Under the pieces are notes generated by a model. That model had not been told where the DNA came from. It did not search any database and worked only from the letters and a program-made list of their open reading frames with translations. A program made the translations under genes and the position numbers. 64,000 nucleotides of DNA from an uncultured Crocinitomix sp. (GTDB lineage: Bacteria > Bacteroidota > Bacteroidia > Flavobacteriales_D > Crocinitomicaceae). Shown piece after piece: positions 1 to 64,000 of the stretch; within the stretch, counting starts at the first letter, position 1; the number at the start of each line of letters is the position of its first letter. The stretch spans positions 124,001-188,000 of the forward strand of contig CAKZON010000069.1 of the NCBI GenBank assembly GCA_937136425.1, read 5' to 3'.

Positions 1-930
1 ATCCCTTGCATCAATTCCTATTAATAAGTGATCCTCCAATAAAGGATCAGTAATTCCGGTCCACAGCAAGGTTTCTGAAGTAAAGTAATTGGGTCGAAAA
101 AACCCTGTTGAAATAATTTCAAGATGAGGACTTGTAGCCAAAATAGCCAAGTCAAAATTAAACTCTCCAACAACTCCAATATTTGCAAAAGTGAGTCCGT
201 TGTCAAAACTTACATAAACTCCATTTGCTGCACCAGAAACAGCAAGCACTCCATTCATTTTATCAATTTGCAAAACTGCAGCTGTATCTGGTACATCAGG
301 ATGTTGTTCCCAAGTTGCTCCAACATCATCCGAAAACCAAAGACCATGTTCATCTGTTCCAGCAAATAATCGGTCAGAATCAGAAATGTTTATGCAATGA
401 ACAGAATTGTTTTGCAAACCTGAATAATTCCACGTTGAGCCACCATTATAACTTGAAAAAACACCATTTCCAATTCTACCAAAATCGTCTCCCTCACCAG
501 TGCTTGCCAATAAGGTATCTCCATCTCCAGGATAGATTACTAATTGGGTTGTTTGCAAATCACGATTAAAAATAAATCCATCTGTCAAATGCTCCAATGT
601 TGCACCGCCATCTGTAGTTTTTAGAATGCCATACCGGCCATAAATTTCGCAGAAATAAAGGGTGTCAGGATGCTCCAGATCCATGGTAATATGCCAACCT
701 GTAAAGTTGGGATACTCCCCTGTCAGTAATTCCCAAGACTCTCCACCATCTATCGATTTCCAAACACCACCACCATCATCACTCCCAGCATAAACTATGT
801 TAGCATTAGTTGGGTGAATTACAAAGTCTTTAAAAAAACCACCTTCTGGACCAAAATTTGTCCAAGTTTGTGCGGATGCACTGGATAAGAGGAAAATAAA
901 TGCAATAATTGAAAAGTAAATATTCTTCAT
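1..930 (-). CDS. Secreted Asp-box (BNR/sortilin-like) beta-propeller protein, 3' end cut off by window
   Basis: An open frame of 310 codons runs on the minus strand from an ATG at 930 to the window edge with no stop, so the C-terminus is missing. It begins with a signal peptide (MKNIYFSIIAFIFLLSSASA, cleaved before QTW). The rest carries repeated Asp-box-like motifs, S/T-x-D/N-x-G-x-T/S-W, for example SIDGGESW, TTDGGATL, SYNGGSTW, SDDVGATW and SFDNGLTF. Such repeats build BNR or VPS10/sortilin-type beta-propellers. In Bacteroidota these are usually exported proteins, often with a C-terminal T9SS sorting domain that would lie outside the window. The ligand is unknown. It could be a sialidase-like or photosystem-assembly-like propeller, but no catalytic signature is visible in this part. 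Confidence 0.85.
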   Translation of the reverse strand, partial: MKNIYFSIIAFIFLLSSASAQTWTNFGPEGGFFKDFVIHPTNANIVYAGSDDGGGVWKSIDGGESWELLTGEYPNFTGWHITMDLEHPDTLYFCEIYGRYGILKTTDGGATLEHLTDGFIFNRDLQTTQLVIYPGDGDTLLASTGEGDDFGRIGNGVFSSYNGGSTWNYSGLQNNSVHCINISDSDRLFAGTDEHGLWFSDDVGATWEQHPDVPDTAAVLQIDKMNGVLAVSGAANGVYVSFDNGLTFANIGVVGEFNFDLAILATSPHLEIISTGFFRPNYFTSETLLWTGITDPLLEDHLLIGIDARD

Positions 931-1032
931 AGTAATGTAGTTTAGTTGCAATATAATATCGAAGTATTCGGATAATTCCCCTATTTTTAACTATAAATCT
1001 AACCTATTCAACCCATTATACGTTATTTCGGT

Positions 1033-1695
1033 ATGACACATATGTGGCCAATAACTTTCATATTAATTTTTACAACTATGTCTTCTTGTAGAAAAGATGA
1101 GTCATGCTCCACACAAATTGAGGATATCTATATTACTGATACGATTTATCCGTCACCATACTTATCAACCTATCCTGGGTCTTGGTGGAAATATACAAAT
1201 GGCACCGTTGATAGTTGCACGGCTTGGGAATCTGTTCCGCAGTTTCATGAATTTAAAGATGCGAATGGTTGCACAAGTATTAATCGCACATGGTCAATAG
1301 TGCCAAAAGTTAATGATCATTTTATTTATAATAATTCATTGCTTTATTCAAATCCAACTGCCAATGAATCTAGATTAACCCAGCAAGTTGGCGATTTTGG
1401 TAGCCATTGGAGCGCACAGAAAAGTTCAAGTAGTGCACACATTACAACCTACTGGAAATGCGACTCAATATTCACTAACAAAGAAGTAAATGGTGTAACT
1501 TATGCAGATGTTATAATGGTTACAACTTATACCGACGAATATTATGATGATGTAATGGGCGGGCCACCGTCCAACCTCCATTACTATTATTATGCAAAAA
1601 ATGTTGGTCTAATAATGAAACGTTTCCAAGATGCCTACCTTGATGAAATTGTAACCGTTTTTGAACTAGAAGACTATTATATCGCTCCTCATTAA
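1033..1695 (+). CDS. Lipoprotein of unknown function (tandem paralogue 1)
   Basis: A 220-residue protein begins MTHMWPITFILIFTTMSSC, a lipoprotein signal peptide with Cys at the end of MSSC, followed by RKDES. This SCRKD start is typical of Bacteroidota lipoproteins. The body shares several blocks with the next gene: HPSEYL/SPYLSTYPGSWW-type and YPGSWWxYxNG near the N-terminus, an NGCxxI block, and an end reading D-Y/F-Y/F-IAPH. These similarities and the adjacent same-strand position show a tandem duplication. An ATG nine bases downstream could also be used. I do not recognise a named family. The protein is probably tethered to the periplasmic or outer face of the outer membrane. Confidence 0.8.
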   Translation: MTHMWPITFILIFTTMSSCRKDESCSTQIEDIYITDTIYPSPYLSTYPGSWWKYTNGTVDSCTAWESVPQFHEFKDANGCTSINRTWSIVPKVNDHFIYNNSLLYSNPTANESRLTQQVGDFGSHWSAQKSSSSAHITTYWKCDSIFTNKEVNGVTYADVIMVTTYTDEYYDDVMGGPPSNLHYYYYAKNVGLIMKRFQDAYLDEIVTVFELEDYYIAPH

Positions 1696-1763
1696 ATTGC
1701 CCATTAATAGGTTAATAAAAAATTCCAACCAAATTCTTGACGAAACCGTTTCATACATTATAT

Positions 1764-2468
1764 ATGCGGTTGTCATTTCTACTCTTTACTACTTTTTGTT
1801 TATTCATTGCATCTTGCAGAAAAGATCCTATAATTCCAATATCCGCATCACCTTGTGATACCACCTACCATAGAACCTACACACTTGACACCATCCATCC
1901 TTCAGAGTATTTAATGGCTTATCCAGGTTCTTGGTGGGAATATGACAACGGCAATAAAGTCGAATGCGTTGAATGGGACTATATGCCCGTTTACGAGCAG
2001 TCAAAAAATGAAAATGGATGTCCTTTTATTGAATCAAATTACGCCTACTATCCGAGATTAATTGGCGCTAGCAATAAATACATTTCTGGGAATTCCGCAT
2101 TAAATATAAATCAGCACCCGTATAATACAACCACCACCCCAATTATTTTAGAACATGGAGAAATTCAACATTATTCGGGAAATTCAACAACCGATTACTA
2201 TACGACAGTAACAAAACAAATTCATGAAACCTTTGACTCCATAGAAATAAACGGAACTCTTTTTTACGACGTTATAAATATCCGAACACAATATAAAAGA
2301 TCATACCATGAATTAGCTGGAGGCGGCCCTACAGATGCTACACATGCATATTACGCAAAGGGCGTTGGACTACTTCAACTTGTGTCTTACATAAATTCAG
2401 ATGGCACAGGTGAAGAGGAAGGCGAAATTCACAAATCCATAACAGATTTTTTCATTGCTCCACATTAA
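1764..2468 (+). CDS. Lipoprotein of unknown function (tandem paralogue 2)
   Basis: This 234-residue protein starts at the ATG at 1764, because the sequence MRLSFLLFTTFCLFIASC gives a clean lipoprotein signal. The frame extends upstream to a TTG at 1737, but that would put charged residues before the signal. SCRKD follows the lipobox, as in the preceding gene. It shares YPGSWWEYDNG, an ENGCPFI block and the closing DFFIAPH with the preceding gene, and lies only 68 bases after it, so the two are tandem paralogues and probably cotranscribed. No catalytic motif is visible and no function can be assigned. Surface display or periplasmic binding are the usual roles of such proteins. Confidence 0.8.
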   Translation: MRLSFLLFTTFCLFIASCRKDPIIPISASPCDTTYHRTYTLDTIHPSEYLMAYPGSWWEYDNGNKVECVEWDYMPVYEQSKNENGCPFIESNYAYYPRLIGASNKYISGNSALNINQHPYNTTTTPIILEHGEIQHYSGNSTTDYYTTVTKQIHETFDSIEINGTLFYDVINIRTQYKRSYHELAGGGPTDATHAYYAKGVGLLQLVSYINSDGTGEEEGEIHKSITDFFIAPH

Positions 2469-2476
2469 AAAGATTT

Positions 2477-2698
2477 CTAATCCTCCAATGTCTTAAGGAA
2501 CTTTCGAAACTTAATCATTTTTACTGTTGACATTCCAATCGCTAAAACACCCAATACAAAAGCACACAAAAGGAGCAAAAAGAGCTGTCTTTCCATTCCG
2601 ACAACCTTGATTGTAATTCCCACAATAATTGCAGCGCAACCTAATGCAAATACTGTCCATAGGTTTCGCCAAATCTTTTTTTTTGCTTCTTTTGTCAT
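2477..2698 (-). CDS. Small membrane protein with two transmembrane segments
   Basis: A 73-residue protein with a basic N-terminus (MTKEAKKKIWRN) is followed by two hydrophobic helices of about 20 residues each, around residues 14-34 and 37-58. A basic and acidic C-terminus (KMIKFRKFLKTLED) closes it. It is convergent with the preceding lipoprotein gene, with only 8 bases between the stop codons, and divergent from the next gene. The length, hydrophobic pattern and lack of a competing frame on the other strand make a real gene likely. The family is not recognised. It would be an inner-membrane protein with both termini probably in the cytoplasm. Confidence 0.65.
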   Translation of the reverse strand: MTKEAKKKIWRNLWTVFALGCAAIIVGITIKVVGMERQLFLLLLCAFVLGVLAIGMSTVKMIKFRKFLKTLED

Positions 2699-2758
2699 TT
2701 TTTTAAAGTCAATTACTTAAGTAGATAATATTTTGCACAACTTTACGTATAGTTAGAT

Positions 2759-3418
2759 ATGAAAACTCTGCTGTTTCTATTTGCATTCATTCATTTTGCC
2801 TGCATGGCGCAAGTAATCACATATAGTCCCAACAGGAAAATTGAAAAAACGGTTGCTCAAACCTATTATGATACAGAGTTTTTATTCCTAAAAAACGTTA
2901 GCTCTGAAAACATTGATATAACATTTGAGGTAATTGAAAACACATTAGACCCTGCTTGGAGTGCAACTTTTTGTACGAACCAACAATGTTTTAATCAAAT
3001 TCCTGATGCGGGCAGTTTAGGTTCAGTAGCGCCCAATAGCGAAGCCTACTTCTCGTTTAATTTTGCCGCAAATGAAACGATTGGAACAGGACAGGTGCGT
3101 ATTTTAATCACTAGCGCAGTGGTGCCAAATTTAAGTGATACAGTTACATTTAAATATAACGTAACAGAAGATGGAACGGTAAAAGCAGGACCATGGGCCA
3201 ATATCAATTTTGGGCAAGGTGTTTTAACAGTGCTTTTACAAAACCCTCAAATTAAAACAACTTTACAGGTGATTAATTTAAATGGACAATTCATTTTTGA
3301 TCAGGAAATTGGACACATAACCTCAATTCCAATGCGCGATTATCCTAAAGGACTTTACATTGTTGCAATTAGAGATGAAAATGATCGCATTATCAATGAA
3401 AAACTAGTGCATTATTAA
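2759..3418 (+). CDS. Secreted protein with T9SS type A C-terminal domain
   Basis: A 219-residue protein starts with a signal peptide (MKTLLFLFAFIHFACMAQ) and has a beta-rich middle, including NVSSENIDITFEV and VTFKYNV-type strands. It ends in a region like the type A T9SS sorting domain: LQVINLNGQFIFDQEI, then a PKGLYIVAI strand and a short basic end (NEKLVHY). Proteins of this class cross the outer membrane through the type IX system and are released or anchored. The middle part resembles the short immunoglobulin-like domains that often precede the sorting domain, but has no enzyme signature. The gene stands alone, divergent from the small membrane protein gene. Confidence 0.8.
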   Translation: MKTLLFLFAFIHFACMAQVITYSPNRKIEKTVAQTYYDTEFLFLKNVSSENIDITFEVIENTLDPAWSATFCTNQQCFNQIPDAGSLGSVAPNSEAYFSFNFAANETIGTGQVRILITSAVVPNLSDTVTFKYNVTEDGTVKAGPWANINFGQGVLTVLLQNPQIKTTLQVINLNGQFIFDQEIGHITSIPMRDYPKGLYIVAIRDENDRIINEKLVHY

Positions 3419-3476
3419 TCCTCTTAGACCAGTCTCAAAAGTTGAGGAAGTTTTTGTCATTTTTCAAGATGTGCAT

Positions 3477-3509
3477 AAAAAAAGCCGAGCTTCAAAATGA
3501 AACCCGGCT
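3477..3509 (-). terminator. Intrinsic terminator of the ECF sigma/membrane protein operon
   Basis: Read on the minus strand, AGCCGGG and CTCGGCT form a 7-bp stem with one G-U pair around a 13-base loop, followed directly by a run of seven T residues. It lies about 35 bases beyond the stop of the minus-strand gene ending at 3544 and between convergent genes. Confidence 0.75.
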
Positions 3510-3543
3510 CTATAATCCGCCTCAACGGAACACGTGGCCATCT

Positions 3544-3930
3544 CTATTCTTCTTGCTGTCTTGCTTCCTCGGCCGAGTTTAATTTAGAATCCTCCTCAGT
3601 CAGTGCCGCTCCGCTATAGGCTGTGCCTGCAAATTTTGACTCCCACTTCATCTTATCATCCTCTGACATATTTGCCCACTTATGTTTAAATTTATGTTTC
3701 CATCCTCTATGGCCTTTTGAACCATTACAACCACATCCTTTTTTTCCGCCGCTAAAACCTCCAAATAGTATTTTTGATAAAGCCAACAATCCTAAAGCTT
3801 GCCAAAAAGTAATGGTAGATAGGTCAAATATTGCTGGCATTAACCAGTTCCAAAGCAACATTAACACCCAAGTCACCAAAGCAGCCATCCCTACAAAGAA
3901 AAACGGTATAAAAATCATTTTCTTTTTCAT
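3544..3930 (-). CDS. Small membrane protein cotranscribed with ECF sigma factor
   Basis: A 128-residue protein has two hydrophobic segments (about residues 5-27 and 36-58), a glycine- and cysteine-containing turn (GGKKGCGCNG), a basic His/Lys/Trp-rich stretch and an acidic C-terminal half containing MSEDDKMKWESKF. Its start codon overlaps the end of the upstream sigma gene by 4 bases (ATGA type), which implies translational coupling. Similar short membrane proteins with a MSxEEK-type amphipathic tail follow ECF sigma genes in many Bacteroidota. A regulatory or sensory role for the sigma factor is an inference from this context. It does not look like a classic zinc-binding anti-sigma domain. 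Confidence 0.75.
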   Translation of the reverse strand: MKKKMIFIPFFFVGMAALVTWVLMLLWNWLMPAIFDLSTITFWQALGLLALSKILFGGFSGGKKGCGCNGSKGHRGWKHKFKHKWANMSEDDKMKWESKFAGTAYSGAALTEEDSKLNSAEEARQQEE

Positions 3931-4487
3931 TCTCCTAATATTTCGTTATACAATTCACTCAATTTTTTTCGCAAATAAAGAATCGCGTAGCGTTTTCTTG
4001 AAATCAAGGTGTTTACCGTTTCACCAGTTAGTTCTGCAATTTCTTTAAAAGATAAATCGTCAAACTCATGCATGGTAAAAACATCTCGCTGCTCAACCGG
4101 AATTTCTGTCAACCCTTCTTCTAATACCTCCCACACCATTTCACGTGTTAACAATGCATCTGGCAAGTCATTCAAGTCTGGAATATAAGCCTCAAATTGC
4201 AATGATCCTTCGTCATCTGTTGCGACATTATTCATATCAGAAAAGTTTAAACTCTTTTTCTTTCTATATAAGTCGGTTATCCGATTACGCGCCACCTGAA
4301 ATAACCAGGCGCTCATTTTTTCAATTGTATTTACGTCTTCCGAAACGCGCACCAATTGATAAAATACATCTTGCAAAATATCTTCCGCATCCAACGTAGA
4401 TTTTACTCTTTTACGAATAAAGTTAAAAAGCCTGTTTTGCTCTTTAGCTACTGTTTTAGATATGACTATTTCGTTTGAGGTTGACAT
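3927..4487 (-). CDS. ECF-type RNA polymerase sigma factor
   Basis: A 186-residue protein has the two-domain layout of extracytoplasmic-function sigma factors. Region 2 covers about residues 15-85, with AEDILQDVFYQL and WLFQVARNRITDLYR matching the -10 recognition helix region. Region 4 covers about 115-175, with LTEIPVEQRDVF and FKEIAELTGETVNTLISRKRYA forming the helix-turn-helix for -35 binding. The linker is acidic. It heads an operon with the small membrane protein that overlaps its 3' end. A TAnnTTTG element about 38 bases upstream suggests housekeeping transcription. The target genes cannot be read from the sequence. Confidence 0.93.
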   Translation of the reverse strand: MSTSNEIVISKTVAKEQNRLFNFIRKRVKSTLDAEDILQDVFYQLVRVSEDVNTIEKMSAWLFQVARNRITDLYRKKKSLNFSDMNNVATDDEGSLQFEAYIPDLNDLPDALLTREMVWEVLEEGLTEIPVEQRDVFTMHEFDDLSFKEIAELTGETVNTLISRKRYAILYLRKKLSELYNEILGE

Positions 4488-4524
4488 TTTATATTTGCGT
4501 TCATCTTAGGAGACGAACCTGAAT

Positions 4525-4532
4525 CAAAGATA
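4525..4532 (-). promoter_or_regulatory. Bacteroidota -7 promoter element (TATCTTTG) for the ECF sigma gene
   Basis: The minus strand reads TATCTTTG, an exact match to the TAnnTTTG consensus known for the Bacteroidota primary sigma factor. It lies 38 bases before the sigma start codon. No clear TTTG -33 partner is seen. Confidence 0.5.
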
Positions 4533-4583
4533 TTTTAAAGTCTGCTAAAAAAAATTTAAATTCAATGAATATCAAAGGTTTAT

Positions 4584-4602
4584 CAATGAACGCGTTTCAT
4601 TG
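4584..4602. repeat. Short palindrome between sigma gene and alkD-like gene
   Basis: The 19-base element CAATGAACGCGTTTCATTG has perfect 6-base arms around the palindromic core ACGCGT. It lies about 80 bases upstream of the alkD-like start, in the divergent spacer, so it could be a repressor site. No regulator can be named. Confidence 0.35.
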
Positions 4603-4680
4603 GTAAGCAATAAACCAACGGGTACATTAAGTATAAATTACTTTCATTATCTTAGCTCATTCCTAATCAATTATAATAGT

Positions 4681-5388
4681 ATGACAGCACAAGAAGTATT
4701 AGCAGAGTTAGAAACTTACGGGAGTGAACAAACCAAAAAAACGTTGGTAAAACACGGGGCTAAAGAACCATTTTTTGGTGTAAAAGTGCAGGACCTTAAA
4801 AAGGTTTTGAAGAAGACAAAAAAGAACCACGAACTATCGTTGGATTTATATAAAACAGGAAATACAGATGCCATGTATTTAGCAGGACTAATGGCAGATG
4901 AAAAACAAATTACAAAAGAACAGTTAAACGAGTGGGTAAATGCAGCCTATTGGTCATATTTAAGCGAATATACAGTGCCATGGGTTGCATCTGAAACTGA
5001 CTTTGGATTTGAAATAGGTTTGGAGTGGATTAAAAGTGATGTTGAAACAATTGCTGCTGCAGGATGGTCAACTTTGGCTAACTATGCAACCATTAATGAG
5101 GATTCAAATTTAGATTTGGACGCCTATATAAAACTGTTAGATTCTATTCCAACTGCCATACTGGATGCGCCCAACCGTGTTAAGTATACCATGAATGGAT
5201 TTGTAATTGCTGTTGGATCTGTTGTTGTTGAACTGACAGATAAGGCAAAGGCAATTGCAAAAGAACTGGGTAAAGTAAAAGTAGACATGAATGGTACAGC
5301 TTGCAAAGTTCCCTTGGCTTTAGATTATATTTTAAAAATTGAGGATAAAGGACGCCTTGGTAAAAAGAAAAAAACGGCGCGTTGCTAA
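4681..5388 (+). CDS. DNA alkylation repair protein, AlkD-like HEAT-repeat family
   Basis: A 235-residue protein starts at the ATG at 4681 (MTAQEVLAELETYGSEQ). The upstream in-frame extension to 4600 adds an unlikely leader. The N-terminus (KTLVKHGAKEPFFGVKVQDLKKV) matches the AlkD-like pattern in which a short helix and a GxxxPxxGVxxxxLR-type loop precede HEAT-like helical repeats. Trp-containing helices follow (LNEWVNAAYWSYLSEY, LEWIKSDVETIAAAGWSTLA). AlkD-type glycosylases excise N3- and N7-alkylated purines without flipping the base. Many shorter relatives in Bacteroidota are assigned only by fold, so the exact activity is uncertain. The PaiB-like gene follows 7 bases later on the same strand. 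Confidence 0.8.
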   Translation: MTAQEVLAELETYGSEQTKKTLVKHGAKEPFFGVKVQDLKKVLKKTKKNHELSLDLYKTGNTDAMYLAGLMADEKQITKEQLNEWVNAAYWSYLSEYTVPWVASETDFGFEIGLEWIKSDVETIAAAGWSTLANYATINEDSNLDLDAYIKLLDSIPTAILDAPNRVKYTMNGFVIAVGSVVVELTDKAKAIAKELGKVKVDMNGTACKVPLALDYILKIEDKGRLGKKKKTARC

Positions 5389-5395
5389 TTCTTAA

Positions 5396-6007
5396 ATGTA
5401 CATTCCTCCTAGATATATCAATGAAAATGAAGCTGAAACAATAGCCTTTATAAAACGCTTTAGTTTTGGTGTTATTACTACTTCTATAAATAACGTTCCA
5501 ACCGCAACGCATTTACCATTTGTTGTATCAGAAAGAGGGGGATCGCTTTTTTTAACTGCTCATTTTGCCAAAGCAAATCCCCATTGGCAACATATAGAAT
5601 CAAATGAGAATTTGATCATTTTTTCAGAACCACACGCCTATATTTCTCCCAAAAATTACAATGAAAAACAAAATGTTCCTACCTGGAATTATTTAGCCGT
5701 GCATGCCTATGGCCTTGCAAAATTAATAACGGATAAAGATGCTGTTTATAAAGTGTTGGAAGCTATGATCAATAGTTTTGAAGCAGACTATAAAACACAA
5801 TGGGATGATTTAGCAGAGGACTATAAAGCAAGAATGGCTAAAGGTATTGTTGCTTTTGAAATTGAGGTGACTAAAGTTGAATCCAAAAAAAAGCTGAGTC
5901 AGAATAAAAAAACAAATGAGCGTCAAAATATTATACAATCATTAAAGGATAGTTCAAATAACACCGACCAGTTATTAGGCGACTATATGCAAAATGAAGA
6001 GGAGTGA
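5396..6007 (+). CDS. FMN-binding split-barrel protein, PaiB family
   Basis: A 203-residue protein opens MYIPPRYINENEAETIAFIK, the standard PaiB-family start. It continues with SFGVITTSINNVPTATHLPF, HFAKANPHW, IIFSEPHAYISPKNY and VPTWNYLAVHAYG, all hallmarks of the FMN-binding PaiB/split-barrel family. Bacillus PaiB was described as a negative regulator of sporulation and protease genes together with PaiA. Most relatives are flavin- or haem-binding proteins of unknown role, sometimes called protease synthase/sporulation regulators. No helix-turn-helix is visible. The gene lies 7 bases after the AlkD-like gene, so they are probably cotranscribed. Confidence 0.9.
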   Translation: MYIPPRYINENEAETIAFIKRFSFGVITTSINNVPTATHLPFVVSERGGSLFLTAHFAKANPHWQHIESNENLIIFSEPHAYISPKNYNEKQNVPTWNYLAVHAYGLAKLITDKDAVYKVLEAMINSFEADYKTQWDDLAEDYKARMAKGIVAFEIEVTKVESKKKLSQNKKTNERQNIIQSLKDSSNNTDQLLGDYMQNEEE

Positions 6008-6044
6008 AAATTGATTGTGAAGTCAATCTCTTTTATTGTAAGCC

Positions 6045-7001
6045 TTATTGAATGACAATTTTAACTAATTGTGTATCTAGAGAATTTACAATTTTCACGA
6101 AATAAAGTCCTTTTGGCAAAAATGATAAGTTAATTTGAGCTTTATTCGCATTGAAAACCTTTTGCCCAGATGAATCAAAAACATCTACACGTTCACCATT
6201 GTAATTTTTTATGGTAAATATTCCTGAACCTGGATTCGGGTATATTTGCATTCTTGTTTCAACATCATCATAAACAGATGAGTTTTCACAAAGCCCTCCA
6301 GATGAAGAAACGGATACCTGGTCTATATAATAGTATGCGAGCTCCTCACTAGTTATTGTATCTCCTCCTATATATGTAGGGTTTGTATTTATATCGTCTT
6401 CGAAGTTTCCGATAATTAGATGCGTATATGCAGAATCTGCTACAAAACTCGCAGAAAGGCAAACCCAGTTCAATGAGTCCGAAATAACACCATAGGGATT
6501 ATATGTGATTTGCGGATCAAAAGAAATGGTTGATCCACCATGCAATGTGTCAAACCCAGGGTGCTCTTTGTAAAATAATACTCCTAGTCCTTGACAAGCA
6601 TAATTAGAATATTCTGCCAGAGACACTTTAATATCAACATTGTAAGTCTGACCTTCAACTAACGGCGTTAGCTCACCCTCAACATATTCTCTATAATTCA
6701 AGAAATTATGTGAATACGAAATGATTCCAAAATAACCACTGTCCGTGTCGGTTTCTTGATATCCAAAAACATTAACAGGAACACCGATATTTTCGTCATT
6801 ACATTTATGAAAATATTCAGCTGATCCTGGTGTTCCTCTTTTCCATGAGACACAATTAGCAACTGGATCATATCCAGCAAACACACCAGTGCCAGTAGGG
6901 CAAGAGTGAGTAAAATCAAATGTAGGGTTGTTAACCATGTTTTGACTAAAAGCATCAAAAGTGGTTAGAAAAACTATTACTAAGTAGTGGGCTATTCTCA
7001 T
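6045..7001 (-). CDS. Secreted protein with T9SS type A C-terminal domain
   Basis: A 318-residue protein has a signal peptide (MRIAHYLVIVFLTTFDAFSQ). An N-terminal segment starts NMVNNPTFDFTHSCP. A beta-sandwich-like middle of about 220 residues resembles carbohydrate-binding-like domains, with GYFGIISY, VEGQTYNVDIKVSLAE and YTHLIIGNFEDD. The C-terminal T9SS type A domain (YPNPGSGIFTI, FLPKGLYFVKI, TQLVKIVIQ) is clear. Related Bacteroidota proteins open with the same VNPSFE-type motif and describe an extracellular protein of unknown ligand, sometimes fused to OmpA. This one lacks OmpA. It is convergent with the PaiB-like gene. Confidence 0.85.
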   Translation of the reverse strand: MRIAHYLVIVFLTTFDAFSQNMVNNPTFDFTHSCPTGTGVFAGYDPVANCVSWKRGTPGSAEYFHKCNDENIGVPVNVFGYQETDTDSGYFGIISYSHNFLNYREYVEGELTPLVEGQTYNVDIKVSLAEYSNYACQGLGVLFYKEHPGFDTLHGGSTISFDPQITYNPYGVISDSLNWVCLSASFVADSAYTHLIIGNFEDDINTNPTYIGGDTITSEELAYYYIDQVSVSSSGGLCENSSVYDDVETRMQIYPNPGSGIFTIKNYNGERVDVFDSSGQKVFNANKAQINLSFLPKGLYFVKIVNSLDTQLVKIVIQ

Positions 7002-7184
7002 AATCAGTAGACGCCTCGTAAAACCTCTAGTTGCTTAAAAAGAATCGTTCATATTAATTAGAGTTCGAACTTACTGAAAATTGGCTGCATGTAATAAAAC
7101 TGTTACCTTATTCATTTTATGTGTTTCTGTTATACAGATGTTTCTCAAAAAGGAATTAAATTAAAAATATTAACCTTATTTATT

Positions 7185-8111
7185 ATGAAAAAATTAGCCT
7201 TTATATTAGCAATCGGTGCTTCATTACTAGGCTGTTATTCTGGCAATTCAAGCGATAATAACGCAACGGGCTGGGAGTACGACAAAATTCAGTATGGTGT
7301 TGAGGAAGAACTTTTGCTTGATGAAAATGAGCCTGAACCAATTGACACTTTTTTTGATCGGTCAACAATAATTGAACGCCTTCAAACCAAAAAAGCGGAT
7401 AAACTACCTTTTGTTGTTCATGTTTATGTGCCACTTTGCGACAATGAACACCAAGGGATTATTCCTACCACTCCATCATTAGGAAACGGCATGAGCTTAA
7501 AGAGCAACCTCTATTGGGCAACAAGTGGTGGAACAAAAGCATACTTTAAAAAACAGCCTGATTGGAAATTAATATACGAAGAGTTAGATTTGGACACCAA
7601 CGTTTTAGAGCGGGTTGTTTTTGAAAAAAATTATTCTGATTCTAAGGTATATTTAGTGGCAGATGCATACCGCGGCGACAGAATGGAAGAAACGGTGAAT
7701 GACTACTTGGCGGCAATTTCTGGAAACCGACCACAAACAATTTTATTTGAAGACCAGTCTACACTTGATGTTGCACAAGCCGCGGATCTAATCATGTTCA
7801 ATGGGCACAATGGCGTGATGGACTATATTGATGTTAAACCTTGGATAAATTTGTCTGATAAACGTACAGATATTGTCATGAATGCTTGCGTTTCGTACGG
7901 ATATTTGCAAGAAGAGTTTATGCTTGCAGGTGGCTACCCTTTAGTACGTTCTAATAGTTTACTCTATCCAGGCGCCTATGTTTTAGAGCAAATTGTAGAT
8001 GATTGGGTTGCCGGAATTGATGAAAAGCAGCTTTGTTTAAATGCGGGCGCCACTTATTGCAAAAAACATGATTGCGGTAGAGGAACCAAAGTTTATTCTA
8101 GTGGTTGGTAG
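7185..8111 (+). CDS. Lipoprotein with possible caspase-fold (clan CD) cysteine peptidase-like domain
   Basis: The start at 7185 is chosen because MKKLAFILAIGASLLGC is a clean lipoprotein signal; the frame continues upstream without another good start. The 308-residue protein has an N-terminal acidic linker. A domain follows in which a hydrophobic strand ends in FNGHNG (His208) and another ends in MNACVSYG (Cys235). The preceding VYLVADAYRG strand and this His-Gly/Cys order resemble the catalytic dyad of clan CD peptidases (caspase, gingipain, CHAT). The spacing of 27 residues is short but near that of gingipain-type enzymes. The assignment is an inference from pattern only. The C-terminal part has several Cys residues (CLNAGATYC, CKKHDC). 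It is convergent with the next gene, 3 bases apart. Confidence 0.7.
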   Translation: MKKLAFILAIGASLLGCYSGNSSDNNATGWEYDKIQYGVEEELLLDENEPEPIDTFFDRSTIIERLQTKKADKLPFVVHVYVPLCDNEHQGIIPTTPSLGNGMSLKSNLYWATSGGTKAYFKKQPDWKLIYEELDLDTNVLERVVFEKNYSDSKVYLVADAYRGDRMEETVNDYLAAISGNRPQTILFEDQSTLDVAQAADLIMFNGHNGVMDYIDVKPWINLSDKRTDIVMNACVSYGYLQEEFMLAGGYPLVRSNSLLYPGAYVLEQIVDDWVAGIDEKQLCLNAGATYCKKHDCGRGTKVYSSGW

Positions 8112-8114
8112 GCG

Positions 8115-8837
8115 TTAATTTACAGGAGGGCGTGGCGTTGTTTTTTTAAATTTGGAAAAAAAGAAACCTAATGACAAGTAAAAGACCTCTCCGTCATTCA
8201 CTAAGGTTTGCATTCCTGTTCCTAATTCGAATCCTGTCAAAAACTTATCTTTTTTCTCGGCGTAATCAAATAATAATGTTCCTCCAATTGTCCATGGGGT
8301 ATGCCCATATCGTAATCCAATAATACTATTTAAACCTATCGTTAGTTGCCATTTTTTAGTAAGCCTTCCTTCAGGAGAAAACAATAATGAGGGAGAAATA
8401 AAAGGTATTATTTTTTCTCTCGAAACAAATTCATATAAACCCGTTGTGGCATTTTGCTCAACAGTACCAAAATAGTTATTGATGAAAATTCCTTCTTTAA
8501 TCTTAACGGCAAAAATATCTTTAACAACAGAAAATTTTTGATCAAGAGAAACTTGTCCATAAAAAATATTATCAACCAAACTTGTATTAACTGAATTAAA
8601 ATTGAAATCTGCGGAAGTTCCAAAAGTAAAATTATCAGACATTCCTAATCGCGCTCCTAAACCGCCTCCTATATTAAATTCTGTTCCTATTCCACCGCCA
8701 AAATTGCCCGTGGTATAAGCCATAAATTCTGCCTCATTTTCTTCAAGCATTACTGCACGGTCTGCCGAATGGACATTCATTACACAACTAGAAAAAACAG
8801 CAATAACAACGGGAAAGATTAGGAATAACTTTTTCAT
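8115..8837 (-). CDS. Outer-membrane beta-barrel-like lipoprotein
   Basis: A 240-residue protein begins MKKLFLIFPVVIAVFSSC, a lipoprotein signal. It continues with alternating hydrophobic and polar stretches rich in Gly, Phe and Asn, such as GGGIGTEFNIGGGLGARLG, FTFGTSADFNFNS, and an aromatic-ending strand near the C-terminus (VFYLSLGFFFSKF). This pattern suggests a small outer-membrane barrel or barrel-associated protein. A lipidated start on a barrel is unusual but known in Bacteroidota. No specific family is recognised. An intrinsic terminator from the neighbouring gene lies just upstream, so it must have its own promoter. Confidence 0.7.
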   Translation of the reverse strand: MKKLFLIFPVVIAVFSSCVMNVHSADRAVMLEENEAEFMAYTTGNFGGGIGTEFNIGGGLGARLGMSDNFTFGTSADFNFNSVNTSLVDNIFYGQVSLDQKFSVVKDIFAVKIKEGIFINNYFGTVEQNATTGLYEFVSREKIIPFISPSLLFSPEGRLTKKWQLTIGLNSIIGLRYGHTPWTIGGTLLFDYAEKKDKFLTGFELGTGMQTLVNDGEVFYLSLGFFFSKFKKTTPRPPVN

Positions 8838-8864
8838 AGTAGGTTTTTACGAATCACAAGGTAT

Positions 8865-8896
8865 AAAAAAAGGTGCTAACCAAAATCAGCACCTTT
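8865..8896 (-). terminator. Intrinsic terminator of the DUF2341/T9SS gene
   Basis: On the minus strand AAAGGTGCT and AGCACCTTT form a perfect 9-bp stem around an 11-base loop, with a run of T after the stem. It lies about 20 bases beyond the stop at 8917. Confidence 0.8.
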
Positions 8897-8916
8897 AATA
8901 ATAAACAGAGTTGTAA

Positions 8917-10947
8917 TTAATCTTTAATGATTTTTACGACATGATTTCCTTCAGAGGTAAGTACTTCAAGAAAATAAATTCCTTTTTCACCTTCAATATT
9001 CATGTTAAGATTTGCTGAGTTATACTCAAATTCTTGCACTATTCTTCCTTCAACATTTGTAATTCGAATTAATACTGTTCCTACATTTTCTGCAAACACT
9101 AGGTTTACTTCTCCTTTTGTTGGGTTCGGATAAAGTGAGAATAAATTAGGTTGATCTTCTGGAATTGAAACGCCAAAAATATTAACACAAGCAGATGTGT
9201 CCACACATTCGCCTTTAGTAATTTCAACAGCATAATTTCCATCCATTAAAGCCACAAAACTAATACCTGTTTCTCCGTCAATTACAGCGTAATCATCATC
9301 ACAATCTAACCATTGATATGAATCTGCGTCCGCATCATTTGCAGTAATTGTAAATCCATCCAATGTTGTTTCATTATCAATTACAACAAAATCAACATTT
9401 ATTGATTCTGATTGTTCACAACCATTATCATCAATAACAGTTACTATATACTCATCTGCCACATCAACAGCATACACCTGTGTAGCAGGCCCATCCATCC
9501 AATTATAAGATGTAAAATCATCTCCAGCATCAATCCAAACAGTATCATCACAAGAAGTAATGTCATCACCTAAATCTAGTTCAGGACTAAAGTCATAAAC
9601 TTCAACGGTGGTTGTAATTAAACTATCACATCCATAAGTTTCAGTTTCAAAAATGCTTGAATTGATAATCGTTTCAGTAATCTCTTCTGTTGAACCATCA
9701 GGAAAAGTATAGCTTGTTCCATAACAAACCGTCTCAGAAACTTCAATCGAATAGATTGGAGCAACAATAACATCTACTGACGCCTCTTGATAACATCCCT
9801 CACCATCCGTAACAGTAACGGTGTACGTTCCAGATTCATCTACCGTTTCCATTTGGTCTTCTCCTCCCGAACTCCAATCGAAAATTTCGTATCCTTCTCC
9901 TGCATCTAACACTGCTTCACCACACCCTATAACCTCATCACCTAAATCTAACGGTGGGCCTGGTTCAAAAGTTAATGGTAATTCAATTGCATAAGTTGGT
10001 GGAGTTTCAGCATATTTACGAACACGCACCCAATCCAAATCCATTGATCCAGAACCAGAAGATATTCCTCCAATCATTAAACGTAAATCTTCATCTTTAG
10101 CATATAAACTATTGTCTGTTGTAATCTCTCCAACAGTTGGGAAATTGGCAATTAAATCTCCAGTACCACGCCAAGTAAATGACCAAAGCCCTTCAGAACT
10201 TGTATATGACTCTAGAGAAGAAGCCCAGTTATGACCCGAACACCAATCTGTTCCTCCTCCTGTTAAAGAAATTCTCGCCTGGCTACCATTGGTCATTAAA
10301 CCGTAATTCTTTTTTGTCGTTTCTCTTGCCCAATAGATAGCGGGCCAATTGCCACTTACACCATTAGACATCATTTCAGCCGTATAAATTTCTTCCATTG
10401 GAAATGTCATGGTAGACCCTATTAAACCACTACTACCCCATGATAAATTCAAATCTCCATCCATAACAGTTGAATCTGATATTGAACCGCACAAATAATC
10501 AAAGTTGGTGTAGTCACCATCAAAACCTGCATAAAATGTAAAAGTACATTCAGCATCAGAAGCCGCCTCTGCATCACTATTTCCAAAAAACAAATAAATT
10601 GTTTCTGTAGCACCTGCATCAATCAATGGAATGTTTACCCAAACAATTGTAGATGAAGTATTAATTCCACTCTCAATATAATAACACAATTGATCGCAAC
10701 AACCGTCAGCAGTAAATCGAATATCACTTCCATCAGATTCCATTTCACCCAATAAAATTGGTGTTTCAGTATCCAACTCAAGTTGAATTTGATAATCAGT
10801 TAATTCACCTCCTGAAGAATTGTCAATTGTAATCGGAACTTTATTTGTCCAATCGACAAGGCATGTTTGCGTTTGACCGACAAATCCAATAAAAACTGTA
10901 CTCAAAACAGTAAGGAAAGATTTTGTCGATAATTTAATTAGTTTCAT
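8917..10947 (-). CDS. Secreted DUF2341-containing protein with T9SS type A domain
   Basis: The 676-residue protein is started at the ATG at 10947 (MKLIKLSTKSFLTVLSTVFI signal), which lies just downstream of a TATTTTTG promoter element. The longer in-frame leader would begin upstream of that element. After the signal, CLVDWTNKVPITIDNSSG and LTDYQIQLELDTETP match the DUF2341 domain. A laminin/concanavalin-like region follows (about residues 120-300), then two Ig-like or SprB-like repeats with conserved CGEAVLDAG and CDDTVWIDAG pieces and TVTDGEGC / TVIDDNGC closures. The C-terminus is a T9SS type A domain (YPNPTKGEVNLVF, GIYFLEVLTSEG, HVVKIIKD). It is probably a surface or released adhesin or polymer-binding protein. 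Confidence 0.88.
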   Translation of the reverse strand: MKLIKLSTKSFLTVLSTVFIGFVGQTQTCLVDWTNKVPITIDNSSGGELTDYQIQLELDTETPILLGEMESDGSDIRFTADGCCDQLCYYIESGINTSSTIVWVNIPLIDAGATETIYLFFGNSDAEAASDAECTFTFYAGFDGDYTNFDYLCGSISDSTVMDGDLNLSWGSSGLIGSTMTFPMEEIYTAEMMSNGVSGNWPAIYWARETTKKNYGLMTNGSQARISLTGGGTDWCSGHNWASSLESYTSSEGLWSFTWRGTGDLIANFPTVGEITTDNSLYAKDEDLRLMIGGISSGSGSMDLDWVRVRKYAETPPTYAIELPLTFEPGPPLDLGDEVIGCGEAVLDAGEGYEIFDWSSGGEDQMETVDESGTYTVTVTDGEGCYQEASVDVIVAPIYSIEVSETVCYGTSYTFPDGSTEEITETIINSSIFETETYGCDSLITTTVEVYDFSPELDLGDDITSCDDTVWIDAGDDFTSYNWMDGPATQVYAVDVADEYIVTVIDDNGCEQSESINVDFVVIDNETTLDGFTITANDADADSYQWLDCDDDYAVIDGETGISFVALMDGNYAVEITKGECVDTSACVNIFGVSIPEDQPNLFSLYPNPTKGEVNLVFAENVGTVLIRITNVEGRIVQEFEYNSANLNMNIEGEKGIYFLEVLTSEGNHVVKIIKD

Positions 10948-10970
10948 AGCTTGAAATTTATCTTTCATCA

Positions 10971-10978
10971 CAAAAATA
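10971..10978 (-). promoter_or_regulatory. -7 promoter element (TATTTTTG) of the DUF2341/T9SS gene
   Basis: The minus strand has an exact TAnnTTTG match 24 bases before the ATG at 10947. Its position supports that start over the in-frame ATG at 11076. No matching -33 TTTG is seen at the usual distance. Confidence 0.5.
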
Positions 10979-11155
10979 GGCAATTTTAGTATACAGTAGT
11001 TTACTTTCTCATCAACGGATTTAAATAAGACAATCAAACCAATCGCTAAGTCACAAAAAATCGTCGTTCGCAACAAATAATCAACAAATCACTACATTTA
11101 TTAAAAAACCACCCTTTTTTCTTTGATTTTCGCCTTTTAATCGATAGTAAAATAA

Positions 11156-11163
11156 TACCTTTG
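11156..11163 (+). promoter_or_regulatory. -7 promoter element (TACCTTTG) of purH
   Basis: This is an exact TAnnTTTG match 35 bases before the purH start codon. A TTTG at 11122 lies too far upstream (30 bases) to be a standard -33 partner. Confidence 0.5.
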
Positions 11164-11198
11164 CATCTTCTAGTAAAAGAACTGATTTTAAACAAAAA

Positions 11199-12728
11199 AT
11201 GGCGGATAGAAAAAGGATCAAAAATGCACTGATTTCGGTATTTGATAAAGCCGGCTTAGATGACATTGCCAAAGCATTAGATGCACAAGGAGTAACAATC
11301 TTCTCGACAGGAGGAACTCAAAAATTTATTGAAGATTTAGGAATTCAAGTTGAACGTGTTGAAGACCTCACTTCATACCCATCAATTTTAGGTGGGCGTG
11401 TTAAAACTTTACACCCAAAAGTTTTTGGTGGAATTTTATCACGAAGAGATCATGAACAAGATCAAATTCAAACAGCCGAGTATGATATTCCAGAATTGGA
11501 TGTTGTAATAGTTGATTTGTATCCGTTTGAAGCAACAGTTGCTTCTGGAGCAAGCCATGCTGATATTATTGAAAAAATTGATATTGGTGGAATTTCATTG
11601 ATAAGAGCTGCAGCTAAGAATTACAAAGATGTAGCAATCATCCCTTCTAAAAATCAATATGATGCATTTTTAAAAATCATCACAAATTCTGATGAAGGAA
11701 CAACAATGGATGAACGTAAGGAGTTTGCTGCTGCAGCTTTCGAAGTTTCATCTCATTATGATACGCATATCTTCAACTACTTTAACCAAGGAGAAAAAGA
11801 TATTTTCAAAGCAAGTATTTCACAAGCCTCTGTTTTACGCTACGGAGAAAACCCGCATCAAAAAGGTGTTTTCTATGGTGATATGGATGCTATGTTTGAT
11901 AAGCTTCATGGAAAAGAGCTTTCATACAACAACCTTTTAGATGTTGATGCAGCCGTGCAACTAATGGCGGATTTCAAAAATGATGATCCAACATTTGCTA
12001 TTCTTAAGCACAATAATGCTTGTGGTTTAGCAACGCGCAGCACTATTGCTGAAGCATATAAAGATGCCTTAGCGGGTGATCCTGTTTCTGCATTTGGTGG
12101 AATTTTAATTTCAAACACAGCTATTGATGTAGCAACTGCAAATCAAATTCACGAATTATTTTGTGAGGTTGTTATTGCACCTGCATATGATGCAGAAGCA
12201 CTTGAAATTTTAAAAGGAAAGAAAAACCGTGTCCTCTTAATTCAAAAAGATGTTGAATTGCCAACAAAACAGTTCAGAACTATTTTGAACGGCGTTTTAG
12301 AACAAGACAAAGACACGATTACAGATCGAAAAGAAAATTTTGAAACACGAACAAATGCTACACCTACTGCGCAAGAGCTAGTAGATTTAGAATTTGCAAA
12401 TAAATTGGTAAAGCATACCAAGTCAAACACAATTGTATTAGCTAAAAATGGACAATTATTAGCTAGCGGAACAGGACAAACATCACGAGTGGATGCATTA
12501 CGTCAAGCAATTCATAAAGCACAATCATTTAATTTTGATTTAAATGGAGCTGTAATGGCATCTGATGCATTTTTCCCTTTTCCTGATTGTGTAGAGATTG
12601 CTCACAACGCTGGAATCACTGCTGTAGTTCAGCCTGGAGGATCAATCAAAGACAAATTATCAATTGAATTTTGTGATGGTGCAGGCATGAGTATGGTATT
12701 TACCGGTAACAGACACTTTAAACATTAA
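11199..12728 (+). CDS. purH: Bifunctional AICAR formyltransferase / IMP cyclohydrolase
   Basis: A 509-residue protein of the usual PurH length catalyses the last two steps of purine synthesis: formylation of AICAR with 10-formyl-THF and ring closure to IMP. The N-terminal cyclohydrolase domain (about 1-195) shows ALISVFDKAGL, IFSTGGTQKFI, HPKVFGGIL and GGISLIRAAAKN. The formyltransferase domain shows SVLRYGENPHQKG, SYNNLLDVDAA, the catalytic-region KHNNACGLA near residue 270, DPVSAFGGI, and the C-terminal ASDAFFPFPD and QPGGSIKD. It lies 100 bases upstream of mreB on the same strand, an arrangement common in this phylum. Confidence 0.98.
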   Translation: MADRKRIKNALISVFDKAGLDDIAKALDAQGVTIFSTGGTQKFIEDLGIQVERVEDLTSYPSILGGRVKTLHPKVFGGILSRRDHEQDQIQTAEYDIPELDVVIVDLYPFEATVASGASHADIIEKIDIGGISLIRAAAKNYKDVAIIPSKNQYDAFLKIITNSDEGTTMDERKEFAAAAFEVSSHYDTHIFNYFNQGEKDIFKASISQASVLRYGENPHQKGVFYGDMDAMFDKLHGKELSYNNLLDVDAAVQLMADFKNDDPTFAILKHNNACGLATRSTIAEAYKDALAGDPVSAFGGILISNTAIDVATANQIHELFCEVVIAPAYDAEALEILKGKKNRVLLIQKDVELPTKQFRTILNGVLEQDKDTITDRKENFETRTNATPTAQELVDLEFANKLVKHTKSNTIVLAKNGQLLASGTGQTSRVDALRQAIHKAQSFNFDLNGAVMASDAFFPFPDCVEIAHNAGITAVVQPGGSIKDKLSIEFCDGAGMSMVFTGNRHFKH

Positions 12729-12735
12729 CAAACAA

Positions 12736-12797
12736 AATCCTTTGATAAACAGACAATTCAGTAACTTTTTTTCGAAAACACAGTACAACAAAGGATT
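12736..12797. repeat. Inverted repeat in the purH-mreB spacer
   Basis: Perfect 9-base arms AATCCTTTG (12736-12744) and CAAAGGATT (12789-12797) flank 44 bases. The element fills the leader in front of mreB. It is not a typical terminator, because no T-run follows the right arm. It may be a regulatory site or an RNA fold. Confidence 0.5.
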
Positions 12798-12828
12798 AAA
12801 CCACGAATAACAGAAATAATATTGTCGA

Positions 12829-13854
12829 ATGGGACTATTTGATTTTTTTACACGCGAAATTGCGATTGACTTAGGGACGGCCAATACATTGATCATTATG
12901 AATGACAAGGTAGTGGTTGATGAACCTTCGATCGTTGCAAAAGATATTCAATCAGGGGCAATTGTTGCCATTGGTAAAACCGCGCAACAAATGCACGGTA
13001 AAACGCATAAATTAATCGAAACTATTAGGCCCCTGAAAGATGGTGTAATTGCTGATTTCGAATCGGCAGAGCAAATGATTCGCGGAATGATCAAAATGAT
13101 TCATACGGGAAATCGTCTCATTACTCCTTCACTTAGAATGGTAATTTGTATTCCTTCTGGTATTACTGAAGTAGAAAAACGTGCGGTAAGAGATAGTGCT
13201 GAACATGCAGGAGCGAAAGAGGTGTTTTTAATTCACGAACCTATGGCTGCTGCTATAGGAATTGGAATTGATGTGGAAGAACCTATGGGAAATATGATTA
13301 TTGACATAGGTGGTGGTACTTCTGAAATTGCTGTAATCGCTTTAGGTGGTATTGTTTGTGACAAATCTATCCGTGTTGCTGGAGATGATTTTACAACTGA
13401 TATTGAAGAGTATATGCGTCGTCAACACAACATTTTGGTTGGAGAGCGCACAGCTGAGCAAATTAAAATTGAAGTAGGTTCTGCTTTAACAGATTTAGGT
13501 GATAAAGCTCCACCTCCATTCGCAGTTCGTGGTAGAGATTTAATGACAGGTATTCCTAAAGAGATTTCAATCACTTATTCAGAGGTTGCACATGCATTAG
13601 ATAAGAGTATTTCAAAAATTGAAGAAGCGATATTAACTGCCCTGGAGATGACTCCGCCAGAACTTTCAGCAGATATTTATAAAACTGGAATTTATTTAGC
13701 GGGTGGTGGATCAATGTTAAGAGGATTAGACAGTCGTGTTTCTGAAAAAACAAAATTGCCTATTCACATTGCAGAGGATCCGCTTAGAGCAGTTGCCAGA
13801 GGAACAAGTATTGCTTTAAAGAATATTGGGCGTTTCCAATTCTTAATGCGATAA
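12829..13854 (+). CDS. mreB: Rod shape-determining actin homologue MreB
   Basis: The 341-residue protein starts MGLFDFFTREIAIDLGTANT, giving the phosphate-1 loop of the actin fold, and carries IRPLKDGVIADFESAEQMI, EPMAAAIGIG, the phosphate-2 loop IIDIGGGTSEIAVI and the adenosine motif YLAGGGSMLRGL. MreB forms membrane-bound filaments in the cytoplasm that steer lateral cell-wall synthesis with MreC, MreD, RodA and PBP2, all encoded just downstream. The length and motif order are normal. An inverted-repeat spacer separates it from mreC, so downstream expression may be set separately from mreB. Confidence 0.98.
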   Translation: MGLFDFFTREIAIDLGTANTLIIMNDKVVVDEPSIVAKDIQSGAIVAIGKTAQQMHGKTHKLIETIRPLKDGVIADFESAEQMIRGMIKMIHTGNRLITPSLRMVICIPSGITEVEKRAVRDSAEHAGAKEVFLIHEPMAAAIGIGIDVEEPMGNMIIDIGGGTSEIAVIALGGIVCDKSIRVAGDDFTTDIEEYMRRQHNILVGERTAEQIKIEVGSALTDLGDKAPPPFAVRGRDLMTGIPKEISITYSEVAHALDKSISKIEEAILTALEMTPPELSADIYKTGIYLAGGGSMLRGLDSRVSEKTKLPIHIAEDPLRAVARGTSIALKNIGRFQFLMR

Positions 13855-13862
13855 AAATAATA

Positions 13863-13930
13863 GGGTGACTTCGAGAGCCTCAGTCATCCCATTCGAATAT
13901 ATAACAATTAAGGGGGCTGAGGCTCTCGAA
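13863..13930. repeat. REP-like paired inverted repeats between mreB and mreC
   Basis: A near-palindromic unit (GGGTGACT ... AGTCATCCC, 13863-13890) carries TTCGAGAGCCTCAG at 13870-13883. Its exact reverse complement CTGAGGCTCTCGAA lies at 13917-13930, so the two 14-base arms are perfect and 33 bases apart. The composition (GAGAGCCTCAG with flanking GGGTGAC) is GC-rich against its neighbours. It resembles the REP-type repeats common in Bacteroidota intergenic spacers. No T-run follows. It may stabilise or attenuate the mreB transcript. Confidence 0.7.
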
Positions 13931-13953
13931 ACTCGGTTGAACGTTAAAACCAA

Positions 13954-14787
13954 ATGCGAAACTTAATTCAATTCTTAAAGAAATTTAGAGATTTTTTAAT
14001 CTTTTTCGTTCTGCAAGTTTTCGTGTTGACTCTTTTTTTTAATAGCAAAAATTATCACCGCTCAAAAATGACAAATACCTCATCCAACCTCATTGGGTGG
14101 TTTGTTGAAAAAAAGCATAACATCAATAAGCACTTTAGTCTTTCTGAAGCTAATGAGAAATTATTAGAGGATAATGCTAGGTTAAGGGCTCAGCTTCCAG
14201 AAAGTTTTTATCAGTTGCAAGGAGACACCTATTATGTAAACGATACGCTTAAAAAAGAGCAATTTCAATATATACCAGCAACAGTAATAAACTCCTCAAG
14301 CACAAAACGGAATAATTATTTCACATTAAATAAAGGTACCGCCCAAGGAATTGAAATTGGAATGGGCGTAATTGCAGATGATGGTGTAATTGGCATTGTT
14401 GCAGATGTATCCGACCATTATTCTATTGTTATGACCGTTTTAACGGAAAAATCCAGCACAAACGTCAAGTTATTAAAGAACAATGAATATTGGTTTTTGT
14501 CTTGGGATGGCTTGGACAATCGTTTTGCTCAAATTAATGATGTAAAACGTGATATTCCTATTGAAATAGGAGATCATGTTGTGACACGCGGAGGAGGAAC
14601 ACAGTTTCCAGAAGGAATTGCTGTTGGAACAATAGACGAAATTATTGCAAATGATGGAGAACAAACCATTGGTTTGAATATCAAATTAGATGTAAATTAT
14701 AATGCTGTTTACCATGTTTATGTTGTTAAAAACATGATGAGAGATGAACAGTTAAACCTTGAAAGACGCTTCACTGGAGATGAATAA
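13954..14787 (+). CDS. mreC: Rod shape-determining protein MreC
   Basis: The 277-residue protein has a single membrane anchor near the N-terminus (about residues 15-31, FLIFFVLQVFVLTLFF), then a short coiled coil (SEANEKLLEDNARLRAQL), then the periplasmic beta-barrel region. Family motifs include ATVINSSSTKRNNYFTLNKG, GIEIGMGVIADDGVIGIV, and VTRGGGTQFPEGIAVGTI. MreC links MreB filaments to PBP2 and stimulates it. Its last codons overlap the mreD start, so translation is coupled. Confidence 0.95.
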   Translation: MRNLIQFLKKFRDFLIFFVLQVFVLTLFFNSKNYHRSKMTNTSSNLIGWFVEKKHNINKHFSLSEANEKLLEDNARLRAQLPESFYQLQGDTYYVNDTLKKEQFQYIPATVINSSSTKRNNYFTLNKGTAQGIEIGMGVIADDGVIGIVADVSDHYSIVMTVLTEKSSTNVKLLKNNEYWFLSWDGLDNRFAQINDVKRDIPIEIGDHVVTRGGGTQFPEGIAVGTIDEIIANDGEQTIGLNIKLDVNYNAVYHVYVVKNMMRDEQLNLERRFTGDE

Positions 14788-15295
14788 TGCATGGGTTAAA
14801 TATGGATCATACTTTATCTTGATTGTTCTCATTCAAGGTTTAGTTGTCAATAATATTGAAATGAGCATGTATGTCAATCCCATGATCTATCCGGTCATGA
14901 TTATGATGTTGCCTTTTGAATTCAATATTCTGCTGACAATGCTGGTTGCTTTTGTTTTAGGAATTTCTGTAGATGCCTTTAGCAATACTTTTGGATTAAA
15001 TGCCTCTGCCGCAATGGTAATTGGCTATTTACGCCCTACCATTTTAAATATTATTAAACCACGAGATGGTTATGATCCTAGTTTGCTCCCATCTATACAA
15101 GACATGGGGAAACTTTGGTTTTTAACCTATGCTTCTGTTTTACTCTTTATCCATCATATTTGGTTTTTCATTATTGAAATTCTTCGTTTTGATCAAATTG
15201 GACACATACTATTGAAAACAATATTCAGCTTAGTCCTTTCATTGTTCCTTATTGTAATATTCCAGTATATTTTCTACAAGCCTTCTAAGAAATGA
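14780..15295 (+). CDS. mreD: Rod shape-determining protein MreD
   Basis: A 171-residue membrane protein starts at the ATG at 14780, which overlaps the mreC stop by 8 bases. An upstream TTG in frame is less likely. Five to six hydrophobic helices are visible, with the MreD-like NPMIYPVMIMMLPF, LLTMLVAFVLGISVDAFSNTFGLNASAA and a charged loop (IIKPRDGYDPS). MreD is the integral-membrane part of the elongation complex. The end overlaps the mrdA start by 4 bases. Sequence conservation in this family is weak, and identification rests partly on gene order. Confidence 0.93.
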   Translation: MNNAWVKYGSYFILIVLIQGLVVNNIEMSMYVNPMIYPVMIMMLPFEFNILLTMLVAFVLGISVDAFSNTFGLNASAAMVIGYLRPTILNIIKPRDGYDPSLLPSIQDMGKLWFLTYASVLLFIHHIWFFIIEILRFDQIGHILLKTIFSLVLSLFLIVIFQYIFYKPSKK

Positions 15296-17142
15296 GAAAT
15301 ATCGATAACCGGAAATATATAATCGCACTCATTTTTGTGCTCATTCCGCTTACGTTTGTTGTTCGGCTTTTTTACATGCAAGTGGTTGATGACAAGTGGA
15401 AAGATAGAGCTGCAACCATTTCAGAAAATAAAATATTAACCTATCCTGCTCGAGGAATTGTATACGACAGGAATGGAGAAAAAATAATTTCCAATGAGGT
15501 TTATTATGACATTCATGTCATCCCTCGTCAAGCCAAAAACACGGACAGTGTTGCATTTATCAAATTGCTAGGAATTTCAATGGAAGAATATTCGAAAAAA
15601 ATGGCTAAAGCATGGGCCTATTCTTCTAAAAAACCTTCCGAAATAGTGCGTCAAATTCCGCCCAATGAATTTGCTCAAATTGCTCCAGAACTTTATAAGT
15701 ATCCTGGCTTTTTTGAAGTAGCTCGTACCTTAAGGGTTTATCCTAAAAAAATTGCGGCACATGTTTTAGGCTACATGAATGAGGCCAGCCCTAATGATAT
15801 TGAAAAAGACCCCTATTATAAACCCGGAGACTATATTGGCCGAACAGGAATTGAGCGCATGTATGAAAAACAACTGCGCGGACAAAGGGGAGTAAAATAT
15901 TATTTGCAAGATGCTATTGGAATGGCAACCGGCGAATATGAAAATGGAGATTATGACACCTTGGCAAAACAAGGGAAAAACATAACCCTTTCAATTGATT
16001 GGGAGTTGCAGGAATATGGCGAACGATTAATGCAAAACAAATTAGGAAGTATTGTTGCCATTGAACCTTCAAGCGGAGAAATATTGGCTATGGTTTCTGC
16101 TCCGTCCTATGATCCAAATCTTTTAGTTGGTAGACATTTGGGCGCTAATTATGGCAAACTGCAAGAGGACACCTTATTACCTTTACAAAACCGATCTATT
16201 AACTCGGCTTATATGCCAGGATCGATCTTTAAAACAGTAATGGCATTAATTGGAATGCAAGAAGGTGTTATTACTGCAAATTCAAGTTTCCCTTGCAATA
16301 AAGCCTTGCTAGGCTGCCATAATCACCCAACTGCGCAAGGCGTTTCTGACGGTGTAAAAATGTCTTGTAATCCCTACTTTGTTCAGCTTACTCGGCGCAT
16401 AGTTCAGCAAGGCAAAGACCCAAGTATTTTTAAAGATGCCGCAATTGGATTAGATATTTGGGCAGAATATGTCCGCAGTTTTGGTATAGGGGTAGATTTG
16501 AAAACGGATTTCCCTACGAATGTACGAGGTAATGTTCCTGACACTGATTATTATAACGAACGTCTAAATTTTAGATGGGCATTTAGTACCATTCAATCTA
16601 TTGCAATTGGACAAGGTGAGGTATTAATTACCCCAATGGAAATGGCGAATTTAGCAGCAATAATTGCCAATAGAGGTTATTTTTATTATCCGCATTTTGT
16701 TAAATCTATTGACGGAGCTGATATACCAGACATTTACTTATCACCCAACCAAACAATGGTTGATTCTCAATATTTTGAACCTGTTATTGATGGAATGTGG
16801 CGCGTTGTGCATGAAAGTGGCGGTACTGCTCGCCGTGCAAGAATGGACAGCATTGCTGTATGCGGAAAAACTGGAACGGTTGAAAATTTCAAAAAAATAA
16901 GTGGTAAGGTATATCAGTTAACAGATCACTCTAACTTTATGGCCTTTGCGCCAAGAGAAAATCCTCAAATTGCTATCTCTGTTTTTATTGAAAATACTGG
17001 ATTTGGAGGAACTTGGTCTGCACCTGTTGCAAGTTTAATGATTGAAAAATACATTAATCGAACCATTAAAGATACGGTAAAAGAAAACCGAATTTTAAAT
17101 GCCAATTTAATTCCTGACATAAACGACATAATTCGAGAATGA
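15292..17142 (+). CDS. mrdA: Penicillin-binding protein 2, elongation transpeptidase
   Basis: A 616-residue class B PBP has a membrane anchor near residues 8-27 and a dimerisation/pedestal region (PARGIVYDRNGEKI, IGRTGIERMYEKQLRG). The transpeptidase domain has the three expected motifs: SIFK at 311-314 (catalytic Ser311), SCN at 358-360 and KTG at 526-528. It crosslinks lateral peptidoglycan in partnership with RodA, whose gene overlaps its stop by 4 bases. All active-site residues are present and the length is typical. No unusual insertion is seen. Confidence 0.97.
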   Translation: MRNIDNRKYIIALIFVLIPLTFVVRLFYMQVVDDKWKDRAATISENKILTYPARGIVYDRNGEKIISNEVYYDIHVIPRQAKNTDSVAFIKLLGISMEEYSKKMAKAWAYSSKKPSEIVRQIPPNEFAQIAPELYKYPGFFEVARTLRVYPKKIAAHVLGYMNEASPNDIEKDPYYKPGDYIGRTGIERMYEKQLRGQRGVKYYLQDAIGMATGEYENGDYDTLAKQGKNITLSIDWELQEYGERLMQNKLGSIVAIEPSSGEILAMVSAPSYDPNLLVGRHLGANYGKLQEDTLLPLQNRSINSAYMPGSIFKTVMALIGMQEGVITANSSFPCNKALLGCHNHPTAQGVSDGVKMSCNPYFVQLTRRIVQQGKDPSIFKDAAIGLDIWAEYVRSFGIGVDLKTDFPTNVRGNVPDTDYYNERLNFRWAFSTIQSIAIGQGEVLITPMEMANLAAIIANRGYFYYPHFVKSIDGADIPDIYLSPNQTMVDSQYFEPVIDGMWRVVHESGGTARRARMDSIAVCGKTGTVENFKKISGKVYQLTDHSNFMAFAPRENPQIAISVFIENTGFGGTWSAPVASLMIEKYINRTIKDTVKENRILNANLIPDINDIIRE

Positions 17143-18524
17143 GGTCGCAGGAAAACAAAATATTTGCCAATATTGACTGGGCACTTTTGGGTATTTATCT
17201 GGTGCTGGTTTTATTAGGCATCAGTAATATATACTCCTCTGTTTATAATCCTGAAAAACCAGGTTTGTTTGACTTGAGCACAGAACATGGTAAACAAATT
17301 ATGTGGTTAGGAGTAGCCCTGTTTTTAGGTATAATTGTTTTCTTTTTAGAGTCTAATTTTATTCGAAAATACGCCTATTGGTTTTATGGTTTTACCATGT
17401 TATTATTGATTGGCGTACTCTTTACAACTCCCATTCATGGAGCAAAATCTTGGTTTGGTTTTGGTGGTGTAGGTATTCAACCCTCTGAATTTGCTAAGGT
17501 TGGTGTAGCCCTAGCATTAGCTCGTTTTATTGATCAAAATAGCAGCTCTAAAGAGCGGACAAAAATGGGTAAAAATGCTGGAATTGCATCCCTTTGGGGA
17601 ATCATTCCTTTCATTTCTAAAAACAAATCAACTGCTCTTATTTTAGGAATTCCGTGTGCACTTGTTTTATTACAACCTGATGCAGGAACATTTATCGTTT
17701 TTACTTCCTTTTTATTGGTGCTTTATCGAGAGGGATATGCGGGAAATATTTTACTCTTTTTAGTTATTGCTGTAATTATTGCTGTTGTAACCTTATTGGT
17801 AGCAGACTCTAACTTTATGTTACCCTTTACCAAAATGCAGCTTTCTGGTAAAACAGGTATTATCATTACACTCATAGTTCTTACAGGAGCCTTTGCTTTT
17901 GCTGTACGTTCATTTGTAATGCGTCGAAATCGCAAAGGAATCTATCGCTCATTATTTGGCAGTTTTATCGTTGCTGTTTTGTTTGTAAACTTTGTAGAGT
18001 TAGGCTATACCAATATATTACAGTCACATCAAAAAGAGCGAATTGATTTGCTATTGGGTAAGATTGATGATCCTGACGGAAAAGGATACAATATTAATCG
18101 TGCAAAGGCAGCTATTGGTTCAGGCGGATTCATTGGTAAAGGCTATAAATCAGCAACATTAGCCAACGCCAGTCAACGCCACGTGCCTATGCAAAGTACT
18201 GATTTTATTTTCTGCACTTGGTCAGAAGAGCGTGGGTTTTTAGGCTCTTTTTTATTGGTTGGGCTTTACACCTTTTTACTATTAAAAATGGTAGTAATTG
18301 CAGAACGGCAACGTTCCGTCTTTACCCGAGTTTATGCCTATTGTGTCGCCAGTATTTTCTTTTATCATTTTATGATTAATGTGGGCATGGCCATTGGCTT
18401 AGCCCCTGTAATTGGAATTCCGCTTCCATTTTTTAGTTACGGCGGTTCTTCTATGATGTCATTCTCCGTTTTGATTTTTATTTTGCTTAAATTGGACTCT
18501 GAACGTAAAATTGTTTTGCAATAG
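17139..18524 (+). CDS. rodA: SEDS-family peptidoglycan polymerase RodA
   Basis: A 461-residue polytopic membrane protein with about ten helices carries SEDS motifs: IQPSEFAKVGVALALA near residue 112, LLQPDAGTFIVF, the RAKAAIGSGGFIGKGY loop, TDFIFCTWSEERGFLG and the C-terminal GIPLPFFSYGGSSM. RodA polymerises lipid II glycan strands for cell elongation with PBP2. It is somewhat longer than the E. coli enzyme because of the loop around residues 140-160 and an extra segment between helices near 215-285. That is common in Bacteroidota. It is the last gene of the overlapping mre-mrd set. Confidence 0.96.
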   Translation: MRSQENKIFANIDWALLGIYLVLVLLGISNIYSSVYNPEKPGLFDLSTEHGKQIMWLGVALFLGIIVFFLESNFIRKYAYWFYGFTMLLLIGVLFTTPIHGAKSWFGFGGVGIQPSEFAKVGVALALARFIDQNSSSKERTKMGKNAGIASLWGIIPFISKNKSTALILGIPCALVLLQPDAGTFIVFTSFLLVLYREGYAGNILLFLVIAVIIAVVTLLVADSNFMLPFTKMQLSGKTGIIITLIVLTGAFAFAVRSFVMRRNRKGIYRSLFGSFIVAVLFVNFVELGYTNILQSHQKERIDLLLGKIDDPDGKGYNINRAKAAIGSGGFIGKGYKSATLANASQRHVPMQSTDFIFCTWSEERGFLGSFLLVGLYTFLLLKMVVIAERQRSVFTRVYAYCVASIFFYHFMINVGMAIGLAPVIGIPLPFFSYGGSSMMSFSVLIFILLKLDSERKIVLQ

Positions 18525-18526
18525 TT

Positions 18527-19291
18527 ATGCTAAAAACCTTCTCACCTGGAATGCAGGTTATCATGTTTATTCTGCTGGTTTTTTTCAGTGTTACGTTGGG
18601 AGACCTTATCTTCCGTCTTGTGTTGGGCATTGTTATAGATGCTGACACGTTTACAAGTGTCAACCTTGATGATGCACGAATAACAATTGCTTACATGTTA
18701 TTTAGCCAAGTTTTTTCATTTCTTGTAGCTTTTATGTTCTATTTACGCATAAGTGGCGAATGGTTTTCTGACATGGTAAATATGCAAGCCATTAAGCTAA
18801 AACCATTACTAATAACCCTAGGAATTTTATTAGCATGCTTTATCGCTTTACCCTTATTTGAGCTCATTAATGAACCTTTACGCCAAATATTACCTCCCGG
18901 CATTGTAGAAAGAGAAATTCTCATGAATGAGCGTAATACAGAGCTGTTTGTTCAATCAGACCCAATACAATTTATCTTTTCTTTAATTGTTGTTGCTTTG
19001 CTCCCTGCCATTTTTGAAGAGCTTGTTTTTAGAGGCTTTTTAATTAAAAAAATGTTGCAGTCTGGCATGTCAGATATGGGCGCCATTTTAATGAGCGGAG
19101 CTATTTTTGCACTTACACATATGCAACCACTAAAGTTCTTATCAATGTTTGTTTTGGGAGCTGCCTTAGGTTTTGTTTATGTCCGCTTCAAAAATTTAAA
19201 ATATTCAATGATCATGCATTTTCTTTTCAACGGTACTCAATTAACTATGGCTTTTTTGGCCGGATCAGGGTTACCAAGTATAGATCTTTAA
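18527..19291 (+). CDS. CPBP-family intramembrane metalloprotease
   Basis: A 254-residue membrane protein has about seven hydrophobic helices. The three CPBP (Rce1/Abi) motifs are present: FEELVFRG near residue 164 (EExxxR), FALTHMQPLKF (FxxxH), and HFLFNGTQL (HxxxN). These residues bind the catalytic zinc in the family. Bacterial members are mostly of unknown substrate; some process peptides or provide immunity to bacteriocins. It starts 3 bases after the rodA stop and is probably cotranscribed with the wall-elongation genes, but a direct wall role is only inference. Confidence 0.92.
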   Translation: MLKTFSPGMQVIMFILLVFFSVTLGDLIFRLVLGIVIDADTFTSVNLDDARITIAYMLFSQVFSFLVAFMFYLRISGEWFSDMVNMQAIKLKPLLITLGILLACFIALPLFELINEPLRQILPPGIVEREILMNERNTELFVQSDPIQFIFSLIVVALLPAIFEELVFRGFLIKKMLQSGMSDMGAILMSGAIFALTHMQPLKFLSMFVLGAALGFVYVRFKNLKYSMIMHFLFNGTQLTMAFLAGSGLPSIDL

Positions 19292-19301
19292 ATCATTGCA
19301 T

Positions 19302-20039
19302 ATGCGTAGCTTTCTATCCATTCTTCTTTTATCGCTATTCGTTTCCTGTTCAAGTTCTGTAGAAGAAGACAAAAGCGTTACTAGCACTAATAAAACTACC
19401 TTAGCATTAGACACAGCAAATTATAACGTAGGCTTTTTAATTATGGATGGTGTGTTTAATTCAGAGTTAACAGCACCTTATGATATTTTTCATCACACCA
19501 TTTTTAGAGATGATATAAAACCAATGAACGTTTTTACAGTTGCCAATAGCAAAGAGCCTGTTACTAGTTTTGAAGGGCTTAAGATATTACCAGACTTTGA
19601 CTATTTAACAGATGATTTACCAAAGATTGACATACTTGTAGTACCAAGTGCCGAGCATCATTTGGACAGCGATTTAGAAGACACGGCAATGCTGGATTTT
19701 GTAAAAACCACCGCCCAAAATGCAATGTATGTTACCTCGCATTGTGACGGCGCATTTGTTTTAGCCAAAGCAGGATTATTAGATAACACCGTTTGCACCA
19801 CTTTTCCAGGAGATGTGCAGGCCATGCGTGACATGTTTCCACATCTTGATGTAAGAGATAGTGTGTTATTTGTTCATGACGGAAAATTCATAACCTCAGC
19901 TGGAGGTGCTAAAAGCTTTGAGGCTGCACTTTACTTATGTGAAATAATGTACGGCAAACAAAATGCAGATGACATTGCTGAAGGAATGGTGATTGATTGG
20001 GATTTGAATAGCGTGCCGTATACCAAAATTCGGCGTTAG
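19302..20039 (+). CDS. DJ-1/PfpI-family lipoprotein (GlxA/isonitrile hydratase-like domain)
   Basis: The start is set at the ATG at 19302, giving the lipoprotein signal MRSFLSILLLSLFVSC. The domain from about residue 40 shows VGFLIMDGVFNSELTAPYD, LPDFDYLTDDLPKIDILVVP and VTSHCDGAFVLAKAGLLD with nucleophile-position Cys148, then TTFPGDVQAM and a closing FITSAGGAKSFEAALYL. This is the DJ-1/PfpI fold in its GlxA-like form, here without a DNA-binding domain and attached to a lipid anchor. The substrate is unknown. It follows the CPBP gene by 10 bases, so it likely belongs to the same transcript. Confidence 0.88.
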   Translation: MRSFLSILLLSLFVSCSSSVEEDKSVTSTNKTTLALDTANYNVGFLIMDGVFNSELTAPYDIFHHTIFRDDIKPMNVFTVANSKEPVTSFEGLKILPDFDYLTDDLPKIDILVVPSAEHHLDSDLEDTAMLDFVKTTAQNAMYVTSHCDGAFVLAKAGLLDNTVCTTFPGDVQAMRDMFPHLDVRDSVLFVHDGKFITSAGGAKSFEAALYLCEIMYGKQNADDIAEGMVIDWDLNSVPYTKIRR

Positions 20040-20055
20040 TTAAAATTCTATTAAA

Positions 20056-21024
20056 CTAATGTCTGTTGTCGCACCTTATGCGAATTGGAAGTGCTTCTTC
20101 ATCTACAAAATAAATCCGCTTGCATCCAAACCAAGGTTCAACAAAATTGTAAATAATTGAGGGCTTGTTTTTAAACAATTTTCCGGCCCACTGATATTGG
20201 TATGCACTTTTGTCTTCACTAAAACTTGTTGCCAACAGTGGCAAATCATGATCGCCTTCCACTAAAAAAAGTTTATTGTAAACCAATTGGTTGGTTAATG
20301 AATCCACAACAATTAAATGTCTAATTTCTGCGTCGTTTTTATCCTTATAATTCATTACATAATAAGTCGAGCCATCCATATTACATTTAAATATTTCTTG
20401 TGGCTCAAATGAATCCAAATCATTGGGTAAATTCTTCATTTCATGGAATGATAAAAATTTTTCAGTCGCCATTTTCTTCCATATGATAGGTTTCAATTGT
20501 CCTGTTTGAAAAGGACAGTTCTCACCAATTGCAATAAAATTATTTCCATAATCAAACACCTCTTTCATTGATAATTGATGATCATTTATTTTTAATCCTA
20601 TGAAATAGTCATAATCAGGAACCGGTAATTGCGGTTCATAAGGTGTGAGGTGTGCAACAAGCACTAAATCACTTATTTTTAGTGTATAAATTGTGTCCTT
20701 AATCAGATGATACAAAAAGAGTTTGTCTGATTCTTGAATATTTAATCGAGACAAAAATTGTTTCCGTTTAACTGGATCCAATTCATGTAAATTATCAGCA
20801 ACAATATCTAAATCAAGATTTCCTAAATGCTTATTTGCAATTGCAAGCGAATCAGGGTGCTCACTAAAAGGAAAGCCATCTGTCAAAGAAACAAATCCAA
20901 ATTCATCCTCATTGTTTGAAGAATAACTTGTTAATCGATAGATATTCAAATTTTGCGAATAACTAACCAACGATTGCGTAATAAATAGCAGCAATATAGA
21001 AGTATACAGTCCTTTTTTTATCAT
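20056..21024 (-). CDS. Secreted protein of unknown function
   Basis: A 322-residue protein has a signal peptide (MIKKGLYTSILLLFITQSLVSYSQ). The rest is soluble, mixed alpha/beta, with WKKMATEKFLSF, QYQWAGKLFKNKPSIIYNFVEPW and a C-terminal Cys pair (GCKRIYF ... RIRCDNRH). No T9SS domain or lipobox is seen, so it is probably periplasmic. The gene is convergent with the DJ-1 lipoprotein gene, and divergent from the ferritin-like operon. I do not recognise a family or catalytic motif. Confidence 0.75.
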   Translation of the reverse strand: MIKKGLYTSILLLFITQSLVSYSQNLNIYRLTSYSSNNEDEFGFVSLTDGFPFSEHPDSLAIANKHLGNLDLDIVADNLHELDPVKRKQFLSRLNIQESDKLFLYHLIKDTIYTLKISDLVLVAHLTPYEPQLPVPDYDYFIGLKINDHQLSMKEVFDYGNNFIAIGENCPFQTGQLKPIIWKKMATEKFLSFHEMKNLPNDLDSFEPQEIFKCNMDGSTYYVMNYKDKNDAEIRHLIVVDSLTNQLVYNKLFLVEGDHDLPLLATSFSEDKSAYQYQWAGKLFKNKPSIIYNFVEPWFGCKRIYFVDEEALPIRIRCDNRH

Positions 21025-21204
21025 AAAATAGAAACACTAAATTAAGCATAGCTATCCAATACATATCTACATAAACCCATTAAATAAACACTGCATTATT
21101 AAGGTCACCAAAGAAACTATTATTCGATTCAAGACTGATATTAAATGAATTAACACCTATTCAAAACAGGTAATTATACCTAGAGCATTCCCTTTTACTT
21201 TTCT

Positions 21205-21212
21205 TACATTTG
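21205..21212 (+). promoter_or_regulatory. -7 promoter element (TACATTTG) of the MNIO operon
   Basis: This is an exact TAnnTTTG match 34 bases before the start of the ferritin-like gene, in the 220-base divergent spacer. No clear -33 TTTG is found at 19-21 bases upstream. It suggests housekeeping-sigma transcription of the four-gene operon. Confidence 0.5.
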
Positions 21213-21246
21213 AGATTTACCCAAATTTATTTAAAACCTAACTTTT

Positions 21247-22737
21247 ATGGACGGAACCCTTTTCCAGTTGATCGACGACGTTACGCCGAAAAACTTAAAA
21301 CAGGCCATGCAGCAAGCAATTGAAATTGAAATTGCAACCATCCCTGTTTACCTTTACACCTATTATTCTATTAATAGGACACCCAATCAAGATGATTTGG
21401 CAACGCAAATTTTAAAGGACTTTAAATTAACGCAAAGCAGTGTTGAAGATCCAATTCCTGATAATATATTAACCGAAATGGCTAATGAATTGGCTTTAGA
21501 AATTGTTGTGTTTGCCAATAAGGCGGGTGCACTAATTTTAAGTGTAGCCGTGGAAGAAATGTTACATATGTCACTTTCATCCAACATTAAAAATGCGCTT
21601 GGTAAATATGGAGGATTGCCAGATTTAGTTGGAAAAACACCAAAAGTTTGGCCAGCTTATTTACCAGGTCATGTTCCTGCTTTCCCTATTAACAGAGCCA
21701 AATTAACACTGGATCAATTACATGCGTTTTTGCTTATTGAAACTCCGCTTCCATTTAACAATAATATGGCAGAAAAAGGAGATGTAATTGAATATCAAAC
21801 CATTGGTCAGTATTACGGAAAAATAATTGATTGCATTCAAAACGATTTATCTGACAGTGATTTTAATCCAGATGCTCCACAATTGATTTCGGGCAGAGGT
21901 TATTATGCTCAAAATAACATTGACACAGTTTATTATAATAAAAAACACGAGGCACAATTCACCAATGCTAATGACAGTGGAGGATTAATACATGTTGTAA
22001 ACCGTGCATCTGCAGTTGCTGCAATGAATGAAATTGTTGAGCAAGGTGAAGGAGCCACGCATAAAACACCAGCAGGGAAAAAAATAACAGGTAATCATTT
22101 AACGCCTGATGGGCAAGTTGTTTGTCCAATTGCGCCTCTTGGCAAAAAAGGAACGAATACTAATGACTATGACGATAAAGACAAGAAAGAACTTTCGCAC
22201 TTTGACAAGTTCTTAGAGGTTTATTGCGGTATTTATAAAATTAATCATGGTTTAAATGAACAATTAGGAACGAAGGATTTTGATTTTACAAAGTATTTTG
22301 TGAAAGACTTACCCACTAACCCTATGACGACAGATTATCCTGAGGATATTCAAAAATTATCAACCTTAACGAACTCCATTTATACCTACATTTTTGTAAT
22401 GGCTGAAGCTTGTTATAAAACTGGCGGCCACAAACAGTATGAAATTTTCATGTTTGGAATTCATAAATCAATGATTTGGATTTTGAACTCACTTTGCGAA
22501 TCAATGTCTGGTATGAGCTACAGAGATGCTAATGGGATGTTGCAAACTGTGTCTGCCACGTTAGAGGATTATGATTTTGCTTTGAGCAGTAGTCCAAAAT
22601 CTCAAATTATAGAATTAGCAGCAATTGCAAAAGCAGCTAACCCAAGTTTATCGGAAGGAGTAATTGCAAATATTAACGATTTACCAGATGTGCCAATTGA
22701 AAGCTATTTAGTGAAGGACAATACAGGTATTTTATAA
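21247..22737 (+). CDS. VioB-like ferritin-like domain protein
   Basis: A 496-residue protein has an N-terminal ferritin-like domain of the kind found in VioB/RebD iminophenyl-pyruvate dimer synthases: QAIEIEIATIPVYLYTYYSI near residue 20 and AVEEMLHMSLSSNIKNALGG near residue 100. The Glu and ExxH residues are candidate di-iron ligands. A later helix pair (YIFVMAEACYKT, MFGIHKSMIWIL) supplies more Glu and His. It lacks the large haem domain of true VioB, so indole chemistry is unlikely. It is the first gene of an operon with a Cys-rich protein 17 bases on, a DUF692 oxidase and its partner. That context suggests iron-dependent oxidation or oxygen handling for peptide modification. Confidence 0.85.
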   Translation: MDGTLFQLIDDVTPKNLKQAMQQAIEIEIATIPVYLYTYYSINRTPNQDDLATQILKDFKLTQSSVEDPIPDNILTEMANELALEIVVFANKAGALILSVAVEEMLHMSLSSNIKNALGKYGGLPDLVGKTPKVWPAYLPGHVPAFPINRAKLTLDQLHAFLLIETPLPFNNNMAEKGDVIEYQTIGQYYGKIIDCIQNDLSDSDFNPDAPQLISGRGYYAQNNIDTVYYNKKHEAQFTNANDSGGLIHVVNRASAVAAMNEIVEQGEGATHKTPAGKKITGNHLTPDGQVVCPIAPLGKKGTNTNDYDDKDKKELSHFDKFLEVYCGIYKINHGLNEQLGTKDFDFTKYFVKDLPTNPMTTDYPEDIQKLSTLTNSIYTYIFVMAEACYKTGGHKQYEIFMFGIHKSMIWILNSLCESMSGMSYRDANGMLQTVSATLEDYDFALSSSPKSQIIELAAIAKAANPSLSEGVIANINDLPDVPIESYLVKDNTGIL

Positions 22738-22754
22738 TTATAAAAGATTAAAAC

Positions 22755-23531
22755 ATGGAAAATTTTAAATATAATGTTGCAAACGGCTGCGGTGGTGGCG
22801 GTGCATCAAATGGTTGTGGAGGAAGTGGAAAATCAAACGGTTGCGGTTCAAGCGGAAAAAAGGACATTGCTGTTCCTTTAGAGTTGCACACTTGTATGGG
22901 ACTAAATGCCTGCAAAGGACATGATAGATATGGAACAAATGACTGTGCGGGGTCTGGAATGTGTGCAACAGTTCAGCATGTATGCCATACTTTAAATAAC
23001 TGCAAAGCTCAAGGAGGTTGCGGACTTTATGGCGACACTGAAGAACAATGCAAACCAGGTGCAAATGATTGCGCATGGCAAGGAAGCTGTGGTTCTCCGA
23101 TTCCTGCAGAGCGTTTTATTACCCAAGGTGAAAACCAAGGAAGAAGTGTATGGCAATTGGCTCGAAAATTATTTGAGGATCGCATGGATAAAGCTAAAAG
23201 AACGATTAAACCTGCGCCATTTAAATACGGCCCACCAGTAACTTGGTTAGAGGCAAATGGCAGAGGAAGTTCTTGCGGGCATAGTGGAAATAAATATTGC
23301 AGTTTTGGACAAAATAATGCAGCAGCAAGTGCTGAAGCATTTTGTATTGAATCAGCCAAAGAAATGGAAGATACTTTAGAAAACTGTGGTTGTATTGAAC
23401 TAGAAGTTGAAAAAGTAACTCCTAAAAAAGCGGTTGCTGCAGTAAAAAAAGCTCCGGTTAAAAGAACCGCAACAAAAACAACTGTGAAAGGCAAAAAAAA
23501 GACAACACCTAGAACAAAACGCAAAGGTTAA
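22755..23531 (+). CDS. Cysteine-rich protein, candidate MNIO-modified substrate (BufA2-like)
   Basis: This 258-residue protein has 18 Cys and no signal peptide. The N-terminus carries three NGCG repeats (Cys12, 21, 30) in a Gly/Ser linker. Residues 45-113 hold regularly spaced Cys in C-x5-C units (47/53, 64/70, 77/83/89, 106/112) with CMGLNACKG, NDCAGSGMCAT and NNCKAQGGCG. These recall bufferin-type (BufA2) precursors. A helical part (about 117-150) and five further Cys follow (174-213). The last 45 residues are a histone-H1-like Lys/Ala/Thr/Pro tail. The DUF692 enzyme and DUF2063 partner follow directly, so modification of these cysteines is likely. It is much longer than known bufferin precursors. 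Confidence 0.85.
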   Translation: MENFKYNVANGCGGGGASNGCGGSGKSNGCGSSGKKDIAVPLELHTCMGLNACKGHDRYGTNDCAGSGMCATVQHVCHTLNNCKAQGGCGLYGDTEEQCKPGANDCAWQGSCGSPIPAERFITQGENQGRSVWQLARKLFEDRMDKAKRTIKPAPFKYGPPVTWLEANGRGSSCGHSGNKYCSFGQNNAAASAEAFCIESAKEMEDTLENCGCIELEVEKVTPKKAVAAVKKAPVKRTATKTTVKGKKKTTPRTKRKG

Positions 23532-23562
23532 TTGACTACCTTTTAAGGATAAATAAACACGA

Positions 23563-24489
23563 ATGACAATTGATAAATTGCCTAATTTAGGGCTTGGGCT
23601 AGGATTAAGAGGCGAACATTTTAACCACATTCTAGAACACAAGCCTGCCGTAGATTGGTTCGAAATTATTTCGGAAAATTTTATGGATTCTGGTGGACGT
23701 CCACGTCATGTATTAGATCAAATTAGAGAACATTATCCTGTGGTAATGCACGGCGTTTCTATGTCAATTGGTAGTACAGATCCGCTTGATTTTGACTATT
23801 TAAAAAAGTTAAAACAATTGAGCACAGAAATTAATCCTGTTTGGATTAGTGATCACCTGTGCTGGACAGGCGTTTTAAGCATTAATTCACACGATTTATT
23901 ACCTGTGCCGCTAAATGAAGGAACCTTAGAGCATATTGTTAATCGCATTCAGGTTGTGCAAGACTTTTTAGAGCGGCCATTAATTATTGAAAACCCAAGC
24001 ACCTACCTCGCCTTTCAGCATTCAGACATACCTGAGTGGGAATTTTTGAACGGCTTGGTAGCTGCGACAGGTTGCGGTTTATTATTAGATGTAAACAATG
24101 TTTATGTCTCGGCTTTTAACAATGAATTTGATCCTATAGAATATATTGAAAACATCAATCATCAACATATAGTTCAAATGCATTTGGCAGGCCATCAGCA
24201 TTGCGGAGATCACATTATTGACACGCATGATAGCCCAGTAGTAGATCCTGTTTGGGAACTTTTTCGGCTGGCTTGGCAAAAAACTGGTGGCACCTCAACT
24301 CTATTAGAATGGGATGGCAATATTCCAGATTTTGACACTTGCCATGCTGAGCTATTAAAAGCCAAACAATATATGAACGGGCTGGTTGGCGATATCGATT
24401 TAGCAACACCAACGGATGAACGCGACTTGGCAGTTTCTAATCCTATAGACTTTATGGTCACCAAAGTTGCAAATAGTTTTGTTAAATAA
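23563..24489 (+). CDS. DUF692 multinuclear non-haem iron-dependent oxidative enzyme (MNIO)
   Basis: The 308-residue TIM-barrel-type protein shows the full MNIO motif series: [51 protein letters not shown] near residue 96, [53 protein letters not shown] and LLEWDGNIP. The His, Glu, Asp and Asn residues in these motifs bind two or three iron ions. Family members oxidise Cys in ribosomal peptides (methanobactin oxazolone/thioamide, bufferin thiooxazole, C-terminal amide or excision chemistry). It sits between the Cys-rich protein and the DUF2063 partner, which fixes its likely job. Confidence 0.94.
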
Positions 24490-24495
24490 TTAAAG

Positions 24496-25323
24496 ATGTA
24501 TTTAGACCAAAGCTCCAAACTGAAAACAGCATCTGCCCAACTCAATGAAATTCAAAGTTGGATGCAAACACAACTCTTGCACCCTAGTGAATTAACCAAA
24601 GAGGAAACAGAAACTTACATTAAACCATCTAGCAAATTAACCGCACGCCAGCATTTGGCCATTTATCAACGCAGTTACATTGCCCGTTTACGTGCATGCA
24701 TGCAAGCTCAATACACTGGACTTTCTTACGCCTTAGGTCCGCAAATTTTTGATCAATTCACTGATTTTTATTTGAATAATCACCCTTCCAAAAGTTATAC
24801 CTTAGGAGATTTAGGAGACCAATACGCCCATTTTTTGGCAGAAACCCGACCAGATAAAGATGAAACAGTAAAAGAAACCTGGCCAGATTTTATGATCGAA
24901 TTAGCGGAGTTTGAATATTTAATTAACGACGCTTTTGATCAAAAATCAAATGAAGACATTGAATTGGTTAAGACAGAAAACACAGATCAGGAATTTAAAT
25001 TACTTCCGATTTTTCATATTCTCACTTATCAGTTTCCAATCAGTGTTTTTTATAAGGCTGTCATTAATGACCACCAACCTGAGTTGCCGCAAATGCAAAC
25101 GAGTTATACCATTTTGCTCCGGAAAAATTATCAATTAGGGTTGTTCGAAATCAATGAGGGGCAATATCATTTTTTAAAGCATTTTGAATCTAATAATTCA
25201 GTTCGTGCGGCTAAAAGTTATATGGTTAATCATTTTGGAATTCCTGCAAAAAAAATGGATTTATTTTGGAAAGAATGGCGCCAAGCATGGATTGAACAAG
25301 GCTTTTTTCAGGTTAATTTATAA
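24496..25323 (+). CDS. DUF2063-family MNIO partner protein (BufC/MbnC-like)
   Basis: A 275-residue protein begins 6 bases after the MNIO gene. The N-terminal half matches the DUF2063 pattern: IQSWMQTQLLHP, ARQHLAIYQRSYIARLRACMQ, YTGLSYALGPQIFDQF, DFYLNNHPSKSYTLGDLGDQ and WPDFMIELAEFEYLINDAF. In known MNIO systems this type of partner (MbnC, BufC) delivers the precursor peptide to the oxidase. The C-terminal half is a winged-helix-like region ending in FWKEWRQAWIEQGFF. It closes the operon; a terminator-like hairpin lies just beyond. Confidence 0.9.
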   Translation: MYLDQSSKLKTASAQLNEIQSWMQTQLLHPSELTKEETETYIKPSSKLTARQHLAIYQRSYIARLRACMQAQYTGLSYALGPQIFDQFTDFYLNNHPSKSYTLGDLGDQYAHFLAETRPDKDETVKETWPDFMIELAEFEYLINDAFDQKSNEDIELVKTENTDQEFKLLPIFHILTYQFPISVFYKAVINDHQPELPQMQTSYTILLRKNYQLGLFEINEGQYHFLKHFESNNSVRAAKSYMVNHFGIPAKKMDLFWKEWRQAWIEQGFFQVNL

Positions 25324-25330
25324 AGCAAAA

Positions 25331-25370
25331 GAGGGAAATACTCTTTCAAATAAATCCCTCCTCAGTTTTT
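25331..25370. terminator. Bidirectional terminator-like hairpin between MNIO operon and Cys-peptide gene
   Basis: GAGGGA (25331-25336) and TCCCTC (25355-25360) pair around an 18-base loop. On the plus strand a T-run follows after 5 bases. On the minus strand TTTTGCTTTA follows the stem directly. It serves both converging transcripts. The stem is short, so efficiency is uncertain. Confidence 0.5.
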
Positions 25371-25453
25371 TAACAACAGCTATTGGTTGTTTCACAAGTA
25401 CACGTGCAATTATTATTTTCATCACAGGTGCATGTACAATTACAATTTTTCAT
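25370..25453 (-). CDS. 27-residue peptide with nine cysteines (CTCTC repeats)
   Basis: The minus strand encodes a complete short frame, ATG at 25453 to TAA at 25370-25372. The peptide starts MKNCNCTCTCDE and continues NNNCTCTCETTNSCC. Nine of 27 residues are Cys (positions 4, 6, 8, 10, 16, 18, 20, 26, 27), arranged as two near-identical NCTCTC blocks joined by an acidic/Asn linker. No signal peptide is present. It starts 73 bases after the SigZ-type sigma gene stop, with a promoter-like box in that spacer that matches the one before the sigma gene. A hairpin follows its stop. It could be a metal-binding (metallothionein-like) peptide or a small substrate of the adjacent MNIO enzyme. Its shortness leaves some doubt. 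Confidence 0.7.
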   Translation of the reverse strand: MKNCNCTCTCDENNNCTCTCETTNSCC

Positions 25454-25493
25454 TTTTTAAATATTAAGTGATACATTTATTTGTCACTCTTAC

Positions 25494-25521
25494 AGACGGG
25501 AACTTTTAAAAAAGACGCAAA
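25494..25521 (-). promoter_or_regulatory. ECF-type promoter box before the Cys-peptide gene
   Basis: Read on the minus strand: TTTGCGTC, a 15-base spacer, then CGTCTG. The same layout with the same 15-base spacer (GCGTC to CGTTT) precedes the sigma gene. The ATG lies 40 bases downstream. The shared box suggests recognition by the adjacent SigZ-type factor. Confidence 0.6.
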
Positions 25522-25525
25522 TTAT

Positions 25526-26059
25526 TTAACAATCACAATCTTTTTCCTCCGCGTTCAATACATTTCCGTAAACATCTGTTTGGATATTGCAACACTGCAC
25601 AAACAGGTTTTTCAGTTTTTCTTTTGCACGTTGCGATCGTGATTTGATAGTAGAATAACCTACATTAAGATTTGCTGCATACTCTTTTTGAGACATTGAA
25701 CCAAATGCTGTTTTGTTCAATAAATCTTGATCTTTTTCTGGCAATTCTTTGACGAAAGACATTAAACAGCTGCTCAAATCTTTCGTTGAGCTGGTCGCAT
25801 CTTCTGGAAATTTTTCTTCAATGGTATCTTGAAATACGAGGCGTTTCTTTTTGCGATAATAATCAATGATTGTATTGCGCGTTATTCGATAAATCCAACT
25901 CGCTAAATTGGCACCTTCGCCCAATGATGCAAGGTTTGCATGAATTTTGATAAATACTTCTTGTAAAAGATCCTCTGCGAGCTCTTGATTATTTATACGC
26001 GATTTTATAAAGCCTAAAAGCTCCGCTTTAAAGTCGTTCCAAATATGTTCTGTTGTCAT
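25526..26059 (-). CDS. SigZ-type ECF sigma factor with Cys-rich C-terminal tail
   Basis: The 177-residue protein has sigma region 2 (residues about 10-75: ELAEDLLQEVFIKI, ASWIYRITRNTIIDYYRKK) and region 4 (about 110-160: LPEKDQDLLNKTAFG, SQKEYAANLNVGYSTIKSRS). Beyond region 4 it carries a tail with QCCNIQTDVYGNVLNA and a final CDC, a feature of SigZ-like factors. Five Cys in the tail (two CC plus C, C with the earlier SSCL outside it) could sense metal or redox state. That is inference. It is divergent from the WG-repeat gene and lies between it and the Cys-peptide gene. Confidence 0.9.
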   Translation of the reverse strand: MTTEHIWNDFKAELLGFIKSRINNQELAEDLLQEVFIKIHANLASLGEGANLASWIYRITRNTIIDYYRKKKRLVFQDTIEEKFPEDATSSTKDLSSCLMSFVKELPEKDQDLLNKTAFGSMSQKEYAANLNVGYSTIKSRSQRAKEKLKNLFVQCCNIQTDVYGNVLNAEEKDCDC

Positions 26060-26073
26060 TGTTTTCTTTTATT

Positions 26074-26101
26074 AAACGTAGAAACTTTAAAAAGACGCAA
26101 A
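26074..26101 (-). promoter_or_regulatory. ECF-type promoter box before the SigZ-type sigma gene
   Basis: The minus strand reads TTTGCGTC, 15 bases, CGTTTAAT. It matches the box before the Cys-peptide gene in both half-sites and in spacing, and the sequences between also align (TTTTTAAAGTT-type). The sigma ATG is only 15 bases beyond. This points to autoregulation. Confidence 0.6.
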
Positions 26102-26130
26102 AAAGCTAAGCAATTCTTTATCTTCGTATT

Positions 26131-28578
26131 ATGCAAATTACTCAATTCATATCAAAATTAATCATTAAGGTAATGTGTGTGTTTGTATTTTGCTATTCTG
26201 TAAAATTAGAGGCACAGGTGCTTGAAGAAGAGTTTCCTAATCCAGTTGAAAAAACTATTAATTCAGCAACCAAAATCATTAAAATTAACGAAGAATATGC
26301 CTTACAAAAGGGCGACTCTACCTTTGCTAAGGGAGTTTATGATAAAATTTCCCGTTTTAATCAAAGTCAATTTCTTGTTATAAAAGGGAACAAACGAGGC
26401 TTGATCAATGATACAGGTGAGTTAATTATTCCAATTAAATATGGTGCTATTTCCTATTTAAATCAAGACCATTCTACTGATATTCTTGTAAAAAAAGGCA
26501 AAAAGTGTGGTTTGATGGATGAAAAAGGAAAAATCATTTTACCTATTAAATACAAAAAGATACACTACGGTAATTCGTCCTCCAAATTATATTTAGTTAC
26601 TGATAAAAAAGAGGAGTTACACTTATTACTAGGAAGTAAACTTGAACCGTTTACAGGAATTGAAAAAATAACTTTTTTCAAAAACGTGGCTGTGTTTACC
26701 AAGGACAAAAAATTTGGCGTGATCCATAATGGAGCAATTACCATTCAACCAGAATATGATAAAATTGAAGTTAAAACAGATGCAAGTAAGAATGCACCAC
26801 TTTTAAATAAAACCTATTTCAGGAATCAGTACGCAAAAGATTTGCAATGCGTAGTAATTGTGCAGGATGGAAAAAAGGGCTTAGCAAGCGCGAATGGTGA
26901 AACAATTTACGAACCTCAATTTGATGCCATTGAATTTGATTATAATCATGGTTATTACTCCTTAATAAAAGGAAATAAATGGGGAGCATATTTTCCAAAA
27001 AGTAACATTAAAATTGAGACTGTTTATGACCGCATTCTTCCGCATAAAACAACGTATTTAAAGTTGTTAAAAAAAGGGAAGCAAGGTATTATAAACTATG
27101 ATGGAAAAACTATTCTGCCGTGCATTTTCAGTTCAATAGAGGAGCAATTAACTGGCAATTTGTTAGTTGTTAAAAACAGAAAAATAGGACTTTATAACGG
27201 TCTTGGAAAAGTGGTTTTTCCGGTTGAATATGATGACATATCAGCCAATCGGTATTTAGAAAATTCTTATCGGGTAACACGCAACGGGGGCACTGGTGTA
27301 ATTAACCCAAACACTACTATTGTGCCTATTCAATTTGACAAAATCACTGAATTTGGAAACTACTTTATTGTTGAGAAAACAGATTCAGTTGGGATGTATA
27401 ATTTTAAAGGAGAGCAAATTCAAGAACCAACAAATGGTTGGATGCAACATAGCTATACGCCAAGAAGCGACCTAACGTATATCTCAATTAATAATCATTT
27501 AAATATCGTGGATCAATATGGGCAATCCGTTTTAAATGATTCTCTCATTGCTTATCAATACATCCGCAACAGTTCAAACTTATTCTCACCTGAATCTGAG
27601 AATATCACAGCAGCATTTGTTGGTGTTCAAAGTAAAAATGGAAAATGGGGTGTGCTTGAAGAAATAGAATCAAAACTCGTCATTCCTGTAATATATGATA
27701 AAATTATACAGAAACTTGACTTGAAAATAGCCACTTACTTTATTGTAAAAAAAGGCGATAAAATGGGGGTAATCAATTCAGCAAATGAAATTCTTATTCC
27801 TTTCGAATATCAAAATTTAAGCTTTAATGAAGTTTCTGCAAAGTATATTAGCGACTCTTGGGAAGTAAATGTTGTGGCCAAAAAAAACAATAAATACGGA
27901 CTTATTGATTTGGAAAACACGATCATGATTCCGTTTCAATATAACGACTTAGTCAAAATTAGTTTTGACGATATTTATAAAGCAAAAACAAACGCTTCCT
28001 ACATTGTTATTAATAGCAATAATCAACACATTTTTGAAGGAAAATTTGACCAAATTGGTGTTTTTGAAAATGCACAAGTGCTAACTTTTAAAAGTGGGAA
28101 AATGCGTGTAATTAATAAAGCAGGGAATTATCAAACAGATGCTAAGCCCATGACTTATCATCAAGGTTATCGCACCTTTAAAGCACTAAAAAGTGCATTG
28201 GTCAATGGTTTAAATAGTAAAAATAATGCTGCACTTTTAAATTTTGCAAATAAAATAACACCCAGTAAACATCTTCTCTATCTCTTTTCTAAAATTTCAC
28301 ATAGAAACGCCTATGTTGAATATCTTTCCCCTAAAAAAATTAGCAAACGTTATTACGAAGTACTTTTAAAAATTAAAAGTAAATGGAATGCTGGGTCACA
28401 TTCAAAAAGTAAGCTGACAAATGTTGATGACTATACTACTTTCGACGGAAAGGTTTATTCAAATTATCGCAATGAAGAAGAGACATATGGTATGCGAGAA
28501 TTAAATTGGATATTGAAAGATGCCGTGCGTTTAGATGGATTTTGGATGAGTACCTTTTTTCTAAAACATAGCTTTTAG
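26131..28578 (+). CDS. Large exported WG-repeat protein
   Basis: An 815-residue protein has a signal peptide-like N-terminus (about residues 12-29) and then at least ten WG-type repeats. Examples are NKRGLINDTGELIIPIKY, KCGLMDEKGKIILPIKY, KKGLASANGETIYEPQF, KQGIINYDGKTILPC, KWGVLEEI and KYGLIDLENTIMIPFQY. Each repeat is a small beta unit of the WG/KWG family, found in exported Bacteroidota proteins. The last 150 residues are a different, helix-rich domain ending in WILKDAVRLDGFWMSTF. Function is unknown; binding roles are usual for such repeats. It is divergent from the SigZ-type gene and separated by about 70 bases. Confidence 0.88.
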   Translation: MQITQFISKLIIKVMCVFVFCYSVKLEAQVLEEEFPNPVEKTINSATKIIKINEEYALQKGDSTFAKGVYDKISRFNQSQFLVIKGNKRGLINDTGELIIPIKYGAISYLNQDHSTDILVKKGKKCGLMDEKGKIILPIKYKKIHYGNSSSKLYLVTDKKEELHLLLGSKLEPFTGIEKITFFKNVAVFTKDKKFGVIHNGAITIQPEYDKIEVKTDASKNAPLLNKTYFRNQYAKDLQCVVIVQDGKKGLASANGETIYEPQFDAIEFDYNHGYYSLIKGNKWGAYFPKSNIKIETVYDRILPHKTTYLKLLKKGKQGIINYDGKTILPCIFSSIEEQLTGNLLVVKNRKIGLYNGLGKVVFPVEYDDISANRYLENSYRVTRNGGTGVINPNTTIVPIQFDKITEFGNYFIVEKTDSVGMYNFKGEQIQEPTNGWMQHSYTPRSDLTYISINNHLNIVDQYGQSVLNDSLIAYQYIRNSSNLFSPESENITAAFVGVQSKNGKWGVLEEIESKLVIPVIYDKIIQKLDLKIATYFIVKKGDKMGVINSANEILIPFEYQNLSFNEVSAKYISDSWEVNVVAKKNNKYGLIDLENTIMIPFQYNDLVKISFDDIYKAKTNASYIVINSNNQHIFEGKFDQIGVFENAQVLTFKSGKMRVINKAGNYQTDAKPMTYHQGYRTFKALKSALVNGLNSKNNAALLNFANKITPSKHLLYLFSKISHRNAYVEYLSPKKISKRYYEVLLKIKSKWNAGSHSKSKLTNVDDYTTFDGKVYSNYRNEEETYGMRELNWILKDAVRLDGFWMSTFFLKHSF

Positions 28579-28604
28579 ACTTACTATTTGGAAATATATG
28601 AGGC

Positions 28605-29324
28605 CTATTGAATAATATTATCCTCTTCCACCAAGGCTTCATTTCTAAAGCGCAAGAACAATTGAATAAGTGCGATTACATCTTTTTGGCAATACACAAC
28701 AATGCGTTCCAAATCATTTTCTTCATAATAAACACGAGCTACATCAGCCCCAGAAATATCATCCTTTGGTGTGGGCACATTAAAAATGTGGCATAATAAA
28801 CTCATAGACGTATAATGCTTATAGTCACCAAACTTCCATAATTCCATGGTGTCTAAATGATTAATTTCCCATGGCTTTTTTCCTGCAATATCAAGCGCGC
28901 CGGGTAAATCAATACCGTGAATTAACATTCTTCGCGCTAAAAAAGGGAAATCAAACTCTTTGGCATTGTGGCCGCATAAAATATGGTAGGGTGAATTATA
29001 TCTTTGATTTAACATTTGGGCAAATTCCTCTAATAATTGCTTTTCATCATCCCCTGCAAAAGATTTCATGCGAATACTTTTGCCATCAGACGTATGGTGA
29101 ACAATACCGCATGAAATGCAAACTATTTTCCCAAATTCAGCAAAAACCCCTGCCCTTCCATAAACCTCCTCATTAGACAATTCATCCCGTTCTTGGATGT
29201 ATTTGTTTTTGTGTAAATATAACTCGGCGGTTTTCTCGTCTAATTCGTTAAAATTATAGACTTGTGGCACAGTTTCAATGTCTAAAAACAAGACCTTTTC
29301 AAGGTTTACTTTTTTTAATTGCAT
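28605..29324 (-). CDS. Predicted PolB-like 3'-5' exonuclease
   Basis: A 239-residue DnaQ-fold protein shows the acidic ExoI motif FLDIETVPQ near residue 13. Other blocks are KIVCISCGI, the ExoII region LCGHNAKEFDFPFLARRML, and the ExoIII region around YCQKDVIALIQLFLRF. INHLDTMELWKFGDYKHY and FNVPTPKDDISGADVARVYY also fit the family of stand-alone PolB-exonuclease-like proteins. The catalytic Asp/Glu residues of all three motifs are present. It is likely a cytoplasmic DNA-repair or proofreading-type nuclease. It is convergent with the WG-repeat gene. Confidence 0.92.
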   Translation of the reverse strand: MQLKKVNLEKVLFLDIETVPQVYNFNELDEKTAELYLHKNKYIQERDELSNEEVYGRAGVFAEFGKIVCISCGIVHHTSDGKSIRMKSFAGDDEKQLLEEFAQMLNQRYNSPYHILCGHNAKEFDFPFLARRMLIHGIDLPGALDIAGKKPWEINHLDTMELWKFGDYKHYTSMSLLCHIFNVPTPKDDISGADVARVYYEENDLERIVVYCQKDVIALIQLFLRFRNEALVEEDNIIQ

Positions 29325-29900
29325 GGGTAATATTGTTTGTTTGAACCAATTTAATGAAAATAACTATTTGGGGTGATTGGTGACTGAATAATATTTCCAT
29401 TCAACTCCTGTCATTTATACTTGAAGTTTTAATGGTCAGAAATTCTAATTTGAACTAATTTCTTCCCTTGATTCGTTCTTTCAAAGCCCTCTTTAATTGA
29501 TAAGATGGATGTATCATCCCCACTTTAAAGTCCAAAATTTTTCTCAATAAATTTTCTTCTCTCTGCCTTCTTTTTACGCGCTTCATTTTCATGATTTACC
29601 AAATGACCTTGAATTAATAGAAGCTACAATTCTTGCACTTTTAAAACTTTTCTTCAAACTTTACTCTTCCTTATTGATCAATATGGCAAAGTGTTTTTGG
29701 CTTTACTTATTTGATTCTGTGAATAATAAAATAGAAATGAACACTCCCCCTTATTTAGGTTGGAGAATCTTCGCAAGATTAGACTTATGCTTAGGTTGAA
29801 AGAAAATAAGCTCCAGAATGAGGCAAAACCTTTACAATTATTTTAGTGAAGAAAGCTGACCAGCAGAATTTGAAAATGTTGCCCCTTTAAACCAAACGAA
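29325..29900. other. 576-base gap with no supported gene; faint gene remnant
   Basis: No long frame is present on either strand. On the minus strand, about 29640 to 29525, a reading with one internal stop gives KCKNCSFY, stop, then FKGHLVNHENEARKKK and a stop. This composition is protein-like and may be a decayed gene end. The remainder (29650-29900) is AT-rich without repeat or hairpin that I can support. No tRNA-like fold was seen. Confidence 0.4.
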
Positions 29901-30311
29901 TTAAATCATTACCCCACTCTGTTCAAGAATAGGAATGGTTTTCATATTGTCATCAATTATGGTTTCAGCTAAAAACACATATTTTTTATCATACATTTTT
30001 CCATCCAATGAAAAACTGACCCAATACTCATTGCTAATTCCAAAAACATCTTCTACAATAGGTTCAATTTTGGCATAAGAATTCCCATCAACATTACCAA
30101 TAAAATGACGCAATATAGAGGTCTTAATTTTTTCGCCTGTAGTTTTATTTTCTCCGTACCCTTTGGATGTTACTAGCACATTTTCAATTTGAACAGGTTT
30201 TTGATTAAGTACATAAACATTATATACCTCAGCCGTTTTTTCATCATTCAACTCCTTTACAACCGCAACAGAAACTCCTTCTACTTTTGGTATTTCAATG
30301 TCTTTTCTCAT
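29901..30311 (-). CDS. Conserved Bacteroidota protein of unknown function
   Basis: A 136-residue soluble protein starts MRKDIEIPKVEGVSVAVVKE. It continues with VYNVYVLNQKPVQIENVLVTSKGYGENKTTGEKIKTS, a LRHFIGNVDGNSYAKIEPI block, DVFGISNEYWVSFSLDGKMYDKKYVF and a helical end. I recall this pattern from many Bacteroidota genomes, where it is sometimes mislabelled as a phenylalanyl-tRNA synthetase subunit. Nothing in the sequence supports that label. It is cytoplasmic and lies alone. A TAAATTTG element upstream supports its expression. Confidence 0.8.
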   Translation of the reverse strand: MRKDIEIPKVEGVSVAVVKELNDEKTAEVYNVYVLNQKPVQIENVLVTSKGYGENKTTGEKIKTSILRHFIGNVDGNSYAKIEPIVEDVFGISNEYWVSFSLDGKMYDKKYVFLAETIIDDNMKTIPILEQSGVMI

Positions 30312-30344
30312 TTCTTATGATATCAAATGTTCAATTAGTGCCTG

Positions 30345-30352
30345 CAAATTTA
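30345..30352 (-). promoter_or_regulatory. -7 promoter element (TAAATTTG)
   Basis: An exact TAnnTTTG match on the minus strand lies 34 bases before the start at 30311. No -33 partner is evident. Confidence 0.45.
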
Positions 30353-30480
30353 GCGGTTTAAACAGTGTTTTCTCTTAAATACAGCAAAATTTAAACCATT
30401 CTATCTTGAAATCCTTCCATTTTCTACCCAATTGGATAAAAACACAAATTTCATAGAATAATGTATATATTGTCTTTCAT

Positions 30481-30957
30481 ATGAAAAACGTTGGGTATAT
30501 CTTAATTCTATTTGCGGTTTTTTCATGTACTGACATTCAATCAGACGCAAACAATACCGTTGAACAAGAAGTTTCAGATCATCATACAAAATTGATGGAT
30601 AACCCAACGGAAATGGATGAAGATGCAATTGCAGAAGGCAATCGAAAATCAATGCTTATTGGAGATTGGCAAGATAGAGATGACGCCGAATTGACTATTA
30701 GCATTAGTCCAAACAAATACACCACCTACATTAACGGAAAAAAGAATTGGGACAATCCCTGGAATCTTTGCAACTATACTGATTATGCTCCAGAAAATGA
30801 GGATGACAATGGAAAGTATGTATTAGTGCGTTTGGCAGATAAAAGTGCTGTTTTTTATTCGCAAGAAATTCTTTCAATTACCGAAAATCAACTGGAGGTA
30901 AAAATCATAAAAAGTAACGCAGGTAGCGGTATGACACAAACCTTTATTCGAATTTAA
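30481..30957 (+). CDS. Small lipoprotein, unknown function
   Basis: A 158-residue protein begins with a lipoprotein signal (MKNVGYILILFAVFSC). After a linker rich in polar and acidic residues it forms a small domain, MLIGDWQDRDDAELTISISPNKY ... YVLVRLADKSAVFYSQEILSITENQLEVKII. This resembles small lipocalin-like or beta-barrel domains of DUF4488/lipocalin type, in which GxW followed by short strands is typical. The assignment is weak. It lies 5 bases before the NhaC-like gene on the same strand, and both are probably transcribed together. Confidence 0.75.
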   Translation: MKNVGYILILFAVFSCTDIQSDANNTVEQEVSDHHTKLMDNPTEMDEDAIAEGNRKSMLIGDWQDRDDAELTISISPNKYTTYINGKKNWDNPWNLCNYTDYAPENEDDNGKYVLVRLADKSAVFYSQEILSITENQLEVKIIKSNAGSGMTQTFIRI

Positions 30958-30962
30958 CCCAA

Positions 30963-32426
30963 ATGTCAAAAAACAACATAAAAGAAACCACCTTTGGCCG
31001 CGCTCTTTTTCCTGTGGTGTGCCTCATTGCTTTAATCATTTATGGCATCTTAATTGGTCCACATGTATTTGAGCAAACTGCTTTTCCGTTAGAGTTTATC
31101 TTTATTTTGGCCAGTGTAATTGCCATGGTTCAATTAAGATGGATGGGTTATAAATGGGAAGACATAACCAAAAGCATTATCGATAAAATTGGCAATGCCA
31201 TGCCAGCAATTTTAGTTTTATTATCAATAGGTTTAGTGATTGGTTCATGGATTGCTTGCGGCACCATTCCTATGCTGGTTTATTACGGTATAAAACTTAT
31301 TCATCCTGACTTCTTATATGTTATTGCTTTTATAGTTCCTGTTATATTTTCAACCTTAACAGGAACCTCATGGGGTTCTGTTGGCACCGTTGGCGTTGTT
31401 TTAATGGGAGTTGCAATTTCATTTGATGCTAACCTACCCATTGTTGCAGGTGCCATTATTGGTGGTTCTTTTTTTGGTGATAAACTTTCCCCACTTTCAG
31501 ACACTACAAATGCCGCTGCAATTGCTGTTGACATTAGTGTTTATGACCATATCAAATCAATGCTTTACACTACTATTCCAGCTGCACTATTTTCAATTGG
31601 TTTTTATTTGGCCTTAGGATTTATTTACCCTGTAGAAAGCAGTACTTCAGAATTTGCTTTGTTAACTACGACATTAAACGAAACGCAAGCCGCGTTTAAC
31701 TTCAACCTGTTATTATTAATTCCGCCGCTCATTGTTTTGTACGGATCCATTAAACGTATTCCAACTTTACAGGTTTTAGTGCTTTCGTCATTAGTTGCAG
31801 TATTGCTGGCTATCATATTTCAACCCTTTGCAGTGCATGCGGTTTTAGACAGTTTAATTCATGGCTTTAACACCGCCGCAATTGATTTTGCCGTTTCGGA
31901 TAATGTGCAACTTTTATTTTCTCGTGGCGGTATTTATAGCTTAAAGGAGCCTTTAGTAATTACGTTGTTGGTTTTTGTATTTATTGGCACCATTTCTAAA
32001 ATTAATGCCATGCCTATTTTGGTTGACCGCCTGTTTGGCTGGGTAAAAAGTAAAGGTGGTTTAGTTCGTTCGGCTTTAATTTCAACAGGAATTACTAATG
32101 CTATGACCTCTAATCAATTTGCAACTAGCTTTATTGTTGGAGATGCTTTTAAAAAGAAGTTTGATCAAGCCGGAGTGCCACGCTCCGTTTTATCACGTTC
32201 TTTAGAGGATACTGGAACCATCATTGAATCTTTAATTCCGTGGCATCCAACAGCCATATTTATGATGACCATGTTAGGTGTTGCTGTTGCAGATTATTGG
32301 TGCTGGCAAGTATTTACACTCTCCAATATTTTTATTGCGTTTTTACTTACTTTCCTAGGTATTGCTATTGGAAAATCTAAAAAAGAGAAAATTCAGAAGA
32401 AAGAGGAGCTTGAAAATATAGATTGA
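30963..32426 (+). CDS. NhaC-family sodium/proton antiporter
   Basis: A 487-residue inner-membrane protein with about twelve helices matches the NhaC family: RWMGYKWEDITKSIIDKI, GNAMPAILVLLSIG, STLTGTSWGSVGTVGVVLMG, SFFGDKLSPLSDTTNAAAIAVD and STGITNAMTSNQFATSFIVGD, then a SRSLEDTGTIIESLIPWHP block. These segments hold the conserved ion-path residues. NhaC-type proteins exchange Na+ for H+, or malate/lactate plus Na+ in the MleN branch, so the substrate is not fixed. It follows the small lipoprotein gene and is convergent with the next gene. Confidence 0.93.
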   Translation: MSKNNIKETTFGRALFPVVCLIALIIYGILIGPHVFEQTAFPLEFIFILASVIAMVQLRWMGYKWEDITKSIIDKIGNAMPAILVLLSIGLVIGSWIACGTIPMLVYYGIKLIHPDFLYVIAFIVPVIFSTLTGTSWGSVGTVGVVLMGVAISFDANLPIVAGAIIGGSFFGDKLSPLSDTTNAAAIAVDISVYDHIKSMLYTTIPAALFSIGFYLALGFIYPVESSTSEFALLTTTLNETQAAFNFNLLLLIPPLIVLYGSIKRIPTLQVLVLSSLVAVLLAIIFQPFAVHAVLDSLIHGFNTAAIDFAVSDNVQLLFSRGGIYSLKEPLVITLLVFVFIGTISKINAMPILVDRLFGWVKSKGGLVRSALISTGITNAMTSNQFATSFIVGDAFKKKFDQAGVPRSVLSRSLEDTGTIIESLIPWHPTAIFMMTMLGVAVADYWCWQVFTLSNIFIAFLLTFLGIAIGKSKKEKIQKKEELENID

Positions 32427-32434
32427 GTTTAGTT

Positions 32435-33415
32435 CTATTTTAACATCTCAACCACCCAAATTCCACGCAATTGGTTTGTTGCATATCCAATCGCCTTATC
32501 TTGCGGGTAAAGCAATTGAATTTTTGAATGTGTTTCTTCCTCAATGTTTGCAGGATCGCCATGACACTTTAAACACATGTCATTAGTAACAATGGGATAA
32601 TAACCAAATACGTTTTCTTCCTCTTCAATTGTAATTGGTACAATCTCTTCGCCATTAGCCAATTGGGCTTTAAAATCATGAATAATTTCCAACTCTTGGT
32701 CGTTGGCTTGGTTATTTGCATTCCTTGGTTTGTCAGAAACGCGTTTAATTTCTGCATTATATTCAACCGACATACTATCCGTAAAATGAATGGCATTGAG
32801 ATTGCAAAAATTGACAGCGGCTAAAGTGCCTTCACTATTAATTTTTCCCTTTAAGTTTTTCCCCAAAACTGATTTTGTGGCCATTGCATATTCAAAACCA
32901 CGATCAACATCAGACTTGTTTTCACTATTCGCCAAAATGCGTTTCTGCTCTTTTGGATATTCGTTTGTGTACCACGCCGCACCCTCTACATTGTTTTGAT
33001 AAAGGTAAAATGCAACGGCTTTTGACTGGGAAGATTGCAAACTCATTTGCGGCATTAATCCATACAATGTAACAGCATCAGTCATTAACGCAGTTTCATT
33101 ATTAGGATTGGCTAAAAAACGTTGGATTGCCGCTACAAAATCAACCTCAGCATTAAACTTTTTTAAATAGGCGGTTTTAACTTCTGCTATTGTTGGAGCA
33201 ACATTAAATTCGTTGTTAGAATTTGGGCTATGGCAAGCAAAACAGGTTGATGCTAACAATTGAAAACCATCTGGTAGTTCTTCTGGCTCATCCAACGTGT
33301 CAATATTTGTGTTTGCAACTATCTCTGTATGAATGTTTTCCTCATTTACAGAAGAATCTGAACAACTTACGATTAGCAACCCCAAAAGAGTAATAACAAT
33401 CCAACTTCTTTTCAT
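32435..33415 (-). CDS. Di-haem lipoprotein: cytochrome c domain plus DUF3365 (Tll0287-like)
   Basis: A 326-residue lipoprotein has Cys18 at the lipobox (GLLIVSC). The N-terminal c-type haem site is CFACH at residues 58-62 within a cytochrome c-like fold ending at about 140 (MPQMSLQ supplies a Met ligand candidate). The C-terminal half matches DUF3365/Tll0287-like haem-binding domains, with VNFCNLNAIHF, VSDKPRNANNQANDQE and a second haem motif CLKCH at 281-285. A periplasmic or outer-surface electron-transfer or sensing role is likely. It is convergent with nhaC. A palindrome overlies its start region. Confidence 0.9.
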   Translation of the reverse strand: MKRSWIVITLLGLLIVSCSDSSVNEENIHTEIVANTNIDTLDEPEELPDGFQLLASTCFACHSPNSNNEFNVAPTIAEVKTAYLKKFNAEVDFVAAIQRFLANPNNETALMTDAVTLYGLMPQMSLQSSQSKAVAFYLYQNNVEGAAWYTNEYPKEQKRILANSENKSDVDRGFEYAMATKSVLGKNLKGKINSEGTLAAVNFCNLNAIHFTDSMSVEYNAEIKRVSDKPRNANNQANDQELEIIHDFKAQLANGEEIVPITIEEEENVFGYYPIVTNDMCLKCHGDPANIEEETHSKIQLLYPQDKAIGYATNQLRGIWVVEMLK

Positions 33416-33434
33416 AGCAATAATTATATTGCTA
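33415..33434. repeat. 20-base palindrome at the 5' end of the di-haem lipoprotein gene
   Basis: TAGCAAT and ATTGCTA are perfect 7-base arms around AATTAT. It directly abuts the start codon of the minus-strand gene, so a bound regulator or RNA fold here would affect its expression. No regulator is identified. Confidence 0.4.
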
Positions 33435-33471
33435 ATGTATTGCCTTTTATTTCTTTGGTTTGTGACTTAAG

Positions 33472-33789
33472 TTACCCAAGAGCATTTAAACCCTGCATAA
33501 ACGTTTTAATGTCTTTTTGAAACTTGCCTGTATATTTTCCAAAATATAAATCAATTTCTGGTTGGCACTCTATGTGACAGCCGCAAGCATTTCCCATATC
33601 CTCCGTTCCATTTGTATCGCCCCAATAACCATTACCAAATAAACCAAATTTTAAAATATGTTTGGAATCACCATTTGGTCTTGAAATTTCCCACTCCTCT
33701 AAATATTCAAAAGTAGATATGTCAGTATGAATAACCCATTTCGTTCGGGTCAATTCTTTTTCTAATTGATCAATATGTGCTTTGCTCAT
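33472..33789 (-). CDS. Small cytoplasmic protein of unknown function
   Basis: A 105-residue protein starts MSKAHIDQLEKELTRTKWVIHTDIS and includes EYLEEWEISRPNG, LKFGLFGNGYWGDTNG, a Cys-His cluster NACGCHIECQPEIDLYFGKY, and FQKDIKTFMQGL. The cluster could bind metal. There is no signal or membrane segment. It lies in a small isolated transcription unit between the haem lipoprotein gene and the next plus-strand gene. No family is recognised. Confidence 0.7.
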   Translation of the reverse strand: MSKAHIDQLEKELTRTKWVIHTDISTFEYLEEWEISRPNGDSKHILKFGLFGNGYWGDTNGTEDMGNACGCHIECQPEIDLYFGKYTGKFQKDIKTFMQGLNALG

Positions 33790-33979
33790 TTTGTGTTGTT
33801 TTAAAGTTTGATTGTAAACCTAAAACGCTAGCATGAACTGTTTTTGCGCATTCACTGCGCAACCCCACTACGCAATTGTTTTTACTCTAATTATCACTGA
33901 TCTTCTTCAAATAATAAATGAAAGTGAGTTCCTTTAAAATGAATTTGACCAAGGTTTATTCAATCCATAGATTTGCCCC

Positions 33980-35221
33980 ATGATTTATAAGTTAAAAGTT
34001 TCAGTACCCTTCCTATTCCTACTGTTTTTGACGGGATTAAAATCAATAGCGCAAGACTATTATTATACCAATTGTGACTCTTTTAAAATTGATGATGGCT
34101 TTGTAATAACAGAGCAAGATGAACACGAATTTAAACACAGTTTTTCTGAGCGCACATTTGTTTATTGCAGCCCTGATTCAACTCAAACGCCTTTAGGTTT
34201 TGTAAATTTTAATACAACTCTTACCACTCTAGAAACTGTTTCGCACATACGTAAAGATTCATTTGTAATGTATAGTGATCGACCCAATGAATATCGCTAC
34301 ATCTACCATTCGTCTAACTGGAAAAAAGTCAACTTTAGAGGAGGAGTTGGTTATGTTAAAGCAAATGATTTAGCAGACGAGTATTACCCCAATGGTCAAT
34401 TTTTACTCCAATCAAATCGTAAAAATTATGGCGAGGGCGTTCAATTAAAGGCAATATCAGCCGAACCAAAAATGAAAAGATCATTAGACAAAATTACGCT
34501 TCCATTTATGCATGGATACCGATTACAAACCAGCAGTGATAATGGGCTGAAAAATTCTGGATTACTAATTATTTACGAAACTTTTCGACAAAGCTGCCCT
34601 GGAGCATCTAGCATTAACCTAGTTCTTTTAAATAAAAATGGTTTTCACAACCTCATCTCTAGTTTTTCTACTGGAGAGGCTGGCATGTTTGAGCATGAAA
34701 CTATTTACTATCCACTAAAACTTGCAAACGATTCGATAAAGTTAATTGCTGTGTCAGACATTATGTATGCGCAAAACGAAGAAAATGAACTTAACTTAAA
34801 TACAATTTCTGGATATCCTTACCCCAACCATATTGGTATTCCAATTGAACAACTTATTGTAAAAACGAAGTCGTATACAGAGAATATTTTAGATGAAAAT
34901 GGTAAAGAATTGATGGACGAGAACAGTAATTATCGTGTTAATATAATCAATGAAGAACCTGTTTTTTACGAATGGAATGGAGACGAGTTAATTGAGTTGG
35001 GGTCTCTTTACTATTTGAATCGTATGGATTCACTGATTGCATTACCAACAGATTCAGTAAAAATAGATAACCCTAAAAATCAGGTTCAAAAAGTTGTAAA
35101 CGAAATTACAAAAGATGATCGTTCAACCTTTTCTGGAAGTCTTTTTAATATGCTTGCAGGGTTCTTTTTAGGAGGTTTAACAATTGGTATAATCTTCTTA
35201 ATTAAACGGCAAAAGAGGTAA
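33980..35221 (+). CDS. Exported protein with C-terminal membrane anchor, unknown function
   Basis: A 413-residue protein has an N-terminal signal (about residues 5-24, KVSVPFLFLLFLTGLKSIAQ). A long periplasmic region contains WKKVNFRGGVGYVKANDLADEYYPNG, which resembles an SH3-like segment. A single C-terminal helix (about 387-407, NMLAGFFLGGLTIGIIFLI) ends in basic RQKR. The topology is a periplasmic domain anchored at its C-terminus in the inner membrane. No catalytic signature is visible. It is transcribed alone and convergent with the next gene. Confidence 0.78.
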   Translation: MIYKLKVSVPFLFLLFLTGLKSIAQDYYYTNCDSFKIDDGFVITEQDEHEFKHSFSERTFVYCSPDSTQTPLGFVNFNTTLTTLETVSHIRKDSFVMYSDRPNEYRYIYHSSNWKKVNFRGGVGYVKANDLADEYYPNGQFLLQSNRKNYGEGVQLKAISAEPKMKRSLDKITLPFMHGYRLQTSSDNGLKNSGLLIIYETFRQSCPGASSINLVLLNKNGFHNLISSFSTGEAGMFEHETIYYPLKLANDSIKLIAVSDIMYAQNEENELNLNTISGYPYPNHIGIPIEQLIVKTKSYTENILDENGKELMDENSNYRVNIINEEPVFYEWNGDELIELGSLYYLNRMDSLIALPTDSVKIDNPKNQVQKVVNEITKDDRSTFSGSLFNMLAGFFLGGLTIGIIFLIKRQKR

Positions 35222-35244
35222 GCCTTAAAACGGGGTGCACATTC

Positions 35245-36243
35245 TTACAGTTTATATTTGCAGTAACCAAAATACACCGCTTTGTTAAATGGGTTTTTTC
35301 CAGCACTTCCAATTCTCAAAAAAGCAATTTCGTATTCAAACTCATCCGACTCAATACTCTCCTTTTCATTAACATGCAATGTAATGGAGCCTATTTTCTC
35401 TACTACTTTATCCGTTTTCGGGTTGATTATTTTAATTGATATTGTTGCCACTTCTCCCCTAAACTCGACCAACGAAATGCGCGTTTCACCAAATTGGCGG
35501 AAATAGCCTTCCTTAAACCAACTTTCTTCTTGAATTAGCGCCTTTTTTTCAGAGTTTTCAGAATAAGTTGAGCCTAATAATTTGCGCTGTGCATCATCAA
35601 TTGAATCTGTTTTAGCCAGTGTTTGCTGAATTACTTTACTTTGATCTATAATCACATCTATTTGCCGATCTAGAGAACTGATCTCCTTTTTTATTGAATT
35701 TGATTTGACAGGATCATCAATTGAAGCAATTGTTTTCAATTCTTCAGTTTTTTGCTCTTTTAAAGCATCTAAACTATCAATTTCCTGTACCCTAACTTTG
35801 TCCTCTTCACTTATCTGTTTAGACTCTTCCTCTTCTCTTAAATTATCCAGCTTTTGTTGGGCAACAATGTCGCGTTCTAGTTGATCAATTTTTGCACAAT
35901 AGTTCTCCTGAACATCAATGCTTAAGTTTTGATCATTACATGCATCATTAGAAACAGATAGTTTATGCTTTAGGTCGTTAGGATGCGCGTTGAATTGATC
36001 AAAATATTTTGCTGCTAAGTCTGCCTGGAGGTTGTCTTGATGTTGCTCTTTACTAAATTTGAAAGTACTCAGCTGAACAACAATAGTAACTAAAAGGCCA
36101 ACAACTGGAACAAAACCAAAGAAAAATTTCCAACGTTCCATGGATAAATTTCTTATTTCAACAGCCAGTTTTTCGTTCTCTAATTCCTTTTTCTTACGGT
36201 CTAATTCTTTATCTGGATCTGGATTATTTTCAAGCGTACTCAT
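35245..36243 (-). CDS. Membrane-anchored coiled-coil protein
   Basis: A 332-residue protein starts with a charged helix (DPDKELDRKKKELENEKLA), has one membrane helix at about residues 40-65 (WKFFFGFVPVVGLLVTIVVQL), and then a long Glu/Lys/Gln-rich coiled coil from about 75 to 220. The last 100 residues form a beta-rich domain with RISLVEFRGEVATISIKII and SITLHVNEKESI. Function is unknown. It may act as a spacer or scaffold across the periplasm. It is the likely start of a unit continuing to the two minus-strand genes further right, though gaps of about 90 bases separate them. Confidence 0.72.
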   Translation of the reverse strand: MSTLENNPDPDKELDRKKKELENEKLAVEIRNLSMERWKFFFGFVPVVGLLVTIVVQLSTFKFSKEQHQDNLQADLAAKYFDQFNAHPNDLKHKLSVSNDACNDQNLSIDVQENYCAKIDQLERDIVAQQKLDNLREEEESKQISEEDKVRVQEIDSLDALKEQKTEELKTIASIDDPVKSNSIKKEISSLDRQIDVIIDQSKVIQQTLAKTDSIDDAQRKLLGSTYSENSEKKALIQEESWFKEGYFRQFGETRISLVEFRGEVATISIKIINPKTDKVVEKIGSITLHVNEKESIESDEFEYEIAFLRIGSAGKNPFNKAVYFGYCKYKL

Positions 36244-36331
36244 AGCAATGGGTAGGTTAATTCTGGGTTAGTGTTACTTGAAGTTATGAAAAAAAATTAA
36301 CTCGCAATTGAGATAAACTATGCACAGCCAT

Positions 36332-36655
36332 CTATTTTTCAATATCAAGTTTACGTTGATTAGCTTCAGCCTGAGTGATATGTCCCTTTTGACTGAAGTT
36401 TACGATATCAATAATTACAATAATAATGTAAACGAACAAAATAATGCCTCCAATAGGAATGGTAAAAATTCCTAACCAAGGTAAAACCATCCAAGCACAA
36501 TTTCCTTCATGGCATGGTTCACCTGTGCTAAACTCAGTATACCAGGCGCCAATTACACCAATAATAACTGGTGAAAAAGCCATAAAAAGAATCACCAATA
36601 ACCAAGGAAATAATCGGGTTTTAAGGTGCCTTTTATTTTTAAGAATTAGTGCCAT
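36332..36655 (-). CDS. Small membrane protein, unknown function
   Basis: A 107-residue protein has a basic start (MALILKNKRHLKTRL), a helix at about residues 16-36 (WLLVILFMAFSPVIIGVIGAW), a short Cys-containing loop (GEPCHEGNCAWM), and a second and third hydrophobic stretch around 57-88 ending in FSQKGHITQAEANQRK. The CxxxxxC loop would lie on the periplasmic side and could form a disulphide. It lies about 40 bases from the serine hydrolase gene on the same strand. No family is recognised. Confidence 0.68.
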   Translation of the reverse strand: MALILKNKRHLKTRLFPWLLVILFMAFSPVIIGVIGAWYTEFSTGEPCHEGNCAWMVLPWLGIFTIPIGGIILFVYIIIVIIDIVNFSQKGHITQAEANQRKLDIEK

Positions 36656-36694
36656 AATTGGGGATCAATATAGAGTATCTATAATTTCAATCCA

Positions 36695-37915
36695 TTATTT
36701 TCCTCCAGCATGCGCCATTAGAGTAACGCCAATTGCAATGTAGGTTGGTAGTTCTTCATAGTGCCCTTCTAAGTCATCATCTTTTACATCACCATCATTC
36801 GTAAAGCTTGGTAAGGTTCCAGAACCTGTTCTTACAATTACTAGGTCTTTTTCAGGAATTGAAATGATGTATTGCCCTGACATTCCTCTAAAATAAGTCA
36901 CCTCATAAGGCATTCCTGTATAAATCCAATATTGAAAACCGTAAACTTGATTAGGCTTCCCGTTTTTCTTTGTCAAAGGCGCCAAACTTGAAAATTCATT
37001 AACATAAGCCGCACTAACTAGCTGCTTTCCGTTCCAATTTCCATCATTATTCACCAATTTACCTAACCGTATAAAATCGCGCGAAGTTGAATAAAAACAG
37101 CAAAATGCTTTTTCCGCACTATTCTCATCATCTGCCAAACTCCACATAGCTTCACTCTCAGCCCCCATTGGAATCCATAATTTTTCACTTGCATAGTCAG
37201 ACACTGAAGTTCCTGTTGCTGCCATTAAAATGTACATCAACACTTGGGTGTCTCCACTTTTATATTTAAAAGTTAAACCAGGATCTTCTTCAATTGTTCG
37301 TCTGTTCAAGGCCAAGTCACGATCATCCGTATCGTAATACAATTCAGCCACATCACAAAACGGACTTACATAGCTTTCAGTCCAAGACAAGCCCGAACTC
37401 ATTGTTAAAATGTGTCGAATTGTAATCTCCTTTTTCTCGTCTGCAAACTCGGGTAAATAATTGGCAACAGGTTCGTCTAAAGACTTTATTTTTCCTTCAT
37501 CCAAAGCCACACCAATTAATAAAGAAACAATTGATTTTGCCATTGAAAACGAATTGCTAATTTGGTTCTGGTCATGCTCTCCCCAATACTCTTCATAAAT
37601 CAATGTGTCCCCCCACGCAACAAGCAAAGATGAAGGGCTTAATGCCTCAACCGACTCGCGTTGTTCTGCCGAAATTGCAAAACTTCCCAGCTCAGGATGC
37701 TCAGTCCAAGGTTGCGGATCCCCAACCTCTACGGTTCTATTTTCAAATACATCAAGGTCATAAATTGTTGGACGAATATGACCTCTAAAATACGTGTTGG
37801 CAATTCCTTTATAGATATAATAACGCCCCGTAAAAATAATAGCCAAATTGCCAATCAGTAATAGAACCAAAATTAGAATTCCAGCCCATTTTAATATTTT
37901 TTTGATGTATTTCAT
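36695..37915 (-). CDS. Serine hydrolase, beta-lactamase class C-like
   Basis: A 406-residue protein has an N-terminal membrane helix (about residues 11-30) and a beta-lactamase/penicillin-binding fold. The catalytic motif SMAK is at 124-127 within SNSFSMAKSIVSLLIG. Other conserved blocks are ITIRHILTMSSGLSW, FKYKSGDTQVLMYIL (the YxS/N motif) and a closing FRGMSGQYIISIPEKDLVIVRTG. This is the esterase/DD-peptidase/EstB-like class, which is diverse in substrate. Beta-lactam resistance should not be inferred from the fold alone. The protein would face the periplasm. Confidence 0.92.
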   Translation of the reverse strand: MKYIKKILKWAGILILVLLLIGNLAIIFTGRYYIYKGIANTYFRGHIRPTIYDLDVFENRTVEVGDPQPWTEHPELGSFAISAEQRESVEALSPSSLLVAWGDTLIYEEYWGEHDQNQISNSFSMAKSIVSLLIGVALDEGKIKSLDEPVANYLPEFADEKKEITIRHILTMSSGLSWTESYVSPFCDVAELYYDTDDRDLALNRRTIEEDPGLTFKYKSGDTQVLMYILMAATGTSVSDYASEKLWIPMGAESEAMWSLADDENSAEKAFCCFYSTSRDFIRLGKLVNNDGNWNGKQLVSAAYVNEFSSLAPLTKKNGKPNQVYGFQYWIYTGMPYEVTYFRGMSGQYIISIPEKDLVIVRTGSGTLPSFTNDGDVKDDDLEGHYEELPTYIAIGVTLMAHAGGK

Positions 37916-37963
37916 TCAATTTACTTTTAGCGCACATTTCAAAATCATCCCTGTGCTTACACT

Positions 37964-38659
37964 CTAATCAACGTAATCAAAGTCAAAAATATTAGCCATA
38001 TTTTCTTTTAATGCTTGTTGCACTGCCTGAAAATCAACTTTTTTCCCCAACTCTTGTTCCATTGAAGTTACGGCTTTATCCACAATTCCACAAGGCACAA
38101 TATGATTAAAATAAGATAAGTCAGAATTGACATTTAGCGCAATACCATGCATGGTCACCCATCTAGAGCTTTTTACACCCATGGCGCAAATTTTTCTTTC
38201 ATTAGGTGTGCCTGCATCCAACCAAACACCAGTCATTCCATCCAATCTTCCTGCGTTTATTCCAAACTCACTTAAAGTTAAAATAACAGCCTCCTCTAAA
38301 AAGCGCATGTATTTATGAATATCAGTAAAAAACTGGTCCAAATCAAAAATCGGATACATTACCAATTGTCCAGGCCCGTGATATGTGATATCTCCACCAC
38401 GATTTATTTTATAAAACTCGGCGTTTTTAGAGCGCAACATCTCTTCATTAATCAATAAATTAGATTCTGCACCACTTTTTCCTAATGTATAAACATGGGG
38501 ATGCTCGCAAAAAATTAAGTGATTTAAAGGCATTTGCTCCGTTTTTCCATCACGTTTTTCAATTTTTAGCTGAATCGCCTCTTTGAATAAAACTTCTTGA
38601 AAACCCCATCCCTCTTTGTAGTCTATTAATCCTTTGTCGATATAGTTGACCTGTCTCAT
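37964..38659 (-). CDS. lipB: Lipoyl(octanoyl) transferase LipB
   Basis: LipB transfers octanoyl groups from acyl carrier protein to lipoyl domains of 2-oxoacid dehydrogenases. The 231-residue frame is started at 38659 (MRQVNYIDKGLIDYKEGW); an ATG 36 bases upstream adds an unlikely leader. The family motifs are all present: FCEHPHVYTLGK, INRGGDITYHGPGQLVMYPI, KICAMGVKSSRWVTMHGIALNVN and the catalytic Cys in NHIVPCGIVDKAVTS. The Lys of the ICAMGVK block and that Cys form the known active pair. It is divergent from the di-haem peroxidase-like gene. Confidence 0.95.
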   Translation of the reverse strand: MRQVNYIDKGLIDYKEGWGFQEVLFKEAIQLKIEKRDGKTEQMPLNHLIFCEHPHVYTLGKSGAESNLLINEEMLRSKNAEFYKINRGGDITYHGPGQLVMYPIFDLDQFFTDIHKYMRFLEEAVILTLSEFGINAGRLDGMTGVWLDAGTPNERKICAMGVKSSRWVTMHGIALNVNSDLSYFNHIVPCGIVDKAVTSMEQELGKKVDFQAVQQALKENMANIFDFDYVD

Positions 38660-38765
38660 TGCTTTTGTATAATAACCTCTGTTCGGTTCATACAAATTTA
38701 CATTGTTTAATTGACAATCTAATATTCCTTAAAATATACCGTTTAATAGATGAACAGGATATTGT

Positions 38766-38796
38766 TTTGTTCAAAAAACCATAATGCCTATTTTTG
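38766..38796 (+). promoter_or_regulatory. Complete Bacteroidota promoter (TTTG-N19-TATTTTTG)
   Basis: TTTG at 38766-38769 is followed after exactly 19 bases by TATTTTTG at 38789-38796. This is the full -33/-7 consensus pattern and the best promoter match in the window. The start codon at 38810 lies 14 bases beyond. Confidence 0.7.
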
Positions 38797-38809
38797 TAGT
38801 ATAAGGAAT

Positions 38810-39898
38810 ATGAAAGTATTATTATCAATAATCGGAATTCTAATCTTGGCGGCTTCTTGCCGAAAAGATCCTGGTTTTGATGTGGGAGAAACCACACCTT
38901 ATGTGATTGAATATCCTGAACGCCTTGCAAAATACTTACCTCCAATGTCTATTCCAGATGACAACCCTATGACGGTTGAAGGAGTTGAACTTGGTCGCAT
39001 GTTGTTTTTTGACGAACGCCTTTCTGGTGACAACACCATGTCTTGCGCGGGTTGTCATGACCCTGCTTTGTCCTTTAGCGATACGGGTGCTGTTAGTGTT
39101 GGAATTGATGGGTTGGTTGGCGAACGCAATGCAATGCCATTAATTAACTTGGGTTGGATGGATCATCTTTTTTGGGATGGTCGAAAACCAACAATGGAAA
39201 CTCAAGCATTTGCACCTGTAACTGATCCGGTTGAAATGCATGAAAATTGGCCAAACGCTGTTAGTGAATTGCAAGACGATAGTCAATACCCGCTTTTATT
39301 TGAACGTGCTTTTGGCTCTAAGATTATTGATTCTGTAATGGTTGCAAAAGCAATTGCACAGTTTGAACGCACATTAATTTCTGGAAATTCTCCAATGGAT
39401 AAATACATGAACGCCAGTTTTGTTATTGGCAGCAGTGGTTGGAGCATGGCAGATGAGTTGGCAGCATATCAAGGTTTCATCATTTTCCGCGAAGAGGATA
39501 AAGGTGATTGCATACATTGCCACGGTGATTCGTTTAACCCGCTTTGGACAGATAATCTTTTCCATAATAATGGCTTAGATGCTGTAATTACAGATAAGGG
39601 CTTAGGTAAATTTACTGGCATTCCATCTGACTATGGAAAATTTAAAACACCAACTTTACGAAATTTAGTGTTTACAGCTCCATACATGCACGACGGCAGG
39701 TTTGAAACGTTAGATGAAGTTATAAATCATTATAGCGAAGGTTTACATCATTCGCCAACTATTGATCCTTTAATGAAAAAAGTAGATGATGGTGGTGTGC
39801 AATTAACCTCAGAAGAAAAGTATTATCTAAAGATGTTCTTAATCTCTTTATCTGATAGCACTTTTATTGCTGATGAGCGATTTACTGACCCTGGATAA
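38810..39898 (+). CDS. Di-haem cytochrome c peroxidase/MauG-family lipoprotein
   Basis: The start at 38810 gives a lipoprotein signal (MKVLLSIIGILILAASC, Cys17) and lies just after a strong promoter. Further upstream codons would precede that promoter. The 362-residue protein carries two c-type haem motifs, CAGCH at 79-83 and CIHCH at 234-238. Family blocks include LGRMLFFDERLSGDNTMSCAGCHDP, GERNAMPLINLGWMDHLFWDGR, EMHENWP, AIAQFERTLISGNSPMDKYM and KTPTLRNLVFTAPYMHDGRFETLDEVINHYSEG. It is likely a periplasm-facing peroxidase or electron-transfer enzyme. The peroxiredoxin-like gene follows 55 bases on. Confidence 0.94.
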   Translation: MKVLLSIIGILILAASCRKDPGFDVGETTPYVIEYPERLAKYLPPMSIPDDNPMTVEGVELGRMLFFDERLSGDNTMSCAGCHDPALSFSDTGAVSVGIDGLVGERNAMPLINLGWMDHLFWDGRKPTMETQAFAPVTDPVEMHENWPNAVSELQDDSQYPLLFERAFGSKIIDSVMVAKAIAQFERTLISGNSPMDKYMNASFVIGSSGWSMADELAAYQGFIIFREEDKGDCIHCHGDSFNPLWTDNLFHNNGLDAVITDKGLGKFTGIPSDYGKFKTPTLRNLVFTAPYMHDGRFETLDEVINHYSEGLHHSPTIDPLMKKVDDGGVQLTSEEKYYLKMFLISLSDSTFIADERFTDPG

Positions 39899-39953
39899 TT
39901 GTCAGTTTGTAATTAATCTCCTTCTTTTCCGACATACGTTGAAATTTACAAAA

Positions 39954-40559
39954 ATGAAGACCTTCTTTTTTACATTTTTCATAGGCTTGGCATTTGTTTC
40001 ATTTGGACAAGATGCTATGTATGAAATTTGCCCCATAAAAAATGCACAAAAGGTGCCTAGTGCAACTGTTTATAACCTCTCTGGTGAAACAATAGATTTA
40101 AAAAAACACATAGGAGACAAACCTACCATAGTTGTTTTTTATAGAGGTGGCTGGTGTCCCTATTGCATGCGACATTTATCTGCACTTGGAGAAATAAAAG
40201 ATAGTATTGATGCTATGGGTTTTGAATTGATCGGAGTTACTCCTGATGATTATTCTAAACTAGACACTTCAATTACAAGAAGTGGAGCAATGGACTATAC
40301 TTTACTTTCTGACAAAGATGCCAACGCAATGGAAGCTTTTGGAATTGGCTGGAAAGTGAATGAAGAGTTATATACAAAGTATAAAAACGAATACAATATG
40401 GATCTAGAATGGTGGAGTGGAAATACCACACACGTTTTACCAGTTCCTTCTGTTTTTATTATTAAAGATGGTATCATTCAATATCAACATGTTGATCCGA
40501 ACTATACAAAAAGATTATCTCCAGATATTTTAATGGCTTTTTTAAGAGCGCTTAAATAG
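39954..40559 (+). CDS. Exported peroxiredoxin-like (AhpC/TSA) protein
   Basis: The ATG at 39954 gives a signal peptide (MKTFFFTFFIGLAFVSFGQ); the frame runs upstream without a better start. The 201-residue protein has a thioredoxin fold with VVFYRGGWCPYCMRHLSALG, where WCPYC is at 67-71. Two further blocks follow, FELIGVTPDDYSKLD and DYTLLSDKDANAMEAFGIGWKV. It would reduce peroxides or thiols in the periplasm and may work with the preceding di-haem peroxidase-like protein; cooperation is inferred from adjacency. The CxxC layout is more like a disulphide-reductase or PrxQ type than typical 2-Cys AhpC. Confidence 0.9.
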   Translation: MKTFFFTFFIGLAFVSFGQDAMYEICPIKNAQKVPSATVYNLSGETIDLKKHIGDKPTIVVFYRGGWCPYCMRHLSALGEIKDSIDAMGFELIGVTPDDYSKLDTSITRSGAMDYTLLSDKDANAMEAFGIGWKVNEELYTKYKNEYNMDLEWWSGNTTHVLPVPSVFIIKDGIIQYQHVDPNYTKRLSPDILMAFLRALK

Positions 40560-40560
40560 C

Positions 40561-41547
40561 CTATTTCATTTTGGCCATTTCACCTTTTAAGTGAAGGATC
40601 ACATCCACCTCAATTGCATCTATCTGCTTAATCTCAGACATTAAATAAGACACCCAATCACCCAAATGAATTAAATAGAAGTTTTGAGCCAATTTTGTTT
40701 TGCCTATTGCTTCTGACTCTAGTATAGAGTCTGTATATTTTGCAATCACTTCTTTACTAATCTCCCATCTGCGATTAATACGCGGATGATTTATATTAGA
40801 GGATAAAAATAAAGGCACTTGATTTTTTGAACCTCCAGCCCAACCAACTAATTCGTTGTGGGTCATTTCAGGGAAAACATGATGCCATGCTAATTCTTTA
40901 GCATTTTCGTTAAATTGTTGACGCCATCTTACTGCAACTCCCTCAAAATCATTCCCAGCATAAATAATAGCTCGCTTTCCATGAAAAGCAGTTGCTAAAC
41001 GCAAGGCCTCATCTCTAATAGCAGATTCATTCACATCAATAAAATCAGGAATGCTATTTAAATCCGTTAAATGTTCATCCGAAATTAATCCGTATCGCTC
41101 TAAAATATATAATTGTTGAACTAGAGAATAAGCCAACATAGCTCTTGGTTGTTCCCCTCCTGGTACTACAAAATGATTCCAGTTATTTGCTGTTGCCATT
41201 TCAAGTATTGAACCACCTGATGTAATTACAGCAACCTCAGCTCCACGTGTTTTACAAACCTCAACGGCTGACAATGTTTCTTCTGTATTTCCTGAGTAAG
41301 AAGATGCAATGACTAAGGTGTTTTCATTTACCCATGCCGGAACATCATAATCGTTAATACATAAAAAAGGTACTTTTAAATCATTTTTCAGCAGTAAACT
41401 AATTATTTTTCCGCCAATACCAGAACCACCTAAACCACATACTAGTATTGTAGAAATGGTTTTATTGGTCGCATTAAAATTGGTTGATTCACCGATTTGA
41501 ATCGCTTCGCGAATTTGATTGGATAAGTTGGCAATTAGTTCTTTCAT
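40561..41547 (-). CDS. SIS-domain bifunctional phosphoglucose/phosphomannose isomerase-type protein
   Basis: A 328-residue cytoplasmic protein has a clear SIS fold: STILVCGLGGSGIGGKIISLL, TLVIASSYSGNTEETLSAVEVCKTRGAEVAVIT, and GAKWRQQFNENAKELAWHHVFPEMTHNELVGW-type segments (GVAVRWRQQF ... PEMTHNELVGW). The pattern matches the archaeal-type bifunctional PGI/PMI family, which interconverts glucose-6-P, mannose-6-P and fructose-6-P. The Glu, His and Arg residues used in catalysis fall in those blocks. It is convergent with the peroxiredoxin-like gene and divergent from lysS. Confidence 0.9.
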   Translation of the reverse strand: MKELIANLSNQIREAIQIGESTNFNATNKTISTILVCGLGGSGIGGKIISLLLKNDLKVPFLCINDYDVPAWVNENTLVIASSYSGNTEETLSAVEVCKTRGAEVAVITSGGSILEMATANNWNHFVVPGGEQPRAMLAYSLVQQLYILERYGLISDEHLTDLNSIPDFIDVNESAIRDEALRLATAFHGKRAIIYAGNDFEGVAVRWRQQFNENAKELAWHHVFPEMTHNELVGWAGGSKNQVPLFLSSNINHPRINRRWEISKEVIAKYTDSILESEAIGKTKLAQNFYLIHLGDWVSYLMSEIKQIDAIEVDVILHLKGEMAKMK

Positions 41548-41701
41548 CTGTTGTGCTGCTTTTGAGGCTCGATTGTTTTCTAGTCGTATCGATCTTAAAA
41601 ATCTTTCAAACTTACTTCTTTTGAACGTGAAATTTGGGTAAATGTTCTAGTAATTTCGTTAAATTTTAGTTTCAAATGCAATATGACAAGCATTTAACAA
41701 T

Positions 41702-41709
41702 TATCTTTG
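41702..41709 (+). promoter_or_regulatory. -7 promoter element (TATCTTTG) of lysS
   Basis: An exact TAnnTTTG match lies 21 bases before the lysS start at 41731. The in-frame TTG at 41707 falls inside the element, which argues for the ATG at 41731. No matching -33 element was found. Confidence 0.55.
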
Positions 41710-41730
41710 CCTTCTTTAATCGCCTTTATT

Positions 41731-43452
41731 ATGAGCAATCAAGACTTATCTGATCAAGAATTACAACGCCGAGAATCGGCAGACAAACTGCGTGAATTAG
41801 GAATAAATCCTTTTCCTGCAGCGCTTTACCCTGTTGACCATTTATCAACAGATATTAAAGAAAATTTTGAAGAAGGCAAGGCCGTTGTGATTGCTGGTAG
41901 ATTAATGCGTAGAAAAATTCAAGGAAAAGCATCTTTTGGAGATTTGCAAGATAGCGCAGGACGCATTCAAGTTTATTTTAATCGTGACGAAATTTGTCCG
42001 GGAGAAGATAAAACCTTGTACAATGATGTTTTTAAAAAATTATTGGATTTAGGAGACTTTATTGGAATTGAAGGAACACTTTTTAAAACCAAAGTTGGTG
42101 AAATGTCAGTTAAGGTTTTAAAATTTACGGTTTTAAGCAAATCCATGAAGCCACTTCCTCAGGTTAAAACAGATGATGAAGGAAACGTTTATGACGCCTT
42201 TACAAACCCTGAATTGCGCTACCGACAACGTTATGTAGATTTGGTTGTTAATCCGCAGGTGAAAGAAGTATTTGTAAAACGTACAAAATTGATGACAGCA
42301 ATGCGTCAATTTTTTAACGATAGAGACTACTTTGAAGTGGAGACACCCATTTTACAACCTATTGCGGGTGGAGCAGCTGCACGGCCTTTTATTACGCACC
42401 ACAATGCATTAAACATTCCATTATATTTAAGAATTGCCAATGAGTTGTATTTAAAACGTCTTATTGTTGGAGGTTTTGATGGAGTATATGAGTTTTCAAA
42501 AAACTTTAGAAATGAAGGAATGGACAGAACTCATAATCCTGAATTTACAGCCATGGAAATTTATGTTTCCTACAAGGATTATAATTGGATGATGGACTTT
42601 ACTGAGCAATTATTAGAGCATTGCGCAATTGCTGTAAACGGAACGTCAGACGCAACTTTTGGTGAGCACCAAGTAAGCTTTAAAGCACCTTATAAAAGAG
42701 TTACTATGCGTCAATCCATAATTGATTTTACAGGGTTTGACATTAATGGAAAATCAGAAGAAGAACTAATGACATGGTGTAAAGCTAATGGCATTGAGGT
42801 TGACAATACTATGGGGCGCGGTAAACTAATTGATGAAATTTTTGGTGAAAAATGTGAAGGAAACTACATTCAACCAACTTTCATTACTGATTACCCGAAA
42901 GAAATGTCTCCTTTATGTAAAGAACACCGAGATGACCCAACTTTAACAGAACGATTCGAATTAATGGTTTGCGGTAAAGAGGTTGCCAATGCTTATTCTG
43001 AATTAAATGATCCTATTGACCAACGCGAGCGTTTTGAAGAGCAATTAAAATTAGCTGCTAAAGGAGATGACGAAGCGGGAGAGTTTATTGATCAAGACTT
43101 TTTACGTGCTTTGGAATATGGAATGCCGCCAACATCTGGTTTAGGAATTGGAATTGATAGATTGGTAATGTATTTAACCAATAACCAGTCCATCCAGGAA
43201 GTCCTTTTCTTTCCGCAAATGAAACCAGAGGTATTTGGAAGTGAAGCTAAAGGTCCAGAATTGACAGATAACGAGCAGGTTATCTTTGATATTTTAAAAA
43301 AATCCGGTTCAATGGATTTGGGTGAATTGAAGACCGCTGCAGGTTTATCTAACAAACAGTGGGACAAAGGAATTAAAGGTTTAGGCAAACACGGCGTTAC
43401 CAAGGTTACTAAAACGGATGATGCGTTAACTGTAGCAATTGTTGAAGGCTAA
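41731..43452 (+). CDS. lysS: Lysyl-tRNA synthetase, class II, with C-terminal extension
   Basis: The 573-residue enzyme charges tRNA-Lys. The OB-fold anticodon domain (about 50-150: AGRLMRRKIQGKASFGDLQDSAGRIQVY) is followed by the class II core with motif 1 near residue 200 (RTKLMTAMRQFFNDRDYFEVETPILQP) and motif 2 (YEFSKNFRNEGMDRTHNPEFT). Motif 3 is GMPPTSGLGIGIDRLVMYL. Residues after about 505 are an extra winged-helix-like domain (VIFDILKKSGSMDLGELKTAAGLSNKQWDKGIKGL), longer than E. coli LysRS. Such extensions occur in Bacteroidota. The start at 41731 is preferred to the upstream TTG. Confidence 0.97.
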   Translation: MSNQDLSDQELQRRESADKLRELGINPFPAALYPVDHLSTDIKENFEEGKAVVIAGRLMRRKIQGKASFGDLQDSAGRIQVYFNRDEICPGEDKTLYNDVFKKLLDLGDFIGIEGTLFKTKVGEMSVKVLKFTVLSKSMKPLPQVKTDDEGNVYDAFTNPELRYRQRYVDLVVNPQVKEVFVKRTKLMTAMRQFFNDRDYFEVETPILQPIAGGAAARPFITHHNALNIPLYLRIANELYLKRLIVGGFDGVYEFSKNFRNEGMDRTHNPEFTAMEIYVSYKDYNWMMDFTEQLLEHCAIAVNGTSDATFGEHQVSFKAPYKRVTMRQSIIDFTGFDINGKSEEELMTWCKANGIEVDNTMGRGKLIDEIFGEKCEGNYIQPTFITDYPKEMSPLCKEHRDDPTLTERFELMVCGKEVANAYSELNDPIDQRERFEEQLKLAAKGDDEAGEFIDQDFLRALEYGMPPTSGLGIGIDRLVMYLTNNQSIQEVLFFPQMKPEVFGSEAKGPELTDNEQVIFDILKKSGSMDLGELKTAAGLSNKQWDKGIKGLGKHGVTKVTKTDDALTVAIVEG

Positions 43453-44692
43453 TTAAAGCTTGAAATTAATTTCGTAAACCACACCATTGTCATTATAAAA
43501 ATTGAAACTCCCATTAATTTGGTCTGTGAGGCTTTGAATCAATTCAAGGCCCAATGTTTCTACATTTTCTAGGTCAATATCAACAGGATATTCAGTCCCA
43601 TTATCGCTGTATTTAATGTGATAATTATTTTCCGCGTCAATTGAGGCATGAATTAAGCATGCGCGTCTTTCTCCATCATTTGGTCGGCAATGTTTGAAAA
43701 AATTAGATGCAATTTCATTTATAATTAAACCTAGAGGGATTGCTGTTTCAATATCTACCGCAATGTCATCAGCAATATCTAACTCATAAGTAGCTGGGTC
43801 GCCCTTATAAATGTGTTGAATATGGCTTATTAATTCTTTAGAATAATATTTCAGTAAAGCTTGATGTTTCACGAATGCGCTGGTGCACTAATGACATGGA
43901 CATAACCCTACTTTGGGTCTCTTTTAACGCCACTTCAATTTCCTTATGTCCTAGCTTCATTATTTGTAAATTAATAAGGCTAACAATTATTTGCAGGTTG
44001 TTTTTTACCCTATGGTGCACTTCTGTTAACAACACCTCTTTTTCTTGTTCAATTATTTCACTTTGCTCTTTAATGGTTAATGCCTGAATATATGCAACGC
44101 GGTTATTTCCTTCCGCTACTCTTCCAGCTAAAATGGCAAAAATCAAAGTCATCCAAGCAACAAAGGCATAAAGTAATATTTGCCCGTTTGATAAGTCTGA
44201 AAAAATGGCAATGTAAATGTGATATCCTAAAGTATAAGACAAAGCCGCAATAAAACCCGCCATCCAACGCAAACGAATCATATATGATCCAAAAAAGATG
44301 ATAAAAATAAGCACTGGCAATGTCAAACTCTCTCCGTCAGGAAATTGATCGCAAAAATAGATGGCATATAAACCTCCCCAAGCATTAGAACATGCTCCTA
44401 TAAAATGATAATAGCCCTTAAAACGTTTTTTATAAGTACTGTATACTATAAACCCGAAAAACAGTCCTATGTTGATTAGTGTCAGTGGAGCCAACCAATA
44501 AAGTTGATCGGGAATCAAAGAATAAATCAACCAAATACTACTATACCATGAAAGAATGGAGATTATAATTCCATAACGCAAAGGCAGTTTTACGCTTTTA
44601 TCATAAGAGTTTCTAAATTCTCTCTCTAATATTTCATCCTCAAAAGCAAGCGTAAATTTATTTTGAGCTGGGAGTCTTTTTTGTAATGACAT
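43453..44692 (-). pseudogene. Histidine kinase (HisKA_2 type) split by a frameshift
   Basis: The minus-strand reading starts with an ATG at 44692 (MSLQKRLPAQNK). It has about six membrane helices and then the HisKA_2 phosphoacceptor block EVHHRVKNNLQ with a conserved His. The frame stops at about 43838 after SSFTEILF. A second frame from 43872 to 43453 carries the HATPase part, starting KHQALLKYYSKEL and including LGLIINEIASNFFKH and GLELIQSLTDQI. Removing one T near 43851 joins TEI to YYSKELISHIQ in one continuous kinase. The gene is therefore interrupted, or the assembly has one extra base. It would not make a full kinase as read. Confidence 0.85.
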
Positions 44693-44794
44693 TCTAATAA
44701 CGCAAGTTAAATAAGTCAGTATCTTTGGCACTGTAAGTTAATAAAAATAATGCTCTGCGCCTATTTTGCACCAAACAATTGATAATCAATACTC

Positions 44795-45175
44795 ATGAAG
44801 AAATTTTTTGTTTTTATTCTCATTTTAGCACTTGCCGGTGGCGGAATTTATTTCTATTTAACACAAAACGGTCACAATATGGAGTCTATTATGAATACTC
44901 CTAATAAAATTGATTTAAGTGTTAATTGTTCGGCGGTAGAATCCCTTATTTTAACCTCAACTGTGGACGTGACAGTGGAGAACTCTTCAAGCCGCACACA
45001 CAAAAACGTTACTGTGCATGTTACGGCTTACGATAAAAAAGGAAACATTATTAAACAAAAGGACAATACATTTGCGCGTACATTAGGTCCAAACGCCTCA
45101 TTATCTAAAACAATTACTCTTCCTGCCAAAACGGTTGAATGTGATTGTGTTATTTTGGATTCTGATCCGCAGTAA
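44795..45175 (+). CDS. Exported small protein with FxLYD-like domain
   Basis: A 126-residue protein has an N-terminal anchor or signal (about residues 3-22, KFFVFILILALAGGGIYFYL) without a lipobox, then a single beta-sandwich-like domain. It contains VDVTVENSSSRTHKNVTVHVTAYDKKGNII and LGPNASLSKTITLPAKTVECDCVI. This looks like the FxLYD/DUF3426-type comparison domains. The function is not known. It lies in a divergent position to the kinase gene and convergent with the LuxR regulator gene. Confidence 0.78.
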   Translation: MKKFFVFILILALAGGGIYFYLTQNGHNMESIMNTPNKIDLSVNCSAVESLILTSTVDVTVENSSSRTHKNVTVHVTAYDKKGNIIKQKDNTFARTLGPNASLSKTITLPAKTVECDCVILDSDPQ

Positions 45176-45207
45176 GTTTTATCAGAGAGACAACTTTTAT
45201 TTAAGCG

Positions 45208-45849
45208 CTACACAATAAAAAGCCCACTTGCAATCGCATATTTCACAATGCCAATAGTTGACTTGGCTCCAATTTTCTTTTTTATTTCATTGCGGTGCCA
45301 ATCAATCGTTCTGTTTGATAGAAAAAGCTTTTTCCCCATTTCCACACTCGTCATTTCATTACAAAGGCCATTAATTATTTCTAATTCAGTTCCTGTAAAG
45401 TCAACTGTTTCTTTTTGAGCACTTTTACTTTGAAACAGCGAAATAGATCTGAGAATAGACTCAGAATAATAATAACCTTGCTGAATAACTCCCTCAACCG
45501 TTTGGAGAACCTGATTAGCGTTAAAATGTTTTAAAACAATGCCGTTAATTCCAGATTCCATATATTTCCAAAATAGTTTAGGTTGATCATAAAGTACCAT
45601 TAGTATGATTTTCATATTTGGAAAAATGGACTTTATTTCTAGAATTGATTGCACTTTATTTAAAACTGTAATGTGCAAATTGATTAATAGTAAATCGATA
45701 GAATTTAACTTCATTTTACGAATCAATTCTTGTTTATTTCTTGCCTCAAATGTTACTTGATAATTAATCACTTCTTGAATTGATTTTTTAATTGCGTGCA
45801 ATTCTTTTGTGGTTTCATCTAAGAAACCAATCCGAATTAAATTATTCAT
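45208..45849 (-). CDS. LuxR-type regulator with degenerate receiver domain
   Basis: A 213-residue protein has a REC-like N-terminal domain (about 1-120) and a LuxR helix-turn-helix (about 150-210: TGTELEIINGLCNEMTSVEMGKKLFLSNRTIDWHRNEIKKK). In the receiver the phosphoacceptor position, normally Asp in a DLVLLD-like strand, reads SIDLLLINLHI, so Asp is replaced by Asn. The conserved Lys survives in GIVLKHFNA. It probably works without phosphorylation or is bound by a partner. It lies near the frameshifted kinase gene but not in its operon. DNA-binding residues look normal. Confidence 0.9.
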   Translation of the reverse strand: MNNLIRIGFLDETTKELHAIKKSIQEVINYQVTFEARNKQELIRKMKLNSIDLLLINLHITVLNKVQSILEIKSIFPNMKIILMVLYDQPKLFWKYMESGINGIVLKHFNANQVLQTVEGVIQQGYYYSESILRSISLFQSKSAQKETVDFTGTELEIINGLCNEMTSVEMGKKLFLSNRTIDWHRNEIKKKIGAKSTIGIVKYAIASGLFIV

Positions 45850-46366
45850 AAATATATGTTTTTAGGTTAACGATTTTAAGTGCTTAATACAACCACTATT
45901 TATGGTAACGCAAACTGCTTGTAAAGGGCACAAAATTTTGAGATTTTTTATCAAAAAAATTGTTAAAATTTCACTGGTAAAACTACTAGAATTCACTTGT
46001 ATAAATACGGGAATTCAATTCAACTAAGAACCTAATCAAACACAAACAAAATGCTATTAATCAGTAAATTACAGGTTTCTAACATTGAATTTTGAGGTTT
46101 TCATCAAAAATTTAAAGCACAATATGTTTGGTGATTATACCGTAAATTATTTAGTGAAAACAAACAATATTTTTCACAACGTAAATAGATTACGTTCTGC
46201 TACATTACTTTAGCTAAACAATAAGAAATTAAGGCCCAAAACAAAAGTGTGAAAATAGCGTTCCGGCCGGACTATTTTCTCATGCAAAAGATGCCTTTAT
46301 AAGTTCTTAAAGATACGTATTACTTGCGTTAAAATTTAATCATTAACCTATTATAATTTGATAAAT
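45850..46366. other. 517-base regulatory spacer before the toxin island, with an inverted repeat
   Basis: No gene is supported here. At 46251-46279, GAAAATAG and CTATTTTC form perfect 8-base arms around CGT and the 10-base palindrome TCCGGCCGGA. It stands out as a GC-rich core in AT-rich DNA. No T-run follows, so it is more like an operator or RNA fold than a terminator. It lies about 90 bases before the start of the 1137-residue gene. The rest is AT-rich without a clear promoter match. Confidence 0.5.
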
Positions 46367-49300
46367 ATGTCAGAGAAGAAAAAACAAACCTTGTTTCGGT
46401 TTAAAACTATGAGAGCACCAGAATTGCTTTCTTCAGAAACAAAAGAAAATTATTTTATTCAACACCCTGATGGAACTTCAGGTACATTTTATGCTGCAGT
46501 TGCCGGTATGGGAATTGGTGATACAAAAAAAAGTGTTTTGTCAACAGCTGCATCATCATTCACAGGAAAGAAAACCAAAGCTGAAATTTTACAAATAAAT
46601 TCAGATTTAGCCGCATTTGGTCTATTCTTAATTAAAAATCGGAAAAAATTGACCGTTGCAGATGTAAATGCTGAAATTTCGGGTTTAACTGCATTGTCTT
46701 CAGGTAAAGAGCTGGATTTATGGGACAGTTTATTCTATCAAACCGTAACGCGTGATTCAGGATACGCCAGAGAGACAATTTTACAATTGATCTTGGCGAA
46801 TTATTTCGTTAACCAATTTTCTGGAATGGCCACTACTGACGAAGCCATGCAAAAATGGGCCGGTTCGCGCATTGTAATGCCAATGGAACTATTCGAATTT
46901 GAAGATAAGTATGGAAATCCAACCACAGATAATGACTTAGCTTCTGGAATTGATGTCTTATCACATTTTGCGCAAGCCGCTGAAGCAAAAATCTACGGAG
47001 AAATTATTGCAAATGCTGAAAAAGAAGTTGATGCTTATAAGACTGATTTTCTAAAGACAAATAACAAAGCGGAAACGGCTGCAATTGACGCACATATTTC
47101 AGGTGTGGATTTGGCGTTGGCAGGAGCAACCGAAACGGATTACGTGGATCAGTTTACCAATTATACCTTTAAGAAAATAACCAATTTTAATCCACCTGTT
47201 TACAGTTATACCCGCCCAGCAGAAGTTGCAAAAAGTGCTATGGGACAAGTGTTTTCTGAAGAAACAGACTATTTCTTATCACAGAATAATTTATATACTA
47301 CTAATACTTTTGAGGAATTAGCCGGACAACTTGAACAAGCATCCTCTGATTATACAAAATCAATTTTTGATCGTACAGCTTTTTCTACAGAGAAAATTTC
47401 CATCAATGGAACCTTAGTTTCAAAATGCGGAATTGAACGCCGATTTAATCAGAAATACGCATTTATGGTTAAACTGGTAAAAAAGGCCGCCAATAAATAT
47501 GGAGCCATTTTAGTAGTTGATACAGGGTCTGATTGTTTAAAATTAGATACCGCTATCGTCAACTTCAAAGCCCCAATCAATGCTGGTTTTACCGCCCGTT
47601 TGGGTTCAACCTCCAAAGGTGTTTTATCTATAGACTTATTACCTGGTCAATCAATTGATTTAACTGGAGAAACGGGAATCGAAGTTTCTGGAGAAGTCGT
47701 TTTTTCAAACGGAACGCGACTTGAATTTGCCAAAGATTTAGTTGAAATCGGTGGATTTATGTCAGGTGTCATGACCAAAAATTCAAACGATAGCCAAGGT
47801 ATTCAACTTGACTTACCTTCTGGTTTTGGAGTAACTCGTTTGGGAATTTCAGATTATCGTAAAGTTGAACAAACTTTATGTTGTTATGTACCTGGCGAAG
47901 TAGCTCATATTGAAAACGTAATGGCTCGTGAATATAAAGAGCGTAGCACAAGACGATTAAGAAGATCAGATGACAAATCTACAGTTGGATCCTCTTCTGA
48001 ATCAGAAAGCATGACCGACACATCTACAACCACTCGTTTTGACATGCAAAAAGAAGTTTCTAAGGTTATTTCTGATAGCAAAGACATGGGGCTTTCGATA
48101 GGATTCAACACCTCTGTTTCTGGAACCAAAAAGACGGGTATTGGAGATATTGATTTTAGCGCAGGCGGAGATGTTTCAACAGATTTTGCAACAAGTCATT
48201 CATCTGAAGAATCCAATAGTCAATCAACTTCAATGGCTAAAGATATTACTGAGAAAGCTTCTCAACGCGTTACCAGCAAAGTGAATGAAGAGCGTGTTAC
48301 ACGAATAATCGAAGAGTTTGAAGAAAAAAATCAACACGGTTTTGATAACCGACAAGGAGCAGAACATGTTTCAGGGGTTTATCGTTGGGTAGATAAAATC
48401 TATAAGAATGAAATCTACAATTACGGCAAACGTCTGCAATATGAATTCATGATTCCAGAACCGGCAAAATTTCACTTAATTGCCAAAGCAAGCGGTGTGA
48501 ATTTAGATAATGGTCTTCCATTAATCAAACCTCTTGACCCTAGAAAAGATGAATTTGGCGTACTAAAACCACTGCGAAATTCAGCACATGTAAAACCTGA
48601 TAACTATTACCAATGGGCTTGTGCTTATGGAGCTGTTGTTTCTCCTCCACCTAATAAATTTTTAACCGTTGGTAAAACACTTTTAAAACCAGATGACGGA
48701 GCAGAATGGCATATACCAAAAACTGTTAAAGATGATATTATAATCCCTCCTGGTTATGGCATTGAATCCATCAATTTTTCATTTGGAGGAAACAAACGAG
48801 AGAAATGGTGCAACTTTTTAATATCTGCAGCAGGTGTAACCCGCAGATTATATGAAGACCATGCAAGTGATTGGTTATTTGCTCATGTAGATGCGCACCC
48901 AAGTTTTAGACAATATTCTACTACTATTCCAATCTCAGCGCAATTTTTAGGACATGATGCTGGTATGGTTTCGTTTTCCGTTAAACTATCACATAAAGCA
49001 TCAACCATGGCAGAGTGGCAACTCAAAACATACAATGCTATTTTAAGTGCTTATGAAGATCGTTTGCAAGAATATAAGAATCAATTAGCAAGCAGAGAAA
49101 CTGAGTTAGGTGTTCAAATGGGCGATAACCCTGCCTTCCACCGAAAAATTGAAAATACGGTGTTACGTAAAAATTGTTTGGATTATTTAGCTGGACATCA
49201 TACTCTTGGTCAACCTTTTACAACGGGGGATGAAATCAAAAACAACCAAGTGCGCTTAACGGAGGATATGGACCGTTATTCTGCCATTGTTAAATTCTTT

Positions 49301-49780
49301 GAACAAGCCTTTGAATGGGACGTAATGGATTACTATTTCTATCCATTCTATTGGGCTGATAAAGAAAAATGGAGTGAACTCTACGCCATGGAAAATGATG
49401 ACCATATTTTCAAAGGATTCTTGCAGGCAGGAATGGCTAGAACGGTTGTCACGGTTCGTCCAGGATTTGAAGAAGCTGTTATGTTCTTTATGGCAACAGG
49501 TTATATCTGGAATGGTGGTGCAGTTCCTGTAATAGGAGATGACTTATACCTCTCTATTGTCAATGAACTACAAGAGCCTGAATACACTATTGAAGAAACA
49601 TGGGAAACCCGTTTACCATCAACTTTGACAGTAATTCAAGCTAAAACCATTGGGCTAGACGCTGAAGGTTTACCTTGCTATTGTGAGGAAGAAGAACCTT
49701 TAGAAAACCTGGAAACTCCAGTTGTAAATCCACTTACTGATTTGGACGTCCATATTGATGGGCTGAATCCACCAGCATAG
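46367..49780 (+). CDS. Very large protein of unknown function, first gene of the toxin island
   Basis: The 1137-residue frame is started at the ATG at 46367 (MSEKKKQTLFRF), 9 bases inside a TTG-initiated longer frame. There is no signal peptide. The N-terminal 370 residues are helix-rich. A central block around residues 505-535 reads YVPGEVAHIENVMAREYKER, followed by a Ser/Thr/Glu-rich coiled segment and a conserved-looking EEKNQHGFDNRQGAEHVSGVYRWVDKIY region near 650-680. I recall similar long proteins with this core in several phyla but no function. The gene lies 81 bases before the deaminase-toxin gene on the same strand, so it may assist delivery or folding of that toxin. This is inference. 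Confidence 0.85.
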   Translation: MSEKKKQTLFRFKTMRAPELLSSETKENYFIQHPDGTSGTFYAAVAGMGIGDTKKSVLSTAASSFTGKKTKAEILQINSDLAAFGLFLIKNRKKLTVADVNAEISGLTALSSGKELDLWDSLFYQTVTRDSGYARETILQLILANYFVNQFSGMATTDEAMQKWAGSRIVMPMELFEFEDKYGNPTTDNDLASGIDVLSHFAQAAEAKIYGEIIANAEKEVDAYKTDFLKTNNKAETAAIDAHISGVDLALAGATETDYVDQFTNYTFKKITNFNPPVYSYTRPAEVAKSAMGQVFSEETDYFLSQNNLYTTNTFEELAGQLEQASSDYTKSIFDRTAFSTEKISINGTLVSKCGIERRFNQKYAFMVKLVKKAANKYGAILVVDTGSDCLKLDTAIVNFKAPINAGFTARLGSTSKGVLSIDLLPGQSIDLTGETGIEVSGEVVFSNGTRLEFAKDLVEIGGFMSGVMTKNSNDSQGIQLDLPSGFGVTRLGISDYRKVEQTLCCYVPGEVAHIENVMAREYKERSTRRLRRSDDKSTVGSSSESESMTDTSTTTRFDMQKEVSKVISDSKDMGLSIGFNTSVSGTKKTGIGDIDFSAGGDVSTDFATSHSSEESNSQSTSMAKDITEKASQRVTSKVNEERVTRIIEEFEEKNQHGFDNRQGAEHVSGVYRWVDKIYKNEIYNYGKRLQYEFMIPEPAKFHLIAKASGVNLDNGLPLIKPLDPRKDEFGVLKPLRNSAHVKPDNYYQWACAYGAVVSPPPNKFLTVGKTLLKPDDGAEWHIPKTVKDDIIIPPGYGIESINFSFGGNKREKWCNFLISAAGVTRRLYEDHASDWLFAHVDAHPSFRQYSTTIPISAQFLGHDAGMVSFSVKLSHKASTMAEWQLKTYNAILSAYEDRLQEYKNQLASRETELGVQMGDNPAFHRKIENTVLRKNCLDYLAGHHTLGQPFTTGDEIKNNQVRLTEDMDRYSAIVKFFEQAFEWDVMDYYFYPFYWADKEKWSELYAMENDDHIFKGFLQAGMARTVVTVRPGFEEAVMFFMATGYIWNGGAVPVIGDDLYLSIVNELQEPEYTIEETWETRLPSTLTVIQAKTIGLDAEGLPCYCEEEEPLENLETPVVNPLTDLDVHIDGLNPPA

Positions 49781-49861
49781 TGTAATTCTGAACCCACTCG
49801 AAGCCTTCAGTTCTTGCAGGTTTTGGGTGCGGTTTTTTGTTAAATTTTTAAAATTTAGATT

Positions 49862-52576
49862 ATGGATGATTTAAATTCTCCTTTGGGAGAAACATTCAAA
49901 GAAAATTTTGCCAACAGCCCACTCTATAAGATGAAACAAAGTGTTGTTAAAGCAAGTCCGTTTGGAGAGAAAAGTGAATTACATGAAAACAGATGTGGAG
50001 AGTTTGATACTGAACCGAGGCAAGTTTACACACAATTCCATAAATTAGTTGAAACCCTTTCAAAAGGTATAAATGATTCTAACTTCCTATTTGATAGTGA
50101 ATCATATATAGGTAAAGTCAATGTTACAAAGGCTAGAAATGATGTTGAAGAGTATGGAAAAACAATAGGAGAACACCCTGCTTTCGAATATGAAACAGTT
50201 GACGGTGCAAAGGCTATAGGAACCGTTTTTAGTGTCAAATTAAATTCCAGAAAATGCTATTTAGAACCAAATATCGGTTATAGAATAAAGGTTGACCCAT
50301 CCTCCAATAGATTAATGTTTGTAGTATTAGTTTATTATGCTGATACAAAAAAATACAGAAGAGAAGCATTAGATACGATTGATGAAAAAGATTTTCGATT
50401 GGAAAGCAAGTATGTAGCAGTCCAAATCGAAACGCAAGATGCAAGACTATTCGAAGATATTATTATCCGTTTTAGTGGAAAAAAGAGTATTAAGTCTGCT
50501 ATCAAGGATAAATTCGACACAGTTTTCCATTCCATTTCTACAGCTTCGGATTATAATTGGTTCTATTCTGTTGCTCCTGAATATGTAATTGATGATATTG
50601 GAAAACATCTTCTTTGGGATCATTTAGTAATTATCCTTGATCATGACGCCGAAGGATGGTTTTCATGGTTTAAAGATAGTAGTAATGCAATGTTGAACAT
50701 TGTAAAGGCCTTTTGCAAAACCGAGCAAGGAATCGCTCATTTATATAGGCAATTTGACAATGATCAAGTCAAGGTAAAATCGATCTATGAACACTTGCAA
50801 GGGAATTCAAAATATGAAGGTCAAGAATTACCCAATAAAACAATTTTTGCCGCCCTTATTACCGCTCTAACAGACCTTCAAGTTACTACTATTTTAAACT
50901 CCCAATCAAGCAATTCCAAGCATTCTCGCGACCGAACTCATATTGTGTATAGGCTAACTAAAGGTTATAGGGTAGATAGTAATATTGCCTCCGCGGATGA
51001 GTCATCTGATACATTTGTCTTAACACAACAGCAACAATATACTGAAGAACGAACTGATACTATTTATCCTTCAGGAGGTAGCGGCGGAGCAACTGTCACT
51101 TATGACCACGTTGAATGGCGAAATGGACAGGAATATTCATTACACCCAATGGATATAATAATGGTTGAAATGGTTGGCCTTTTCGGATTTACTATGACCG
51201 TTCCTTTACCTGCTATTTATGTGAAAGACATAGCACACCACGAAGAATGGGGAAGAGTAATGCACGGAATTAGAATAGCTGCTAACCTTTTAATGATTGT
51301 TGTTTCTGTTACAACTATTTTGTCTGGTGCAGGATTACTTTTAACAACTTTAGCTTGGATTGATTTAGGTTTGGCTTTAGGAGATATTACAATACAGGCA
51401 TTCGAAAGTGAATTGCGAAAGACGGAATGGGGGCGTAAGTTTCTAGAAATTTGGGATGAAATTTACACTGTTGGCAGTTTTGTAACTGTGGCGCCTATGC
51501 TCGGTAATTTATTAGTCAATGGAGCAAAAGCATTTACAAGAGCTTTAAGTAAAGCGGCACAATTACGCCTTGGTAATATGTTAGAATTTGCCATATTCCA
51601 ATCTCAAAAGTTTAACAATTTTTTGGTAGCCGGCCAATTTAAGGTTATTTATAATTACTCCACTTTTGCAACTGATATTGCACATAAATTAACCGTTCTA
51701 AGAGCTGAAGGAATATTAATGCTTCAAGAAGTTAAAGCTTTGGGAGCCAAAGTTTCTGACCAAATAGGGGAGAAGTTTCACCTGATTTATTGGGACACTA
51801 TCATTTATACAGCAGAGTCTCTCAATGATTTAAAGGCCTTTCTCAGTCGTGTTGTGAAAAACGAAAAAATCGTATTCAAAGAAATCGAAGAATTTTCACT
51901 CGAGCAATTCTATAAAAAGGGGTATGATTATGTTAAAATGGGAATGCCCTCGAAGAATATAATAAAAGCAATGTTTGGTCGGCGTGGTCAAAAACTTGTT
52001 TCTGTAGTTGACCGAGAAGTGGGAAAACTCAAAAAAATGATTGATCCAGAAACGGGAAAAGTTATTTCTGGTAATAAACTTCGTGAACGAGTGTTAGTTG
52101 CTGGAATTACTTGTAGAAAGTATACGACCAAAATATTTCATCATACCAACTATCCAAAAAGACTGATTGAAGCGTATCTTGAAACGAACAATCTTTCACG
52201 CGGTGCATTTGAATTAGCTGATATAAAAGATTTTTATCGACATCTTAAAAAAGTTGGTTTCATAGATAATGAAATGCATCCACTACTAGAGGCGAGAATA
52301 AAAAAATATCTAAAAAGAGCTCAAGGTGGAATAAAACACAGTGATAATTACAGTTTAAATCAAACCGGTGGAATTCCCGGGGTACATGCCGAAATTTTAT
52401 CAATCAATGAAATGCTTTGGAAATTGGAAAGCATTGGTGTAAATTTAGATGCAAGAATTTTTACAGAAATGATTGGTTTTAATAAAGCTATAGTACCTGG
52501 AAATGTTATGATCCGTTGTTTAGATTGCCATTTTATCAGTTTTAGAGTTCCATTCATTGAAAAAATAATCCCGTAA
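49862..52576 (+). CDS. Polymorphic toxin with C-terminal YwqJ-like deaminase domain
   Basis: A 904-residue protein has a long N-terminal region without signal peptide and a hydrophobic segment at about 467-505 (IRIAANLLMIVVSVTTILSG) typical of pretoxin membrane regions. The C-terminal 100 residues are deaminase-like. GGIPGVHAEILSINEML places HAE at 842-844, and the strand MIRCLDCH gives CxxC with Cys886 and Cys889. His, the Glu next to it, and the two Cys would bind zinc and activate water, as in YwqJ-type toxin deaminases. The target is likely nucleic acid bases or nucleotides. The YwqK-type gene lies 12 bases downstream, matching the known toxin-antitoxin order. Confidence 0.9.
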   Translation: MDDLNSPLGETFKENFANSPLYKMKQSVVKASPFGEKSELHENRCGEFDTEPRQVYTQFHKLVETLSKGINDSNFLFDSESYIGKVNVTKARNDVEEYGKTIGEHPAFEYETVDGAKAIGTVFSVKLNSRKCYLEPNIGYRIKVDPSSNRLMFVVLVYYADTKKYRREALDTIDEKDFRLESKYVAVQIETQDARLFEDIIIRFSGKKSIKSAIKDKFDTVFHSISTASDYNWFYSVAPEYVIDDIGKHLLWDHLVIILDHDAEGWFSWFKDSSNAMLNIVKAFCKTEQGIAHLYRQFDNDQVKVKSIYEHLQGNSKYEGQELPNKTIFAALITALTDLQVTTILNSQSSNSKHSRDRTHIVYRLTKGYRVDSNIASADESSDTFVLTQQQQYTEERTDTIYPSGGSGGATVTYDHVEWRNGQEYSLHPMDIIMVEMVGLFGFTMTVPLPAIYVKDIAHHEEWGRVMHGIRIAANLLMIVVSVTTILSGAGLLLTTLAWIDLGLALGDITIQAFESELRKTEWGRKFLEIWDEIYTVGSFVTVAPMLGNLLVNGAKAFTRALSKAAQLRLGNMLEFAIFQSQKFNNFLVAGQFKVIYNYSTFATDIAHKLTVLRAEGILMLQEVKALGAKVSDQIGEKFHLIYWDTIIYTAESLNDLKAFLSRVVKNEKIVFKEIEEFSLEQFYKKGYDYVKMGMPSKNIIKAMFGRRGQKLVSVVDREVGKLKKMIDPETGKVISGNKLRERVLVAGITCRKYTTKIFHHTNYPKRLIEAYLETNNLSRGAFELADIKDFYRHLKKVGFIDNEMHPLLEARIKKYLKRAQGGIKHSDNYSLNQTGGIPGVHAEILSINEMLWKLESIGVNLDARIFTEMIGFNKAIVPGNVMIRCLDCHFISFRVPFIEKIIP

Positions 52577-52588
52577 AAAACAAAACTT

Positions 52589-52966
52589 ATGCAAAACGAA
52601 TTAAAACGGCCTGAATTATTGCGCCAATACTATAAAGATCTCGAATGTTTAGGCCCAGGAAAATACTACGGCGAAGAGTACAACTATGAAGGTAAGCCTT
52701 ACACTGGCTTTGTAATTTATGATTATTGGGATAATGGCAATATAATGTTTGAGGCTGAACATGTAGACGGTCAAACCATGGGGTGGGAAGTTGAATATTA
52801 TGAAAATGGATCTTTAAAAAGAGAATCACTTATGTGGGGGGCAACCTCTGTTGTTTTTAGAGAATATGGTGAGGATAGAGAATTGTTACTTGAAGGCTGG
52901 ATAGCTCCTAAAAAATACTACAACGAAGTTGCCAAACTTACAGGTATCGAACCTATTGATTTATAA
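52589..52966 (+). CDS. YwqK-like MORN-repeat antitoxin
   Basis: The 125-residue protein consists mainly of short MORN-like beta repeats: TGFVIYDYWDNGNIMFEAEH, GWEVEYYENGSLKRESLMWG, with the YYENGxLK core typical of YwqK-family antitoxins. It starts 12 bases after the deaminase toxin gene, so translation of the pair is likely coupled. YwqK proteins neutralise YwqJ-type toxins. Here cognate protection is inferred from this pairing. A strong terminator follows about 40 bases on. Confidence 0.85.
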   Translation: MQNELKRPELLRQYYKDLECLGPGKYYGEEYNYEGKPYTGFVIYDYWDNGNIMFEAEHVDGQTMGWEVEYYENGSLKRESLMWGATSVVFREYGEDRELLLEGWIAPKKYYNEVAKLTGIEPIDL

Positions 52967-53006
52967 CATTATAATTGGTCAAATTTGTGGCTGAAACCTT
53001 AGAATT

Positions 53007-53036
53007 AAATGGCGCACTCAACATGCGCCATTTTTT
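53007..53036 (+). terminator. Intrinsic terminator after the toxin-antitoxin pair
   Basis: AAATGGCGCA and TGCGCCATTT form a perfect 10-bp stem around a 7-base loop, continuing into TTTTTTC. It lies 41 bases after the antitoxin stop and 16 bases before the first gene of the immunity-like array, so the array needs its own promoter. Confidence 0.9.
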
Positions 53037-53051
53037 CAATAAAGGCATTTT

Positions 53052-53636
53052 ATGAACATCACAAAAGAAACATTAGATCTAAAATTTCTATATCCAGAGC
53101 CGTTAATTAGAGATCATTCCTTTTTAGGCGAGGGCTCTGAGCTAGCTAATTGGCAGAATAAGTATTATAAGGAAGAACAGGTTGCTTCTGATTTTATTGA
53201 AGTGTGCTCGACAAATGATTTTATTTACCTCATTGTCTCTATTTTCAAAGAAAACTTTCCTTATTATATGCGGTTTTGTACATGCTTTGCAGCAAAAATA
53301 TATAGTAAAGGTAAAATAGATAGCACTGAAAGTACTTCTGAATTCTATAGAATGGATTTAGTTTATCATAAGATTAGTTATCATGTTGAAATGGAAACTT
53401 TAGCAGATGGATTTGAAGAAGAAAAGTCATTTGAAAAAGAGCTTTTGCTAGAGTTTAACTACACAATTTCTACAATTCCCATTGAACAAGCACTTGAAGG
53501 ATTAAAATATGAGAAAAGCGTTAACGAAGGAATTGTGAATTACGAAGTAGAAAATACCCCTATTCAAAGTATTTGTGTTGAAGGCAATTCGTTAACCTTA
53601 ATTACGAATCCAGCAATGTGGGTTAAGTATATTTAG
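53052..53636 (+). CDS. Immunity-like protein, paralogue family member 1
   Basis: A 194-residue acidic soluble protein starts MNITKETLDLKFLYPEP. Its C-terminal part (EGLKYEKSVNEGIVNYEVENTPIQSICVEGN ... LITNPAMWVKYI) aligns by eye with the next gene and with two broken copies downstream. Shared elements are an acidic-helix N-terminal half, an ExxKSV-type step and an ending P-I-x6-9-NPxxW. No enzyme motif is seen. Paralogous small acidic proteins directly after a polymorphic toxin are usually immunity proteins against related toxins. It was not recognised as a named family. Confidence 0.8.
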   Translation: MNITKETLDLKFLYPEPLIRDHSFLGEGSELANWQNKYYKEEQVASDFIEVCSTNDFIYLIVSIFKENFPYYMRFCTCFAAKIYSKGKIDSTESTSEFYRMDLVYHKISYHVEMETLADGFEEEKSFEKELLLEFNYTISTIPIEQALEGLKYEKSVNEGIVNYEVENTPIQSICVEGNSLTLITNPAMWVKYI

Positions 53637-53699
53637 ACAAAGTTTAATAAAAAGAGAAATCATGAGGAAATTTGACAATTTTAATAAAACGCTATTACA

Positions 53700-54263
53700 A
53701 TGAAACTTGATTTTTTATACTACCAACAAAAATACTTTTTGGATGGAAGCGACCCCATGAACGAAACCTTCTGGAATGACAAAATAAAGTTTTCTGAATT
53801 TTTGAATTCAGAAAAGCTTAGTATAATAATTCGTTTGCTAGTTATGGCATACAAAGAGAAATATTGCAACCCTTTAAGATGGGAAACCTCTTTGAGTAAA
53901 ATGTCGATACGTGAAGAACGACTTGAACCTCCATTTGCAATTACTGAAAACGACTTATATATGTCTGGTAAACAAATGTACCGTGATGATATTGAATATA
54001 TGATAACATATATGTACGAAATTGAAGATGACGAGAAAGGAGACTTTGACTATTTAAAAAAAATGGAAATCGTCTTTAATACGCCCCAGCCCAATATTGC
54101 ACCTGAAATTGAAGCCGAATTAGAAGATGTTGAATACCAAAAATCTGTAATGGACAGTACAACAATTTATTCATTTTCAGATTCACCAATTTTAGAAATA
54201 CGCCTGAGTTCAAAAGCTTTTGTTCTTATAATTAATCCGGACAAATGGGAAGGAAGATTCTAA
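53700..54263 (+). CDS. Immunity-like protein, paralogue family member 2
   Basis: The 187-residue protein starts MKLDFLYYQQKYFLDGSDP. It keeps the family layout: EEIGLNNP-like helices in front, DVEYQKSVMDSTTIYSFSDSPILEIRLSSKAF and the NPDKWEGRF end. It matches the preceding gene in the DSPI/NTPI, strand, NPxxW series. The gene is 63 bases downstream of family member 1 and on the same strand. It probably arose by tandem duplication of the array unit. It is strongly acidic, which fits neutralisation of a basic toxin domain. Confidence 0.8.
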   Translation: MKLDFLYYQQKYFLDGSDPMNETFWNDKIKFSEFLNSEKLSIIIRLLVMAYKEKYCNPLRWETSLSKMSIREERLEPPFAITENDLYMSGKQMYRDDIEYMITYMYEIEDDEKGDFDYLKKMEIVFNTPQPNIAPEIEAELEDVEYQKSVMDSTTIYSFSDSPILEIRLSSKAFVLIINPDKWEGRF

Positions 54264-54387
54264 AATGAAATGCCTAATACCCCAACCTTAATGGTGACTG
54301 ATTTGTTGCAAGAATAGATAAGGTTATACCTACACACTAGAATGGAATTATATTGACAAAAAATGGATAAAATAAAGGGTTTATGTG

Positions 54388-54894
54388 ATGGAATTCACGA
54401 ATGAAATAGTTGAATACATAAAATTGAATGGTCGCCAATTGAGTGGTGGAGCAGCTAGACAATCTAACTTTACGCAAGGTTTTCCTGAGAAGATAAAATC
54501 TTTTATGCTGAGATACGGCGGATTAGAAATAAAAAAATTTCATTCAGAGGGAGTAATTTCTAGAGAAGTAAATAAAATCATTTTTGATATTTCGTTAACA
54601 GAGGGTTTAGCAGAGGGATATGGCAAATTTTTATCAAAAAAACTATTCCCTATTGGAGTTTATATGCCCGAAGCTTACGAAATTGTTGTTGATGAAAATG
54701 AGTTTGTCTATTTATTAGGTGAATCATGTTTCTGTGCAGGCAAAAAACTATATGAAGGGATAGAAAGAATAATTAGAGCAGATGAACGCAACATGTTAGA
54801 ATTAGATCCTTCAAATGATACTCATCCTGTATGGCTGAAGTTGAATGAAAATGAAAGTATTCCTGTTAATATTGATTCTTATTTATTTATTTAA
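54388..54894 (+). CDS. SUKH-3-like immunity protein
   Basis: A 168-residue protein is started at the ATG at 54388. An upstream GTG directly before it is also possible. It shows FPEKIKSFMLRYGGLEIKKF, a Glu/Lys linker, then KKLFPIGVYMPEAYEIVVDENEFVYLLGESCFCAGKKLYEGIERII. The YGGL block and the later strand-turn-strand are typical of the SUKH-3 immunity family. SUKH proteins are a major group of immunity proteins for polymorphic toxins. It fits the array of immunity-like genes after the deaminase toxin. The match is by eye. Confidence 0.78.
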   Translation: MEFTNEIVEYIKLNGRQLSGGAARQSNFTQGFPEKIKSFMLRYGGLEIKKFHSEGVISREVNKIIFDISLTEGLAEGYGKFLSKKLFPIGVYMPEAYEIVVDENEFVYLLGESCFCAGKKLYEGIERIIRADERNMLELDPSNDTHPVWLKLNENESIPVNIDSYLFI

Positions 54895-54905
54895 TAAGTA
54901 AGATA

Positions 54906-54986
54906 GTAGAACTTCCACCTATTAGAATTAGCAAGAAACAGTTTAATTTTGTAACCAACCCTGCATATTGGAAACCATATTATTAA
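54906..54986 (+). pseudogene. C-terminal fragment of the immunity-like paralogue family
   Basis: In the frame from 54906 to the TAA at 54984-54986 the 26 codons read VELPPIRISKKQFNFVTNPA, then YWKPYY. It matches the end of the paralogues (TPIQ ... TLITNPAMW; SPIL ... LIINPDKW). No start or body precedes it; it follows 11 bases after the SUKH-3 gene stop in another frame. It is the leftover tail of a lost copy, probably from recombination. Confidence 0.75.
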
Positions 54987-55022
54987 GAACTAAAACACTC
55001 CTATTTTGAAGAAAAGTAAGCT

Positions 55023-55563
55023 ATGAATAGAGAAGATATAAACTTCGGCTTTTTGTGGGAAGATAAAAAGGGAATCGTTTTGGATGCTAAACATCCGTTT
55101 GATGAAAAATGGGATGATGAGTACATAAAATTTCGAAATTATGTAGAGAATGCATCCATTGAGGAGGTAATTTGGTTAATCATTTATTCTTATCGAGATA
55201 ATTTTCCAAGAGATTATTGGGCAACAGTCATGTCAAAAGGAATGCTTTCAAAGCATATCATTAAAAAAGGTAATTGATGGAAAGCACTTCATACATAAAG
55301 AAATTTCGCTTTATAAAGATTATGAAAAACCCGATCTAATTGGGTTTAGCTATGTATTTGAACGAATATTTCATTTTAACAAAACTCTTCCTCTCAAAAG
55401 GATAGTTGAAGACGCAATTTCAGAAAAAGAATATGCCAAAAAACAATTGGATAATAAAACCATTTATAAGGTTACGGACAGTCCTATTAGCTCAATATCA
55501 ATTACTGACAATGTCTTTGAATTGAAGGTTAACAAAAACAAATACAGAAGAAGGAATTATTAA
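55023..55563 (+). pseudogene. Immunity-like paralogue broken by a single-base frameshift
   Basis: The first frame from the ATG at 55023 gives MNREDINFGFLWEDKKGIVL and stops after 84 codons at IIKKGN. The following frame, read from 55270, gives KVIDGKHFIHKEISLYKDY, continues through EYAKKQLDNKTIYKVTDSPISSISIT, and ends NKYRRRNY at 55561-55563. Deleting one A from the six-A run at 55263-55268 joins them into one 180-residue protein of the same family. The C-terminus matches the others, though NPxxW has become NKNKY. It may be a real pseudogene, a slippage-controlled gene or an assembly error. Confidence 0.85.
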
Positions 55564-55578
55564 AGTTTATTCTAGACA

Positions 55579-55607
55579 ATTGCTTTTGCACGAAAGTGTC
55601 AAGCAAT
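55579..55607. repeat. Short inverted repeat after the immunity-like array
   Basis: ATTGCTT (55579-55585) and AAGCAAT (55601-55607) pair perfectly, and inside them CAC and GTG flank a GAAA tetraloop. No T-run follows on either side. It may be an RNA fold marking the end of the array. Confidence 0.45.
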
Positions 55608-55700
55608 GACAACCCCCAAAATAAGCTTTAACAAACTGTTTTTTAGATTTTTGAAAACAGATTGATTAACTTTACCTCAAACCTAACACCCAAAACAAGT

Positions 55701-56459
55701 ATGAATATGCCTCCCATTAAAACCATTGATGATGTTATTCATCAATTAGACATCATTATTGCTAATTCAGAAAAAGACAATAATCCGCTTGGATATTTTG
55801 CGGCGCTCTATAAAAAAGTAACCGTTAAAGTAAAGGAAGGGATTGCCAATAATTACTTTGATGATGGACCGCGAATGGAAAGACTAGACGTTGTTTTTGC
55901 TTCGCGCTATTTGGATGCTTATTTTGCTTATCAAAACAATGCTAAGGTCACTAAGTCATGGATTGTTGCTTTTGACAAGAGCAAAAAATATTGGCCCATT
56001 GTGCTACAACATTTGTTAATTGGCATTAACGCACATATTAATTTAGACCTTGGTATTGCCGCCGCGGAAATTTCAAAGGGTAAAAATCTTAATGATCTTA
56101 AGGGTGACTTTGATAAAATCAACGAAATTCTGTCCGACTTGGTGGCTGGCGTAGAAAAGGACCTCTCAGCAATTTGGCCAACCCTCAAAAAAATATTGAA
56201 GTGGACTGGATCTGTTGATGACTTTTTAATTGATTTTAGCATGAAGTTAGCCCGTGATGGTGCTTGGAAATTTGCACAAGAGGTTTTTAATGCTCCGCCA
56301 GATCAGTTGACGAAAATCATTACAGATCGTGATGTTAAAGTAGCCAATAATGCCAAAATTGTTTTTCCGAAAAACGTAATTATAAGGCTAATTTTAGGGA
56401 TTGTGCGCCTTGGTGAAAAAGGCACAGTTGCAGATAAAATTAAACAATTGAATGATTAG
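55701..56459 (+). CDS. DUF5995-like protein
   Basis: The start at 55701 is chosen as the first ATG near the real N-terminus; the frame extends back to a TTG at 55662. The 252-residue soluble protein carries DDVIHQLDIII, YFAALYKKVTVKVKEGI, DGPRMERLDVVFASRYLDAYFAYQ and the distinctive HLLIGINAHINLDLGIAAAEIS near residue 112. These match the DUF5995 family pattern, found in Bacteroidota and a few other phyla, function unknown. Helical content is high. It follows the immunity-like array but shows no toxin or immunity signature. The true start could also be the second ATG, 6 bases later. Confidence 0.78.
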   Translation: MNMPPIKTIDDVIHQLDIIIANSEKDNNPLGYFAALYKKVTVKVKEGIANNYFDDGPRMERLDVVFASRYLDAYFAYQNNAKVTKSWIVAFDKSKKYWPIVLQHLLIGINAHINLDLGIAAAEISKGKNLNDLKGDFDKINEILSDLVAGVEKDLSAIWPTLKKILKWTGSVDDFLIDFSMKLARDGAWKFAQEVFNAPPDQLTKIITDRDVKVANNAKIVFPKNVIIRLILGIVRLGEKGTVADKIKQLND

Positions 56460-56494
56460 TTTATTACAATAAATAGTAGTGTTTGCAAACGCCA

Positions 56495-57055
56495 CTAAAG
56501 AATTTCTTCATTTTCCCTATCGACAGAATAAACTTGCATTTGCTCATCACTTCCGATACCATAATCAGCCTTATTGCTTGACAAGAGTATTATTAAAAGC
56601 GTAATATCAAACACAAGTCCAATAAGTGAATACATCATAATTGCGGTCATAAACATACCGCCGCGCGTGGTAAAAAAGAAAACACAGGCAAGAGCGTTTA
56701 ACACTACAAATGCTATCAAAGCAAATTTTGCAAAATTGTAATTTGCAGGTGCCACACTCAATAGTTTAACACCGCCCATTATGTAAAAAATAGTTAGTAC
56801 TAGTCCCAAAATTCCGAATACAACCAACATTGTTACTTGTAGTTGTGTAAAACCAAACAAATTGCTAAACTCATTAATAACAACGTCATTATATGGGTTA
56901 TTATCCAGATGCGACAAATTATTCATTGCTATTGGAAAAGAATTAAAGAACATAGGCATTATCAATTTATAGATTTGATAAAAAATCCCTAATCCACCTA
57001 AGCAAATCATAATTATTCCAATGGCTTTTCCCCAACCTGGTGCTGTTTTTCTCAT
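56495..57055 (-). CDS. Membrane protein with four helices, unknown function
   Basis: A 186-residue protein has a basic start (MRKTAPGWGKAIGIIMICLG) and four hydrophobic stretches, around residues 10-32, 70-95, 104-125 and 135-155. A long loop after the first helix is Asn-rich (NNLSHLDNNPYNDVVINEF). The C-terminal tail is acidic (DRENEEIL). It is convergent with the DUF5995-like gene. No family is recognised, although short four-helix membrane proteins of this kind are common next to secreted proteins. Confidence 0.72.
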   Translation of the reverse strand: MRKTAPGWGKAIGIIMICLGGLGIFYQIYKLIMPMFFNSFPIAMNNLSHLDNNPYNDVVINEFSNLFGFTQLQVTMLVVFGILGLVLTIFYIMGGVKLLSVAPANYNFAKFALIAFVVLNALACVFFFTTRGGMFMTAIMMYSLIGLVFDITLLIILLSSNKADYGIGSDEQMQVYSVDRENEEIL

Positions 57056-57319
57056 CTACTATTCTTTTCGCTGAAATTAATGCTTTTATTTCATCTAACA
57101 TTTATTTGATTGTTATTAAATAAATGCCTTTAGACATGTATAATACAAACTGTTTCTGAAACGCTTATTTATATACACCCTACTGATATCAAGCATCTAA
57201 CAAGACCTAAAACGCATAATTATTGATTGAATGGTAGCTCACATTTATTGAATGTTCGAATCTGCATGTACTATCGCCCTAACTTGTATATATACAATTT
57301 AACTTAAAATCGTTTACGT

Positions 57320-59455
57320 ATGAAAAATATTTATGAATTATTTGTGACATTTTTTCTTGTGATGCTTTTTGCACCACAATTATTCGCTCAGGAGGGTGAC
57401 CCTGTAGGCTGCGGTTTACATAAAAAACTACCCGCCATTTATGAAGCATATCCAGGGCTTGAAAATGATCAAAAAGAACTGCTTGAGCGCAGTAAGAACT
57501 ATCGAGAAATCAGAGGGGGTGATCGTTCTGAAAACTACATTATTCCAGTAGTATTTCATGTCATTCATGAAAATGGTGATGAGAACATTTCTGATGCTCA
57601 AATTCTGGATCAAATGGCCATTTTAAATCGTGATTTCAGAAAATTAAATGCTGACACTGTTGAGATTATGGATGAATTTCAAGATTTAGCATCAGATACA
57701 AAAATTGAATTTCGTTTAGCGAATAAGGATCCTTTTGGAAATTGCACCAATGGAATTGAACATATATACTCGCACGAGACAAATATTGGAGACGACTTTT
57801 CGAAACTAAATCAATGGCCTCGCACACGTTATTTAAATGTGTGGATTGTTAATTCAATGGAGAGCGGTGTTGCTGGATATGCCTATTATCCTTCTGCCGT
57901 TTCGGGTGCATTATTTTTTGCAGACGGAATTATCATTTTAAATGAGTATATCGGAAGTATTGGAACAGGTTCAACCTACAATTCGCGCGCACTTACGCAT
58001 GAAATTGGACATTGGTTAAGTTTACCACATGTTTGGGGAAGTAACAATAATCCCGGAGTTGCTTGCGGAAATGATGGTATTGAAGACACTCCAATAACTG
58101 CTGGCCACACTTCATGCGTTTTAGTTGACACAGATGATTGTAATGACGGAATAGCTGAAAATATTCAAAACTATATGGAATATTCCTATTGCTCGCGCAT
58201 GTATACACATGGGCAAACAGATGTTATGACATTAACTTTAGAAACGCCACTTTCGGGCAGAAATAACTTACATACAGATGAAAACTTAACCAACGCCGGG
58301 TTAATTGATGAACCTGTTTTATGCACACCTCTGCCCGATTTTTATATCAATGGTGATATTGCTTGCCCAGGATCAGAAATTAAATACTTTCCTTCTGTTA
58401 CACGCGCAGGGGTTGATGAATACAGTTGGTATTTTCCAGGCGGAACTCCAACTTATTCAAGCGAAGCATCACCAACTGTAATATATGATACACCAGGTAT
58501 TTATGATGTGCAGTTGACGGTAACAAATGCTGCAGGATCTGAAACAACAACAAAATCAAGCTATACTCATATTCTTGGCGACTATTGGAAATACGAAGGT
58601 CCACATGCTGAAAATTTTGAAAATGATAACTTTGAAACAGACGGTTGGTATGCTTTCAACCCAGAAAATAATGATGTTGAATGGAGTTTAGTTGATTATG
58701 CAGGGCGTTCAGGTAACCAATGTATTGGGTTAGAATATTTCAGAGCTGATCCTGATCCAATTCTTTATCCAAGTTACTATTGGCGTATTGGAGGTACTAA
58801 AGATATTTTAATCTCTCCTTCATTTAATCTTTCTAATACTTCTGAATCTGTTTTAAGTTTTAGCTACATTTTTGCCACTACAAATGCTGGTATTTTCAGC
58901 CCTCAAGATTTGGAATTACGCATTTCTTACTGGAAAGATTGTGAATCTAGTTGGACCTTATTAGACAATATAAACGCAAATGATATGGTTTGCTCTGGAC
59001 ATCAAGAAAATGGTTTTGCACCTACTGCTGCTGACGATTGGCAAAATGTAACAATTAACTTACCTCCAGGAACTGAGACTAGCAATGTTCGCTTTAAAAT
59101 TGAATTTACAGCCACTGACTTTATGAATAATTTCTTCATTGACGATTTTAACGTGTCGGGCTTGCTTTCAACTAATGAAAACGATTTGATTTTACAAGAT
59201 GTTTCAATCTATCCTAACCCAGGTTCTGCTAACGAAAACATAACCCTGTCTTATTATTCTACTACTAGCAATCCTATGCAGGTTACTGTATTTGATATGC
59301 TTGGAAATCAAGTTTATTCTACCGTTTATAATTCAAACCTTGGCATGAACGAGCAAAACCTTGAATTAGGAAACACTGCTTTATCTAAAGGTATTTACAA
59401 TGTAATTTTGAATACAGAAGGTACAGTACTTACAAAAAGATTAGTTCTTAAGTAG
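57320..59455 (+). CDS. Secreted M43-family (cytophagalysin-type) metalloprotease with PKD and T9SS type A domains
   Basis: A 711-residue protein has a signal peptide (about 1-24, MKNIYELFVTFFLVMLFAPQ). The peptidase domain includes VVFHVIHENGDENISDAQI and the zinc site HEIGHWLSLPH at 227-237 (Glu228 catalytic, His227, His231 and His237 as ligands), followed by NYMEYSYCSRMYTHGQ with the Met-turn. A PKD-like domain (YSWYFPGGTPTYSSEA, TPGIYDVQLTVTNAAG) follows, then a MAM/CUB-like sandwich from about 420 to 610. The C-terminus is a T9SS type A domain (IYPNPGSANENITLSYY, LSKGIYNVIL, TKRLVLK). It likely digests extracellular protein. A strong terminator follows. Confidence 0.95.
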   Translation: MKNIYELFVTFFLVMLFAPQLFAQEGDPVGCGLHKKLPAIYEAYPGLENDQKELLERSKNYREIRGGDRSENYIIPVVFHVIHENGDENISDAQILDQMAILNRDFRKLNADTVEIMDEFQDLASDTKIEFRLANKDPFGNCTNGIEHIYSHETNIGDDFSKLNQWPRTRYLNVWIVNSMESGVAGYAYYPSAVSGALFFADGIIILNEYIGSIGTGSTYNSRALTHEIGHWLSLPHVWGSNNNPGVACGNDGIEDTPITAGHTSCVLVDTDDCNDGIAENIQNYMEYSYCSRMYTHGQTDVMTLTLETPLSGRNNLHTDENLTNAGLIDEPVLCTPLPDFYINGDIACPGSEIKYFPSVTRAGVDEYSWYFPGGTPTYSSEASPTVIYDTPGIYDVQLTVTNAAGSETTTKSSYTHILGDYWKYEGPHAENFENDNFETDGWYAFNPENNDVEWSLVDYAGRSGNQCIGLEYFRADPDPILYPSYYWRIGGTKDILISPSFNLSNTSESVLSFSYIFATTNAGIFSPQDLELRISYWKDCESSWTLLDNINANDMVCSGHQENGFAPTAADDWQNVTINLPPGTETSNVRFKIEFTATDFMNNFFIDDFNVSGLLSTNENDLILQDVSIYPNPGSANENITLSYYSTTSNPMQVTVFDMLGNQVYSTVYNSNLGMNEQNLELGNTALSKGIYNVILNTEGTVLTKRLVLK

Positions 59456-59476
59456 TTAATCTTTCTTTTTTTAATG

Positions 59477-59515
59477 AAACCCCGCACTCCTCCCTACTGG
59501 TTTGCGGGGTTTTTA
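59477..59515 (+). terminator. Intrinsic terminator of the M43 protease gene
   Basis: AAACCCCGCA and TGCGGGGTTT form a perfect 10-bp stem around a 16-base loop, followed by TTTATT. It lies about 22 bases after the protease stop. Confidence 0.9.
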
Positions 59516-59600
59516 TTACTACCTTTATAACTAACCTCATTCACAATAATTTAAAAGTTTAATCGTTCCTTATTAAAGACCTAAAACAACCTTTTTATAA

Positions 59601-61784
59601 GTGCATTTACGAATACTACATATTGCCTTATTATTATCGGTATTTCTATTGTTTGCTCCTACTGGTAATAGCCAAACGTTGTACAATACCAATTCCACTC
59701 CCGCAGGTTACGGAGAGAACCCAATTGGTTGGTTTAGTTTGTCTGCAACACCAGATGTATCCAATGTTAATGGTTGGTGGGGATTAACAGATTGGTATTA
59801 TCCCATTGATACTCCTCCAAACGGTGACTCTGTTTGGGTTACTGGTTATAGTAGTGAGAAAAGCGGAACTTACCTTACAGATTTGATCGTTGGGGTTGAA
59901 TATACGCTTAGTTTTTCTATGTCGGAATTATCTATTTATGCGGATGGCGGGTGGACAGGTGGTACTCTTAAGGTGGGTTTAGGTGATGAAAATTACCTTT
60001 TTCCTTTTACTGGTGGTTTAGATTTTGGGTGGACTTCGCAAACAATCACATTTAGCGCAACATCTTCATCCATGTTAATGTCTTTTGGGTATGAAATCCC
60101 AGTAAGTCATCAATGGAATGTTTCAATGGACAGTATCATCTTTGCTTGTGATACTTTGGAAACTCTTGTTTCTGCCAGTGAAATTTGTTTAGGTGATGAA
60201 GTAACCTTGTCTGCCTTATCTTTAAATGATGGAGAAATTAGCTGGGATGGCGGAATAATTAATGATGAATCATTTGCACCACCTGCAGGTACACATATAT
60301 ACACTGCAACAAGCGATTTTGAAGGAGACTGTATTGGAGTCGTTGAAATTATTGTCTATGAATATCCGGATTTTGAAATTTTGGTAGAAGACACAGAGCT
60401 ATGTGAAGGGGATTCTATTATTTTTTGGGTAGATGCAGACGGTGGAACATATGAATGGGATCCTGCTGAAATTATAATTGGATATCCATATTTTCCTGAG
60501 TTAGGCGAATCTGAAGTTGCACTAACCATTACAAAGGGTGTTTGCGAAACAACTGAGGTGGTTGAAATAACAGTTCATGAACCCCCAACAGTAAATGGTT
60601 TGGTAGACAATTCAACAATTTGTTTAGGAGAAACCATTGTATTTACAGGTGAAGGTGCAGATGCTTATACTTGGGATTCTGGCATAATTAACGGCGAACC
60701 TTATACTCCTTTAAGTCCAGGAATTTTTACTTATGTTGTAGAAGGTGAAGATGCCATTTCTGGTTGTACCAGCAGTGATTTTGTTTCAATAACAGTTTTT
60801 GATACACCAACTGTTATTGCAACTGCAGATGATGAGGAAGTTTGCGAGGGAGATCTCATAACACTTACTGGGATTGGTGCTTCAAGTTTTTCTTGGGATT
60901 TAGATATTACAGATGGAGTTGCTTTTGAACCTCCCGTTGGAGTTACTACTTATACAGTTATTGGAACAGATGAAAACGGTTGCCAGGCCAGCTCATCTAT
61001 TATTATTAATGTCATAGATTGCGATCCTATTTTTGCAGAATTTACTCTGCCAGAATTGGTTTGTTTAAACGATTGTATTTCAATTCAAGATGCAACAATA
61101 GGAGAGGTTGTTGAATGGGATTGGAATTTTGGATCAGCATTTGAGCCCAACACATCTAACATACAAAACCCAACTATTTGTGCAATTAATCCAGGTGTTT
61201 ATAACATTACCTTAACCTCAACCAGTATAGAAGGAGCAACAGCAACTATCAACAAAGAATTAATTGTACTTGCAACCCCATTAGTTAAAGCAAATAATGA
61301 TACGATTATAGAGTTTGGGGCCAGTCTTGATCTTGTTGCAACCAGTATTTCTTTGGGTGATTTTACATGGACTCCGTATGGCGAGGTAGAATGTTTTGAT
61401 TGCTCAATAACTAACGTTGCTCCAAATCAAACACAAACTTATATTGTTGAACTGATAGATTCTAATGGATGTAAAGGAAGTGATTCTGTTATGGTGATGG
61501 TTAACTTTACTGTTAGTGTTGGAGTTCCGACTGCTTTTTCACCTAATAACGACGGAAACAATGACGTTCTTTATGTTAAAGGCAATGGGCTTGAAGCTAT
61601 CCAATTCTCAATTTACAATCGTTATGGAGAACTCATCTTTGAAACTACTGATCAAAATATTGGATGGGATGGTACTTTTTTAAATCAAAAAGAAAACCCT
61701 GGGGTTTATACATGGGTGCTACATTGCACTACAGTTGACGGAAAACACAGTATCCTTAAAGGAAATACAACCTTGTTTCGATAA
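59601..61784 (+). CDS. Adhesin-like exported protein with Ig-like repeats and CHU_C (type B T9SS) C-terminus
   Basis: A 727-residue protein is read from a GTG at 59601 with a signal peptide (HLRILHIALLLSVFLLFAP). The N-terminal 170 residues resemble a carbohydrate-binding sandwich. They are followed by four or five Ig-like repeats sharing CEGD/CLGE and VTITVxxxP-type strands (SEICLGDEVTLSALS, DNSTICLGETIVFTG, DEEVCEGDLITLTGIGA). A PKD-like piece (VEWDWNFGSAFEPN) comes next. The C-terminal gliding-motility-associated CHU_C domain is clear (VGVPTAFSPNNDGNNDVLYV, FSIYNRYGELIFETTD, GWDGTFLNQKENPGVYTWVL). Proteins of this type are T9SS cargo exposed on the cell surface. Confidence 0.9.
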   Translation: MHLRILHIALLLSVFLLFAPTGNSQTLYNTNSTPAGYGENPIGWFSLSATPDVSNVNGWWGLTDWYYPIDTPPNGDSVWVTGYSSEKSGTYLTDLIVGVEYTLSFSMSELSIYADGGWTGGTLKVGLGDENYLFPFTGGLDFGWTSQTITFSATSSSMLMSFGYEIPVSHQWNVSMDSIIFACDTLETLVSASEICLGDEVTLSALSLNDGEISWDGGIINDESFAPPAGTHIYTATSDFEGDCIGVVEIIVYEYPDFEILVEDTELCEGDSIIFWVDADGGTYEWDPAEIIIGYPYFPELGESEVALTITKGVCETTEVVEITVHEPPTVNGLVDNSTICLGETIVFTGEGADAYTWDSGIINGEPYTPLSPGIFTYVVEGEDAISGCTSSDFVSITVFDTPTVIATADDEEVCEGDLITLTGIGASSFSWDLDITDGVAFEPPVGVTTYTVIGTDENGCQASSSIIINVIDCDPIFAEFTLPELVCLNDCISIQDATIGEVVEWDWNFGSAFEPNTSNIQNPTICAINPGVYNITLTSTSIEGATATINKELIVLATPLVKANNDTIIEFGASLDLVATSISLGDFTWTPYGEVECFDCSITNVAPNQTQTYIVELIDSNGCKGSDSVMVMVNFTVSVGVPTAFSPNNDGNNDVLYVKGNGLEAIQFSIYNRYGELIFETTDQNIGWDGTFLNQKENPGVYTWVLHCTTVDGKHSILKGNTTLFR

Positions 61785-61785
61785 A

Positions 61786-61811
61786 TAGAGGTTTATTGTT
61801 TTCATCCTCTA
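61786..61811 (+). terminator. Weak terminator-like hairpin after the CHU_C gene
   Basis: TAGAGG and CCTCTA pair around a 14-base loop; a T-rich stretch (ATTTTTACTTTTTTT) starts seven bases later. The stem is short and the T-run delayed, so efficiency is uncertain. Confidence 0.4.
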
Positions 61812-61895
61812 AATAACCATTTTTACTTTTTTTAACATTTTCATGCGAACTTTATTGATGATCTTGTGTATTACGGAAAATCAAATCTTAGAACA

Positions 61896-63062
61896 ATGAA
61901 ATTATTGCTAACGACAAGTATCCTATTATTCTCTCTTTTATTCAATACAAGTTTTGCTCAAACCGCACAACCCGAAAAAGTTCATTCAATTGTTGTAATT
62001 TATAAACCTTTTGAATGGTATGTTGAACAGTATGGACTTTGGGAAAAAGAAGTCAAAAAAAATAAAAAAGATGGTGCCGCTTGGGAAAACATGTATACAG
62101 CAGCGCGAATGGCAAAAATAATGTCGCCTGATACAACAGACCGCAACAAATGGTACGGAACAATGGATGAAGTTGTTTCTAAAATGGAAAAAGCAATTCC
62201 AAAAACATACGATTATTATCACATCAAATCATGGCATTCAAACATTTGGTCTGAGGACCCTGAAGGTGTAAAAGAAATTGGAAGTTGGGCAGAAAAAGCT
62301 TATTCAATTGACCCTAACCGAACAGATGTTTATCCTGACTTAATGAACCTTTATATGATTAATGGTGACACCAATAAAATGGAAGAATTAAGTAAAAAGT
62401 GGTTACAATCAGGAGAATTTTCGCCCAACCTTTTAGCCCTTACATATAATATGCTTAATTCAACTGCACCTAATGCAACCTTATTATCTGCAGGAGATAA
62501 TGACACTTATCCAGCATTGGCTTTACAATACGGGAGAGGAATTAGACGAGACGTTACAGTTATCAACATTTTCTGTGCTTATGGATCATCACAATATCGT
62601 GCTCATCAATTTAAAAAGGCACATATTCCAACACCTAATCAAGAAATGAAAGATCAAGCACAGGTTGTGAATTATATAATAGAAAATCAAGGTAAAAACC
62701 CTCTTTATTTTGCTTATGGTAATTACAGTGCATCACAACCTGAACTTAATGATAAAATGTATAATGTTGGTTTAGCACTGCGTTATTCAGAAGAGCCATT
62801 TAATAATACTTCAGATGTCATTAACAATTTTGAAAACAAATTTTTACTCGATCATTTAACCTTTAGCACTTCTAATGAGCGCTTTCCTGAGCAAGTAAAA
62901 CGCCACAACTTATCATACCTGCCTGGCCTTTTTATTCTTTACGATCATTATGTAACAATACAAGACACAAGAAAACAAGAACAGATTAAAAAAATTATTC
63001 AAACCATTGCGGCAGGCACTTCACATGAAGAAACTGTCAACACCAAATTTGCTAAATGCTGA
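61896..63062 (+). CDS. Exported protein related to DUF2723 C-terminal (TPR-like) regions
   Basis: The ATG at 61896 gives a signal peptide (MKLLLTTSILLFSLLFNTS FAQ). The 388-residue protein has TPR-like helices at about 70-180 (WENMYTAARMAK ... MNLYMINGDTNKMEELSKKW). A later block reads LLSAGDNDTYPALALQYGRG, then RDVTVINIFCAYGSSQYRAHQF and LLDHLTF. The GDNDTYP pattern followed by a VxVIN strand is a mark of DUF2723-type proteins, which are usually much longer membrane proteins with a PMT-like transferase part. Here only the soluble end is present. Function is unknown; it is probably periplasmic. Confidence 0.78.
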   Translation: MKLLLTTSILLFSLLFNTSFAQTAQPEKVHSIVVIYKPFEWYVEQYGLWEKEVKKNKKDGAAWENMYTAARMAKIMSPDTTDRNKWYGTMDEVVSKMEKAIPKTYDYYHIKSWHSNIWSEDPEGVKEIGSWAEKAYSIDPNRTDVYPDLMNLYMINGDTNKMEELSKKWLQSGEFSPNLLALTYNMLNSTAPNATLLSAGDNDTYPALALQYGRGIRRDVTVINIFCAYGSSQYRAHQFKKAHIPTPNQEMKDQAQVVNYIIENQGKNPLYFAYGNYSASQPELNDKMYNVGLALRYSEEPFNNTSDVINNFENKFLLDHLTFSTSNERFPEQVKRHNLSYLPGLFILYDHYVTIQDTRKQEQIKKIIQTIAAGTSHEETVNTKFAKC

Positions 63063-63100
63063 TTTTATTCTCTTTTGTAAGTAAGTAAGCCTGAGAATAA

Positions 63101-63140
63101 GGAAAGGGTCTAGATTAGTCTAGCTCCTTTCCATTTTTTT
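63101..63140 (+). terminator. Strong intrinsic terminator abutting the third ECF sigma gene
   Basis: GGAAAGG/CCTTTCC and CTAGA/TCTAG form a two-part stem with a 2-base internal loop and the loop TTAG, followed by seven T. The T-run ends directly at the sigma start codon at 63141. It terminates the preceding gene and could attenuate the sigma gene. Confidence 0.85.
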
Positions 63141-63692
63141 ATGAAGAACTATAAAAACCATACAGACGAAGAGTTAATGTCCTTTATTCAAAAGGGGAAA
63201 GAGGCTGCGTTTAATGAATTGTATGCACGATACAGTAATCGATTATTGCATTTTATGTATCGCATGCTAGGGCAAGACGAGGCAAAAGCACAAGATTTTT
63301 TGCAAGACCTTTTTCTTAAAATAGTCAACGACCCTTGGAAGTTTGATTTAGGAAAAAACTTTAAAACATGGGTTTTTACCGTTGCTGCCAATCAGTGTAA
63401 AAACTCTTATCGTCAAAAAAATAAAGCCGCGGTAAATATTGACCAAATTGCAGAAATATCTGCCACTGACAATACCAACTCAATTGATAACGCAGCTTTT
63501 AAAACAGAGTTGAAACAACGCCTTAACGAACTACCACCGGTTTATAAAGAAGTTTTTATTCTTCGTTATCATGAAGGGCTTTCGTTAAATGAAATTGCCC
63601 TTGTGGCTAATTGCCCATTAGGAACGGTAAAGTCACGATTACATAGTGCTACAAAGGCACTCTCAAAAAAATTAGTTCACTATCAACATTAA
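63141..63692 (+). CDS. ECF-type RNA polymerase sigma factor
   Basis: The 183-residue protein has region 2 (residues about 20-90: AAFNELYARYSNRLLHFMYRML, KAQDFLQDLFLKIVND, TWVFTVAANQCKNSYRQK) and region 4 (about 125-175: LNELPPVYKEVFILRYHEGLSLNEIALVANCPLGTVKSRLHSATKAL). The DEELMSFIQKG start is typical of this branch. The gene is preceded without a gap by a terminator, and a partial membrane protein gene starts 5 bases after it. That suggests an anti-sigma partner. Confidence 0.95.
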   Translation: MKNYKNHTDEELMSFIQKGKEAAFNELYARYSNRLLHFMYRMLGQDEAKAQDFLQDLFLKIVNDPWKFDLGKNFKTWVFTVAANQCKNSYRQKNKAAVNIDQIAEISATDNTNSIDNAAFKTELKQRLNELPPVYKEVFILRYHEGLSLNEIALVANCPLGTVKSRLHSATKALSKKLVHYQH

Positions 63693-63696
63693 AGTT

Positions 63697-64000
63697 ATGA
63701 AACACGATTTAAGCGATTTATTGGATCAAAAAGACTTTGAAGACTTAACAATGAATGAGCGCAACTTTGTGCTTTCTGAAATATCAGAGGAAGCGTATAA
63801 TGAACAGCGAGAAACAATTGTTATGGCACAATTAATTATGGCAGATGATGCCTCAAACTTGCGCGCTAATCCTTCTATTGCTATTGCTGCTAGCACGGCT
63901 TTGCAACAACGTAAAAAAACTGGTGTTTTTGCAATATTTACACATAAAGTTCCTACTTGGGCAGCAGTGGCAGCTTGCGCTTTATTGTTTACTTTATTCA
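63697..64000 (+). CDS. Probable anti-sigma membrane protein, cut off by window end
   Basis: The frame from 63697 has no stop before the window end. The 101 codons visible read MKHDLSDLLDQKDFEDLTMN, a polar helix (about residues 1-70) with SEEAYNEQRETIVMAQLIMA, followed by a membrane segment beginning at about 85 (VPTWAAVAACALLFTLF). The position 5 bases after the ECF sigma gene and the cytoplasmic-helix-plus-one-TM layout match Bacteroidota anti-sigma-like proteins. The remaining domain lies outside the window, so the identification is by context and topology only. Confidence 0.75.
   Translation, partial: MKHDLSDLLDQKDFEDLTMNERNFVLSEISEEAYNEQRETIVMAQLIMADDASNLRANPSIAIAASTALQQRKKTGVFAIFTHKVPTWAAVAACALLFTLF

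Follow-up and report, generated by a model that had tools for sequence, protein, structure and literature searches.

A conserved 27-residue cysteine-rich peptide gene linked to sigZ in Crocinitomix, and a candidate one-component metal switch

The DNA analyzed here, a stretch of 64,000 nucleotides from an uncultured Crocinitomix sp. (the window), carries a gene for a 27-residue peptide with nine cysteines, whose start codon lies 72 nt past the stop codon of sigZ on the same (minus) strand. Both genes are preceded by closely similar promoter boxes, and comparison with other bacteria suggests that they form a compact defense against arsenic or another thiol-loving metal. Judged from sequence, SigZ is likely a CorE-like sigma factor that senses metal(loid)s as a one-component system and would activate itself and a cytoplasmic mini-metallothionein, with the peptide gene probably its partner and its sole further target in the window's genome. 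The role of SigZ and the promoter it reads, formerly an open question, thereby become testable, and the pair, with one sensor and one effector, would be close to the smallest metal switch that such a design allows.

The peptide gene (25370-25453, minus strand) runs from ATG to TAA and translates to MKNCNCTCTCDENNNCTCTCETTNSCC (27 aa, 9 Cys, with the pattern CNCTCTC ... CTCTC ... SCC). An initial annotation of the window had described a complete 27-residue frame with nine cysteines and two CTCTC blocks, placed between convergent genes and followed by a hairpin, and all of these features were borne out. After Met1 the peptide contains no A, I, L, M, F, V, W, or Y, and it has neither aromatic residues nor histidine. 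The gene sits between a convergent DUF2063 gene on the plus strand, which ends at 25323, and sigZ on the minus strand (25526-26059). The hairpin after the peptide stop (25328-25363, minus strand; -16.8 kcal/mol, z -3.83) is a possible, perhaps bidirectional, terminator; a simple terminator scan for a hairpin plus T run called no terminator there. Divergent from sigZ is a gene for an 815-aa WG-repeat protein (26131-28578), a relative of which adjoins sigZ in all four of the genus loci.

One line of evidence for the gene is its conservation, on which the initial annotation had made its proposal depend. The identical 27-residue peptide is found 3′ of sigZ in four Crocinitomix genomes, while SigZ identity across the genus falls to 91, 82, and 76 percent. 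Eight nucleotides vary among the four copies of the 84-nt gene, and all eight are third-position, synonymous changes, a pattern with a chance of about 1e-4 if only transitions are allowed. Because an identical peptide in four species with exclusively synonymous variation goes beyond chance, the ORF is almost certainly a real gene under purifying selection. The other forward frames have stops or variation across the four genomes. One antisense register has a stop at its outset and little variation afterwards; the synonymous-site test favors the sense frame, and by itself would still leave room for that register. The peptide is present in four of nine genomes of the genus, exactly those with a close SigZ (4/4 vs 0/5; p 0.008), two of the five peptide-less genomes being incomplete (67 and 84 percent). 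In favor of a chance ORF, one could cite the frequency of short ORFs and the lack of a matching family model: Pfam and NCBIfam gave nothing for the 27-mer or for ten of its relatives at E up to 1. A sequence search of the PDB with the 27-mer was likewise empty at E up to 10. A chance origin is contradicted by the synonymous variation and by the linkage to sigZ and box spacing maintained across genera and phyla, and its probability is negligible.

The second line of evidence is the promoter. A box of the form TGCGTCYTTTT-N10-12-CGTCT (variants allowed) lies 5′ of both genes: that of the peptide gene, TGCGTCTTTTTTAAAAGTTCCCGTCT, at 25494-25519 on the minus strand (TGCGTC-N15-CGTCT), and a close form of it before sigZ, TGCGTCTTTTTAAAGTTTCTACGTTT, at 26074-26099 on the minus strand. 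The ECF-type promoter box that the initial annotation had placed before the peptide is thus strongly supported, and it matches the one before sigZ. In the window's own 6.1 Mb genome, the loose form of the box has three matches, two of which are these. The exact pattern, TGCGTCYTTTTN{10,12}CGTCT, was searched in 17 of the 29 genomes with SigZ at E up to 1e-24, and gave 20 matches in 14 genomes, every one at the sigZ-peptide locus, against one match for the reversed-pattern control; G172, G016, and G700 had no exact-form match. In the window, the exact form fits the peptide box only, since the sigZ box ends in CGTTT. The loose pattern is noisy (matches in 70 of 239 genomes), and it is the longer T-run form alone, picked after the loci had been seen, that is specific.

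Across the 101 distinct sigZ loci described below, the strict box has 76 matches beside 58 loci, compared with eight in 867,601 background strand-bases; with one mismatch allowed there are 113 matches at 78 loci, 11 in the background, and none at 17 control loci of other ECF factors. At 23 of 24 loci with a downstream peptide, including one with a long spacer (L009), the distance from the end of a box to the start codon is 28-49 nt; in the 24th (L079) the box is degenerate. Upstream-peptide loci have a strict box in 1/11 cases and a one-mismatch box in 5/11, with look-alikes recognized by eye at several others, for example TGTATCTTTTTT. The paired boxes indicate that SigZ very probably controls the peptide gene, and autoregulation of sigZ via its own box is implied. 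The peptide gene belongs with sigZ, apart from the convergent operon, and the promoter signature offers a means of locating such cysteine-rich mini-genes. In the portion of the literature accessible for search, no SigZ promoters or targets were found, and both are proposed here; likewise, no description of a pairing of SigZ with a cysteine-rich peptide was found in literature reachable without most subscription papers.

That convergent operon (21247-25323, plus strand) is bufferin-like, encoding a ferritin-like protein, a 258-aa Cys/Gly-rich ORF (22755-23531, plus strand; a weak BufA2 match of 18.5 bits against a cut-off of 60), an MNIO enzyme of the BufB type (23563-24489, plus strand; NF050167, 364.2 over 310), and a DUF2063 partner. 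The initial annotation had suggested that the peptide might be an extra substrate of this enzyme, and would then become a modified metallophore. The MNIO gene is indeed only about 0.9 kb from the peptide gene and passes its model, and a cysteine-rich peptide near an MNIO gene recalls the RiPPs of the bufferin (BufA/BufB) type, but the 27-mer differs from these in being leaderless, in having its own sigma-type promoter, and in an unconserved MNIO adjacency; it also lies on the opposite strand and matches no BufA or other NCBIfam model. With tblastn at E up to 1e-5, run on flanks measuring 1.5 to 3 kb, MNIO genes were found near two of the 101 distinct SigZ loci, the window's (L001/L002) and L003, and were absent from the flanks searched around L004/L032 and L005, where the peptide is identical. 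The substrate reading was rejected on the lack of conserved adjacency, the missing leader, and the separate promoter, and is very unlikely.

The wider comparison used 106 SigZ loci with relatives over 85 bits, 101 of them distinct, drawn from the best 80 of the matches listed together with family searches; relatives of the window's SigZ are over-represented in this sample, so its fractions differ from those of the whole SigZ family. Cysteine-rich mini-ORFs were defined as 20-100 aa with at least six cysteines and at least 20 percent cysteine, within 500 nt and on the same strand. By this rule they occur beside sigZ at 34 of the 101 loci (23 downstream, 11 upstream), with a convergent mini-ORF at one further locus, compared with 1/17 other-ECF loci (p 0.02) and 3/1152 background windows; a first, looser rule (five cysteines, 15 percent, 700 nt) gave same-strand matches at 3/17 other-ECF controls. 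The genes form a class of about 25 to 90 codons with at least 20 percent cysteine, and scans of 11 of them against Pfam and NCBIfam gave no match. On a quick SigZ tree, in which 40 of 98 inner branches are open, the downstream-peptide label changes six times and the upstream label four, which points to several gains or losses of the link. As a point against the pairing, the peptide was found at none of seven plasmid SigZ loci (Vibrio, Photobacterium, Priestia, and Hymenobacter; seven of 20 listed records, out of 1826 with a match), L178 being read to an early stop only. Two of these carry a box, of one-mismatch form before sigZ in L172 and of TGCATC type on the opposite strand in L174, and the remaining five have none. 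Five loci were found after the rule was fixed: two were positive, one with a downstream peptide and a one-mismatch box (L179) and one with a convergent peptide and an exact box (L181), a third (L183) has a decayed peptide, and the other two lack it (L180, with a box before sigZ only, and L182, with neither). L183 is a relative of L008 with the same genus code; its decayed copy lies 3′ of sigZ, with similar first residues and the cysteine-rich frame lost. The spacer between sigZ and the peptide in L009 is about 460 nt long, and its translations show several near-repeats by eye. In L033, the gene behind the SigZ box (3614-4153) encodes a cysteine-rich N-terminal stretch followed by a 2Fe-2S-like domain, and might represent the peptide in fused form.

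These arrangements also bear on whether the peptide could be a leader that senses cysteine supply. Polycysteine leader peptides that sense cysteine by ribosome stalling occur as mycobacterial uORFs. The very high density of cysteine codons would suit such a role, as would the upstream arrangement, in which sigZ itself comes next. In the window, however, the peptide gene is followed by the hairpin and the convergent operon, downstream-peptide loci show no common next gene on the same strand, and the convergent copies in L078 and L181, each with a box in the peptide's own orientation, point toward the 3′ end of sigZ. A cysteine attenuator was rejected on the lack of a conserved downstream same-strand gene, the upstream arrangement apart, and is most improbable.

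SigZ of the window scores 172.2 bits against TIGR02959 (cut-off 168.65) and is the only one over the cut-off among 38 matches in the genome. For the SigZ of Bacillus subtilis, a 2020 review gives the function as "Not yet determined" (PMC7522486). Candidate sensor residues are a cysteine in the linker (Cys98), the pair Cys156-Cys157, and a C-terminal DCDC. Among the 101 distinct SigZ proteins, Cys98 is conserved in 78, Cys156 in 98, and Cys157 in 93, and 89 have a tail with two or more cysteines. The closest parallels are CorE and CorE2, ECF sigma factors that depend on metal and are classed as ECF238, former ECF44 (PMC8999054, PMC3107203). As in these, there is a linker cysteine, and no anti-sigma gene is recognized beside sigZ, whose neighbors are the divergent WG-repeat and convergent DUF2063 genes; the cysteines at the SigZ C-terminus may correspond to the C-terminal cysteine-rich extension of CorE. 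In contrast to CorE as described, the SigZ tail is short (CC156-157 plus DCDC), the target is a mini-peptide, and the linker has the single Cys98 in place of CXC; because that linker motif is missing, SigZ is said to work like CorE and is not filed as a member.

Exceptions to the cysteine pattern are informative. In six loci (L068, L091, L092, L097, L098, and L105) a gene for a PhzF-family isomerase lies 3′ of SigZ, and these factors lack the CC pair (0/6) and tail cysteines (0/6) while keeping the linker cysteine (6/6) and, in five of six, the box; both the signal and the target of SigZ may possibly have been switched there. Of the sequence evidence that these residues may sense metal, the best is their loss where the neighbor is a non-metal gene, and it counts as one event since the six factors form a single clade. 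Also against the pairing, two broken sigZ genes were seen, one with two in-frame stops in L005 and one with a frameshift in a metagenome assembly (L037 = L119), which may reflect decay or assembly error; in each, the peptide and box are intact. A predicted SigZ model of low confidence (tail pLDDT about 50, pTM 0.41) has helices consistent with the two domains of an ECF factor, and places strands 157-161 and 167-172 between the CC pair and the last CxC.

The proposed mechanism starts with a soft metal or metalloid that would bind the SigZ cysteines (Cys98, CC156-157, and the C-terminal CxC), which a predicted beta-hairpin would draw together. The metal-bound factor would become active with RNA polymerase and fire the two matching promoters, that of sigZ and that of the peptide gene. 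The 27-mer would remain in the cytoplasm and bind metal through its nine thiolates, arranged in CxC and CC motifs, thereby protecting the cell, and could also strip metal from SigZ and so turn the switch off. That the peptide binds a soft metal(loid) is rather probable. The initial annotation had proposed a metallothionein-like chelator, and composition, conservation, and regulatory context agree with that, the function itself being putative. Like bacterial metallothioneins, the 27-mer is small and cysteine-rich, has CxC and CC motifs, and is free of aromatic residues and histidine; it differs from them in matching no family model, and it is about half their usual size.

Alternatively, the peptide might be mainly a regulator, titrating metal from SigZ or binding it as an anti-sigma factor, with cell protection secondary. 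The promoter type shared with sigZ, the dedicated pairing, and the small size would fit this, and peptide relatives have a common start resembling M-x-N/D-Q by eye and end in CC in 15 of the 20 listed, so some sequence beyond cysteine number is kept. Against a mainly regulatory role, the central part of the peptide changes freely from genus to genus, in length as well as in sequence, and enzyme or transporter genes replace the peptide behind the box at other SigZ loci, which makes it improbable beside the chelator reading.

The genes at those other loci offer a lead as to which metal would be sensed. ArsM-type genes occur at 31 of the 101 loci (30 found via blastp with the L110 protein, L050 via clustering), two members being named by NF008823 over its cut-off. 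An ArsP-type permease occurs at seven loci (six via clustering, seven via tblastn), PhzF genes come next at six, and a DUF2703 gene at three more (clusters, with one HMM-named member each). Ten neighbor proteins were put through a model scan, and those over their cut-offs were ArsM (twice), ACR3, ArsC (pI258 type), ArsP_1, and DUF2703; in addition, annotated arsC and ACR3 genes lie about 2 kb from a Hymenobacter plasmid SigZ. These associations make arsenite the leading candidate inducer, a tentative assignment. The same switch and chelator could respond to zinc, cadmium, copper, or mercury instead, a possibility that should be taken seriously without being the expected one: CorE responds to copper and CorE2 to cadmium and zinc (PMC8999054, PMC3107203), a MerT-like protein (below model cut-offs) stands behind ArsM in L038, and the linker cysteine is absent from the ArsP-class SigZ relatives (0/7), so that SigZ branches may differ in specificity. 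On the other side, every metal-resistance neighbor over its cut-off among the ten scanned is of an arsenic type.

ArsM-type genes and the peptide are never found at one locus (0/101; p 1e-7, uncorrected for kinship), and loci of the peptide branch have no arsenic genes, which speaks against arsenite. The exclusion holds at the locus level and fails at the genome level, since G005, G016, and G172 each have ArsM over the cut-off and a SigZ-linked peptide. In this genome search, matches were found in every genome at E 0.001, methyltransferases being common, and only the 7/240 over the cut-off were used; the window's genome has no ArsM over it. It is conceivable, if short of probable, that SigZ is a widespread arsenite-sensing sigma family reading one promoter (TGCGTCYTTTT-N10-12-CGTC), with ArsM as its target in many lineages and, probably independently, a mini-metallothionein in several; the latter, unannotated and some 25 to 90 residues long, would cage As(III) with its thiolates in threes. 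Were this so, a whole sigma factor in the window's genome would serve one 27-residue peptide. In L038, a Bacteroidota relative close to the peptide-type SigZ on the tree, a SigZ box is followed by ArsM and then by the cysteine-rich MerT-like protein (3594-4910). In the Vibrio plasmids L175, L177, and L178, an ArsR-like helix-turn-helix frame, recognized by eye, ends just 5′ of SigZ.
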